The notes under the pieces: generated by a model
The model's database searches: none
Seen by the model: only the letters and a program-made list of their open reading frames with translations
What the model was told of the DNA's origin: nothing
Shown here: piece by piece, positions 1 through 39,877 of the stretch
How positions within the stretch are numbered: the first letter of the stretch is position 1
Layout: the number at the start of each line of letters is the position of its first letter
Assembly: GCA_030684695.1 (NCBI GenBank)
Contig: JAUXXX010000019.1
Span: 1-39,877 of the forward strand
From: a bacterium
GTDB taxonomy: Bacteria > Bacillota_I > Bacilli_A > Izemoplasmatales > Hujiaoplasmataceae
DNA length: 39,877 nt
Direction: 5' to 3'
Program-made: the position numbers and the translations under genes

Positions 1-129
1 ACAAACGATACTTATTGTTTCATTGTTTTCGTTATAATTCACTCACCTCATTCCAAATCATTGAAATTAACATTCAATACAATACTGAATCATCCGATCT
101 CAAAATAGAAGATATCAGACATTGAAAAA

Positions 130-153
130 GTCCTCCGAAAGAAAAGGGAGGAC
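130..153. terminator. Hairpin resembling a bidirectional terminator
   Basis: GTCCTCC (130-136) and GGAGGAC (147-153) form a 7-bp GC-rich stem with a 10-nt loop. It is flanked by an A-run upstream and T-rich sequence downstream, so on the minus strand the stem is followed by five Ts. It could end minus-strand transcription coming from the flavodoxin-like gene, or a plus-strand gene lying left of the window. Confidence 0.5.
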
Positions 154-170
154 ATTTTGCATAATTTTTA

Positions 171-268
171 GATTTTATGATACAAACATTCATCTCAAAA
201 CTTTACAAAGACATCAAATCTTTTCTTTCTCTTTTGAGATAAGTTATTGGTCTTTGTATCAAAAAATC
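171..268. repeat. 98-bp nested inverted-repeat element
   Basis: The ends GATTTTATGATACAAA (171-186) and TTTGTATCAAAAAATC (253-268) are inverted repeats matching at 15 of 16 positions. Inside lies a second, perfect 9-bp pair, ATCTCAAAA (192-200) and TTTTGAGAT (232-240). Together they give a two-part stem with an AT-rich loop. The right end overlaps the stop codon of the neighbouring flavodoxin-like gene. It may be a folded 3' UTR or a small MITE-like remnant; no clear target-site duplication was seen. Confidence 0.5.
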
Positions 269-791
269 AATGTCTATACTTCATTGACCTAACATAATCG
301 ACAATTGGTTGGATATGCAACTCATCAACATAATTAGTAGGATTTATAAAACCATTGAGAAATTCGATTTCCTCTTGTGTTTTGTCTGGTTTTTTTAGAA
401 GAGAATTTTTTCCGATGGATAGAAAGAATTTCATGATACCTTTGACTTTGTTAAAATCAAGCCCACCAGGGAGGTAAAAGAATTTATGTAATAATAGCGA
501 ATTTGATGTGAAATTGTGATCTGTGATTTTCTTTACTTCTTCTTCGACCCCAGAGTTTCCACCACATGCAAAAATGATGGATGGTTTTTTAGAAAACATC
601 TTAAGAGCTTTTGATAAACCATTCATCTTTCCAATATATACGCCTGTTCCGAAAATAATAGTATCATAATTAGATATTTCTGATTTTCGAAACTTAGTAA
701 ATGGTCTTAACTCGGCGTTTAGAGCATCAGCTATCCAAGAAGCGTACTGTAAAGTGTTTCCGTACTTGCTTAAATATAGAACTATAATCAT
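267..791 (-). CDS. Flavodoxin-domain protein
   Basis: A 174-residue protein beginning MIIVLYLSKYGNT. This is the first beta strand plus the phosphate-binding loop of a flavodoxin fold, close to the T/S-x-x-G-N-T pattern that holds the FMN phosphate. The segment DTIIFGTGVYIGKMNG (about residues 44-59) fits the second FMN loop as seen in HemG-like and related flavodoxin-domain proteins. The start at 791 is chosen because AAAGGAG lies six to seven bases upstream on the coding strand; a longer reading frame to 833 lacks a good site. It is a probable FMN electron carrier or small oxidoreductase. The partner is unknown, and the gene lies 69 bases downstream of a small membrane-protein gene, possibly co-transcribed. 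Confidence 0.72.
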   Translation of the reverse strand: MIIVLYLSKYGNTLQYASWIADALNAELRPFTKFRKSEISNYDTIIFGTGVYIGKMNGLSKALKMFSKKPSIIFACGGNSGVEEEVKKITDHNFTSNSLLLHKFFYLPGGLDFNKVKGIMKFFLSIGKNSLLKKPDKTQEEIEFLNGFINPTNYVDELHIQPIVDYVRSMKYRH

Positions 792-860
792 TATTCTCTC
801 CTTTATATTATTCTGCTTATATGAAACACACAAATTATTCCTTCTTGAGTAAGGATAACA

Positions 861-1241
861 TTAGAAAATTGCTATTAAAATAACAGCAATAAGTGTCAAT
901 ACATTAATAGGACCCCATACCATTCTCTCGGGTTTGCTAGGAGTAATCAAATTCATAACTGAGCCTAATGAAAAAAATGCAACTACAAACCAAATTCCTA
1001 TGGAGCCAATTGAAGATGGTTGATTGTCTATCAAGTTTGTCTTAATCAAAACCACATATACAAAAAACCACAGAATCATTATTTGGATAAGCGGAATGAA
1101 CCTCATGTGTTTTGGTAAACGTTCTGGAAATTTTCCTCCCATTGCGTATTTTCCAAGCGGAGCTCCAAAAAATAGTGCCAATTGAAAAATGGTAACAAGT
1201 ATAGAAATTATAAGATAGTAAGTTCCTAACACAACATTCAT
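861..1241 (-). CDS. Small four-helix membrane protein, unknown function
   Basis: A 126-residue hydrophobic protein. Four likely transmembrane helices are visible, at roughly residues 5-27, 47-67, 79-98 and 108-126. Between the first two lies a polar loop, LGKYAMGGKFPERLPKHMR, that looks conserved in character (G-K-x-P-x-x-L-P). No catalytic motif is recognised, so the function is unknown. It sits just upstream of the flavodoxin-like gene on the same strand. No strong ribosome-binding site precedes the ATG at 1241, so the start is the first plausible one rather than a supported one. Confidence 0.6.
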   Translation of the reverse strand: MNVVLGTYYLIISILVTIFQLALFFGAPLGKYAMGGKFPERLPKHMRFIPLIQIMILWFFVYVVLIKTNLIDNQPSSIGSIGIWFVVAFFSLGSVMNLITPSKPERMVWGPINVLTLIAVILIAIF

Positions 1242-1623
1242 CTATTTTTTCGAAGCAAACGGTCGTAAGCTTCATCCTCCAAGCATCAGTTTTTTTATAA
1301 CAAAAGGTTTGAATTTAACGATTTATAGATAGTTATTACTTTTTTATGCGATATAGAGTGATAACACAACATATATCTATTGTTCGTTGAGTTCATTATA
1401 CTATAATTTCGAACCCATCTGTGTAAACTTATAGTAAAATAATGCAAAGTGATTATAGACGAAACTATATATCTGAAAACCATTGTACCTGTACATATAA
1501 ACTTGCTCAAGATATAAGTTTCACATTATTTTTGATAAGAAACAAGGACAAATATAAAAAGACCCTCTTTCATAAATATCAACAAAATAGTTGAGTTATC
1601 TATGCAAAAAGGCCAAAATATAA
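1242..1623. other. Intergenic region, no convincing gene
   Basis: About 380 bases of AT-rich sequence between the small membrane-protein gene and the butyrate kinase gene. The short open frames here have no ribosome-binding site and low-complexity composition. A TATAAT on the minus strand (1395-1400) could be the -10 box of the membrane-protein/flavodoxin unit, but no good -35 box sits at the right distance. No strong terminator hairpin was found downstream of buk; only a weak TCAAC/GTTGA pair near 1580-1595. Confidence 0.4.
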
Positions 1624-2697
1624 TTAATATGATAATAATTGTTCTTGTTTGAGTAAAACTCGTAATGCCCCTTCCGCAAGAGCTCTCATTTCATCTTCTC
1701 CTGGATAGATTGTGAGCGGGATGATTGGTGAACAGTATTGTTGTAACATATCAATCAGCGGTTTGTTATAAGCGAGTCCACCCGTGATTAATACCGCATC
1801 AATTTGTCCTTTTGCCACAAAATAGAGGCTACCAATTTCTTTGGCCACTTGATATGCCATGGCTTGTAAGTAAAAACGAGCTTCTTCGTCTCCATCTTCG
1901 ACACGTTTTTGAATGACCAGTCCATTAGAGGTTCCTAAGTAACTCACTAGTCCGCCACCGCCAACAAGCATTCTTTTAATTTCGTCTTTGGTGTGTTTGC
2001 CTGAAAAACACAAATCAATCAATGGATAACTAGGAACTTGTCCGGTTCGTTCAGGAGAAAACGGTCCATCTCCTCCTAAGGCATTGTTCACATCAAGTAC
2101 TTTTCCAAGATGGTGCCATCCTACAGAAATTCCACCACCTAAGTGACATACAATGAGTTTTAAATCGTGATAATCTTTTCCAATCGCTCTGGCATGACGT
2201 AAGGCAATCGCCTTTTGATTCAGTGCGTGGAATACCGAAGTACGATCAATTTCCTTGACACCACTGACTCTAGCGATGTCATGCATTTCATCGATGCACA
2301 CCGGATTTACGATATAGGAGCTTCTACCATTGGCTTTTGCAAATTCAAACGCAAGCATCGCCCCTAAATTAGAAGCATGTTTCCCAAATTGTGCCTTTTT
2401 TAAATCATTGACCATTTGCTGAGTAATCAAATATGTTCCACTTTCCTTGAGTGGGCGAAGCATTCCACCTCTTCCCACAAAGATGTCCATTTGATCCATT
2501 CGATATCCTTGTTCGATCACGAAATCAAGGATGATTTGTTTCCGAAAAGAGAGTTGATCATTGATGTCTGGAAACTGCTTAATGACTTCGACATCATGAC
2601 GAAGGGTCTTTTCTTGAATAAGTTTATCGCTATTAAAGATGGCAACTTTGGTCGATGTAGACCCTGGATTGATTACTAGCATGAGTACATTATTCAC
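1624..2697 (-). CDS. buk: Butyrate kinase (branched-chain acyl kinase)
   Basis: A 357-residue acetate/butyrate kinase-family enzyme. It converts acyl phosphate plus ADP to the free acid plus ATP, the energy-yielding last step of the pathway. The N-terminal VINPGSTSTK phosphate loop, CHLGGGISVG in mid-protein, GGDGPFSPERTG and the C-terminal LITGGLAYN segment are hallmarks, and the length matches butyrate kinases (about 355-360) rather than acetate kinase (about 400). The start is read as GTG at 2697, behind AGGGGTGAT, giving an 8-base overlap with ptb and probable translational coupling; an ATG at 2682 is the alternative. It is the last gene of the bcd-vor-ptb-buk unit. The neighbours suggest isobutyrate, isovalerate and 2-methylbutyrate rather than butyrate as products. 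Confidence 0.93.
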   Translation of the reverse strand: MNNVLMLVINPGSTSTKVAIFNSDKLIQEKTLRHDVEVIKQFPDINDQLSFRKQIILDFVIEQGYRMDQMDIFVGRGGMLRPLKESGTYLITQQMVNDLKKAQFGKHASNLGAMLAFEFAKANGRSSYIVNPVCIDEMHDIARVSGVKEIDRTSVFHALNQKAIALRHARAIGKDYHDLKLIVCHLGGGISVGWHHLGKVLDVNNALGGDGPFSPERTGQVPSYPLIDLCFSGKHTKDEIKRMLVGGGGLVSYLGTSNGLVIQKRVEDGDEEARFYLQAMAYQVAKEIGSLYFVAKGQIDAVLITGGLAYNKPLIDMLQQYCSPIIPLTIYPGEDEMRALAEGALRVLLKQEQLLSY

Positions 2698-3583
2698 AAA
2701 GCATCACCCCTAACGCAATCGAATGTAATTTGGTCGATGCTTCATCGGCACGACTTGTTAACACGATTGGTACTTTCGCACCAATCACCATACCAGCAGC
2801 ACTGGCACTTGCTAAAAATACACTGGTTTTATAAAAGATATTTCCAGCATCTAAATTGGGAAATAATAAAATATCGGCTACTCCTGCTACACTACTATGA
2901 ATCCCTTTGTGTTTGACACTTTCAAGAGAAACTAAATTATCAATCGCAAACGGACCATCGATCAAGAAATCTCCAGGATATTGATGATAATGTTCCATGA
3001 TTGCTTGAGCATCGACGGTAGAAGCAATTTTAGGATTGACTTTTTCTACTGCCGAAACCAAACCAACTTTTGGGATAATATAACCTAATTTTTTAGTTAA
3101 ATACACTGCATTTTCAATGATTTGACACTTTTCTTCCACACTGGGTTGGATGTTCATCGCTCCGTCTGTGATGTAAAGTACGCGATCCAAAGTGGGATAA
3201 GACAACAATCCAACATGGGATAATAGCGGGCGAGATTTAATACCCGTCTGACTATTTACAACTCCTTTTAAGAGAATTTTGGTGTCAATCAGACCCTTCA
3301 TAATGAGATCAGCTTGTCCAGTATTTACTAAGTTCATCGTTTGTAATACTGCATCTTCATCACTTATTGCATGATGAATACTCACTTGTTTTTCAATTTT
3401 TTCTGTCATACAAAAAGCGTTGATTTGATCAGAATTTCCAATCAAAATAGCCTCAATGATTCCTAAATGAATGGCTTCTGCAATCGCATGAATGACCAAA
3501 TCGTCGTGTGCGTTGCACACCACGATTCTTTTTCGTTGTGCGTTTTTAGCTAGGTCAAGTAATTGAGTTACCGATCTAAGCAT
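2690..3583 (-). CDS. ptb: Phosphate butyryltransferase
   Basis: A 297-residue phosphotransacylase-family protein (PTA/PTB fold). It exchanges CoA of an acyl-CoA for phosphate, feeding the kinase encoded directly downstream. Family features are RIVVCNAHDDLVIHAI near the start, ADLIMKGLIDTK in the middle and the C-terminal SASAAGMVIGAKVPIVLTSRAD motif. The start at 3583 gives MLRSVTQLL, normal length, and an 8-base overlap with the upstream gamma-subunit gene. A longer frame to 3625 would overlap it by 50 bases and is less likely. Paired with butyrate kinase, it makes substrate-level ATP from branched-chain acyl-CoAs produced by the oxidoreductase upstream. Confidence 0.93.
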   Translation of the reverse strand: MLRSVTQLLDLAKNAQRKRIVVCNAHDDLVIHAIAEAIHLGIIEAILIGNSDQINAFCMTEKIEKQVSIHHAISDEDAVLQTMNLVNTGQADLIMKGLIDTKILLKGVVNSQTGIKSRPLLSHVGLLSYPTLDRVLYITDGAMNIQPSVEEKCQIIENAVYLTKKLGYIIPKVGLVSAVEKVNPKIASTVDAQAIMEHYHQYPGDFLIDGPFAIDNLVSLESVKHKGIHSSVAGVADILLFPNLDAGNIFYKTSVFLASASAAGMVIGAKVPIVLTSRADEASTKLHSIALGVMLCE

Positions 3584-4139
3584 GTATAAGACCCTGCTTT
3601 CTAATGAAATCTCTTCCTGCTTCAATGGCTTTCACATTTAGTTCAACCATATGAGCTTTTCGTTCTCCTAATACATAGGCCAATACTTTATGAATGGTGG
3701 AATCTTCGAAAATTTTGCTTTTTTCTAAGTAAGCTCCTAGCATTACCATATTAATTACTTGAATACTCCCAAGTTCAAGGGCGATATCATTGATTGGAAC
3801 ACCTATGACTTCGACTCCTTCGACTAAAACAGTTTCACTAACAAGGGAATTATTGTATAGAATAAAACCACCTTGTTTGACACGATCCATAAACTTAATC
3901 AAGGAAGGATAATTGAATGCAAGCAAATGATGGGACTTTAAAAATACGGGAGAATTAATTGGTTTTTTGGAGACAATCACCGCACAGTTTGCGGTTCCAC
4001 CTCTCGTTTCAGGACCATAAGATGGGCTCCACAATCCATTCAAATCTTCACTAGTCGCTGCATAAGCAAGAATTTGACCAGCCATCATGACTCCTTGACC
4101 ACCAAATCCTGCAATTCGAATGTTTACGGCATCATTCAT
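3576..4139 (-). CDS. vorC: 2-oxoacid:ferredoxin oxidoreductase, gamma subunit
   Basis: A 187-residue protein of the POR/KOR/VOR gamma family. It opens with the typical RIAGFGGQGVMMAGQILAYA glycine-rich segment and carries SYGPETRGGTANCAVIVS, a family signature of the CoA-handling subunit. It should associate with the alpha, beta and delta products encoded upstream to oxidise branched-chain 2-oxoacids to acyl-CoA plus CO2, reducing ferredoxin in the cytoplasm. The ATG at 4139 follows AGGTGA by five bases and overlaps the beta stop codon by 8 bases. A GTG at 4148 is possible but lacks a ribosome-binding site. The substrate assignment (VOR rather than KOR) rests on the neighbouring leucine dehydrogenase, ptb and buk. 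Confidence 0.88.
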   Translation of the reverse strand: MNDAVNIRIAGFGGQGVMMAGQILAYAATSEDLNGLWSPSYGPETRGGTANCAVIVSKKPINSPVFLKSHHLLAFNYPSLIKFMDRVKQGGFILYNNSLVSETVLVEGVEVIGVPINDIALELGSIQVINMVMLGAYLEKSKIFEDSTIHKVLAYVLGERKAHMVELNVKAIEAGRDFIRKQGLIHA

Positions 4140-4881
4140 GGAATTCACCTGTATCTTTAAATAGTTTTAATGGGAATACTGGAATCATGTGTTCTTCCAA
4201 CCATTTTAAAGAATCCACTGGCTTAATACCCCAGTTTACTGGACAAGTAGACAAGATTTCTACCATTGTAAACCCACGTTTTTCTTGTTGATATTGAAAC
4301 GCCTTTTTAATGGCTTTCTTCGCATTTCTAATGTGTTTTGGAGTGGTAACAGTAACTCGTTCCAAATAGGCAACTCCATCAATTGTTGCAAACATTTCGC
4401 TGACTTTGATGGGGCTTCCATGTTGTTGTAACACACGGCCAAATGGAGAAGTAGTCGTTTTTTGACCAATCAATGAAGTAGGCGCCATTTGTCCACCTGT
4501 CATACCATAAATGGCATTATTGACGAAAATGACTGTAATGTTTTCACCGCGATTGGCAGCATGAATGGTTTCTGCTATACCAATAGATGCCAAATCGCCA
4601 TCTCCTTGATAAGTAAAAATAATATTATCCGGTAATACACGTTTGATTCCTGTAGCGACTGCACACGCTCTTCCATGAGGTGCTTGTTGCATGTCACAAT
4701 TAAAGAAGTCATAACTAAATACCGAACAACCAACAGATGCAATTCCGATGGTATCTGGAAGTAATCCGAGTTCAACCAAGCATTCGCCAACCAACTTATG
4801 TACGATTCCATGAGTACATCCTGGGCAATAGGTCAAAGCATTGTCTGTAAGACCTGCAGACTTTTGATATTTAACGGCCAT
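4132..4881 (-). CDS. vorB: 2-oxoacid:ferredoxin oxidoreductase, beta subunit (thiamine diphosphate)
   Basis: A 249-residue subunit that binds thiamine diphosphate and a proximal [4Fe-4S] cluster. YCPGCTHG gives Cys19 and Cys22; further cysteines at 52 and near 213 (STCPVNWG) can complete the cluster. The thiamine motif starts at GDGD (93-96) and ends with VNNAIYGMTGGQ. This is the standard beta architecture of four-subunit archaeal/clostridial 2-oxoacid oxidoreductases. It starts at ATG 4881, one base after the alpha stop codon, consistent with coupled translation. Function: decarboxylation of the 2-oxoacid and electron transfer toward the ferredoxin-like delta subunit. Confidence 0.92.
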   Translation of the reverse strand: MAVKYQKSAGLTDNALTYCPGCTHGIVHKLVGECLVELGLLPDTIGIASVGCSVFSYDFFNCDMQQAPHGRACAVATGIKRVLPDNIIFTYQGDGDLASIGIAETIHAANRGENITVIFVNNAIYGMTGGQMAPTSLIGQKTTTSPFGRVLQQHGSPIKVSEMFATIDGVAYLERVTVTTPKHIRNAKKAIKKAFQYQQEKRGFTMVEILSTCPVNWGIKPVDSLKWLEEHMIPVFPLKLFKDTGEFHE

Positions 4882-4882
4882 C

Positions 4883-5950
4883 TTATTTCACCACCGTTTC
4901 TTGGAAGCGTTCAATTGCACGAACTACTTCCTCTACTTCTGGAATCATTCCACCGGTTCTTCCAAAGAACCCAACTGGATGTTTTCCATTGTTTGCGATT
5001 AATACGTCATCAAGCATTTGTCCCAAACTCATTTCAGTACATAAAATACCTTTGATGTTCGATGGAATTTGTTTGAATGCTTCTTTGGGGAATGGCCATA
5101 ATGAAATAGGTCGGATTAATCCCACGTTGATGCCTTTTTCCTTTAAGACTTCTAGTGCACTACGAACAATTCGTGACATGGTGCCATAGGCCACAATAAC
5201 ATATTCTGCTTTTTCCATATTGATACATTCAAAACGCGTTTCATTCTTAATGACGTTTTGATATTTGGCTTGTAGTTTTAAATTGTGATTTTCAAGTTTT
5301 TGCGGATCAATGTTTAAACTTGATACAACGTTTCTACCAGAATGGTTTTTCATTCCATTCGTTGCCCAATCCTTGGGTGGTAAAAACCGTTTTTTGATGG
5401 GTTTGTTAAGATCGACCGATTCCATCATTTGACCAAGTAATCCATCGACTAACACCATGACAGGGTTGCGATAATAATCCGCGATATCAAAGGATTCTTT
5501 GATAATATCAATGGTTTCTTGAATGGTTTCAGGAGCGAAAACGATGACGTGATAGTCTCCATTTCCTCCCCCTCTTGTGGCTTGATAATAATCTGCTTGA
5601 GAAGGTTGTATTCCCCCAAGACCAGGTCCACCGCGCATCACACTTACGATTAAACAAGGAAGTTCAGCTCCAGTAATATAGCTAATTCCTTCTTGTTTCA
5701 ACGCAATTCCTGGCGATGAGGAAGAAGTCATCACACGTTTTCCAGCGCCTGCAGCACCATAGACCATATTAATGGCTGCAACTTCAGACTCTGCTTGAAC
5801 AAACACTTTATTATGCTCAATCATATATTTGGAAAGATATTCTGGTATTTCATTTTGAGGGGTAATGGGATATCCATAAAACGCATCGCATCCACCTAAT
5901 ACTGCAGCTAACCCGATGGCTTCGTTTCCCTTCATCAATACTTTAGGCAT
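4883..5950 (-). CDS. vorA: 2-oxoacid:ferredoxin oxidoreductase, alpha subunit
   Basis: A 355-residue alpha subunit, pyrimidine-binding side of the thiamine enzyme. It starts MPKVLMKGNEAIGLAAVLGG, followed by CDAFYGYPITPQNEI, ESEVAAINMVYGAAGAGKR and MTSSSSPG, all typical of VOR/KOR alpha chains. The C-terminal part (YVIVAYGTMSRIVRSAL onward) matches the transketolase-C-like domain. The ATG at 5950 lies nine bases after GGAGG and overlaps the delta stop by 8 bases; an upstream extension to 6013 inside the delta gene is not needed. Acting with beta, gamma and delta it should make isobutyryl-, isovaleryl- or 2-methylbutyryl-CoA. Confidence 0.92.
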   Translation of the reverse strand: MPKVLMKGNEAIGLAAVLGGCDAFYGYPITPQNEIPEYLSKYMIEHNKVFVQAESEVAAINMVYGAAGAGKRVMTSSSSPGIALKQEGISYITGAELPCLIVSVMRGGPGLGGIQPSQADYYQATRGGGNGDYHVIVFAPETIQETIDIIKESFDIADYYRNPVMVLVDGLLGQMMESVDLNKPIKKRFLPPKDWATNGMKNHSGRNVVSSLNIDPQKLENHNLKLQAKYQNVIKNETRFECINMEKAEYVIVAYGTMSRIVRSALEVLKEKGINVGLIRPISLWPFPKEAFKQIPSNIKGILCTEMSLGQMLDDVLIANNGKHPVGFFGRTGGMIPEVEEVVRAIERFQETVVK

Positions 5951-6167
5951 TTGTAATATCCTCCACAGTGATGACAGAATCAGGACACATAGTGGCACAT
6001 TGTGCACACGCAATGCATTTATCCATATCGGTCACCTTTATAATGTTATATCCTGATTTATTCATTGCTACTTTATCCATGTAAAGAATCTTCACAGGGC
6101 AAAACGCAACGCAAAGCAAGCAGCCTTTGCACTTTTCGTATTCAAATGTTATTCGACCTTTTGGCAT
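5943..6167 (-). CDS. vorD: 2-oxoacid:ferredoxin oxidoreductase, delta subunit (2x[4Fe-4S])
   Basis: A 74-residue ferredoxin-like subunit. Two classic cluster motifs are present: C13-x2-C16-x2-C19-x3-C23-P and C51-x2-C54-x2-C57-x3-C61-P. It carries electrons from the thiamine-bound intermediate to free ferredoxin. A good Shine-Dalgarno (AGGAGG) precedes ATG 6167. It is separate from, not fused to, the other subunits, so the enzyme is the four-chain type. It lies 12 bases after the P-loop ATPase gene. Confidence 0.92.
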   Translation of the reverse strand: MPKGRITFEYEKCKGCLLCVAFCPVKILYMDKVAMNKSGYNIIKVTDMDKCIACAQCATMCPDSVITVEDITNA

Positions 6168-6179
6168 AGTTCCTCCTAC

Positions 6180-6830
6180 TTAATTCCAGCTAGTTTGAAA
6201 GTATCTTGTGAATGGAATAACTTCTCCCGCGAATGTGTAATCAATGGGAAGAAGCGACTTTTCAATGATGGTATAAACAATCGCTTTGTTGGTTTCTTTT
6301 GAAGCTTGACGTAAAAAGGTATCGCCTTCAATCAAATTCTCAACTGTTGTCTCTTTTAATAAATTTGTATTATTAATCAAACCGGTAATTTCAATTTGAC
6401 CGGTAGCTTCAATCTTGGTGATTAGTTTTATTACTTGTTCAACACTAGAGGTCTCCATTCGAAATGGATTCACCACAAGAAATAGATCCACTGGTGTATT
6501 CACGCAATAATCGCCAAACTGCTGGAGCAATTTGGCGCCTAAATCATTCCCGCCCAAGTCATAAATCGCTGTAATAGATTCATCCAAGAAAGGTCGATAC
6601 ACTTCTCCACCGATAAAGGGGAGATCTGCGTACATTCCATCTTTAAGTTGGTTGGATAAGACCTCTACTTGATGACTCTTTAACAAGGCAACTTGCTCTC
6701 TTGAGCGGAAATACGGATTGATAACATCCAAATCAACGACTACATTTGCCCGCTTGATGATGGCTAGATTGATTGCAATCTCTGTTTTACCAGAACCATA
6801 GTAGCCGGTTAAAAAGGTAATACGATTCAT
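6180..6830 (-). CDS. P-loop ATPase of unknown role in the vor operon
   Basis: A 216-residue soluble protein of the SIMIBI-like P-loop NTPase group. The Walker A motif is LTGYYGSGKTE (about residues 7-17). Then come VVDLDVINPYFRSREQ, whose acidic pair resembles the deviant switch of MinD/CobQ-like ATPases, IYDLGGNDLGAKLL (Walker B-like, about 90-103) and GLINNTNLLKETT (about 150-162). No DNA-binding or membrane-targeting tail is visible. Its ATG directly abuts the bcd stop codon with no clear ribosome-binding site, so translation is probably coupled. A role in maturation, cofactor handling or regulation of the iron-sulfur oxidoreductase is a guess from position only. Confidence 0.72.
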   Translation of the reverse strand: MNRITFLTGYYGSGKTEIAINLAIIKRANVVVDLDVINPYFRSREQVALLKSHQVEVLSNQLKDGMYADLPFIGGEVYRPFLDESITAIYDLGGNDLGAKLLQQFGDYCVNTPVDLFLVVNPFRMETSSVEQVIKLITKIEATGQIEITGLINNTNLLKETTVENLIEGDTFLRQASKETNKAIVYTIIEKSLLPIDYTFAGEVIPFTRYFQTSWN

Positions 6831-7901
6831 CTATCGTTTGATGTAATTCGCGTGTAAACGATTAATCGTTTGAATGCGATTCTTTGCATAAACCTTCGCA
6901 GCTTGTTGGGTATCGATGTTTTCACGTTTCGCAATTTCAAAAATTTCAAGTAGGCGATCATGAATCCGTTCAATCTCACGTACGGCTTTGTCACGGTTGT
7001 AGGTTTTTAACTCATGATACACATTGATAAGCCCGCCTGCATTAATAACGAAATCAGGAGCGTATAAAATACCCATATCTTTAATCATGTTTCCATGTTT
7101 TTCTTCATCCATCAACACATTATTGGCCGTTCCAGCAATCACCAATGCTTTGATTTGAGGAATGGTTTCATCATTGAGTACAGCTCCAAGGGCACAAGGA
7201 GCGAACACATCCACATTCGCTGAAAAAATCTTGTCAGGTGTGAGGTATTCGACTTCAGGATGCTCTCTTTTCATCCGATCGATGTGTTTTTGATTAATTT
7301 CAGAGAAATAAATTTTCTTCGCTTTATGTTCTACTAAATATTTGATTAGGTAATAACCTGTTTGTCCAGCCCCTTGAACAGCAAAAGAGTATTTAGAAAT
7401 TTCGTCATCGCCAAAGGTAAAACGTAATGCTGCACGAATCCCATGGAATGCTCCTAAAGCAGTCATTGGGGATGGGTTACCTGATTTTCCTTCAAGTCCT
7501 ACTACATAATCGGTTTCCATATTCACAAAATCCATATCTTTCGTTCCAGTGTTCACATCTTCTGCCGTAATATAACGACCATTTAAACTTTGAACATAGC
7601 GACCAAGTGCACGGAAATAAGCTTCGTTTTTTACAGTGTTTGCATCACCAATTAATACGGTTTTTCCACCACCTAAATTAAGTCCAGCTGCTGCTGCTTT
7701 GTAGGTCATCCCTCTAGATAAACGAAGGCAATCTAATACCGCTTCGTCTTCCGTCTGATAGTTCCAGAGTCGAGTTCCACCAAGTGCAGGCCCTAAGGTT
7801 GTATCGTGGATACAAGTGACACCCTTTAATCCTGTTGTCTTGTCATAAAAATAGACAATTTGTTCATAACCATGCTTCTCCATGTAGTCAAATTTGTTCA
7901 T
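6831..7901 (-). CDS. bcd: Leucine (branched-chain amino acid) dehydrogenase
   Basis: A 356-residue Glu/Leu/Phe/Val dehydrogenase. The substrate domain has GGTRLWNY and the catalytic-lysine region MTYKAAAAGLNLGGGKTVL. The NAD-binding domain follows with AVQGAGQTGYYLI (a GxGxxG variant, near residue 180), and APDFVINAGGLINVYHEL near the C-terminus. The length matches leucine dehydrogenases (about 350-365) and is much shorter than glutamate dehydrogenase (about 420-450). It deaminates leucine, valine and isoleucine to 2-oxoacids, the substrates of the oxidoreductase encoded next. AAGGAGG sits seven to eight bases before ATG 7901. As first gene of the unit it lies behind a promoter with a cre-like box. 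Confidence 0.92.
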   Translation of the reverse strand: MNKFDYMEKHGYEQIVYFYDKTTGLKGVTCIHDTTLGPALGGTRLWNYQTEDEAVLDCLRLSRGMTYKAAAAGLNLGGGKTVLIGDANTVKNEAYFRALGRYVQSLNGRYITAEDVNTGTKDMDFVNMETDYVVGLEGKSGNPSPMTALGAFHGIRAALRFTFGDDEISKYSFAVQGAGQTGYYLIKYLVEHKAKKIYFSEINQKHIDRMKREHPEVEYLTPDKIFSANVDVFAPCALGAVLNDETIPQIKALVIAGTANNVLMDEEKHGNMIKDMGILYAPDFVINAGGLINVYHELKTYNRDKAVREIERIHDRLLEIFEIAKRENIDTQQAAKVYAKNRIQTINRLHANYIKR

Positions 7902-7933
7902 TTTGTTCCTCCTTATAGTCTAATCGCGTTTAA

Positions 7934-7981
7934 CGTAAACGCTTACAAAAATATTATAACACTGTGTCAATAGATTTCAAA
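7934..7981 (-). promoter_or_regulatory. bcd operon promoter with CcpA cre-like site
   Basis: On the minus strand a -35 TTTGAA (7976-7981), a 17-bp spacer and -10 TATAAT (7953-7958) are followed at the expected transcription start by TGTAAGCGTTTACG (7934-7947). That box matches the CcpA cre consensus TGWAARCGYTWNCW except for its last base. A cre box over the start site normally represses by blocking polymerase, so the branched-chain amino-acid operon would be shut down when preferred sugars are present. No ccpA gene lies in this window. Confidence 0.6.
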
Positions 7982-8011
7982 GAAAAAAATGAAGTTGTTA
8001 TAAAAAGAAAA

Positions 8012-8043
8012 TAGACTCTTTAAGATAAATCTTAAGGAGCCTA
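8012..8043 (-). terminator. Terminator of the GGDEF-EAL/yfcC unit
   Basis: A 13-bp stem (8014-8026 with 8029-8041; one mismatch and one G-T pair) lies just after the yfcC stop. On the minus strand it is followed by TATTTTCTTTTT. This separates the yfcC unit from the bcd promoter immediately downstream. Confidence 0.75.
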
Positions 8044-8053
8044 CTCAAAAGCA

Positions 8054-9493
8054 TTAATAACCGATAGCAAAAGCGAAAACTAAGACGATGGAAGTAATCA
8101 ATAAGACAATCAACTGTAATTTAAATGTCCACTTAAACCACTTCGCATAACTGATTCCAGCAACACTTAATCCGATGAGTAAGACAGCATTTGTTGGAAA
8201 AATGATGTTTGTATATCCATCCCCAAAGACAAAGGCCAAAATGGCAAGTTCTTCAGAAATGCCAATGATTCGAACCAAGGGAATGAGTATTGGCATGATC
8301 AAGATTGCTTTTGTGGAGGCACTACCAATGAAAAACTGTAAAATCAAAATAAACAAATATATCAAAAGAATGCCAAGATAAGGCGACATGGATGACATAA
8401 ACAACTCAAGAGAATGAAGAATCGTGTCAAGAATCAAAGCTTCTGTAATGATATACTTAACAGATGCCGCTAACAAGATTAAAAATAGTGCGGGAGCGAC
8501 AGACAATGCTCCTTTTACAAAGATACGAATGGTTGGAATCCATTGTTCTATAATCTTCTTGCCTGCCATAAGTCCACCAAGTAAGAAAACAAGAGCCATG
8601 ACAGGAATAGCTGGAATGCTGATGAAAAAAAATACCTCAATCAAACTAATCAGCATAATGACTGCCATAAGCACAACAAACAGCCAAACATAAGATGTAT
8701 ATATCGTTTTTCGTTTTTGAATAGATAAGGATTGATCCACAATATCTAGGAAGCGATCCTTCTTAAGTAAGTCTTCTTCATAAGATAATGATGCTTTGGG
8801 ATTCTTTTCAATTTTCTTTGCATATTTGACAAGAAATGTAGAGAGCAAAACATACATGATGATAAATACCACAATCCTTAACCAGACACCTGATAAAATG
8901 TTGATTCCTGCTATATTGGATGCAATTCCAACGGAAAATGGGTTGGTAATCGCAGAAGCAAAGCCAAAAGCAGCTGCCATAAGGGACATACCTATACCAA
9001 GTAAGGTATCAAATCCTAACGATATCGACAACAAAATGATTATTGGCATCATGGCCATCGATTCTTCAAAGATGCCAAAGAATGCTCCAAATATCATAAA
9101 TAGTAAGACGAGGACTCGAATCAATAGATACTTATTATGATGAAATCGTGTTACCAAACGTTCGATAATGACTTGAATCCCTTTGGTTTCTTGCATGAGT
9201 TGAAAAGTACCACCCAATACAAGTAAAAAGATAGAAATCATGATGATTGCAATGGCATCTGAACTAAACAATACAAAAATGGGGGATAGAATAATTTTCC
9301 AAATGGCCAAGCCTGCCACCTGTGTACTAGGAGTATATGGACCAATGATCTCACCTAATTCATTGCGTAGATACGATCCAATCGGTACAAAATACGTTAA
9401 CATCCCAGCCAACAATACAAGAGAAAGTAGCATGATAACAATACGAATGAAACTTTTTTTGCTTACATTGATAAATTGTTGGTTATCTTCCAT
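8054..9493 (-). CDS. YfcC-family transporter
   Basis: A 479-residue integral membrane protein with about 12 hydrophobic helices, of the YfcC/DcuC-type ion-transporter superfamily. Family-like segments are AAAFGFASAITNPFSVGIASNIAG in the first half and IGSASTKAILIMPILIPL with FGDGYTNIIFPTNAVLLIGL in the second, the paired hairpin-loop motifs of this superfamily. Members are annotated as carriers for C4-dicarboxylates, short-chain fatty acids or arginine/ornithine, so the substrate cannot be fixed from sequence. The ATG at 9493 has GAGGTG six bases upstream; the longer frame to 9553 runs into the GGDEF-EAL gene. It lies eight bases after that gene and between two amino-acid catabolic operons, so an amino acid or organic acid is a reasonable substrate. 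Confidence 0.8.
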   Translation of the reverse strand: MEDNQQFINVSKKSFIRIVIMLLSLVLLAGMLTYFVPIGSYLRNELGEIIGPYTPSTQVAGLAIWKIILSPIFVLFSSDAIAIIMISIFLLVLGGTFQLMQETKGIQVIIERLVTRFHHNKYLLIRVLVLLFMIFGAFFGIFEESMAMMPIIILLSISLGFDTLLGIGMSLMAAAFGFASAITNPFSVGIASNIAGINILSGVWLRIVVFIIMYVLLSTFLVKYAKKIEKNPKASLSYEEDLLKKDRFLDIVDQSLSIQKRKTIYTSYVWLFVVLMAVIMLISLIEVFFFISIPAIPVMALVFLLGGLMAGKKIIEQWIPTIRIFVKGALSVAPALFLILLAASVKYIITEALILDTILHSLELFMSSMSPYLGILLIYLFILILQFFIGSASTKAILIMPILIPLVRIIGISEELAILAFVFGDGYTNIIFPTNAVLLIGLSVAGISYAKWFKWTFKLQLIVLLITSIVLVFAFAIGY

Positions 9494-9501
9494 TCTACAC
9501 C

Positions 9502-11880
9502 TCACACAAGTTTTTTTGGTCTTGCAAACAAGAATCCTTGTTGATAGATGCAATCTAGCTTCATCAGAGCACTTGATTGTTCAATGGTTTCGACACCTTC
9601 CGCAATCACCATTTTTTTATTAGATCCTGCAATTTTGATAATCATTTGAATGATGTCCATATTAATGGCGAGATGAATACGATCTACGAATACCCGGTCA
9701 ATTTTTATCATATCGAAGTCAATGGCAGTCAGAACACTAAGCGACGAGTAATCTCTTCCAAAATCATCAATTGCTATTTTTACACCTAACGACCTTATTC
9801 GCCTTATTTGTTGGAAACAATGCTCTAAATTACCAACAAAGGTCGTTTCTGCTACTTCAACAACGATCAAAGAAGCATCAATCGCGTATTTAGCTAGCTC
9901 ATATTTCAAAAAATCAATGAATTTAGCTTCTAACAATGTTGCAGGTGCCACATTAATGGTAATGGATGCTTTGCTATAAGCAGGCTGGTTTCTTAAAATT
10001 TTGAAGTATCGGAGTGCTTTATCGATTAAAAATCGATCCAAGTCTTGAACCATTTTTGACTTTGTTGCATGTTGAAATAAAACCAAAGGTGAAATGTTCG
10101 AGTCATCTGGTTTTTTCCATCGAGCTAAGGCTTCGAGCGCAATGGTCTCACCCGTTAATGTGTTTAAAATGGCTTGGAAATGTACATCAATTTCATTGGC
10201 TTCCATCGCATGTTTGATGGCACTCGCCATTGTTAAGTTTTCTTTCAGACTCATTTGAAATTCAGGAACAAATCTCACTGCAGTCAAAGTCATTCTTGAC
10301 TTACTTTCAAGCATTGCGAGACTTGCTAAAGAGACCAATCCCTTGATGGTAGGTGAATCGTCTGGGTATATCGCATACCCAATGTTCTTCTTCACGGTCA
10401 CGGATACCCCTGAAACAGAGTACGAAGCCTCTAAGAAACGGTAAATATTACGAAGCGATTCTTGGATGATTTGGGGGTTGGTCACAACAATCACAAACTC
10501 GTCGCCAGCTAGTCTACCAACCAATGCTCCTTTTTGGACGAACCATTCAAGTTCATTTGCGACTTCCTTGATGACTTGATCGCCTACATCGTGTCCATAA
10601 TAATCATTGATATAACTGTAGTTTTCCAAATCGAGATAAAACAAGATGGCTGAAGGTTTATTCTCGATGACACTGATTTGTTGAAACAATCCAATTCGAT
10701 TATAAAATCCAGTTAAATCATCTCGTAAACTCTTTTGAAACAACTCTGAATTTAATCGTTTTAAATCAGTAATATCATGTCCAACTGATAAAATCGATTC
10801 GATTTCATCGTCTTCATTTTTTAGCAATCGATTCTTCCAAAAGATCCATTTTTGAGTTCCTTCTACATTCCACTCCACAATGGATTCAGAATAACCATGT
10901 TTCATAACATCAAGAAACCATTCATCCTTGGACAATCCGATGATCTCTTCTTGGTTTTCAACAGACATTTTCATAAGTTCATCCTTGGTATAGTGAAAGA
11001 ACTTTGCATAATTTTCTGTTGCGAAGACAATTTTTCCTTCTTTACTAAACTTTACAATGATGTCATTGGTGTTTTCTAAAATTGCTCGTTCTTCATATTC
11101 TTTCTTGTCAAGTGCTTCTTTTGATTCATTCAGTTGAGCAATCAAATCTTGTAAGTGCGATACATCAATATCAATTCCAATCAATTTTTGTTCGGAGATG
11201 CTCGCTACTTTAGAATAAATCCACGTGTGCTGTGTCATTTCTGGAAACTTTAATCGTATTCGAGCTTCAAAAGGGTATTCTTTCGCTTGTTCAAAAGAAA
11301 AGTTTTCAATCATATGACGATCTTCTTCATGAAAATAGCTGATTAGTTCTTGGGTAGTCGATAGAAGTCGTTCACTGGATATATGATGGAGCTCTCGAAA
11401 GGATTTTGAAAAGATAAATGTCCATAACTGTGATTTAACATCATAATCAAAATAGACGGCATTATTATAAGTAAAGAAAAGTTGGAAAAGCATATGACGT
11501 TCTTTGGTAGAACGCATCACAAAATATAGTCCCAACGATAAGATTGCCAATCCAATGATATGGCTGATGTGGATTAATGCATCTATTACGGGATGCATTA
11601 CTATAAATTCATCGAGACGGCCAACAACTCCTATGAAAAACTCAATCAGTGTGATAAGCAGCATGACAATGGATCCTGTTTTAATAAGTTTGTTTCTTTG
11701 GGAAATTCCATATACGAGAAAATTAAAGGTGATAAGGAATAAAATGGTTAATAAGAAAAGGTTGTGATGTTCCATCAATTGCCCTGTGACAAGCAAAGCT
11801 ATATAGAAAATAACATAAAATAACAAAAGAACGATGGGAATAACCAGCGCTAGTTTGGATTTTGACATTTCACTCTTCAT
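9502..11880 (-). CDS. Membrane-bound PAS-GGDEF-EAL cyclic-di-GMP protein
   Basis: A 792-residue multidomain protein. Four transmembrane helices fill about residues 9-122. A PAS-like region follows (about 135-250), then a second PAS domain (about 260-375, with IVKFSKEGKIVFATENYAKFF), a GGDEF domain (about 380-540) and an EAL domain (about 550-790). The GGDEF signature reads R-L-A-G-D-E-F, with alanine for the first glycine, and no RxxD inhibitory site precedes it. The EAL domain keeps the catalytic set: EALAR, INVAPATLLE, VEVAETTF, IAIDDFGRDYSSL, IKIDRVFV and VIAEGVE. The likely net activity is c-di-GMP hydrolysis, with the GGDEF half weak or regulatory (inference). Start ATG 11880 follows GGGGTGAT. 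It is first in a two-gene unit with the YfcC transporter. Confidence 0.9.
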   Translation of the reverse strand: MKSEMSKSKLALVIPIVLLLFYVIFYIALLVTGQLMEHHNLFLLTILFLITFNFLVYGISQRNKLIKTGSIVMLLITLIEFFIGVVGRLDEFIVMHPVIDALIHISHIIGLAILSLGLYFVMRSTKERHMLFQLFFTYNNAVYFDYDVKSQLWTFIFSKSFRELHHISSERLLSTTQELISYFHEEDRHMIENFSFEQAKEYPFEARIRLKFPEMTQHTWIYSKVASISEQKLIGIDIDVSHLQDLIAQLNESKEALDKKEYEERAILENTNDIIVKFSKEGKIVFATENYAKFFHYTKDELMKMSVENQEEIIGLSKDEWFLDVMKHGYSESIVEWNVEGTQKWIFWKNRLLKNEDDEIESILSVGHDITDLKRLNSELFQKSLRDDLTGFYNRIGLFQQISVIENKPSAILFYLDLENYSYINDYYGHDVGDQVIKEVANELEWFVQKGALVGRLAGDEFVIVVTNPQIIQESLRNIYRFLEASYSVSGVSVTVKKNIGYAIYPDDSPTIKGLVSLASLAMLESKSRMTLTAVRFVPEFQMSLKENLTMASAIKHAMEANEIDVHFQAILNTLTGETIALEALARWKKPDDSNISPLVLFQHATKSKMVQDLDRFLIDKALRYFKILRNQPAYSKASITINVAPATLLEAKFIDFLKYELAKYAIDASLIVVEVAETTFVGNLEHCFQQIRRIRSLGVKIAIDDFGRDYSSLSVLTAIDFDMIKIDRVFVDRIHLAINMDIIQMIIKIAGSNKKMVIAEGVETIEQSSALMKLDCIYQQGFLFARPKKLV

Positions 11881-11911
11881 GTTATCACCCCATGTTGTCT
11901 TTCTTCCTTAG

Positions 11912-11940
11912 ATTTTAACATGCTTTGTGCATGTCTACAA
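11912..11940 (-). promoter_or_regulatory. GGDEF-EAL promoter with operator-like spacer
   Basis: On the minus strand: -35 TTGTAG (11935-11940), a 17-bp spacer and -10 TAAAAT (11912-11917). The spacer is exactly ACATGCACAAAGCATGT, a perfect 6-5-6 inverted repeat (11918-11934). A protein bound there would sit between the two promoter elements and block polymerase. The regulator is unknown; no regulator gene lies next to this operon. Confidence 0.6.
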
Positions 11941-11960
11941 TTAAGGATTGAGATATAAGT

Positions 11961-11990
11961 AAAAAAAACCGCCCAAAGACGGTTTTTTTT
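11961..11990 (-). terminator. Terminator of the proline-catabolic operon
   Basis: An 11-bp stem (11961-11971 with 11980-11990; A8CCG against CGGT8) with an 8-nt loop, immediately after the pruA stop. On the minus strand the 3' arm itself supplies an uninterrupted run of eight Ts. The A-run before the stem would also allow some function in the other direction. Confidence 0.85.
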
Positions 11991-13547
11991 CTAAAATGCT
12001 TCCGATACTGTCTTTCCTTGTAAATGCAAGACCAAATAATCTGGGCCTCCGGCTTTTGAATCCGTTCCTGACATATTAAATCCACCAAAAGGTTGGTATC
12101 CAACGATGGCTCCTGTACATTTTCTGTTCAAATACAGATTTCCAACATGGAAGTCTTCTTTTGCTCTTTCTAAATGTTCCCGGTTGTTCGAAATGATTGC
12201 TCCTGTTAACCCAAATTCTGTGTTGTTTGCTACTACCATTCCATGGTCAAAATCGCGAACTTTGCACACAGCTAAGACAGGTCCAAAAATTTCTTCTTGC
12301 ATTAAACGTGCATTTTCATCCAAATCAATGATAACAGTAGGTTCAATGAAATAACCTACTTCATCCAAGTAACCTCCACCAGCCACAAGTTTTCCTTCTT
12401 GTTTGCCTATTTCAATGTATTCGACAATTTTATCAAAATCACGTTTGTCATTCACTGGTCCCATAAAGGTAGTACTAAGAGATGGATTACCTACTTTCAA
12501 TGCGTTGGTTTTAGTAATGATTTTTTGAACTACCTCATCATACACATCTTGATGAATGATAGCACGTGAACATGCACTACACTTTTGACCGCTAAAACCA
12601 AATGCACTCTTTACGATTGCTTCTGCAGCCAACTCAATATCACAATTTGAATCCACTAAGATACCGTCTTTTCCACCCATTTCTGCAATTACACGTTTTA
12701 ACCAGATTTGACCTGGTCTCACTTTCGCAGCTTCTTCGTAAATATTGATGCCTACTTCTTTCGATCCAGTAAATGATATGAACCGAGTTTTTGGATGTTT
12801 GACAAACCAATCACCAATTTCTGAACCTTTTCCTGGACAAAAATTGACAACCCCTGCAGGAAGTCCCGCTTCAATCAATGCTTCCATAAATTTATACGCA
12901 ATGACTTGAGTGGTCATAGCTGGTTTCATAATAACGGTGTTACCTGCTACGATAGCGGCTGAAGTCATTCCTACTAGGATAGCTAATGGGAAGTTCCATG
13001 GAGCGATGATCGCTCCAACACCAAGTGGAATGTACTTATACGTGTTTCGTTCCATATTACGACGACTGAGTACACAATCATCAATGCGTTCTAATGCAAG
13101 CATTTGACGTCCATAGTATTCTAAGAAATCAATGGCTTCTGCGGTATCTCCATCTGCTTCTGCATACGATTTTCCTGCCTCTTTGGTCATCCATGCACTA
13201 AACTCATGTTTGCGACGGCGAATAATTCCCGCTGTTTTAAATAAAACATCTGCACGTACACTTGGTGAAACTCTTTTCCATTGTTCAAATGCATTAAGTG
13301 CAGAATCCATTGCGAGTTTTGCTTCATCCATCCCCGCTTGAAAAATATGACCAATGGCTTCTTTGTGCATACTTGGGTTTTTGGATGTATACAAACGACC
13401 TGTTTGTATCATCTTTCCCCCGATGATGAGTGGATAGGTCTTACCTAAATTTGCTTCGACATATGCCAATGCTTCTTGATATGCTACTTGATGTTCCACT
13501 TTCGTAAAATCAGTTAATGGTTCCGTTTGATAGGAATAAATAGCCAT
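11991..13547 (-). CDS. pruA: L-glutamate gamma-semialdehyde (P5C) dehydrogenase
   Basis: A 518-residue aldehyde dehydrogenase of the RocA/PruA class. It oxidises glutamate semialdehyde (the open form of pyrroline-5-carboxylate) to glutamate with NAD. Visible landmarks are [13 protein letters not shown] (oxyanion asparagine region), [10 protein letters not shown] (nucleotide-binding turn), [11 protein letters not shown] (general base glutamate), [15 protein letters not shown] (catalytic cysteine) and [11 protein letters not shown]. The length matches Bacillus RocA (about 515). AAGGAGG precedes ATG 13547. It is the last gene of a six-gene unit whose other five encode a flavin/iron-sulfur amine dehydrogenase, which points to complete proline-to-glutamate oxidation. 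Confidence 0.93.
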
Positions 13548-13570
13548 AAATCCTCCTTATAAATCGTATT

Positions 13571-14716
13571 TTACACAACAGAATGTTCCACGTCTGTAGT
13601 GGTTTGTAAATGGAATCGTTTGATATCTAAAATCGATACATCAAGAGTTGTTGGATGGCCTAGCATGATTTCAGACAATAAAATACCTGTCATTGGAGCG
13701 AACATGAATCCATGTCCAGAGAAACCGCATGCCATAAAAAACCCTTTAACTATGTCACTTTCACAAATGATTGGTTGACGATCGGGAGACATATTGTACG
13801 ATCCTCCCCATTGACGAATGACTCGTAACTCTCCAACCAATGGTAAAATTTCACAAACCGTTTTTGCCATTTCATCGAGAAATTGATGACTTGATGAAAT
13901 GTCATGATCACGTGGTGCCAAAGGATTGCTCCTTCCCATTAAAAAGGAACCATGAGGAACTTGTTGACAATAAATATTTTTAGAAAATGACATGACCATC
14001 GGCCCTTGCATTTTCTCAATGGGCTCTGTGACCAATATTTCATGGTTTTCAGAATATACAGGAATATCAATGCCGACCATATCCCCAATCTCTTTGGAAT
14101 AACCTCCCGCTGCATTGACTACTTGATGACAAGTATAGGAGTTTTTGTTCGTGTGGACAACAAATTTACCCAATTCTACTTGATCAATAGATTGAACCGA
14201 CTCATAAAAGAAAAATTGGACTCCAAGTCTTTTCGCAGCTTGATAATAGGCATCGGTCATTTTAAATGGATTCAAATGACCATCAGTTTTACAAAAAGTT
14301 GCACTTAAAAAAGCATTTGGATTGAGATGTGGAACGATTTGTAAAGCTTCTTCTTTGGTTACTACTTTAGAAGGAATACCAATTTTATGTTGTAATCTTA
14401 CGTTTTTTGCAAATTGAAGTTCTTCTTGTTTGGTAGTAGCCAATATCAAGTAGCCTTCTTGTTTAAATTCGATATCTCCAGAATATTGTAGCTCTTCTTT
14501 CGCAATTTCAAAAAACTCGATACTCTTTTTTGCCATCACACAATTGGCTTCTGTTCCCCATTGTTGACGAACTCCAGCTCCGCATCTTCCAGTAGCGCCA
14601 TTCGTTAAATATCCTGAGTCCAAAACAACAATATCTTTTGCACCTCTTTTTGCTAAATTATAGGCAATCGACGTTCCGGAAATTCCAGCCCCAATAATCA
14701 CGATACTACTTGTCAT
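13571..14716 (-). CDS. FAD-dependent amine oxidoreductase, HcnC / proline dehydrogenase beta-like
   Basis: A 382-residue D-amino-acid-oxidase-fold (DAO) protein. The N-terminus SSIVIIGAGISGTSIAYNLA is the Rossmann FAD-binding motif, with D/E for the ribose in VVLDSG. GRCGAGVRQQWG and the C-terminal GGSYNMSPDRQPIICE and CGFSGHGFMFAP segments are typical of sarcosine oxidase, HcnC and the beta subunit of archaeal dye-linked L-proline dehydrogenase. It is the probable substrate-oxidising subunit, taking electrons from a secondary amine and passing them to the iron-sulfur and flavin partners encoded upstream. ATG 14716 has GGAGG nine bases upstream and overlaps the BFD gene by 11 bases. Proline as substrate is inferred from pruA lying 23 bases downstream; hydroxyproline, sarcosine or opines remain possible. 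Confidence 0.83.
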   Translation of the reverse strand: MTSSIVIIGAGISGTSIAYNLAKRGAKDIVVLDSGYLTNGATGRCGAGVRQQWGTEANCVMAKKSIEFFEIAKEELQYSGDIEFKQEGYLILATTKQEELQFAKNVRLQHKIGIPSKVVTKEEALQIVPHLNPNAFLSATFCKTDGHLNPFKMTDAYYQAAKRLGVQFFFYESVQSIDQVELGKFVVHTNKNSYTCHQVVNAAGGYSKEIGDMVGIDIPVYSENHEILVTEPIEKMQGPMVMSFSKNIYCQQVPHGSFLMGRSNPLAPRDHDISSSHQFLDEMAKTVCEILPLVGELRVIRQWGGSYNMSPDRQPIICESDIVKGFFMACGFSGHGFMFAPMTGILLSEIMLGHPTTLDVSILDIKRFHLQTTTDVEHSVV

Positions 14717-14987
14717 GATCACTTGCCTCCTTAATGGCTTTCAATTTGACACCAGCAGTTAAGGGTCTCACTTTAGGAGCAGCGACATCTTCGACTTTAA
14801 CATGCAAAAACAAGGCAATTTCACGTTGGATTAACTCTTGACAAGTGGAACCTTGACAAGGTCCCATTCCAACACGTAACTGTCTTTTCAAATCTTCAAA
14901 AGTGGTAAATCCTTGTTCGAGCAATGCATGAATTTCATCTTTGGTGATGTCTTCACACCGACAAATAATCACAGGTGATTTAGGCAT
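14706..14987 (-). CDS. BFD-like [2Fe-2S] protein, stand-alone C-terminal domain of the HcnB type
   Basis: A 93-residue protein with Cys9-R-Cys11 and Cys44-x4-Cys49 (VIICRCEDIT... GMGPCQGSTC). This is the BFD-type [2Fe-2S] motif normally found at the C-terminus of the NAD/FAD subunit in HcnB, opine oxidase and the alpha chain of archaeal proline dehydrogenase. Here it is a separate gene. ATG 14987 follows GGAGG and overlaps the ferredoxin gene by 8 bases. It should shuttle electrons between the two flavoprotein subunits of the complex. Confidence 0.85.
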   Translation of the reverse strand: MPKSPVIICRCEDITKDEIHALLEQGFTTFEDLKRQLRVGMGPCQGSTCQELIQREIALFLHVKVEDVAAPKVRPLTAGVKLKAIKEASDHDK

Positions 14988-15462
14988 GTTTCCTCCGAAT
15001 AGTAATGACTTCATACACAAGTGAAGAATCAATTTGAATGGACACAAGCAACGTACGATCTTGTCTTCTCGAAACTAACGTTTGAAGTATGTTTGCATCT
15101 CCTACAATCTCACCACTTCGATTCACTGCGTGCCACACTTCACCTTTTTGAGGGCGAGGTAAAAACTCATACGGAATCTTGATAATGGCGTGCGGATGAT
15201 GGACTTCGGCCACAATGATTGCCAGTCCAGGACAAGATGTGACACAAATGGTACAGCCAGTACATTTGTCGAAATCGACTTTGGGTTGTTGATTGATATC
15301 AGGCCCGATAATAATCGCTTGAAACGGACAACTGGTTTCACAAGGGTTACAAGGAATGTCTTCATAACATTCAATGATTGCTTTTGGTTTGGATAATTTT
15401 GATTGTTCAGGAAACTGATCTTTGACTTGTTCGATAGTAGGAATTCCGGTCTTATGTAACAT
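14980..15462 (-). CDS. Ferredoxin-like 2x[4Fe-4S] subunit of the proline-dehydrogenase-like complex
   Basis: A 160-residue iron-sulfur protein. Cluster I is C38-x2-C41-x3-C45-P with C32 as a likely extra ligand (C-x5-C-x2-C-x3-C-P); cluster II is the regular C67-x2-C70-x2-C73-x3-C77-P. About 80 further residues form a C-terminal domain. In size and position it resembles the roughly 20-kDa gamma subunit of the four-chain Thermococcus L-proline dehydrogenase. ATG 15462 is preceded by GGAGG and overlaps the FAD gene by 11 bases; the frame continuing to 15510 is not needed. It probably links the complex to a ferredoxin or membrane acceptor. Confidence 0.83.
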   Translation of the reverse strand: MLHKTGIPTIEQVKDQFPEQSKLSKPKAIIECYEDIPCNPCETSCPFQAIIIGPDINQQPKVDFDKCTGCTICVTSCPGLAIIVAEVHHPHAIIKIPYEFLPRPQKGEVWHAVNRSGEIVGDANILQTLVSRRQDRTLLVSIQIDSSLVYEVITIRRKHA

Positions 15463-16546
15463 TGCGGGCCTCCTTAATCTTTTCAAGTCCTTGACGTGTC
15501 TTCTTGCCAAATGGACCGCTTCGTAAATATTCTAATTGTTGATGAAAATCCGCAATTTGAGAGTTGATTTCTTCCGACTTCATTCCTAACTTATTAGATA
15601 CATAGAGTCCTGATAAATACCCTTCCACAATGGCACTTGAAGCTTCTTCAATGCCATAGACATCTCCTGCTACAAACAAGCCATCATACGATGTTTCATG
15701 AGTGTCTGAAGCAATGGGTACGATACCCCCAAATTCAGGAATGTACTTCATATGTACTCCTGCCATGGATAACAATTGGTGCATGGGTGCTAAACCAACC
15801 GATATGCAACAAGCATCGCATTGGATGGTCTTTTCTGTACCAGGAATTGTCTTCCAAGATTCATCTAGTTGAATGGTTTCAACTCCCGTTAGGAAATCAA
15901 CACCATGTGCTTTTTTAATGGTGGTATTGGTAAGAATAGGAACGCCTAATCGACGAAGTTTTGAAGCATGGACTTTATATCCTCCAATCGAAGACGCTGC
16001 TTCGATTACTGCTTTTACTTCCACTCCTGCTTGTAGTAATTGATAACTGACAATGAGTCCAATGTTTCCTGAACCAACCATGACAATGGACTGACCAGGA
16101 TACACCCCATACACATTCATGAGCGTTTGAACTGCCCCTGCGCCATAGATCCCTGGTAAATCATTTTGTTCAAAAGCAAGTACTTTTTCCATTGCTCCTG
16201 TGGATACAATAATGGCTTTGCATTGATATTTAAAATAGGCTTCATTCTTCATAACCGTTACAACTTTGTCGGGGTAAATTCCCAGCACAGTTGCGTTTTT
16301 TTCAATCGTTAAAAACGCTGAATAGGGCTCTAAGTCTTTAATTAGTTTCGCTGCAATGTCAAATCCTCTGGTCTTTGCATATTGCTTTTCGGATCCAAAA
16401 AATTTGTGAGTTTGCTTGACTAACTGACCACCAAGCTTTGAGTTACGTTCAAATAAAGTGACTGAAACTCCTTGTTTTACTAAACTATAAGCAGCACAAA
16501 GCCCCGCTGGCCCGCCACCCACAATAATGACATCTGTGTGTATCAT
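15452..16546 (-). CDS. FAD/NAD(P)-binding oxidoreductase, HcnB / proline dehydrogenase alpha-like
   Basis: A 364-residue pyridine-nucleotide-disulfide-type flavoprotein. DVIIVGGGPAGLCAAYSLV near the start binds FAD; SIVMVGSGNIGLIVSYQLL (about residue 150) is the second dinucleotide-binding fold; GLFVAGDVYGIEEASSAIVEG near residue 300 is the ATG/GD motif that contacts FAD. It lacks the C-terminal BFD domain of HcnB, which is encoded separately two genes downstream. It is likely the subunit that reoxidises the complex, perhaps with NAD. The start at 16546 follows AAGGAG and forms an ATGA overlap with the upstream gene; an extension to 16648 would lie within that gene. Confidence 0.85.
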   Translation of the reverse strand: MIHTDVIIVGGGPAGLCAAYSLVKQGVSVTLFERNSKLGGQLVKQTHKFFGSEKQYAKTRGFDIAAKLIKDLEPYSAFLTIEKNATVLGIYPDKVVTVMKNEAYFKYQCKAIIVSTGAMEKVLAFEQNDLPGIYGAGAVQTLMNVYGVYPGQSIVMVGSGNIGLIVSYQLLQAGVEVKAVIEAASSIGGYKVHASKLRRLGVPILTNTTIKKAHGVDFLTGVETIQLDESWKTIPGTEKTIQCDACCISVGLAPMHQLLSMAGVHMKYIPEFGGIVPIASDTHETSYDGLFVAGDVYGIEEASSAIVEGYLSGLYVSNKLGMKSEEINSQIADFHQQLEYLRSGPFGKKTRQGLEKIKEARNVT

Positions 16547-16848
16547 CGTAGCACTCCTTTTCCAGATTGGAATTCTACTCTCATGCCTGGTAATAATTCT
16601 GTAATACAGGTTTTGACATTTGGAATGCCATCTACTGTCATATGACAACTAGAGCAGTTCCCAATGGCACAATAAAAACCACGTGGACGTTCTAAATGGA
16701 TACTTTTGGATAACACTTTGATACCACTTGCATGTAAAGCAGCGGCAATCGAATCACCAACTTGACCATACATTACTTCACCGTTGTAAAAAAAATGAAT
16801 CTTTTCCTTGTCGATTAGTTCCAGAATTGGATGCTCTTTGATTCTCAA
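16543..16848 (-). CDS. [2Fe-2S] ferredoxin-like subunit, HcnA type
   Basis: A 101-residue protein of the Fer2_4 family. C60-x4-C65-x2-C68 (CAIGNCSSC) and C81 supply the plant-type [2Fe-2S] ligands, with GDSIAAALHASGIKV typical of HcnA, SoxA N-termini and LhpF. It is the first gene of the six-gene proline-catabolic unit. The start appears to be TTG at 16848 behind GGTGAT; no ATG lies in a suitable place. It serves as a small electron-transfer subunit alongside the FAD protein encoded next (4-base overlap). Confidence 0.83.
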   Translation of the reverse strand: MRIKEHPILELIDKEKIHFFYNGEVMYGQVGDSIAAALHASGIKVLSKSIHLERPRGFYCAIGNCSSCHMTVDGIPNVKTCITELLPGMRVEFQSGKGVLR

Positions 16849-16872
16849 TATATCACCACTTTCACTCTTATT

Positions 16873-16901
16873 ATGATATCATACAAACGCTTTCATGCAA
16901 A
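16873..16901 (-). promoter_or_regulatory. Promoter of the proline-catabolic operon with cre-like spacer
   Basis: Minus-strand -35 TTTGCA (16896-16901), a 17-bp spacer and -10 TATCAT (16873-16878). TGAAAGCGTTTGTA (16882-16895) lies inside the spacer and matches the CcpA cre consensus at 13 of 14 positions. This predicts repression of proline use during growth on sugar. The promoter elements are moderate matches, so this is tentative. Confidence 0.5.
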
Positions 16902-16986
16902 GGTTTTTTCACGTCAGTACACGACAAATATATCAAATGGTGGATTCAATAGATATCGACAATTTGGTAAAAAGTGACAAGCGCAT

Positions 16987-17001
16987 TTTTACTTAGTAAA
17001 A
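16987..17001 (-). terminator. Weak AT-rich hairpin after pdxR
   Basis: TTTTAC (16987-16992) and GTAAAA (16996-17001) form a 6-bp stem just past the pdxR stop codon. It is AT-only apart from one pair and has a short T-run, so termination would be inefficient. No better hairpin was found between pdxR and the divergently placed operon promoter downstream. Confidence 0.3.
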
Positions 17002-17004
17002 CTG

Positions 17005-18429
17005 CTACTTTTCAAGTAACCCAAGACATGGTCCCCAGACCTTTTCCAGAGAAGAAACCATCGACGTGATCAGTTTTTCTTGTAAATCAGCATAGCCTAT
17101 CACAAGAATTGGTTCATCAATCAATTGCTTTTGAACTGCATATTCTTGGATGGATTGTAAACGAATGCCAGCTGTTTTTGCTAGTGAAACAAGTTGTGTA
17201 CCAGTCACATTACATTTCACATAAAGCAAAAAGTGTAAACCAGCATCTTCGCCTTGAATTTCAATAAAGGGGGAAATTAAGGATTGATTGAGAGCGTGAA
17301 TTAACGCATCTCGACGAAATTTATAAGCCATTCTCATTCGAAACAAATGTCGTTCAAAGTGACCTTTTTTCATAAAATAAGCAAGTGTAGCTTGTTCTAC
17401 GTTTGGCACTGGACAACTAAAGAACCCCAATTGTTCTTGAAACTGAGTCATTAATGTAACAGGTAAAACCATAAATCCCATTCGAAGAGCAGGTGCAAGT
17501 GTTTTTGAAAAAGAGTTTAAATAGATGACTTGATGATGTGCTTCCAATCCATGTAGGGAAGGAATCGGTTGACCTGTAAACCGAAATTCGGAATCATAAT
17601 CATCTTCTATGATAAAACGATTCGGTTTTTCATGTGCCCATTGTAATAGTTCGAGTCGACGTTTAATCGGCATCACCTTACCAGTAGGAAACTGATGCGA
17701 TGGAGTAATATGAACAATAGATGCATTGGATTCCCGTAGTTGCTTGATGTTTAACCCATATTGATCAAGTTCGATGCTTTCAATCTTTCTACCGTATGCT
17801 TGATACAGTTTCGAGATTTTAATGTAACTAGGATTTTCTACTGCAATGGATAACTCCTGTGGAAACATCATCGAAATCAAGCCTAGTAAATATTCGCTTC
17901 CATTTCCGATGACTATTTGATCAGGACGAACATTCATTCCCCGAAACCGTGCAAGATGATTACTAATACCTTCACGCAATTCCTTCATTCCCAACAATTC
18001 TGTTTGGTTCCAAAATTGAGTATTTGCTTCCGATAAAACAAGTCTTGTCATTTTGGCCCAGATGAGGCTAGGAAACAACAATGGGTCGATGGCATTTGTT
18101 TTTAAATCAAACTGAAAGGATGTCACTTCACTTCTTAATTGATTCAATAAAGAATATGTCTTTTGACTTTCTTTTTTTGGAGCGAGAAGCGCTTCTTCGA
18201 CAAAATAACCTGTGCGGGGAATAGAGCGTAAATATCCCTCAGCCACCAATTGATCATAGGTAGTCTCAATGGTTTGAATACTTACTTTCAAATGTGCAGA
18301 CAGATGACGCTTCGAAGGCATTTGTTGGTTCACCACCAAAATTCCTTGATGTATTTCATCACGGATTTGAGTATAAAGTTGTTCATACAAGGGAATTTTG
18401 CTTTGTTTATCTAAAAAATAGGTTAACAT
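17005..18429 (-). CDS. pdxR: MocR/GabR-type regulator of vitamin B6 synthesis
   Basis: A 474-residue protein. The N-terminal GntR winged helix (about 1-75; KIPLYEQLYTQIRDEI, MPSKRHLSAHLKVSIQTIETTYDQLVAEGYL) is joined to a fold-type I aminotransferase domain. NGSEYLLGLISMMF, IIEDDYDSEFRF and the PLP-lysine motif NSFSKTLAPALRMGF are visible. This is the MocR architecture. Position divergent from pdxST, 155 bases away, marks it as PdxR, which in other Firmicutes senses PLP and activates pdxST when PLP is low and often represses itself. ATG 18429 follows AGGTGA by four bases. The length matches the family (460-480). Confidence 0.9.
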   Translation of the reverse strand: MLTYFLDKQSKIPLYEQLYTQIRDEIHQGILVVNQQMPSKRHLSAHLKVSIQTIETTYDQLVAEGYLRSIPRTGYFVEEALLAPKKESQKTYSLLNQLRSEVTSFQFDLKTNAIDPLLFPSLIWAKMTRLVLSEANTQFWNQTELLGMKELREGISNHLARFRGMNVRPDQIVIGNGSEYLLGLISMMFPQELSIAVENPSYIKISKLYQAYGRKIESIELDQYGLNIKQLRESNASIVHITPSHQFPTGKVMPIKRRLELLQWAHEKPNRFIIEDDYDSEFRFTGQPIPSLHGLEAHHQVIYLNSFSKTLAPALRMGFMVLPVTLMTQFQEQLGFFSCPVPNVEQATLAYFMKKGHFERHLFRMRMAYKFRRDALIHALNQSLISPFIEIQGEDAGLHFLLYVKCNVTGTQLVSLAKTAGIRLQSIQEYAVQKQLIDEPILVIGYADLQEKLITSMVSSLEKVWGPCLGLLEK

Positions 18430-18461
18430 GATCTCACCTGACCTTATTAAAAAGATTAAAT

Positions 18462-18497
18462 CTGGCTCTTTATACCATACCAGTTCTACGCTATAAT
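18462..18497 (+). promoter_or_regulatory. pdxS promoter and candidate PdxR-binding region
   Basis: A perfect -10 TATAAT (18492-18497) has only a poor -35 (TTTATA, 18469-18474), as expected for an activator-dependent promoter. Immediately upstream, CTGG (18462-18465) and CCAG (18480-18483) form an inverted pair, and the motif ATACCA occurs twice, overlapping by one base (18472-18477 and 18477-18482). ATACCA resembles the repeat bound by the related regulator GabR. The region also contains the divergent pdxR promoter. Confidence 0.5.
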
Positions 18498-18522
18498 CTT
18501 ACTGTATCAAGATTCATTTGTC

Positions 18523-18579
18523 AACCCAGGGAAGGGGTTGCATCTTCATCTTGAACAGATTTAACCCGGGGAAGGGGTT
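18523..18579 (+). repeat. Tandem 17-nt hairpin repeats in the pdxS leader
   Basis: AACCCAGGGAAGGGGTT (18523-18539) recurs at 18563-18579 with one change (A to G), exactly 40 bp apart. Each copy can fold with AACCC pairing to GGGTT. Both lie downstream of the predicted transcription start. The AAGGGG of the second copy is placed seven bases before the pdxS ATG and serves as its Shine-Dalgarno, so folding of this copy would hide the ribosome-binding site. The copies could instead be protein-binding sites. Confidence 0.6.
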
Positions 18580-18584
18580 TGTCT

Positions 18585-19460
18585 ATGTATAACGAACGTT
18601 ATCAACTCAATAAAGAATTAGCCCAAATGCTAAAAGGTGGGGTCATCATGGATGTAACCAACGTACAGCAGGCCAAAATTGCGGAAGAAGCAGGTGCAGT
18701 TGCGGTAATGGCACTAGAACGAATACCTGCAGATATAAGAGCAGCCGGAGGGGTCTCTCGTATGAGTGATCCGTCTTTAATTAAAGCCATTCAAGCTGCA
18801 GTGAGCATACCAGTCATGGCAAAAGTACGAATAGGTCATTTCGTAGAGGCCCAAATTCTAGAAGCATTAGAAATTGACTACATTGATGAATCAGAAGTGT
18901 TAAGTCCAGCCGATGATATTTATCACATTGACAAGCGTCAGTTTAATGTACCGTTTGTTTGTGGCGCCAAAGATTTAGGGGAAGCGTTACGACGAATCAA
19001 TGAAGGTGCTTCCATGATTCGTACCAAAGGAGAACCTGGTACTGGAGATATCATCCAAGCAGTACGACATATGCGTTTGATCCAATCGGAGATTCGCAGA
19101 ATTCAATCTCTTTCTAAAGATGAACTATATCATCTCTCAAAAGACTTACAAGCTCCTTATGATTTGGTCTTGTATGTACATGAGTTCGGAAAGCTTCCAG
19201 TGGTCAATTTCGCAGCTGGAGGAGTCGCTACTCCTGCTGACGCTGCGTTGATGATGCAACTGGGTGCAGAAGGTGTCTTTGTTGGATCAGGAATCTTTAA
19301 ATCTGGAAATCCAAAACAACGAGCTCAAGCCATTGTGAAGGCAGTAACGAACTATAACAATCCTAAAATCCTGGCTGAAATTAGTGAAAACTTAGGAGAA
19401 GCGATGGTTGGCATCAATGAATCTGAAATTGAATTATTGATGGCAGAACGAGGAAAATAA
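18585..19460 (+). CDS. pdxS: Pyridoxal 5'-phosphate synthase, PdxS subunit
   Basis: A 291-residue TIM-barrel enzyme. It builds PLP from ribose 5-phosphate, glyceraldehyde 3-phosphate and ammonia delivered by PdxT, in a 12+12 complex. Hallmarks are [57 protein letters not shown] (active-site lysine), [16 protein letters not shown] and [21 protein letters not shown]. The family length is about 290. The ATG at 18585 is preferred (seven bases after AAGGGG) over a TTG six bases earlier. It overlaps pdxT by one base (TAATG). Confidence 0.96.
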
Positions 19461-20038
19461 TGAGAATTGGCATACTCGCACTGCAGGGCGCATTTATCGA
19501 GCATCAACAAATGCTTGAAGAACTTCGGGTAACTCAGTTCCTCATACGCAATCTCGAAGATTTTTTACAACCCATGGACGGTATTATTTTACCAGGGGGA
19601 GAATCAACAGCAATGCTAAAAATGCTATATGATCTCGAGATTTTTGAACCCTTGAAATCACGAATACTTTCTGGATTTCCTGTCTTTGGAACTTGTGCTG
19701 GATTAATCTTACTGGCTAAAAATGTATCCAATGATTCACGTCGTGGATTTCAAACCATGGACATTACCATCAAACGAAATGCATACGGAAGACAACTTTC
19801 ATCTTTCAAAACAATCGGCAATTTCGAATCGATTGGACATGTTCCCATGACGTTCATCCGTGCTCCTTTGGTAGAAAGTAATCAAGTAGACGTTCAAGTT
19901 TTAGCTCAAGTTGATGGGGGAATTGTAGCAGTTAGACAAGGGAATCAATTGGGTACTACCTTTCATCCTGAATTAGATGATGACCTACGAATTCACCAGT
20001 ACTTTCTCGAAATTGTATCAAATTATATAAATAAATAA
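19460..20038 (+). CDS. pdxT: Pyridoxal 5'-phosphate synthase, glutaminase PdxT subunit
   Basis: A 192-residue class I glutaminase. It hydrolyses glutamine and channels ammonia to PdxS. RIGILALQGAFIEH at the start, LPGGESTAMLKM (oxyanion region), FGTCAGLILLAK (nucleophile Cys) and TTFHPELDDD (catalytic His and Glu) are intact. GAGGAAA provides the ribosome-binding site within the end of pdxS. Its stop codon is built into the base of a bidirectional terminator shared with the convergent TraX-like gene. Confidence 0.95.
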   Translation: MRIGILALQGAFIEHQQMLEELRVTQFLIRNLEDFLQPMDGIILPGGESTAMLKMLYDLEIFEPLKSRILSGFPVFGTCAGLILLAKNVSNDSRRGFQTMDITIKRNAYGRQLSSFKTIGNFESIGHVPMTFIRAPLVESNQVDVQVLAQVDGGIVAVRQGNQLGTTFHPELDDDLRIHQYFLEIVSNYINK

Positions 20039-20060
20039 AACGGCTAAACTTAGCCGTTTT
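20037..20060. terminator. Bidirectional terminator between pdxT and the TraX-like gene
   Basis: AAAACGGCTA (20037-20046) pairs with TAGCCGTTTT (20051-20060), a 10-bp perfect stem with a 4-nt loop. On the plus strand it is followed by CTTTTTTTATTT; on the minus strand the 3' arm ends in a T-run. It lies between convergent genes and can serve both. Confidence 0.88.
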
Positions 20061-20066
20061 CTTTTT

Positions 20067-20741
20067 TTATTTGAGAAGATGACTTAATCCAATAATCACA
20101 ATCATGTGAATCGGATAATACCAATAAAAGAACCACTTATTTTCTTTTGTTTTATTACCATTATACAAAAACATCAAAGGAATGAACAGCAAAGCAAATT
20201 GTTGCTGCCACGGATATAAATAGAGCGAATCATTGACAGAAGGAATTTGAATCAACAACAAATGGATGAGCACAAACAAGATAGCTTTCATCCATGTTTT
20301 ATGAACGAAACCAAAGATTAGAATCAAGAGCAATCCATACACGGTATAAGGATACTGAACAATCGCAGAGAACACCAAAATCGGAATTGCTAATAAATGA
20401 TGCCACTCAACAGAACTCTTTAAAACCATCAATAAACTTAATCCCAAAAGCAAGACTATAAATACATTACTTTTAAACAGTGCAACTTCACCTGTCGATA
20501 ATCCATAAAGCAAAAACAACAACTCCACCAATATAGTAAAAGAAAACAGTCGAATCCAATAATGTTTTAGATGTTTGCTTTTTAAGAAACCCTCTGCAAT
20601 TAAAAATGCGAATATCGGAAAAGCAAACCGACCAATGAGTCGAAATGCCAGATTCCAGTTTGGATCTTCAATCAAGTATAGACCAATATGGTCGATGGTC
20701 ATCGTGAGAATCCCTATCCATTTCAGTATGGCTCGGTTCAT
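20067..20741 (-). CDS. TraX-family membrane protein
   Basis: A 224-residue protein with about seven to eight transmembrane helices. LKWIGILTMTIDHIGLYL and FRLIGRFAFPIFAFLIAEGF near the start, and YWYYPIHMIVIIGLSHLL at the end, are the family signature of TraX, named for F-plasmid pilin N-acetylation but mostly chromosomal and uncharacterised in Firmicutes. No conjugation genes lie nearby. It follows fabZ by 54 bases with GAGGTGAT before ATG 20741 and is probably the last gene of the fatty-acid operon. A membrane acyltransferase role is plausible but unproven. Confidence 0.8.
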   Translation of the reverse strand: MNRAILKWIGILTMTIDHIGLYLIEDPNWNLAFRLIGRFAFPIFAFLIAEGFLKSKHLKHYWIRLFSFTILVELLFLLYGLSTGEVALFKSNVFIVLLLGLSLLMVLKSSVEWHHLLAIPILVFSAIVQYPYTVYGLLLILIFGFVHKTWMKAILFVLIHLLLIQIPSVNDSLYLYPWQQQFALLFIPLMFLYNGNKTKENKWFFYWYYPIHMIVIIGLSHLLK

Positions 20742-20795
20742 AGAAAATCACCTCAATGCTAAAAACCATGAACTTGAATCGTTGGAATCCATCTT

Positions 20796-21227
20796 TTAGG
20801 ATACAATCACAAAAGAAAACTCGGCTTCACAAGCTAATTCATCATCTACATATGCTTTTCCAAGTCCTACTCCATATTTCGTTTTGACTCGAGTGATTTC
20901 GACTACAAGTTTTATTCTATCGCCTGGAATGACTTTTTTTCGAAATTTGGCATCTTTGATTCCTGCAAAAAATGCAGTTTTTCCTTTATGTTCGTCACTT
21001 GCCAAAATGACGACGGCACCGACTTGAGCTAAAGCTTCGATGATTAACACCCCTGGCATAATGTGCATATCAGGAAAGTGTCCGGTAAAATGGGGTTCGT
21101 TTGCTGACACGCACTTTTCTCCTATACCGCTCACACCAGGAATGATATCAATCATACGATCAACGAGTAAGAATGGATACCGATGTGGGATTAATTCTTG
21201 TATTTGATTGCTGGTTAACGTCATCAT
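20796..21227 (-). CDS. fabZ: 3-hydroxyacyl-ACP dehydratase FabZ
   Basis: A 143-residue hot-dog-fold enzyme. It dehydrates 3-hydroxyacyl-ACP to trans-2-enoyl-ACP. LIPHRYPFLLVDRMID and the active-site region GHFPDMHIMPGVLIIEALAQ (catalytic His and Glu) are intact. The length is typical. GGAGGTCA precedes two adjacent ATG codons (21227 and 21224); the first gives the usual ATGA overlap with fabF and the second a better spacing. There is no fabA or fabM nearby, so how unsaturated acids are made is not shown here. Confidence 0.95.
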   Translation of the reverse strand: MMTLTSNQIQELIPHRYPFLLVDRMIDIIPGVSGIGEKCVSANEPHFTGHFPDMHIMPGVLIIEALAQVGAVVILASDEHKGKTAFFAGIKDAKFRKKVIPGDRIKLVVEITRVKTKYGVGLGKAYVDDELACEAEFSFVIVS

Positions 21228-22465
21228 TGACCTCCATATTTTTTGAATACGATTGACGCGTTATGGCCTCCAAATCCAAGGGAATTGGACATTGCATAGC
21301 GGACATTTCGTTTTACAGCTACATTAGGTGTATAGTTTAAATCACATTCTGGATCCACAACTTCATAGTTGATGGTTGGCGGACAAATATCTTCTTGAGT
21401 AGCTTTAATTGTGATAATGGCTTCAATTCCTCCAACGGCTCCTAAGGAATGTCCATGCATCGACTTGGTTGCCCCTATATTAATCGATTTCGCGTAATCG
21501 CCGAATACATTTTTAATACCTAATGTTTCATATTTATCATTGAGTGGAGTGGATGTCCCATGTGGATTGATATAGTCAATCATTGTGGGTTCAATTCCTG
21601 CATCCTTCAATGCATTTTGCATACATTTTGTAATCCCTCTTGCTTGGTCATCAGGAGCAGTCATATGAAACGCATCACAGGTGGCGTTATACCCAACAAT
21701 TTCTCCATAAATGAAAGCGTTTCTTGCTAAGGCATGCTCTAATTCTTCTAAAATGACGATACCCGCACCTTCTCCCATGACAAACCCACTTCGACGCTTA
21801 TCGAATGGAATGGAAGCTGCGTTGACATCGTTTGAAAAATTTAGAGCTTTCATGGAGGAAAATCCAGCAATTCCAGTGTCATTAATTGGAGCTTCCGCTC
21901 CACCTGCAAAAGCAATTTCTAAATAACCATCACGGATATAACGAAATGCTTCCCCAATTGAATTCGTAGCACTACTACACGCTGTTACTACGCTAATAGC
22001 AGGTCCAAATGCTTTGTATTTCATGGAGATGTGGCCAGCAACTAAATTCACAATGGAATTAGGAATGAAAAAAGGCGAAACGCGTTCTGGTCCTTTTTCA
22101 TAAAAGTTACGAACTTGTTCATTGATCGTCCACAAACCGCCAATGCCTGAAGTCGCAAAGTTACCAAAACGATCATGATCAAAATTATCTGGATTAAGCT
22201 TTGAGTCTTCAAAAGCTTCCTTCGCAGCAATCAGTCCAAAAATCATCGTTCGATCCAATCGTTTTACTTCTTTTGGTTCGAGATAATCTTCAAATACAAT
22301 ATCTTTTACTTCTGCTGCTATCGATACCTTTTGACGAGTTGGATCGAACAAACGAGTCGTTTCAATTCCATTTTTCCCATTTTTAATGGCTTCCCACATT
22401 GTGGGGACATTATTTCCTACGGGTGTAACTGCACCCATTCCTGTAATAACAACACGTCTTTTCAT
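21224..22465 (-). CDS. fabF: 3-oxoacyl-ACP synthase II (FabF)
   Basis: A 413-residue condensing enzyme that elongates acyl-ACP with malonyl-ACP. The Cys-His-His triad is visible in VTACSSATNSIGEAF, INPHGTSTPLND and TKSMHGHSLGAVGGIEA, with NSLGFGGHNAS at the C-terminus. The start is taken as the second of two ATG codons (22465), five bases after GGAGG; the first is at 22468. It lies six to nine bases after fabG and overlaps fabZ. Confidence 0.96.
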   Translation of the reverse strand: MKRRVVITGMGAVTPVGNNVPTMWEAIKNGKNGIETTRLFDPTRQKVSIAAEVKDIVFEDYLEPKEVKRLDRTMIFGLIAAKEAFEDSKLNPDNFDHDRFGNFATSGIGGLWTINEQVRNFYEKGPERVSPFFIPNSIVNLVAGHISMKYKAFGPAISVVTACSSATNSIGEAFRYIRDGYLEIAFAGGAEAPINDTGIAGFSSMKALNFSNDVNAASIPFDKRRSGFVMGEGAGIVILEELEHALARNAFIYGEIVGYNATCDAFHMTAPDDQARGITKCMQNALKDAGIEPTMIDYINPHGTSTPLNDKYETLGIKNVFGDYAKSINIGATKSMHGHSLGAVGGIEAIITIKATQEDICPPTINYEVVDPECDLNYTPNVAVKRNVRYAMSNSLGFGGHNASIVFKKYGGQ

Positions 22466-22474
22466 CATATCCTC

Positions 22475-23221
22475 CTAGTACATCACCATTCCGCCATCAA
22501 TGGCAATGGTTTGTCCTGTAATGTAGTTTGCTAAGTCACTGGCTAAAAAGCCTACAAGATTCGCGACTTCTTCGGCTTCTCCTGGTCGTCCCATGGGAAT
22601 TTGTTCCAAATAGGATTTTAAAATTGCTTCGTCCAAGGAAGCTGTCATTTGTGTTCGAATCAAGCCAGGCGCAATGGCATTTACCGTAATCCCACGTTTA
22701 GCTACTTCTCTTGCAAGTGCTTTTGTTAGACCAATCACTCCAGCTTTGGAAGCTGCGTAATTGGTTTGCCCAGCACTTCCGGTTAATGCAACCACCGAAG
22801 AGATGTTGATGATCTTACCAGCTCGTTGTTTCACCATGTATTTAACCACATGTTTGGACATCGCCCATGTTCCTTTTAGGTTGGTTTGAATGACTTGGTC
22901 AAATTGATCTTCATTCATCCGCATGATCAAGGAATCTTGGGTAATACCAGCATTGTTAACCAAAATATCGATTCTTCCGAAGCGAGCAATTGCTTTTTCC
23001 ACCAATTGTCCTGCTTCTTCAAAGGAACTGATATTGGCTTGAACGATTTCAACTTGACTACCCAATGCTTCTAATTCAGATTTAAGTGTTTGGGCTGGTT
23101 GAACACTTTTGTTATAGTTGATAACTACATGTGCTCCTAAGGAGGCGAGTTTACGAGTAATGGATTCTCCAATACCAAAGGCTCCTCCCGTGACTAAAGC
23201 TACTTTTCCAGTTAAATTCAT
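22475..23221 (-). CDS. fabG: 3-oxoacyl-ACP reductase (FabG)
   Basis: A 248-residue short-chain dehydrogenase. It performs the first NADPH-dependent reduction of the elongation cycle. ALVTGGAFGIGESITRKLA (TGxxxGIG), ILVNNAGITQDSLIMRM, the catalytic NISSVVALTGSAGQTNYAASKAG (Ser, Tyr-x3-Lys) and VNAIAPGLIRTQMT are intact. GGAGG precedes ATG 23221, and a 4-base ATGA overlap joins it to fabD. Confidence 0.96.
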   Translation of the reverse strand: MNLTGKVALVTGGAFGIGESITRKLASLGAHVVINYNKSVQPAQTLKSELEALGSQVEIVQANISSFEEAGQLVEKAIARFGRIDILVNNAGITQDSLIMRMNEDQFDQVIQTNLKGTWAMSKHVVKYMVKQRAGKIINISSVVALTGSAGQTNYAASKAGVIGLTKALAREVAKRGITVNAIAPGLIRTQMTASLDEAILKSYLEQIPMGRPGEAEEVANLVGFLASDLANYITGQTIAIDGGMVMY

Positions 23222-24147
23222 GATAGTTCCTCCAATTTCACTAAATCTTGTACGTTTTGAATCGATAAAGTCTTTACATCCATATTAATCTTTTTGATAA
23301 GTCCTGACAAGACATTTCCAGGTCCAATCTCAATAAATGTGGATACTCCTTGTTGGATCAAATACTCAATGGATTGAGAAAACTTAACACTTCCCATGGT
23401 ATGCTCTTCTAACCTTGAAGGCAGTTCTTCGTAAACGAGTGGCAACGCAGTAGAATTAAGAATGATGTCAACTTGTGGACGATTGGTTGGTAAATGTAAA
23501 AGAAGTTCTTTTATTTGCTTGGCGGCTTGAGCCATAAATGGGGTGTGAAAAGCCCCACTTACTTGAAGTTTAACAACTCGTTTCGCACCACATTCGGTAT
23601 AACGTGATGCTAATTCTTCATAAGCATTCCTCGTTCCAGAAACAACATGTTGAGTAGGAGAATTGTAATTGGCAATATGGATAAATCCATGGGTTTTAGA
23701 AATTTCTTGGCACAGTGCCTCAAGCAATGACTCCTTGGCTCCAAGTATGGCTCCCATGGCACCAGGATGCTTGATGGTTGCTTCCTCCATCCACTTCGCC
23801 CTGGATTGAATCAGTGTAAACAAGGAGGATAATGATAAAACCTCACTGGCATATAAGGCAGAATATTCTCCTAAACTGAATCCTAAAAAATAGTCCACTC
23901 TTTGTTTGATTCGTTCTTTCACTATTTCATAAATGGCTATCGACGTCGCTACAATCGCTCCTTGAGTGAATGCGGTTTGATTCAGTCTTTCGTCTTGTCC
24001 ATAGATGATGTTCTTTAACTCAGGATAATACATAGACTCAATCTGATCAATGACTTGTTTACTCTCTTCAAACGTTTGATAAAAATCTAAGCCCATCATG
24101 GGACATTGAGTTCCCTGACCAGCAAATAAGACGGCTATCTTACTCAT
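23218..24147 (-). CDS. fabD: Malonyl-CoA:ACP transacylase (FabD)
   Basis: A 309-residue acyltransferase that loads malonate onto ACP. VLFAGQGTQCPMMG at the N-terminus, the nucleophile elbow LGFSLGEYSAL (Ser), VSGAFHTPFM (catalytic His) and FIEIGPGNVLSGLIK are family hallmarks. The normal GHSLG here reads GFSLG, with phenylalanine replacing the histidine next to the nucleophile; this is an unusual but not obviously inactivating change. ATG 24147 follows GGAG and overlaps fabK by four bases. Confidence 0.94.
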   Translation of the reverse strand: MSKIAVLFAGQGTQCPMMGLDFYQTFEESKQVIDQIESMYYPELKNIIYGQDERLNQTAFTQGAIVATSIAIYEIVKERIKQRVDYFLGFSLGEYSALYASEVLSLSSLFTLIQSRAKWMEEATIKHPGAMGAILGAKESLLEALCQEISKTHGFIHIANYNSPTQHVVSGTRNAYEELASRYTECGAKRVVKLQVSGAFHTPFMAQAAKQIKELLLHLPTNRPQVDIILNSTALPLVYEELPSRLEEHTMGSVKFSQSIEYLIQQGVSTFIEIGPGNVLSGLIKKINMDVKTLSIQNVQDLVKLEELS

Positions 24148-25076
24148 AGAATCTCCAATCTTTGAATGATATCTTTTGTTGAATCAAATAGGTCATGAAT
24201 AATCTTTTCTACAGTTCTTATCTCGCGAATCATCCCAGCTACTTGACCTGCCATAAAAGAACCGTTTTCTAAGTCCCCATCCACTACCGCTTTTCTTAAG
24301 GAGCCAATGGTGAGTGTTTCGAGTTCTTCTAAGGATACTCCTTGTTGTGAGAGTTTGACATACTCTTTTGCCAGGTGATTTTTTAAGACACGAACAGGCG
24401 CTTTTGTTCCTCTACCTGTGACGATGGTATCGATATCTTTGGCCTTGATAATCATTTGTTTATAATTCTCATGAATCGGTGCTTCCACACTTGCCAAAAA
24501 AACGGTTCCCGCTTGAATGCCTTTTGCACCGAGTGCAAAGGCCGCGACTACTTGCCTGACATCCGCAATGCCACCAGCAGCAATGACTGGAATCGAGATT
24601 GCGTCCACTACTTGAGGAATCAAAGCCATAGTAGTAATTTCTCCTATGTGACCACCCGATTCAGTCCCTTCAGCAATCACTGCATCTGCGCCAGCCAACT
24701 CCATACGTTTGGCTAATGCAACACTAGGTACAACAGGAATTACTTTGATCCCAGCTTCCTTCCATGCTTTCATGTAGACGCCAGGATTCCCTGCTCCGGT
24801 TGTGACAACGGGTACCAACTCATCAATAACAAGTTGTGCAATCTCTTTAGCATTTGGGCTCATAAGCATAATATTCACAGCAAACGGATGTGGAGTTAAT
24901 TGTTTGCATAGGCGTATTTTTTCTTTTACGATATCTGCAGTATCCGAAGCAGCAGCGATGATGCCAAGTCCCCCAGCATTGGATACTGCAGCAGCTAATA
25001 CATGATTGGAAACACTTGCCATACCACCTTGTAAAATGGGATACTTAATTTGAAGTAACTGACAGATATTTTTCAT
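24144..25076 (-). CDS. fabK: Enoyl-ACP reductase II (FabK)
   Basis: A 310-residue FMN-dependent TIM-barrel protein of the nitronate monooxygenase/FabK family. YPILQGGMASVSNHVLAAAVSNAGGLGIIA, AEGTESGGHIGE, IPVIAAGGIADVRQV and GAKGIQAGTVFLAS mark the FMN site. Its position between fabH and fabD, with no fabI or fabL in the operon, identifies it as the enoyl reductase, the last step of the cycle. FabK is the triclosan-tolerant type found in streptococci and clostridia. AGGAG lies four to five bases before ATG 25076. Confidence 0.93.
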   Translation of the reverse strand: MKNICQLLQIKYPILQGGMASVSNHVLAAAVSNAGGLGIIAAASDTADIVKEKIRLCKQLTPHPFAVNIMLMSPNAKEIAQLVIDELVPVVTTGAGNPGVYMKAWKEAGIKVIPVVPSVALAKRMELAGADAVIAEGTESGGHIGEITTMALIPQVVDAISIPVIAAGGIADVRQVVAAFALGAKGIQAGTVFLASVEAPIHENYKQMIIKAKDIDTIVTGRGTKAPVRVLKNHLAKEYVKLSQQGVSLEELETLTIGSLRKAVVDGDLENGSFMAGQVAGMIREIRTVEKIIHDLFDSTKDIIQRLEIL

Positions 25077-25083
25077 AGATCTC

Positions 25084-26025
25084 CTAAATGGTTAAGATAC
25101 AAGCTCCATAAGTAAAACCCGCCCCAAATGCCACAAAGAGGATTTTAGAGTCTGCTGGCAATGGAGTTTGCTTCATCACTTCATCAAAGGCAATGGCAAT
25201 TGATGCTGCGGATGTATTCCCATAATGCTCAATGTTCATGTAAAACTTCTCCATCGGAATTTGTAATGTTTTTGATGCATTTTGGACAATTCGACGATTT
25301 GCTTGGTGTGGAATAAATAAGGTAATATCCTCATACGATAGTTTCGCTTCTTTGGTAATTTCTTCCAAGACAAATTCAATGGCTCTTACCGCGAAATGAT
25401 ACACTTTTTGTCCATCCATATGGACAAATTGATCCACATACAAGGCTTGTTCATAATCTCCTCGAGCAAGCGGGAAAAACCATGCAGGTTTTGATTGAGA
25501 GGTTGGTTCTAATACAATACACCCAGCTCCATCACCAAACAATACACACGTATTCCGATCAGAAAAATCGGTTACTTTAGAAATAACTTCAGCTCCTATG
25601 ACTAACGCACTAAGGTAGGCACCACTTTGAAGCATACTCGATGCGACACTCAATGCGTACACAAAACCAGTGCACGCTGCATTGATGTCAAAAGCAGTCA
25701 TTGGTTTATCTCCTAAACCAAGTTTTCGTTGAACCATGTTGGCAACAGCAGGACTTTTTAAGTCTGGTGAAAAAGTCGCAACGATGATCAAATCCACCTT
25801 GGATAGGTCATAATGAGTGGAATCCACTAAATTTTGGACCGCTTTCGTTGCCAAATCAGAAGTATCCATGTGTTCCACATGACGACGATTTTTAATTCCG
25901 GTTCTGGTATAAATCCACTCATCGGACGTTTCCACGATTTTTTCTAAATCGATATTTGACACTATTTTTTCAGGAACATAATGTCCTGTTGCGACAATTT
26001 GGACATTAGATTGCATCGGTTTCAT
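25084..26025 (-). CDS. fabH: 3-oxoacyl-ACP synthase III (FabH)
   Basis: A 313-residue initiating condensing enzyme. It joins acyl-CoA to malonyl-ACP. AACTGFVYALSVASSML carries the active-site Cys, FIPHQANRRIVQNA the His and YGNTSAASIAIAF the Asn; GAGFTYGA closes the protein. In Bacillus, FabH prefers branched primers; isobutyryl-, isovaleryl- and 2-methylbutyryl-CoA could be supplied by the VOR enzyme encoded in this window (inference). GAGGAT lies upstream of ATG 26025; an internal ATG at 26016 lacks a site. Confidence 0.95.
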   Translation of the reverse strand: MKPMQSNVQIVATGHYVPEKIVSNIDLEKIVETSDEWIYTRTGIKNRRHVEHMDTSDLATKAVQNLVDSTHYDLSKVDLIIVATFSPDLKSPAVANMVQRKLGLGDKPMTAFDINAACTGFVYALSVASSMLQSGAYLSALVIGAEVISKVTDFSDRNTCVLFGDGAGCIVLEPTSQSKPAWFFPLARGDYEQALYVDQFVHMDGQKVYHFAVRAIEFVLEEITKEAKLSYEDITLFIPHQANRRIVQNASKTLQIPMEKFYMNIEHYGNTSAASIAIAFDEVMKQTPLPADSKILFVAFGAGFTYGACILTI

Positions 26026-26863
26026 ACGAGGTATCCTCTTCTTCTATGGGTATGTTGGTGCCAAGAGATCCATAGACTCGATATTTTTGATAACGATTTT
26101 CTAGTCTTCTACGATTGGACTGTTTGTTTAAAAGAGCAAACTCTTTGATGAGTTCGTCTTTTAAAACACGATATGTTTCTCGGTACTCTTCATGAAGACC
26201 CGCTCCATATTCCGGAATGATTTTTTCACATATACCAAACTCAAACAAGTCTTGAGCAGTTAACTTCATGACTTCAGATGCTTGTTTTGCAAGGGAAGCG
26301 TCTTTGTATAAAATGGAAGCAAACCCTTCTGGCGAAAGAATCGAGTAAATTGCATTTTCGAACATCCATGTTTGATCCGCAACGCCAATGGCTAAAGCCC
26401 CACCAGATCCACCTTCACTTAAAACAACAGAAATGGTTGGGACTTTCAATGAGGAAAATTCAAATAGTAAAAGGGCAATTGCATTTGCCTGTCCACGTTC
26501 TTCTGCTCCAATTCCAGGATAAGCACCAGGGGTGTCAATGAGAAATAAAACCGGTCGATGGAATTTTTCGGCTTGTTTCGCAAGGCGCAATGCTTTATGA
26601 TACCCCTCTGGATGAGGCATTCCAAAATTACGTGCAATTTTATCTTGGGTTTGCGTGCCTTTTTCCTGTGCGATGATGGTAATTGCTTTGCCATCTAGAG
26701 AAGCAATTCCACAAACAAATGAGTGATCGTCTCCAAATAAGCGATCTCCATGCAGTTCAATAAAATCAGGGAATAATTGTCGAATGACATGAATCGACGT
26801 CGGTCTTTTTAAGTTTCGAGCGAGTTGAACTTTTTCCCATGCGGTTTTATGTTTATTTTCCAA
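26006..26863 (-). CDS. accA: Acetyl-CoA carboxylase carboxyltransferase, alpha subunit
   Basis: A 285-residue crotonase-fold subunit that with AccD moves CO2 from biotin to acetyl-CoA. WEKVQLARNLKRPTSIHVI, ELHGDRLFGDD, FGMPHPEGYHKALRLAKQAEKF, FLIDTPGAYPGIGAEERGQ and VLSEGGSGGALAIGVAD are typical. It lacks the N-terminal helical segment of about 60 residues present in E. coli and B. subtilis AccA, as do Lactobacillales proteins. The start is uncertain. TTG at 26863 sits seven bases after AGGTGG and gives an 11-base overlap with accD; GTG codons at 26875 and 26872 are alternatives. Confidence 0.93.
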   Translation of the reverse strand: MENKHKTAWEKVQLARNLKRPTSIHVIRQLFPDFIELHGDRLFGDDHSFVCGIASLDGKAITIIAQEKGTQTQDKIARNFGMPHPEGYHKALRLAKQAEKFHRPVLFLIDTPGAYPGIGAEERGQANAIALLLFEFSSLKVPTISVVLSEGGSGGALAIGVADQTWMFENAIYSILSPEGFASILYKDASLAKQASEVMKLTAQDLFEFGICEKIIPEYGAGLHEEYRETYRVLKDELIKEFALLNKQSNRRRLENRYQKYRVYGSLGTNIPIEEEDTSYETDAI

Positions 26864-27740
26864 AGGTGTCACCACCTTTTTGATGAAACTTGAGCAAACT
26901 AATAATCGTCTTCTTGAGTTCTTTTCGATCAGTGACTAAATCAACCATTCCGTGTTTGAGTTGAAACTCAGATGTTTGAAACCCTTCAGGCAAATCTTGT
27001 CGAATGGTTTGTTTGATCACACGAGGTCCTGCAAAGCCAATCAAAGCTCCACTTTCTGCAATATTGATATCGCCTAAAGATGCAAAACTTGCTGCGACTC
27101 CCCCTGTAGTTGGATTTGTTAACACAGATATATATAATAGAGAAGCGTCATGATGACGTTTGAGGGCTCCTGCTGTTTTCGCCATTTGCATTAAACTAAA
27201 AATACCTTCTTGCATCCGAGCTCCACCGGATGCTGAAAAAATCACCAAAGGATATGAGTTAGCGGTCGCATATTCCACCAAACGGGTCACTTTTTCACCA
27301 ACCACTGAGCCCATGGAACCCATCATGAAACGTGGGTCAAGTGCTCCAATGGCAATGCGAATTCCATCCATTTCAGCACATCCACTAACAAAGGCTTCTT
27401 GTTCCTTGGATTTATCACAGGATGCTCGAACTTTTTGCTCATATTCTGGAAAATTTAATGGGTTTTGAGCCTTCATTTCAGAGTCTAATTCATCAAAGCG
27501 TGCATTATCGGTCATCATCTTGATGCGCTCTCTAGCACCAATGGTAAAGTAGTGTTGGCAAGATGGACAAACATAGGAATTACGAATCAATTCCTCATGT
27601 AAAATTGGTTCTAAACATTTATCGCATTTAACAAACAAATCGGCTGGTATCTCAATCTTACTTTCGAATTGTGTTCTCTTGCGAAACTGTGCATTAAACT
27701 GTGCAAGCTTTGCTTTATGGATATCAAAAAAATCATTCAT
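26853..27740 (-). CDS. accD: Acetyl-CoA carboxylase carboxyltransferase, beta subunit
   Basis: A 295-residue subunit with an N-terminal zinc ribbon (C-x2-C-x17-C-x2-C in KCDKCLEPI... YVCPSCQHYF, about residues 37-62) and the carboxyltransferase core (IFSASGGARMQEGIFSLMQMAKT, LTNPTTGGVAASFASLGD, AGPRVIKQTIRQDLPEGFQ). It pairs with AccA. Its ATG overlaps the accC stop by 8 bases behind GGAGG. Length and motifs are ordinary. Confidence 0.95.
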   Translation of the reverse strand: MNDFFDIHKAKLAQFNAQFRKRTQFESKIEIPADLFVKCDKCLEPILHEELIRNSYVCPSCQHYFTIGARERIKMMTDNARFDELDSEMKAQNPLNFPEYEQKVRASCDKSKEQEAFVSGCAEMDGIRIAIGALDPRFMMGSMGSVVGEKVTRLVEYATANSYPLVIFSASGGARMQEGIFSLMQMAKTAGALKRHHDASLLYISVLTNPTTGGVAASFASLGDINIAESGALIGFAGPRVIKQTIRQDLPEGFQTSEFQLKHGMVDLVTDRKELKKTIISLLKFHQKGGDTFGK

Positions 27741-29088
27741 AATTGGCCTCCATAATCAGTTTTTTTACCGAACCAGTATCATAGTTTCCCCGAACAAACT
27801 GAGGATTGTGCATCACAACATACAAAAAATCGATGTTTGTATGAATTCCATCGATGATAAATTGCTCTAGAGCAACCCGCATTTTACGAATGGCCTCTTT
27901 TCTTGTATCTGCATGAACAATGACTTTAGCAAGCAAAGAATCATAATAGGGAGGTACGACATACCCGTTGTAAATATGGGTATCAATCCTGACGCCAAAC
28001 CCACCTGGAAATACGATGTTTTTAATTAGACCAGGAGATGGACGAAATTGATGAGTAGGATCTTCAGCATTGATTCTGCATTCGATCGTATGACCTGATT
28101 GAATCAAATCGCGTTGTTTAAAAGAAAGTGGGTTTCCATAAGCAATTTTTAATTGTTCTTTCACCAAGTCAACTCCTGTCGCCATTTCAGTAACAGGATG
28201 TTCTACTTGGATTCTAGTGTTAATTTCTATAAAATAGTATTTGCCAAAAGGATCCACAATAAATTCAACGGTTCCAGCGTTTTGATAACCGATGGCTTTG
28301 GCTAAATCAATCGCGGATTGACCCATTTGTCTTCTAAGATTAGGTGTCATAATCGGAGAAGGAGATTCTTCTATGATTTTTTGATTACGTCGTTGCATGG
28401 AACAATCACGTTCAAACAAATGAACCACATTCCCAAAATGATCGGCGAGAATCTGAATTTCAACATGTCTAGCACTTTCAATAAACTTCTCAATATATAC
28501 TCCACCGTAACCAAAATTAGCCAATGCTTCCATGGAGGTTTGAGTAAATAATTTAACAAATTCATCGCTTGATTTTACAATAGAAATCCCTTTTCCTCCA
28601 CCACCAGATATCGCTTTAATTAAAACAGGATATCCAATCTGATCCGCTACTTTTTGAGCAGCTTCTACATCTTCTACTGCACCTTCTGACCCTTCCACTA
28701 TTGGAATTTTAGCTTTTTTAGCGATTTGACGCGCAGAAGATTTATTTCCAAGTTTGGCAATCACTTCACTTTTTGGACCAATGAATTGGATATTACATTT
28801 TTCCACCAATTCTGCAAAACGTTCGTTTTCAGACAAAAAACCATACCCAGGATGAATGGCATTGGCTCCTTTAGAAATCGCCGCACTTAAAATACGGTTC
28901 ATATTTAAATACGAATCGACACTTCGTTCTGATCCAATACACACCGCTTCATCCGCGTATTTGACGTGTAAACTCTCTTGGTCTGCTTTGGAATAGACGG
29001 CAACTGTTTTTATACCCAGCTCCTTGCAAGCGCGGATAATCCGTAATGCAATCTCTCCCCGATTCGCAATTAAGACTTTATTTTGCAT
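27733..29088 (-). CDS. accC: Biotin carboxylase subunit of acetyl-CoA carboxylase
   Basis: A 451-residue ATP-grasp enzyme that carboxylates the biotin on AccB using bicarbonate and ATP. NKVLIANRGEIALRIIRACKELG, KAISGGGGKGISIV (glycine-rich ATP loop), ERDCSMQRRNQKIIEESPSP and INTRIQVEHPVTEMATGVDLV (catalytic Arg and Glu) are present. The length matches the 445-455 norm. ATG 29088 overlaps accB by 11 bases. Confidence 0.96.
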   Translation of the reverse strand: MQNKVLIANRGEIALRIIRACKELGIKTVAVYSKADQESLHVKYADEAVCIGSERSVDSYLNMNRILSAAISKGANAIHPGYGFLSENERFAELVEKCNIQFIGPKSEVIAKLGNKSSARQIAKKAKIPIVEGSEGAVEDVEAAQKVADQIGYPVLIKAISGGGGKGISIVKSSDEFVKLFTQTSMEALANFGYGGVYIEKFIESARHVEIQILADHFGNVVHLFERDCSMQRRNQKIIEESPSPIMTPNLRRQMGQSAIDLAKAIGYQNAGTVEFIVDPFGKYYFIEINTRIQVEHPVTEMATGVDLVKEQLKIAYGNPLSFKQRDLIQSGHTIECRINAEDPTHQFRPSPGLIKNIVFPGGFGVRIDTHIYNGYVVPPYYDSLLAKVIVHADTRKEAIRKMRVALEQFIIDGIHTNIDFLYVVMHNPQFVRGNYDTGSVKKLIMEANYE

Positions 29089-29518
29089 CGTCAATTGTTA
29101 CCAGCTCTTGGTCGAATCCGATGGATTCCCCATTTTTTACATGAATAGAAACCACTTTTCCACTTATCGGAGAAGTGATTTCGTTCATGATTTTCATCGC
29201 TTCAATGATGCATAGTGCATCCCCTTTTTTCACAAAATCACCAACTTGAACAAAAGGTTGATCGGTTGGTGATGTGGATGCGTAAAAAGTCCCAACGAGT
29301 GGTGACTTCACAGTAAATCCGATTTTTGGCTTTTTATGTAGGGTTGGCAAGGATTCGATTGCTTTGGGTTCACTGTGTTCTGCTGAATACAATGAAGGCG
29401 CAGAAGTGGGTCCGTTTTTTGACATTTTAATCTTCACATCCTCAAACTCAAGTTCGAGTGAAGTAAGAGTACTTTGTTCAAAGTCCTTGATAATGATCTT
29501 GATTTTATTATAGTCCAT
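29078..29518 (-). CDS. accB: Biotin carboxyl carrier protein
   Basis: A 146-residue carrier. The N-terminal helical part (1-33) and a linker rich in Ser, Pro and Glu precede the biotinyl domain (about 68-146). Lysine 109 in IEAMKIMNEI is the biotin attachment site. TVKSPLVGTFYASTSP is the usual domain opening with the thumb. AAGGAG lies six to seven bases before ATG 29518. It is separated from acpP upstream by a terminator-like hairpin. Confidence 0.94.
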   Translation of the reverse strand: MDYNKIKIIIKDFEQSTLTSLELEFEDVKIKMSKNGPTSAPSLYSAEHSEPKAIESLPTLHKKPKIGFTVKSPLVGTFYASTSPTDQPFVQVGDFVKKGDALCIIEAMKIMNEITSPISGKVVSIHVKNGESIGFDQELVTIDDAK

Positions 29519-29562
29519 AGGCTTCTCCTTCGTGTGCGTAACACGTGTGCGTGCAATGAAAA

Positions 29563-29589
29563 AAAATAGACGAGTGCATCGTCTATTTT
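29563..29589 (-). terminator. Intra-operon terminator/attenuator between acpP and accB
   Basis: AAATAGACGA (29564-29573) pairs with TCGTCTATTT (29579-29588), a 10-bp stem with a 5-nt loop. On the minus strand it is followed by eight Ts, a complete intrinsic-terminator layout 12 bases after the acpP stop codon. No clear promoter lies between it and accB, so the rest of the operon seems to depend on read-through. This would give acpP much more transcript than the enzymes, which fits the high ACP demand. Confidence 0.8.
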
Positions 29590-29600
29590 AAGAGGTGCAA

Positions 29601-29825
29601 TTATGTGTTGGTTTCTAGAAAAGATAAGATATCGCCAACGGTTCTTAAATTGGGAGCGATGTCTTCTGGAATCGAAATGTGGAAAGAATCTTCAATCGTC
29701 ATAATAAGTTCAACGGCGTCTAACGAGTCAGCACCGAGATCGTTTTGGATGTTAGTTTTGGTTGTAATATCTTTTTTTGAAACGCTAAGTTCATTTGCAA
29801 TTAATTCAACGATTTTTTCAAACAT
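29601..29825 (-). CDS. acpP: Acyl carrier protein
   Basis: A 74-residue acidic four-helix protein. Ser34 in LGADSLDAVELIM is the 4'-phosphopantetheine site. It holds all intermediates of fatty-acid synthesis as thioesters. ATG 29825 has GGAGG about 12 bases upstream, slightly long. It is the first gene after the fatty-acid promoter. Confidence 0.96.
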   Translation of the reverse strand: MFEKIVELIANELSVSKKDITTKTNIQNDLGADSLDAVELIMTIEDSFHISIPEDIAPNLRTVGDILSFLETNT

Positions 29826-29926
29826 GATTTTTTATATCCTCCAATGGTTTATGTGTGTTATTCAAGGGGTAAACTGGTGAACTGATTGAAACAATCGCCT
29901 CCTCATTTTTTTTGAAATCCATATTA

Positions 29927-29980
29927 TTTGAACTTCAAAGTATCTGGGTTATAGTTTACCACTTTACAATTATTTGTCAA
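29927..29980 (-). promoter_or_regulatory. acpP/fatty-acid operon promoter with FabT-like palindrome
   Basis: Minus-strand -35 TTGACA (29975-29980), a 16-bp spacer and -10 TAAACT (29953-29958). Just downstream of the expected start lies TTTGAACTTCAAA (29927-29939), a perfect 6-1-6 inverted repeat resembling the TTTGA-N3-TCAAA site of FabT, the MarR-type repressor of streptococcal fatty-acid genes. Binding there would stop early elongation. fabT is not in this window. The wider gap 29826-30201 otherwise holds only the cre-like site at 30014 and a terminator at 30143. Confidence 0.5.
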
Positions 29981-30013
29981 TTCAAGTTTATGTCTTTTTT
30001 GTGAACAAATGTG

Positions 30014-30027
30014 TGAAAACGCTTTCG
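30014..30027. promoter_or_regulatory. cre-like site upstream of the acpP promoter
   Basis: TGAAAACGCTTTCG matches the CcpA cre consensus except for the final base. It lies about 70 bases upstream of the predicted acpP transcription start. A site this far upstream would suit activation rather than road-block repression, but no test is possible from sequence. Confidence 0.4.
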
Positions 30028-30142
30028 GGCTGTGTTCTTTTCACAACTATTCCACAAGTGATTGTAACCGTAATCTGGCGTTTACCATTCGTTATAAAAA
30101 TTGTAAAAAAGGTGTAAAAAAGGAAACAATGTAAAAAAGAAA

Positions 30143-30169
30143 AGAAATTGTAGCAAGTGTACAATTTCT
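30143..30169 (-). terminator. Terminator of the padR operon
   Basis: AGAAATTGT (30143-30151) and ACAATTTCT (30161-30169) form a 9-bp stem with a 9-nt loop. On the minus strand it is followed by TTTCTTTTTT. It lies 33 bases after the stop of the zinc-ribbon protein gene. Confidence 0.7.
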
Positions 30170-30201
30170 AATTTTTGAATGAAAATATCAAAATATTTCT
30201 A

Positions 30202-30738
30202 CTATAATCGTTTCCCGCATTTTTCACAAAATGATGCATCTCCATCATTTTTATGTTTGCAGTGTGAACATTCCTTTTGAAGAGGGCGTCCACAACTGTC
30301 ACAAAAAATTGCGGTTGAATTTGGAACTTCATGGCAGTAAGGGCAAGGTTTTCGTTCCACTTTTTTAGCCTCAGAGGTTGGTTCTGTTTTTATCTCACGA
30401 ACAATCGCACCAACCGTCCCCGCAATAGAGTCTTTGGTATTATCAAGCATGTAGTTGGTTACGTCCTTGGCAACTGGGGCAACTTGACTAGCTTGATAAC
30501 GCATAAGGGCGCTTTGATATCCTAAAGATGTCATAATAAACCCTGCCATTAAAAAAGGAAATGATAATGGAAACAAGAACATAAGAGTCGGTCCTTGACC
30601 AGAGAAATCACCAAATGTGATAAAGAAATCAGCGATGGAAACCGTGATCATGATTCCACCAATGGCTAACAACAATGGCCCAAATTTTCGAAACACTTTT
30701 TTTGCTTGAGGATGCTCGTTTAAATTGTATTTATCCAT
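30202..30738 (-). CDS. Membrane protein with C-terminal zinc ribbons
   Basis: A 178-residue protein. Two transmembrane helices (about 18-40 and 54-76) are followed by a polar middle region and a C-terminal double zinc ribbon: C-x2-C (CPYC) with C-x2-C (CDSC), then C-x2-C (CSHC) with C-x2-C (CEKC). This arrangement is common in small Firmicutes membrane proteins of unknown role. The start at 30738 follows AAGGAG by seven bases and overlaps the nucleotidyltransferase gene by 8; the frame to 30912 would lie inside that gene. It is the last gene of the padR unit. Confidence 0.75.
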   Translation of the reverse strand: MDKYNLNEHPQAKKVFRKFGPLLLAIGGIMITVSIADFFITFGDFSGQGPTLMFLFPLSFPFLMAGFIMTSLGYQSALMRYQASQVAPVAKDVTNYMLDNTKDSIAGTVGAIVREIKTEPTSEAKKVERKPCPYCHEVPNSTAIFCDSCGRPLQKECSHCKHKNDGDASFCEKCGKRL

Positions 30739-31516
30739 GAATGGTCTCCTTGTTTGAGTATAAATGATGTAGTTGTAACTGAAGCTCTTGGAATCTATCA
30801 AGTAATCGATAAAACACCTTTTGAAGTGCATCCATGGATGAAACTTGTAGGGCTTCTTGGACAAGCAAGTGATCACTTTCTGGATAATCACGATAAATAT
30901 ACCGCAACCCAAAATCAGCTTTGGGCAGACGATGAAGAATATTGAGTAGTGGTACTAGGTTTCTTGCTAGATAGTTATACATTGCTGGAAAAGCTTCCAT
31001 GAAGTTTTGTCGAGCGATGGCTTTTTTACATTCAAGTTCCATTAAGAAATCCGTAGAAGTGGCATTCTTATAAAGCTGCTTAGCTTTCTTCTCTTGTGAT
31101 TCTAGAGTTGATGGCGTTGGATCATGTAGTCCTTGAGGGTCAAACCAAATAACCGCATGACCATGTCGGTCACTTTGGGTGAATTTATCTTGAATGGACT
31201 CTTTGATGATGGCAATATCCAAATAAAACAACGGAGGTACTTGATCAAGCAGGTAAAAGCATTGCGAAAATCCATGCCATGATGGTTCTGGCATACGAAG
31301 TTTTCGAATAATGCTATACTTCGATTGAAGATGTTGATCGAGCAAGGAAAATACCATTTCAACCGCATCATCTTGACAAACAATCGATATATCCATATCG
31401 GAAACATCGTCTAAATAATTCGTAGCTGCAGATCCACCTTCCCATACTGCCAAGATGGACTTATTGGAAGATAATAATTGAAATAAATCTGTTTTCACTT
31501 CATTTCGACTAAACAT
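30731..31516 (-). CDS. Nucleotidyltransferase-domain protein
   Basis: A 261-residue protein with a Pol-beta-type nucleotidyltransferase core: G28-S29 followed by D40-x-D42 (WEGGSAATNYLDDVSDMDIS), the G-S-x10-D-x-D motif that binds two metals. The C-terminal part (about 150-261) is helical and rich in aromatic and charged residues. Such proteins include aminoglycoside adenylyltransferases and uncharacterised enzymes; no resistance-specific signature is seen. AGGAGG precedes ATG 31516. It lies 44 bases after the HAAS membrane-protein gene, probably in the same transcription unit. Confidence 0.75.
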   Translation of the reverse strand: MFSRNEVKTDLFQLLSSNKSILAVWEGGSAATNYLDDVSDMDISIVCQDDAVEMVFSLLDQHLQSKYSIIRKLRMPEPSWHGFSQCFYLLDQVPPLFYLDIAIIKESIQDKFTQSDRHGHAVIWFDPQGLHDPTPSTLESQEKKAKQLYKNATSTDFLMELECKKAIARQNFMEAFPAMYNYLARNLVPLLNILHRLPKADFGLRYIYRDYPESDHLLVQEALQVSSMDALQKVFYRLLDRFQELQLQLHHLYSNKETIHG

Positions 31517-31560
31517 AAAAAGACCTCCTCATCCAACTATAGTATATCAAACAATACCAG

Positions 31561-32814
31561 TTAATGAACTTGTTTTTTTTGATATAGCCTCACTTTATTG
31601 ACGATTCCAAATAAGATTGATAACAGCAAGTTTGCAAATATTACATAAGTCATTACATCATAAAACAACGAGTCCATATGGCTAAATGCAGAGTATGGAA
31701 ATTTTCCTAGATGCAACTCCACAATTCCTTGCATCGTCGAAAAATGAATATAACATGACAACATCAAGATGACTAAAAGGAACCATAAATGCCTTTTTTG
31801 CTTAGTGTTTAATATCAACACAACAAGCACTAATCCATATCCCAAGAAGAGTCCAGCAATCAATGACCAATCACTTAGCTGGAGGGCTGACCAAAGTGTA
31901 AGCTTGATCTCTTGGGCGCTTTGTCCGATGGAATAATGCCAGAAATATCCTATCATAAAAAACGTTGATAGTATCAATAACAATGATAAAATTAGCACAT
32001 ATCCCTTGGAGTGTATGATTTGATTCACTCCAAGTAGTATTTTTCTTCCTAATTGATCGTACTTCTCTTGAGGAGTAGAAGAGTCCATATATAAAAAGGT
32101 TTTCACATCTGTAATATGACTTTTTAAAGTTGTCTCACCTGTTAAATCGGTGTATCGATAGCGTAATCGAAGGTATAAGAGATAAAACAACGCTATAAAA
32201 ATGCCAAATGATAGGAAAAACGTAATTGAGTAGATGACAATAATTGTCCAAATACCGCCTTGTAGCATTAGACTCGCAAATGTTGATCCTTGGATTAAAA
32301 ATACAATGGATGCCAACAATTGGCCAAACATCACTGACAACGAAATCGTCCAAGAAATAAATGCACTTTTTAAGTATTTAAAGAGTTTCTTTAACAACAA
32401 GTTGTGAGCTAGAACATCACAATCTTGGAGCAGGGCATACTGTGAGCTAGCATACAAGAAATAAGCTGCTGCTCCAAAAGAACCAATCGATAAAATGATT
32501 AAGATGTATGCAAGGGAAGAGGCTAAAACCAAAGAAACAACAGAAAAGACCCCAAGTATAATAGAGACTACTAATGCTACATCCGCCCACGTTGGCTTTA
32601 GATTATATTCTGATGAGGTTTGAGTTTGATCAAAGAAATCACCCATCGACTTAATGGTATTCACATATGCAGTTTCTTCATCATCTCCGCTTTGAAGATA
32701 ATGATGGTACTTATCAAGTAGGTTTGCGATGATTTCATTGATGAGTGAATCAATATCTTCTCGACGGTCGTTTCTAAAATAGTGTTGCACATACTCTCTA
32801 ATCTTCTTTTCCAT
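31561..32814 (-). CDS. HAAS-domain multi-pass membrane protein
   Basis: A 417-residue protein. The first 65 or so residues (MEKKIREYVQHYFR... INEIIANLLDKYHHYLQSGDDEETAYVNTIKSMGD in character) match the HAAS/DUF1700 helical domain, which typically accompanies PadR regulators. About nine transmembrane helices follow. The gene overlaps padR by 17 bases and has AGGAGG before ATG 32814. In other Firmicutes PadR-HAAS pairs respond to envelope or antimicrobial stress; here the signal is unknown. Confidence 0.8.
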   Translation of the reverse strand: MEKKIREYVQHYFRNDRREDIDSLINEIIANLLDKYHHYLQSGDDEETAYVNTIKSMGDFFDQTQTSSEYNLKPTWADVALVVSIILGVFSVVSLVLASSLAYILIILSIGSFGAAAYFLYASSQYALLQDCDVLAHNLLLKKLFKYLKSAFISWTISLSVMFGQLLASIVFLIQGSTFASLMLQGGIWTIIVIYSITFFLSFGIFIALFYLLYLRLRYRYTDLTGETTLKSHITDVKTFLYMDSSTPQEKYDQLGRKILLGVNQIIHSKGYVLILSLLLILSTFFMIGYFWHYSIGQSAQEIKLTLWSALQLSDWSLIAGLFLGYGLVLVVLILNTKQKRHLWFLLVILMLSCYIHFSTMQGIVELHLGKFPYSAFSHMDSLFYDVMTYVIFANLLLSILFGIVNKVRLYQKKQVH

Positions 32815-33142
32815 GTGTTCCTCCTAAGAATGTTTGAATAACTGCGGTTGCTTTATGGTAACTATCGATGTGTTTTTTTAAGTACTCTTGTCCCAAAATT
32901 GTAATTGAATAATACTTTCTTGGTACTTGGTTGATGCCATCCTTCCAATAAGATACAATGTATCCATCTTTCTCTAAACGCTTGAAACTGGTATAAAGTG
33001 TTGCTTCTGTTAAGGAAAACAATTGATTGCTTTGTTTGAATATCCGCTGATTGATTTCATAACCATACGAATCCTGTGTTTGTAAAATGGATAAAAGTAT
33101 CGCGTCGGTGTGCCCGCGTAATAAATCTCCTGTTAAGTCCAC
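32798..33142 (-). CDS. PadR-family transcriptional regulator
   Basis: A 114-residue winged-helix regulator. LLRGHTDAILLSILQTQDSYGYEI, TEATLYTSFKRLEKDGYIVSYW and RKYYSITILGQEYL are diagnostic of PadR subfamily 2, with the short C-terminal dimerisation helix. The start is GTG at 33142, seven bases after GGGGAGG; the open frame continues to 33280 but that part is untranslated promoter region. It probably represses its own promoter, since an inverted repeat brackets the -35 box. It is first of a four-gene unit with the HAAS protein, nucleotidyltransferase and zinc-ribbon protein. Confidence 0.9.
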   Translation of the reverse strand: MDLTGDLLRGHTDAILLSILQTQDSYGYEINQRIFKQSNQLFSLTEATLYTSFKRLEKDGYIVSYWKDGINQVPRKYYSITILGQEYLKKHIDSYHKATAVIQTFLGGTHGKED

Positions 33143-33184
33143 AGTTTTTCCTCCCCTATACCTATTGTAATGATGTATGTGATA

Positions 33185-33223
33185 ATTATAAGATATCATA
33201 CCTAATGTGTCAAGGTATGATAT
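33185..33223 (-). promoter_or_regulatory. Consensus padR promoter inside a 10-bp inverted repeat
   Basis: Minus-strand TTGACA (33208-33213), a 17-bp spacer and TATAAT (33185-33190): both hexamers are perfect sigma-A consensus. ATATCATACC (33193-33202) and GGTATGATAT (33214-33223) are perfect 10-bp inverted repeats separated by 11 bp, one in the spacer and one directly upstream of the -35. This is a textbook repressor layout and the adjacent PadR protein is the likely ligand. Confidence 0.8.
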
Positions 33224-33236
33224 GAAATAAATAAAA

Positions 33237-33256
33237 AACGCCCCGTTAGGAGCGTT
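33237..33256 (-). terminator. ldh terminator overlapping the stop codon
   Basis: On the minus strand AACGCTCC, loop TAAC and GGGGCGTT form an 8-bp stem (one G-T pair) followed directly by TTTTATTTATTT. The stem includes the last ldh codons and the loop holds its TAA stop. It separates ldh from the padR promoter. Confidence 0.82.
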
Positions 33257-34208
33257 GATTAATATCTTTTTCAATGGCATCTAAGTTCTTACGTAGGATT
33301 TGAGCAGATTTTGCGAGTTTCCCTTCTTCTGTCATATCGAGTCTTAATTTCACGACATGATGAACACCATCACGGTTTAGAACAGCAGGTAGCCCAATAT
33401 AAATATCCTTTTCACAATTATAGACCCCATCGTTATATACAGAGATTGGCATAATCCGATTTTCGTTGTTAAAAATAGCGGCTGTGATTCGAACCAGCGC
33501 CATTCCAATGCCATAATAAGTTGCTCTTTTTCTTGAGATGATTTCATACGCCGCATGTTTGACTTTATTGGCAATGTCTTCTAAATCCTCAAATTTTATC
33601 CGTCCCATGGTTTCTACTACATCTTTGAATGGTTTCCCACCCACATTCGCATTGGACCAGCAAACAAACTCTGAATCACCGTGCTCCCCCATGATGTAGG
33701 CATGGATGTTTCTAACATCAATCTCAATGTACTGTGAAATTTCGTACCGAAGTCTAGCGGTATCTAGGCTAGTTCCTGAACCGATCACTTTAGATGTTGG
33801 TAATCCAGATTCTTTCCACGCTTCATAAGTTAGAATATCCACCGGATTGGTAGCAACCAAAATAATCCCTTGAAATCCGGAATCCATGACACTACGTACT
33901 ACAGCCCGAATGATTTTGGAATTTCGTTGTAATAAATCGATTCTTGTTTCACCATCTTTTTGATTGACTCCTGCAGTGATGACGACTAACCCAGCATCGT
34001 GGCAATCTTCATATGTTCCTGACTTGATGCTCATTTTTCTAGGAGCGAATGCTAAACCGTGGTTGAGATCCATCGCTTCCCCTTCTGCTTTCTTTTGATC
34101 AATATCCAATAGCACAATTTCTTCGACTGTCCCTTGGTTTAAGAGTGCATACGCGTAGCTCATACCGACAAATCCTGTTCCAATAATACATACTTTTGTT
34201 TTTTCCAT
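33246..34208 (-). CDS. ldh: L-lactate dehydrogenase
   Basis: A 320-residue NAD-dependent enzyme that reduces pyruvate to L-lactate. KVCIIGTGFVGMSYAYALL is the NAD fold, NQKDGETRIDLL holds the substrate-binding/catalytic Arg loop, SGTSLDTARLRYEIS and IMGEHGDSEFVCWS carry the catalytic Asp and His. Glutamine before KDGETR in the mobile loop favours lactate over malate dehydrogenase. GAGGTGAG precedes ATG 34208; the frame to 34238 is an extension into the leader. It is transcribed alone and divergent from znuA. Confidence 0.95.
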   Translation of the reverse strand: MEKTKVCIIGTGFVGMSYAYALLNQGTVEEIVLLDIDQKKAEGEAMDLNHGLAFAPRKMSIKSGTYEDCHDAGLVVITAGVNQKDGETRIDLLQRNSKIIRAVVRSVMDSGFQGIILVATNPVDILTYEAWKESGLPTSKVIGSGTSLDTARLRYEISQYIEIDVRNIHAYIMGEHGDSEFVCWSNANVGGKPFKDVVETMGRIKFEDLEDIANKVKHAAYEIISRKRATYYGIGMALVRITAAIFNNENRIMPISVYNDGVYNCEKDIYIGLPAVLNRDGVHHVVKLRLDMTEEGKLAKSAQILRKNLDAIEKDINQRS

Positions 34209-34226
34209 GGTTCTCACCTCGATTCT

Positions 34227-34280
34227 ATTGTAGCACACTATTAATAATTCAAGGGGAATGATACATAGGAAACGCTTTTA
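34227..34280 (-). promoter_or_regulatory. ldh promoter (extended -10) and possible cre site
   Basis: The minus-strand TACAAT (34227-34232) is preceded by TG one base upstream, an extended -10; no good -35 lies at 17 bp. TAAAAGCGTTTCCT (34267-34280) is a degraded cre-like box about 50 bases upstream of the expected start, a position where CcpA activates ldh in lactic acid bacteria. Two mismatches make this weak. Confidence 0.35.
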
Positions 34281-34281
34281 C

Positions 34282-34321
34282 TTGCAAATGATTTGCAATA
34301 AGGAACTTTATTTTGTATACT
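34282..34321 (+). promoter_or_regulatory. znu operon promoter with Zur-like operator
   Basis: -35 TTGCAA (34293-34298), a 17-bp spacer and -10 TATACT (34316-34321). TTGCAAATGATTTGCAA (34282-34298) is a perfect 8-1-8 palindrome of Fur/Zur-box type whose right half is the -35 box itself. Zinc-loaded Zur from the last gene of the operon would therefore block polymerase directly. Confidence 0.8.
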
Positions 34322-34348
34322 ATTCTCAAATCAACTTGGAGGTTACCT

Positions 34349-35347
34349 ATGAAAAAATTTCTACTTTTATCCCTTTTAGTATTAACTATTGTTACTCTTT
34401 CTGCATGTCAAACAGCACCTACTTACGACATTGTTACAACCAATTATGTTCAGTATGACTTTGCAAGAACTATTGTTGGTGATAAACTTCGTGTAGGAAT
34501 GGTCTTAAAGCCTGGTGTAGAAGCTCATGGCTATGAACCCACTCCTCAAAACATTATCACAATAAACAAAGCAAAGCTCTTCTTTTATACTTCTGACATC
34601 ATGGAACCTTGGGCAAAATCTTCCATCGAAACTTCGAATACATTAACCATAGTCGTCGATATGTCGACTCTTGTCGATGTAGAAGCCATCGATCATCATC
34701 ATGACCATGAAGAAGTATCAACAAGTTCATCTTCAATGAAACCAACAAAATTGGGAGTTGGAGATGATGATGACCATCATGATACGGATCCTCATTATTG
34801 GGTGGACTTGATTGTAGCAATGCAAATGGTGGATATCATACTAGAGAAGATTATTAGCATCGATCCAGACAATGCTGCTTTTTATACTCAAAATGCAGAA
34901 GAACTACATCATGAGATTGAAGAATTACATGAAGAAATCGAACATTATTTTGAACACATCGACGAATCCAACCGAGTCATTTTCCATGCAGGTCATGTGA
35001 ACCTTGCTTATTTCGCAGCTCGTTATCACATGAGCGTCGTATCTTTAACAGAAGAATACGCTCCCGATGGACAACCAACAGCTCCCCAAATCATTCAAAT
35101 GATTACTCGTATCGAACAATCGGGGCATCAAGTGTTGTTTTTTGAAGAGTTGTCAAATCCTCAAGTAGCCCAAACTATTAAGACAGAACTTGCTTCCCGT
35201 AATTACACCATTACTTTACTTCTGTTCCATGGTCTTCACAATGTTTCCCAAGCAGAGTTTAACGCTAAAGTCACTTACCTATCGATAATGAATCAAAATT
35301 TTACAAACCTTAAAATTGCACTTGATCCATACAAGGCCGTAGAATAG
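34349..35347 (+). CDS. znuA: Zinc ABC transporter, substrate-binding lipoprotein
   Basis: A 332-residue lipoprotein. The signal peptide ends in a lipobox, LSAC with Cys20 as the lipid anchor. The cluster A-1 binding protein fold follows, with metal-binding histidines in EAHGYEPTPQ, FHAGHVNLAYFA and DPHYWVDL. A His/Asp-rich loop near residues 113-148 (HHHDHEE, DDDDHHDTD) is typical of ZnuA/AdcA and favours zinc over manganese. The start at 34349 lies six bases after GGAGG; the frame 12 codons longer lacks a site and runs into the promoter. Confidence 0.92.
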   Translation: MKKFLLLSLLVLTIVTLSACQTAPTYDIVTTNYVQYDFARTIVGDKLRVGMVLKPGVEAHGYEPTPQNIITINKAKLFFYTSDIMEPWAKSSIETSNTLTIVVDMSTLVDVEAIDHHHDHEEVSTSSSSMKPTKLGVGDDDDHHDTDPHYWVDLIVAMQMVDIILEKIISIDPDNAAFYTQNAEELHHEIEELHEEIEHYFEHIDESNRVIFHAGHVNLAYFAARYHMSVVSLTEEYAPDGQPTAPQIIQMITRIEQSGHQVLFFEELSNPQVAQTIKTELASRNYTITLLLFHGLHNVSQAEFNAKVTYLSIMNQNFTNLKIALDPYKAVE

Positions 35348-35348
35348 A

Positions 35349-36050
35349 ATGGCACAACAAGTCATAAACGTCCAAAATTTAACGGTACGTTTTCAAAGTT
35401 ATGACGCTATTAAGAATGCTTCGTTTACAGTAAATGATGGAGATTTTATTAACATCATTGGCCCAAACGGAGGCGGAAAAACCACACTCATAAAATCACT
35501 GATTGGACTAACCCCCCACAGTGAAGGTCAAATCATTATCGATCCACTTTTTGAAAATAAGATCGGATACCTACCACAAAAAGGTTTTAATAATGACTCT
35601 TCATTTCCTGCAACCGTGGAGGAAGTATTATTTACTGGTGTTTTACAGTCTAAAAAGGCGAGTCGTTTTATTACCAAATCAGATAAAAATCACATTGACC
35701 AATTGTTACAAAAGATGGAAGTATTTCATTTAAAAAAACGTTTAATTTCTTCATTATCCGGAGGGCAACAACAACGGATATTCATCATTCGTGCTTTAGT
35801 AAGCAATCCTCGTATTTTGGTTCTTGATGAGCCTACAAGTGCATTAGACCCTGATTTTCGTAAATCTTTTTATCAATTATTAAAAAAGATTAATCTTGTT
35901 GAAAATATGACCATCATCAATGTAACACATGATTTAGATGATGAGTTTAAAAAGGGTAGTAAAATTCTCCATATCGATCAAACCATTCGCTTCTTTGGCA
36001 CCTACGAAGAATTTAGGGCAAAAGGAAAGGATGTGCATCGTCATGTTTGA
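35349..36050 (+). CDS. znuC: Zinc ABC transporter, ATP-binding protein
   Basis: A 233-residue ABC ATPase. Walker A GPNGGGKTTL, Q-loop IGYLPQKG, signature LSGGQQQR, Walker B ILVLDEP and the switch histidine in NVTHDLDDE are all present. It drives metal uptake through ZnuB. It starts one base after the znuA stop and overlaps znuB by 8 bases. Confidence 0.94.
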   Translation: MAQQVINVQNLTVRFQSYDAIKNASFTVNDGDFINIIGPNGGGKTTLIKSLIGLTPHSEGQIIIDPLFENKIGYLPQKGFNNDSSFPATVEEVLFTGVLQSKKASRFITKSDKNHIDQLLQKMEVFHLKKRLISSLSGGQQQRIFIIRALVSNPRILVLDEPTSALDPDFRKSFYQLLKKINLVENMTIINVTHDLDDEFKKGSKILHIDQTIRFFGTYEEFRAKGKDVHRHV

Positions 36051-36849
36051 GATGTTTGAATATCAATTTTTCGTATATGCAATCATTGCTGGACTTGCCA
36101 TAGGGATTACAACAGCTCTGCTATCTAATTTTCTGGTATTAAAATCGCAAGCATTGATCGGAGATGGGCTGGCACATGTCAGCTTTGCTGGAATCATCAT
36201 CGGTATGGCCTTTATTGATGAACCGATTTACATCGCGATTCCGATTGTCATTATTGCAGCAATCCTCATCAAAATCATGATGAATTCCAAAATGATTCGC
36301 GGAGACGCTGCTATTGGAATTGTTTCAAGTTTATCTTTGGCCATTGGATTTATCATTATTAGTGTAGGAAGTGGATACAACCGCTCGATTGAAGGGCTAT
36401 TAGTGGGATCTATTTTGACTGTTGATATCATCGATATTGTATTCTCTATCTTGTTATTGCTTGGAACCATCTTGTTTATGGGACTAAGTTATCAACGATT
36501 GTTTTCGATTACATATGATTATGAATATGCAAAATTTACTAAAATCAACGTTAAAAAATACGACATTATCTTGTCGATATTTACAGCAGTCACCATTGTA
36601 CTTGGTGTACAATCCGTAGGTATTTTGTTAATTTCATCCTTAATTATTTTTCCTGCAATTAGTGCAAATCAAATTGCTCGAAGTTTTAAAGAAGCAGTGA
36701 TGATTGCAGTTGTGATTAATGTCTTTGTCATCTTCTTTGGGTTAGTTGGTTCTCACCTTTTAAATATTCCTTCTGGGTCTGCCATTGTTGTCTTTCATGG
36801 AATCGTCTTTTTAATCACAATCTTGATTAAGACACTAAGGAATCACTAA
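36043..36849 (+). CDS. znuB: Zinc ABC transporter, permease
   Basis: A 268-residue ABC-3 family permease with about eight transmembrane helices. LVLKSQALIGDGLAHVSFAGI and GVQSVGILLISSLIIFPAISANQIA are the two most conserved family segments. It forms the membrane channel of the ZnuACB importer. ATG 36043 overlaps the znuC stop; an ATG at 36031 with AGGA four bases upstream is an alternative start. Confidence 0.92.
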   Translation: MFEMFEYQFFVYAIIAGLAIGITTALLSNFLVLKSQALIGDGLAHVSFAGIIIGMAFIDEPIYIAIPIVIIAAILIKIMMNSKMIRGDAAIGIVSSLSLAIGFIIISVGSGYNRSIEGLLVGSILTVDIIDIVFSILLLLGTILFMGLSYQRLFSITYDYEYAKFTKINVKKYDIILSIFTAVTIVLGVQSVGILLISSLIIFPAISANQIARSFKEAVMIAVVINVFVIFFGLVGSHLLNIPSGSAIVVFHGIVFLITILIKTLRNH

Positions 36850-37265
36850 TGGACAATCGATTGCATGGCCTACGGATTACCAATCAAAGAGCCGTATTGT
36901 ATGACTATTTAACACATCAATCCTTGCCCAAAACACCTGAAGAAATTTTTGAAGAGCTGCCAACTGGCTCAATGGATTTGTCTACCGTCTATCGAACTTT
37001 AGATACGTTCTTTAAAGTTCATGTGATTCAAAAGAGTTATATTCAAAATAAAGTATATTATCATCTCACTACTGACGAACATAAACATTATCTGGTTTGC
37101 ATTGATTGCCATGAAATGTCTGAAATCGATGTATGTCCGTTCCATGAGTTTGAGTCGAAGATTCAAAAAGATAACGATTTTTTAGTAACCTATCACCCCG
37201 TAGAATTATACGGATATTGTAAAAAGTGTAAATCCAATCATCAAGAATCCCCAAGCACTCCTTAA
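36849..37265 (+). CDS. zur: Fur-family regulator, probably Zur
   Basis: A 138-residue metalloregulator. The winged helix is RITNQRAVLYDYL to STVYRTLDTFF. The metal/dimer domain has HKHYLVCIDCHEM with HVIQ upstream, and structural cysteine pairs C-x2-C (CIDC) and C-x2-C (CKKC). Location as last gene of znuACB, one-base overlap with znuB, and the palindrome at the operon promoter indicate zinc-dependent autoregulation. Mn- or Fe-sensing cannot be excluded by sequence alone. Confidence 0.88.
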   Translation: MDNRLHGLRITNQRAVLYDYLTHQSLPKTPEEIFEELPTGSMDLSTVYRTLDTFFKVHVIQKSYIQNKVYYHLTTDEHKHYLVCIDCHEMSEIDVCPFHEFESKIQKDNDFLVTYHPVELYGYCKKCKSNHQESPSTP

Positions 37266-37279
37266 GGGTGCTTTTTTTA
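37253..37279 (+). terminator. Terminator of the znu operon
   Basis: AAGCAC (37253-37258) pairs with GTGCTT (37268-37273), extended by CC/GG around a TTAA loop with one bulged T, followed by seven Ts. The zur stop codon lies within the loop region. Confidence 0.82.
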
Positions 37280-37324
37280 TTATTTTTTTTAACTCTCTTC
37301 ACTGATATATCAAAAAGTGATAAC

Positions 37325-37339
37325 ATGACAGTGTGTCAT
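37325..37339. promoter_or_regulatory. Inverted repeat upstream of the acidic-tail membrane protein
   Basis: ATGACAGTGTGTCAT is a perfect 6-3-6 inverted repeat 19 bases before the start codon. A second palindrome, TGATATATCA (37303-37312), lies just upstream. They may be operator half-sites; no clear -35/-10 pair could be placed. Confidence 0.4.
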
Positions 37340-37358
37340 AAAAATTTAGGGGGATTTT

Positions 37359-38036
37359 ATGGAAAAATTGAAAAACATGTGTCTGTCTTTATACAACGAG
37401 AATCGGCCGTATGTAATTCAACTCGCTTTGCGTTCCCTGCTTGCACTCCTTTACTTTTTCTTTTTGTACATCCCATATTACGTGATTTCTACTTCTATTG
37501 GAGACTTTTCAAACAATTTCTATGCGTTCAAGTTTGATACTATTTACATCCTCATCTGGTTTATACTACTTTTTGGGGCCATCATTCTACCGATTCTTGG
37601 TATCGAAAAGTTCGATAAGCTGATTCGAGTGCTTCAGTTTGTACTCCCACTGATCATCTTACTCATCGTGCTTTTATTAATCCGTACAGAGCGAAATGAT
37701 ATCGCTGGAGTCAGTGGAGTCAGTCTTCGCTATGGACTGGGTTTCTTCTTACAATTGATTATCGTTATCATGAACTGGTTCATTGCTTTTAAAGTAAAAT
37801 TAGTGGATACTGTGTTAAAACACATCATTCCTGATTACTTCTATTCAACTACATCCACTTCTAATCCTGTTGTAGCCAATGTAGAAGTGTTAAAAGAAGA
37901 AGTGAAAGAAATTGTCAAAGAAATAATCGTTGAAGAACCTATCAATGAAGTAATCGTTGAAGAACCTATCAATGAAGTAATTGTTGAAGAACCTATCAAT
38001 GAAGTAATTGTTGAAGAGCCTATCAAAGAAGAATAA
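37359..38036 (+). CDS. Membrane protein with repetitive acidic C-terminal tail
   Basis: A 225-residue protein. Four transmembrane helices (about 20-45, 60-83, 90-108 and 123-145) are followed by a cytoplasmic or extracellular tail rich in Glu, Val and Ile. The tail (about 170-225) contains four copies of a nine-residue unit with consensus IVEEPINEV, the last one degenerate. No enzyme motif is seen and no family is recognised. AGGGGG precedes ATG 37359 by five bases. It is a single-gene unit between two terminators. Confidence 0.7.
   Translation: MEKLKNMCLSLYNENRPYVIQLALRSLLALLYFFFLYIPYYVISTSIGDFSNNFYAFKFDTIYILIWFILLFGAIILPILGIEKFDKLIRVLQFVLPLIILLIVLLLIRTERNDIAGVSGVSLRYGLGFFLQLIIVIMNWFIAFKVKLVDTVLKHIIPDYFYSTTSTSNPVVANVEVLKEEVKEIVKEIIVEEPINEVIVEEPINEVIVEEPINEVIVEEPIKEE
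37925..38032 (+). repeat. 27-bp in-frame tandem repeat, four copies
   Basis: Units start at 37925, 37952, 37979 and 38006. The first two are identical, the third differs by one base and the fourth is diverged. The period is a multiple of three and encodes the nine-residue IVEEPINEV repeat, so the copy number can change by slippage without a frameshift. Confidence 0.9.
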
Positions 38037-38055
38037 CGAAGATTTTGTTCATATA

Positions 38056-38087
38056 AAAAGGGATTTCGCAATAAGGAAATCCCTTTT
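38056..38087. terminator. Bidirectional terminator
   Basis: AAAAGGGATTTC (38056-38067) pairs with GAAATCCCTTTT (38076-38087), a 12-bp perfect stem with an 8-nt loop and T-rich flanks on both sides. It serves the acidic-tail protein gene and the convergent MATE gene. Confidence 0.88.
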
Positions 38088-38091
38088 GTTT

Positions 38092-39471
38092 TTATACTAC
38101 TTCAAGAATGGGAGAATGCAAGGCAAGATTTTTTACCCAATACTTCTTCTTGTACCGATTGATTGCAAACACGGCTTTGGGGATGTCTAATCCTTGGATA
38201 ATGAGAAACATCAGTGTAACAGGTAATGATGTAAAGAATGCTAATACTAACGCCATCGGAACTGTAACTACCCACATATATCCTGAATCCATCAGTAATG
38301 TTGATTTGGTATCTCCTCCAGAACGTAAAGTGAAATACACCGCAACATTGAAAGCATACACTGCGATAAAGAAACTGTTCACGCGAATACAAAAGACTGC
38401 GATTTGTAGTGTTGATACGCTTTGATCAGGATACAAGTACACCACAAAGAAGCTCGCCACAAACAAAATCAGTCCTGCAAAAAAAGCAAATGTGATTCCA
38501 AAGAAGATGAGTTTTCGTGCATTGTCTTCTGCTTTCGCTAGTTCATTTTTACCTAGTGTATTTCCAACCATGACCGCAATCCCTGTCCCAATGGCCCCAA
38601 AAGTCACGAACACCAATTGAGAAATTGTTCCAGAAATATTCATGGCGTCTAGCGCCAAGTCCCCCCTAGTGGAGTAAGCAAACAAGAATACGGTTTGACC
38701 CATCGACCATAAGAACTCATTTAGCATCAATGGTTTTGCCATTTTAATGATTTTTGGAAGGACTTCTTTTTCAATATGAAATAATTTAAATATTGAAAAA
38801 TGGAATTTTTTCCCGCTGACTTTTAACAGCACGAACGTTAATCCTAGTTCAATGAACCTCGCAATCAATGTAGCGATTGCTGCTCCGCTAATCCCAAGTG
38901 CTGGAAAACCAAAGTTACCGAAAATCAAAATATAATTAAGACCCATGTTAGAAAATATGGTAATCATCGATATAAACAACAACGGTTTTGTGACACCAGT
39001 TTCCCGAAATGTCGAGGAAATTGCAATGCTTATTGCCCATGGAATAGCACTATATTTGGCTATTTGTAAGTAATCTAGTCCACCTTGGATGGTCTGTTGT
39101 TCATCTGCGAACAAATCGATGAAAAACTCCCCTGTAAAAGAAAATAACACAAATGCTAGCAAAGCGATTGCTAGACCAATGATGATTTTAAATTGAAATG
39201 TTTGGGTTAGTTTGTTATAGTCTTTTGAACCATTGTATTGACTGGTTAGTATCCCAGCTCCTCCCATCGCTCCAAAAGTAATAAGCATAATCACAAAATA
39301 TAACTGGTTTACGACACCAACACTTGCTAACGCACCGTCACCTAAAGAAGCCACCATGACATTATCGACAAGTTGCACCGATGAAGTAATTAATTGTTGT
39401 AACACGAGGGGGGCAGTAACTGCAATTAAGGTTGTGTAAAACGCTTTGTCCCCAATAAATTTCTTTAACAT
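38092..39471 (-). CDS. MATE-family efflux transporter
   Basis: A 459-residue exporter with about 12 transmembrane helices in two similar halves. PLVLQQLITSSVQLVDNVMVASLGDGALASVGVVNQ in the first half and AIGTGIAVMVGNTLGKNELAKAEDNARKL in the second are typical MatE segments. It exports cationic compounds or drugs using a Na+ or H+ gradient; the substrate is unknown. ATG 39471 (MLKKFIGDKAF) is chosen over GTG 39483; neither has a strong ribosome-binding site. Confidence 0.9.
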   Translation of the reverse strand: MLKKFIGDKAFYTTLIAVTAPLVLQQLITSSVQLVDNVMVASLGDGALASVGVVNQLYFVIMLITFGAMGGAGILTSQYNGSKDYNKLTQTFQFKIIIGLAIALLAFVLFSFTGEFFIDLFADEQQTIQGGLDYLQIAKYSAIPWAISIAISSTFRETGVTKPLLFISMITIFSNMGLNYILIFGNFGFPALGISGAAIATLIARFIELGLTFVLLKVSGKKFHFSIFKLFHIEKEVLPKIIKMAKPLMLNEFLWSMGQTVFLFAYSTRGDLALDAMNISGTISQLVFVTFGAIGTGIAVMVGNTLGKNELAKAEDNARKLIFFGITFAFFAGLILFVASFFVVYLYPDQSVSTLQIAVFCIRVNSFFIAVYAFNVAVYFTLRSGGDTKSTLLMDSGYMWVVTVPMALVLAFFTSLPVTLMFLIIQGLDIPKAVFAINRYKKKYWVKNLALHSPILEVV

Positions 39472-39504
39472 ACCAATTTCCACGCTTTCTAAATCTCATC
39501 ATTT

Positions 39505-39533
39505 AGTATACCAAATGAAAAACATTTAAGCAA
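39505..39533 (-). promoter_or_regulatory. MATE gene promoter
   Basis: Minus-strand -35 TTGCTT (39528-39533), a 17-bp spacer and -10 TATACT (39505-39510), about 34 bases before the MATE start codon. Confidence 0.65.
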
Positions 39534-39535
39534 AA

Positions 39536-39558
39536 CTTTTTCATTTTTAATGAAAAAG
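39536..39558. repeat. 10-bp inverted repeat next to the MATE promoter
   Basis: CTTTTTCATT (39536-39545) and AATGAAAAAG (39549-39558) are perfect inverted repeats with a 3-bp centre, directly upstream of the MATE -35 box and overlapping the tail of the phosphofructokinase terminator. It is either a second terminator stem or an operator. Confidence 0.5.
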
Positions 39559-39579
39559 GACACAATCATTTGTGTCCTT
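39556..39579 (-). terminator. Terminator of the phosphofructokinase gene
   Basis: AAGGACACAA (39556-39565) pairs with TTGTGTCCTT (39570-39579), a 10-bp perfect stem with a 4-nt loop. On the minus strand it is followed by TTTCATT. It lies 15 bases after the stop codon of the partial gene. Confidence 0.82.
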
Positions 39580-39593
39580 GATTACTTCGTAGA

Positions 39594-39877
39594 TTACTTA
39601 AACACAGTAAATCGTTGTACACCATTCAAATAAGCCGGAACGTTTTCTCCTTCTATTAAAGGGAGTACGTAGTCAAGAAACAAGGAGTTCACTCCATTTT
39701 TTGATTCGTTTATCCATTCGCTCGGTAAGGTTTTTTCTTGATTCGCAACGTGTTTTAGTGGTTGCTTGTGATATTCCACTAAATAAGGTGTTTGCGAAAC
39801 CCGTTGAATGGTAACCATCACATTGGTATCTCCTGCAATAGCAAACTCCACTGCTTTTCTTCCTACTTCAATGGCTT
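39594..39877 (-). CDS. 6-phosphofructokinase, C-terminal part (cut by window edge)
   Basis: The last 94 or so residues of a phosphofructokinase; the gene continues beyond the right edge. GRKAVEFAIAGDTNVMVTIQR, followed by VANQEKTLPSEWINES and the end YLNGVQRFTVFK, resembles the C-terminus of long-type PfkA proteins, many of which use pyrophosphate instead of ATP. The phosphate-donor motif lies outside the window, so the donor is undecided. The GTG at 39851 is an internal valine codon, not a start. Confidence 0.7.
   Translation of the reverse strand, partial: AIEVGRKAVEFAIAGDTNVMVTIQRVSQTPYLVEYHKQPLKHVANQEKTLPSEWINESKNGVNSLFLDYVLPLIEGENVPAYLNGVQRFTVFK

Follow-up and report, generated by a model that had tools for sequence, protein, structure and literature searches.

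Why is the gene for a small P-loop NTPase, matched by no Pfam or NCBIfam model over cut-off, placed inside an operon for a 2-oxoacid:ferredoxin oxidoreductase? Oxidoreductases of this type are central to the anaerobic fermentation of amino acids, to the supply of low-potential electrons and to reductive CO2 fixation; as far as we know, they are usually regarded as self-sufficient. The window, i.e., the whole stretch of 39,877 nucleotides that was analyzed, carries the operon on its minus strand. Using Pfam and NCBIfam models for the neighbors, the gene order was found to be leucine/branched-chain amino-acid dehydrogenase (LeuDH; 6831..7901; ELFV_dehydrog_N, 96 bits), the NTPase (6180..6830; 216 aa), a 74-aa 2x[4Fe-4S] ferredoxin-like delta subunit (Fd; 5943..6167; Fer4 matches, PorD/OorD-like), the oxidoreductase alpha subunit VorB (4883..5950; NF005507, 532 bits at a cut-off of 399), the TPP-binding beta subunit VorA (4132..4881; TPP_enzyme_C, 76 bits), the gamma subunit VorC (3576..4148; POR, 122 bits), a phosphate butyryltransferase-like protein (Ptb; 2690..3625; PTA_PTB, and PRK05805 with 305 bits) and a butyrate kinase-like protein (Buk; 1624..2697; TIGR02707, 480 bits, over cut-off). 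The oxidoreductase acts in the breakdown of branched-chain amino-acid acids. The 216-residue ORF was present exactly as the first-pass annotation had described it, with the motifs GYYGSGKTE (residues 9-17), DLDVINPYFRSRE (residues 33-45) and DLGGNDLGAK (residues 91-100), and the model assignments confirmed its position between LeuDH and the oxidoreductase subunits. That annotation had also proposed translational coupling. The stop codon TAG of LeuDH (complement of 6831-6833) indeed abuts the ATG of the NTPase (complement of 6828-6830) and no Shine-Dalgarno-like run was found 5' of this ATG, which makes coupling plausible. The Fd gene possesses AGGAGG ahead of its ATG and extends past the start of VorB at 5950. 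Elsewhere in the window, at 11991..16648 on the minus strand, genes for an aldehyde (P5C-like) dehydrogenase, FAD oxidoreductases and a ferredoxin-type protein are clustered; judged by the translations alone, they resemble a proline/hydroxyproline or sarcosine-type dehydrogenase system.

The protein was characterized by its ORF and translation, a family alignment, an AlphaFold model and Foldseek. In an alignment of 64 sequences from several phyla 16 residues were invariant (G9, G12, G14, K15, E17, D33, D35, N38, P39, D91, G93, G94, G98, N121, R124 and N154), a conservation far beyond chance. The Walker A motif GYYGSGKT plus the invariant Glu17 is encoded at 6780..6806 on the minus strand. Throughout the family the motif reads GxxGSGK[TS]E, and GxxASGKSE in a KOR-linked type described below, in which positions 12, 38 and 94 differ; D33, D35, D91, R124 and N154 are essentially invariant across all subfamilies. 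The VOR and KOR subfamilies differ within residues 36-45 and 94-98. The deviant Walker A lysine (KGGxGK[ST]) was absent throughout the alignments. No Cys column exceeded 20% in 162 sequences, and no Cys was invariant in alignments A1, A3 and A4. The base-recognition motif NKxD was likewise absent from the 64 sequences; N153-N154-T-N-L stands at that place without an Asp, which would be consistent with ATP rather than GTP. AlphaFold models of the VOR-type and the KOR-type protein each reached a pLDDT of 89. The top 50 Foldseek matches of both were nearly all SRP/FtsY GTPases, with HypB in addition for the VOR type; the best TM was about 0.55, and there was no close solved relative. The two independent models thus agree with the SIMIBI-like assignment made beforehand and support membership in the SIMIBI class, at this TM at class level only. 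By sequence, no significant PDB relative of the window NTPase was found, the PDB profile matches being weak and partial (MinD/ApbC/ParA/SRP54). Weak HMM similarity was greatest to CbiA/ParA/Mrp models, with kinases also among the weak Pfam matches. A search for viral relatives in PHROGs and BFVD yielded nothing useful.

Does the protein belong to one of the known families of SIMIBI NTPases? With the Fe-S carriers Mrp/ApbC/NBP35/NUBPL (PF10609, NF041136, NF008669) it shares a similar stretch from the P-loop to switch I, including DxDxxxP, and 52 of 64 members matched PF10609 and 51 of 64 MrpORP, weakly (best E about 1e-6). However, the likeness is limited to the first ~45 residues in the PDB profile matches, and the deviant lysine, the CXXC cluster motif and any conserved Cys are lacking. 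CooC, NifH, MinD and ParA (CbiA, PF01656) are likewise SIMIBI P-loop proteins, and 58 of 64 members matched CbiA weakly; the window protein scored 13.2 bits against a gathering cut-off of 25.4, while some other members scored higher. It carries an ordinary GxxGSGKT instead of KGGxGKT, and no metal ligands. Membership in the Mrp/CooC/NifH/MinD group was therefore rejected for want of the signature lysine and conserved Cys, and membership in CbiA on the basis of the Pfam cut-off. NTPases of the HypB/UreG/MeaB type are encoded beside their client enzymes, a logic similar to that of the present locus, and Foldseek also matched HypB (5auq, E 3e-5, TM about 0.5). Nevertheless, the NKxD guanine motif, whose absence led us to reject HypB/UreG membership, the His/Cys metal site and a significant sequence match are all missing. 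The SRP GTPases Ffh/FtsY (NG domain) gave the best structural matches to both models, yet at a TM of only about 0.55, and the NTPase has no N domain, TKxD or M domain and an unrelated genomic context. By analogy with maturation NTPases, service to an adjacent complex metalloenzyme is a possible way of working, and an iron-sulfur role of the CooC/NifH kind may be part of it. Of the CooC- or NifH-like maturation ATPase suggested at first, the connection to 2-oxoacid oxidoreductases has held up, while the defining features of CooC and NifH have not.

A search for relatives with one genome per species identified 174, of which the closest 80 were kept for a reading of their neighborhoods. Fd and VorB were found directly 3' of the NTPase on the same strand in 79 of the 80, spanning Bacillota, Atribacterota and Desulfobacterota; both are visible even in L020, where the locus is truncated, and in the remaining case, L080, the contig ends 53 bases past the NTPase. 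The unvarying core is NTPase-Fd-VorB-VorA-VorC, with LeuDH, Ptb and Buk present in some loci and absent from others. LeuDH adjoins the NTPase mainly in Izemoplasma-like relatives. Ptb-Buk lie downstream in the Izemoplasma-like relatives, upstream in the Clostridium and Atribacterota loci, and are absent beside the Neobacillus loci. A linkage specific to LeuDH or to Ptb/Buk was rejected, as both vary while Fd-VorB is constant; for Buk it was rejected further, since Buk occurs in nearly all ATPase-less genomes too. As side observations, a PAS-sigma54 activator gene, likely a regulator, lies beside or near the NTPase in the branched-chain catabolic clusters of L169-L171.

Since these 80 relatives were the closest ones, genome samples not picked for linkage were also searched. 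Among 295 genomes from the window's phylum, 16 contained a full-length NTPase (E <= 1e-40), and all 16 have VorB adjoining on the same contig (Fisher p 1e-17). VorB over cut-off was present in 32 genomes, 16 of them without the NTPase. The second sample comprised 250 genomes from the phylum of Clostridium acetireducens, with the VorB-type subunit called at E <= 1e-60. There the NTPase was found in 158 genomes, 157 of which have the VorB-type subunit (Fisher p 3e-29); in the exception, G377, KorA immediately follows the NTPase (L205), so that a VOR/KOR-type oxidoreductase is present in 158 of 158. Conversely, 37 of 194 genomes with the VorB-type subunit have no NTPase. In a class of Desulfobacterota the NTPase was present in 85 of 117 genomes, nearly always as a single copy. 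Twenty loci were inspected over a wider range, and in 19 the NTPase preceded the VOR genes. The order in these 19 is Fd-VorB-VorA-VorC after the NTPase, with no Fd ORF parsed in three; the twentieth locus ends with its contig. The dependence is one-way: many VOR genomes lack the NTPase. The conserved linkage to vor/kor genes that had been predicted was thus recovered in the neighborhoods as well as at the genome level, and the functional tie to 2-oxoacid oxidoreductases is strongly supported by adjacency across phyla and by co-occurrence. In total, the NTPase accompanies these enzymes in hundreds of bacteria of several phyla. A few orphan copies lie away from any oxidoreductase gene (L148, L152 and L154), that of L152 near an ammonium transporter.

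The family comprises three homologous subfamilies, one VOR-linked (the type of the window), one KOR-linked and one FolC-linked or FolC-fused, which profile-profile alignments (hhalign) unite over their full length (E 2.6e-45 for the KOR-linked one, and 2.8e-76). KOR-linked members (L112-L130, L141, L202-L231) reach ~95-155 bits against the family profile and group as a single, fully supported clade at the end of a long branch. In most of these loci their gene, often preceded by dnaX-ybaB-recR-bofA, lies directly 5' of a deeply different KOR-type alpha/beta/gamma set. The FolC-type NTPase is either the product of a gene next to folC, within valS-folC operons, or a C-terminal extension of FolC (folylpolyglutamate synthase) itself. 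Eight fusions were found (L132-L139, e.g., L133:6110-8116:-, near valS) and 10 unfused pairs (L142, L151, L157-L162, L164 and L166). The FolC-linked genomes examined have a VOR operon elsewhere without an NTPase of its own, which suggests that the NTPase acts in trans. A fusion of NTPase and oxidoreductase (Rosetta stone) was not found among the loci examined; the one candidate, a 677-aa ORF in L232, seems to owe its length to a spurious extension on the upstream side, where the frame is rich in GC.

How do VOR operons without the NTPase differ? On the VorB tree the presence of the NTPase requires four changes, compared to a mean of 18.6 after shuffling. A well-supported clade of 13 operons, sister to the clade of the window, has kept LeuDH-Fd-VorB-VorA-VorC with the NTPase cleanly missing and LeuDH and Fd adjacent. 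In the NTPase-less L082, L084, L086-L093 and L095-L097, Val replaces the otherwise near-invariant Pro80 of VorB (TSSSSPG loop), possibly reflecting a change of substrate preference. Signature residues of the VOR subunits tied to NTPase presence and common to all ATPase-less lineages were not found, the changes being lineage-specific only, as with P80 to V of VorB in the 13-operon clade. The clean absence of the NTPase from VOR operons that are otherwise intact, of which there are many, shows that it cannot be obligatory for maturation and speaks for a conditional or efficiency role rather than that of an essential maturase.

The partnership with 2-oxoacid oxidoreductases is well supported by these observations, and the NTPase very probably serves them as a dedicated helper. 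For the kind of help, we favor a dedicated, non-essential, ATP-driven chaperone for assembly or activation of VOR/KOR over an energy-charge regulator, a metabolite kinase and a hitch-hiking gene, as a tentative reading whose chance of being right we put slightly short of even. It is suggested by the constant adjacency to Fd-VorB while LeuDH, Ptb and Buk vary, by the one-way dependence at the genome level, by the independent occurrence of a homologous subfamily at a deeply different KOR-type operon and by the separate VOR operons of the FolC-linked genomes. Furthermore, the SIMIBI fold is common to NTPases that serve metalloenzymes, such as HypB, and the weak HMM similarity to CbiA/ParA/Mrp models points in the same direction. 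Against it stand the many VOR operons without the NTPase, including the 13-operon clade near the window, the lack of a conserved Cys column, in which the sequences depart from known Fe-S ATPases, and the association with FolC, for which Fe-S maturation does not account. The protein would be a soluble ATP-binding accessory, of the VOR type here and of the KOR type in the sister subfamily, probably a dimer as a SIMIBI protein, and would bind ATP-Mg2+ through GxxGSGKT, D35 and D91. In its ATP state it may bind oxidoreductase that is still apo or inactive, the contact most likely lying near the face of the ferredoxin-delta and alpha subunits, and hydrolysis could then drive assembly or (re)activation. 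Candidate steps are the insertion of [4Fe-4S] or TPP, subunit docking and the rescue of stalled or oxidized enzyme. Such a chaperone-type helper without a cluster of its own would raise the yield or activity of the enzyme and not be absolutely required.

The absence of metal or cluster ligands and the VOR operons kept without the NTPase in other lineages would be explained by an activity regulator, which senses ATP/ADP and gates mature VOR/KOR by binding, with no role in assembly. It might set the balance between oxidative decarboxylation and reductive carboxylation, or halt the enzyme at high ATP, and in many operons the NTPase indeed lies near the fermentative, ATP-yielding Ptb/Buk genes. 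However, this adjacency is inconstant, as the Neobacillus loci show, Buk is also found in almost all genomes that lack the NTPase, and the conserved Walker A/B residues suggest turnover and not sensing alone. We regard this regulator as possible but rather improbable. Another reading, a small-molecule kinase or ligase, takes up the fusion and adjacency to FolC, itself an ATP ligase of folate: the protein would produce or alter a compound (2-oxoacid, CoA, TPP or a folate-related one) that VOR/KOR and FolC use as substrate or cofactor. All three subfamilies share invariant polar residues that are not part of the phosphate-binding motifs, and the invariant N121-x-x-R124, R44 and N154 would line the putative substrate pocket; in the KOR subfamily positions 38, 94 and 12 have changed along with the partner enzyme, and kinases occur among the weak Pfam matches. 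Nevertheless, the fold matches are switch NTPases of the SRP/HypB type and not small-molecule kinases, VOR/KOR require only the ubiquitous TPP, CoA and Fe-S, and the presence of VOR/KOR in every sampled NTPase genome fits a protein partner better, so such a kinase appears unlikely. Very unlikely is an energy-coupling partner, whose hydrolysis would drive a conformational gate at ferredoxin-delta and push electrons into VOR/KOR for reductive carboxylation (acyl-CoA + CO2 -> 2-oxoacid). Such a protein would resemble the nitrogenase Fe protein or the activator of 2-hydroxyacyl-CoA dehydratase, but with the clusters residing in a separate subunit. Also very unlikely is mere hitch-hiking, in which an ATPase of general housekeeping function, unrelated to these enzymes, would lie in their operons by chance. 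The few orphan copies and the non-VOR neighbor of the FolC-fused copies would be in line with it, but the adjacency holds across phyla and two oxidoreductase types, and the co-occurrence at the genome level (158/158 and 16/16) disfavors it.

No description of the family was found among the open full-text papers searched. The protein is best classed as a SIMIBI NTPase dedicated to an enzyme, of a known kind but from an apparently undescribed family, and with a mechanism that is as yet hypothetical. A widespread NTPase not found without VOR/KOR, yet missing in some VOR lineages, implies that these enzymes are assembled or controlled through a further layer, so far undescribed, and could account for the variable activity of recombinant 2-oxoacid:ferredoxin oxidoreductases. 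The natural pairs of operons with and without the gene make its role directly testable, and through the VOR/KOR link hundreds of genes now without annotation acquire a context that can be put to use. Finally, VOR genes and the NTPase were found clustered with an IlvD-like dehydratase and an HpaB-fold protein (4-hydroxyphenylacetate hydroxylase/4-hydroxybutyryl-CoA dehydratase type) at L131:4961-11200 and L140:3068-8120, a gene content that suggests an unusual acyl-CoA pathway.
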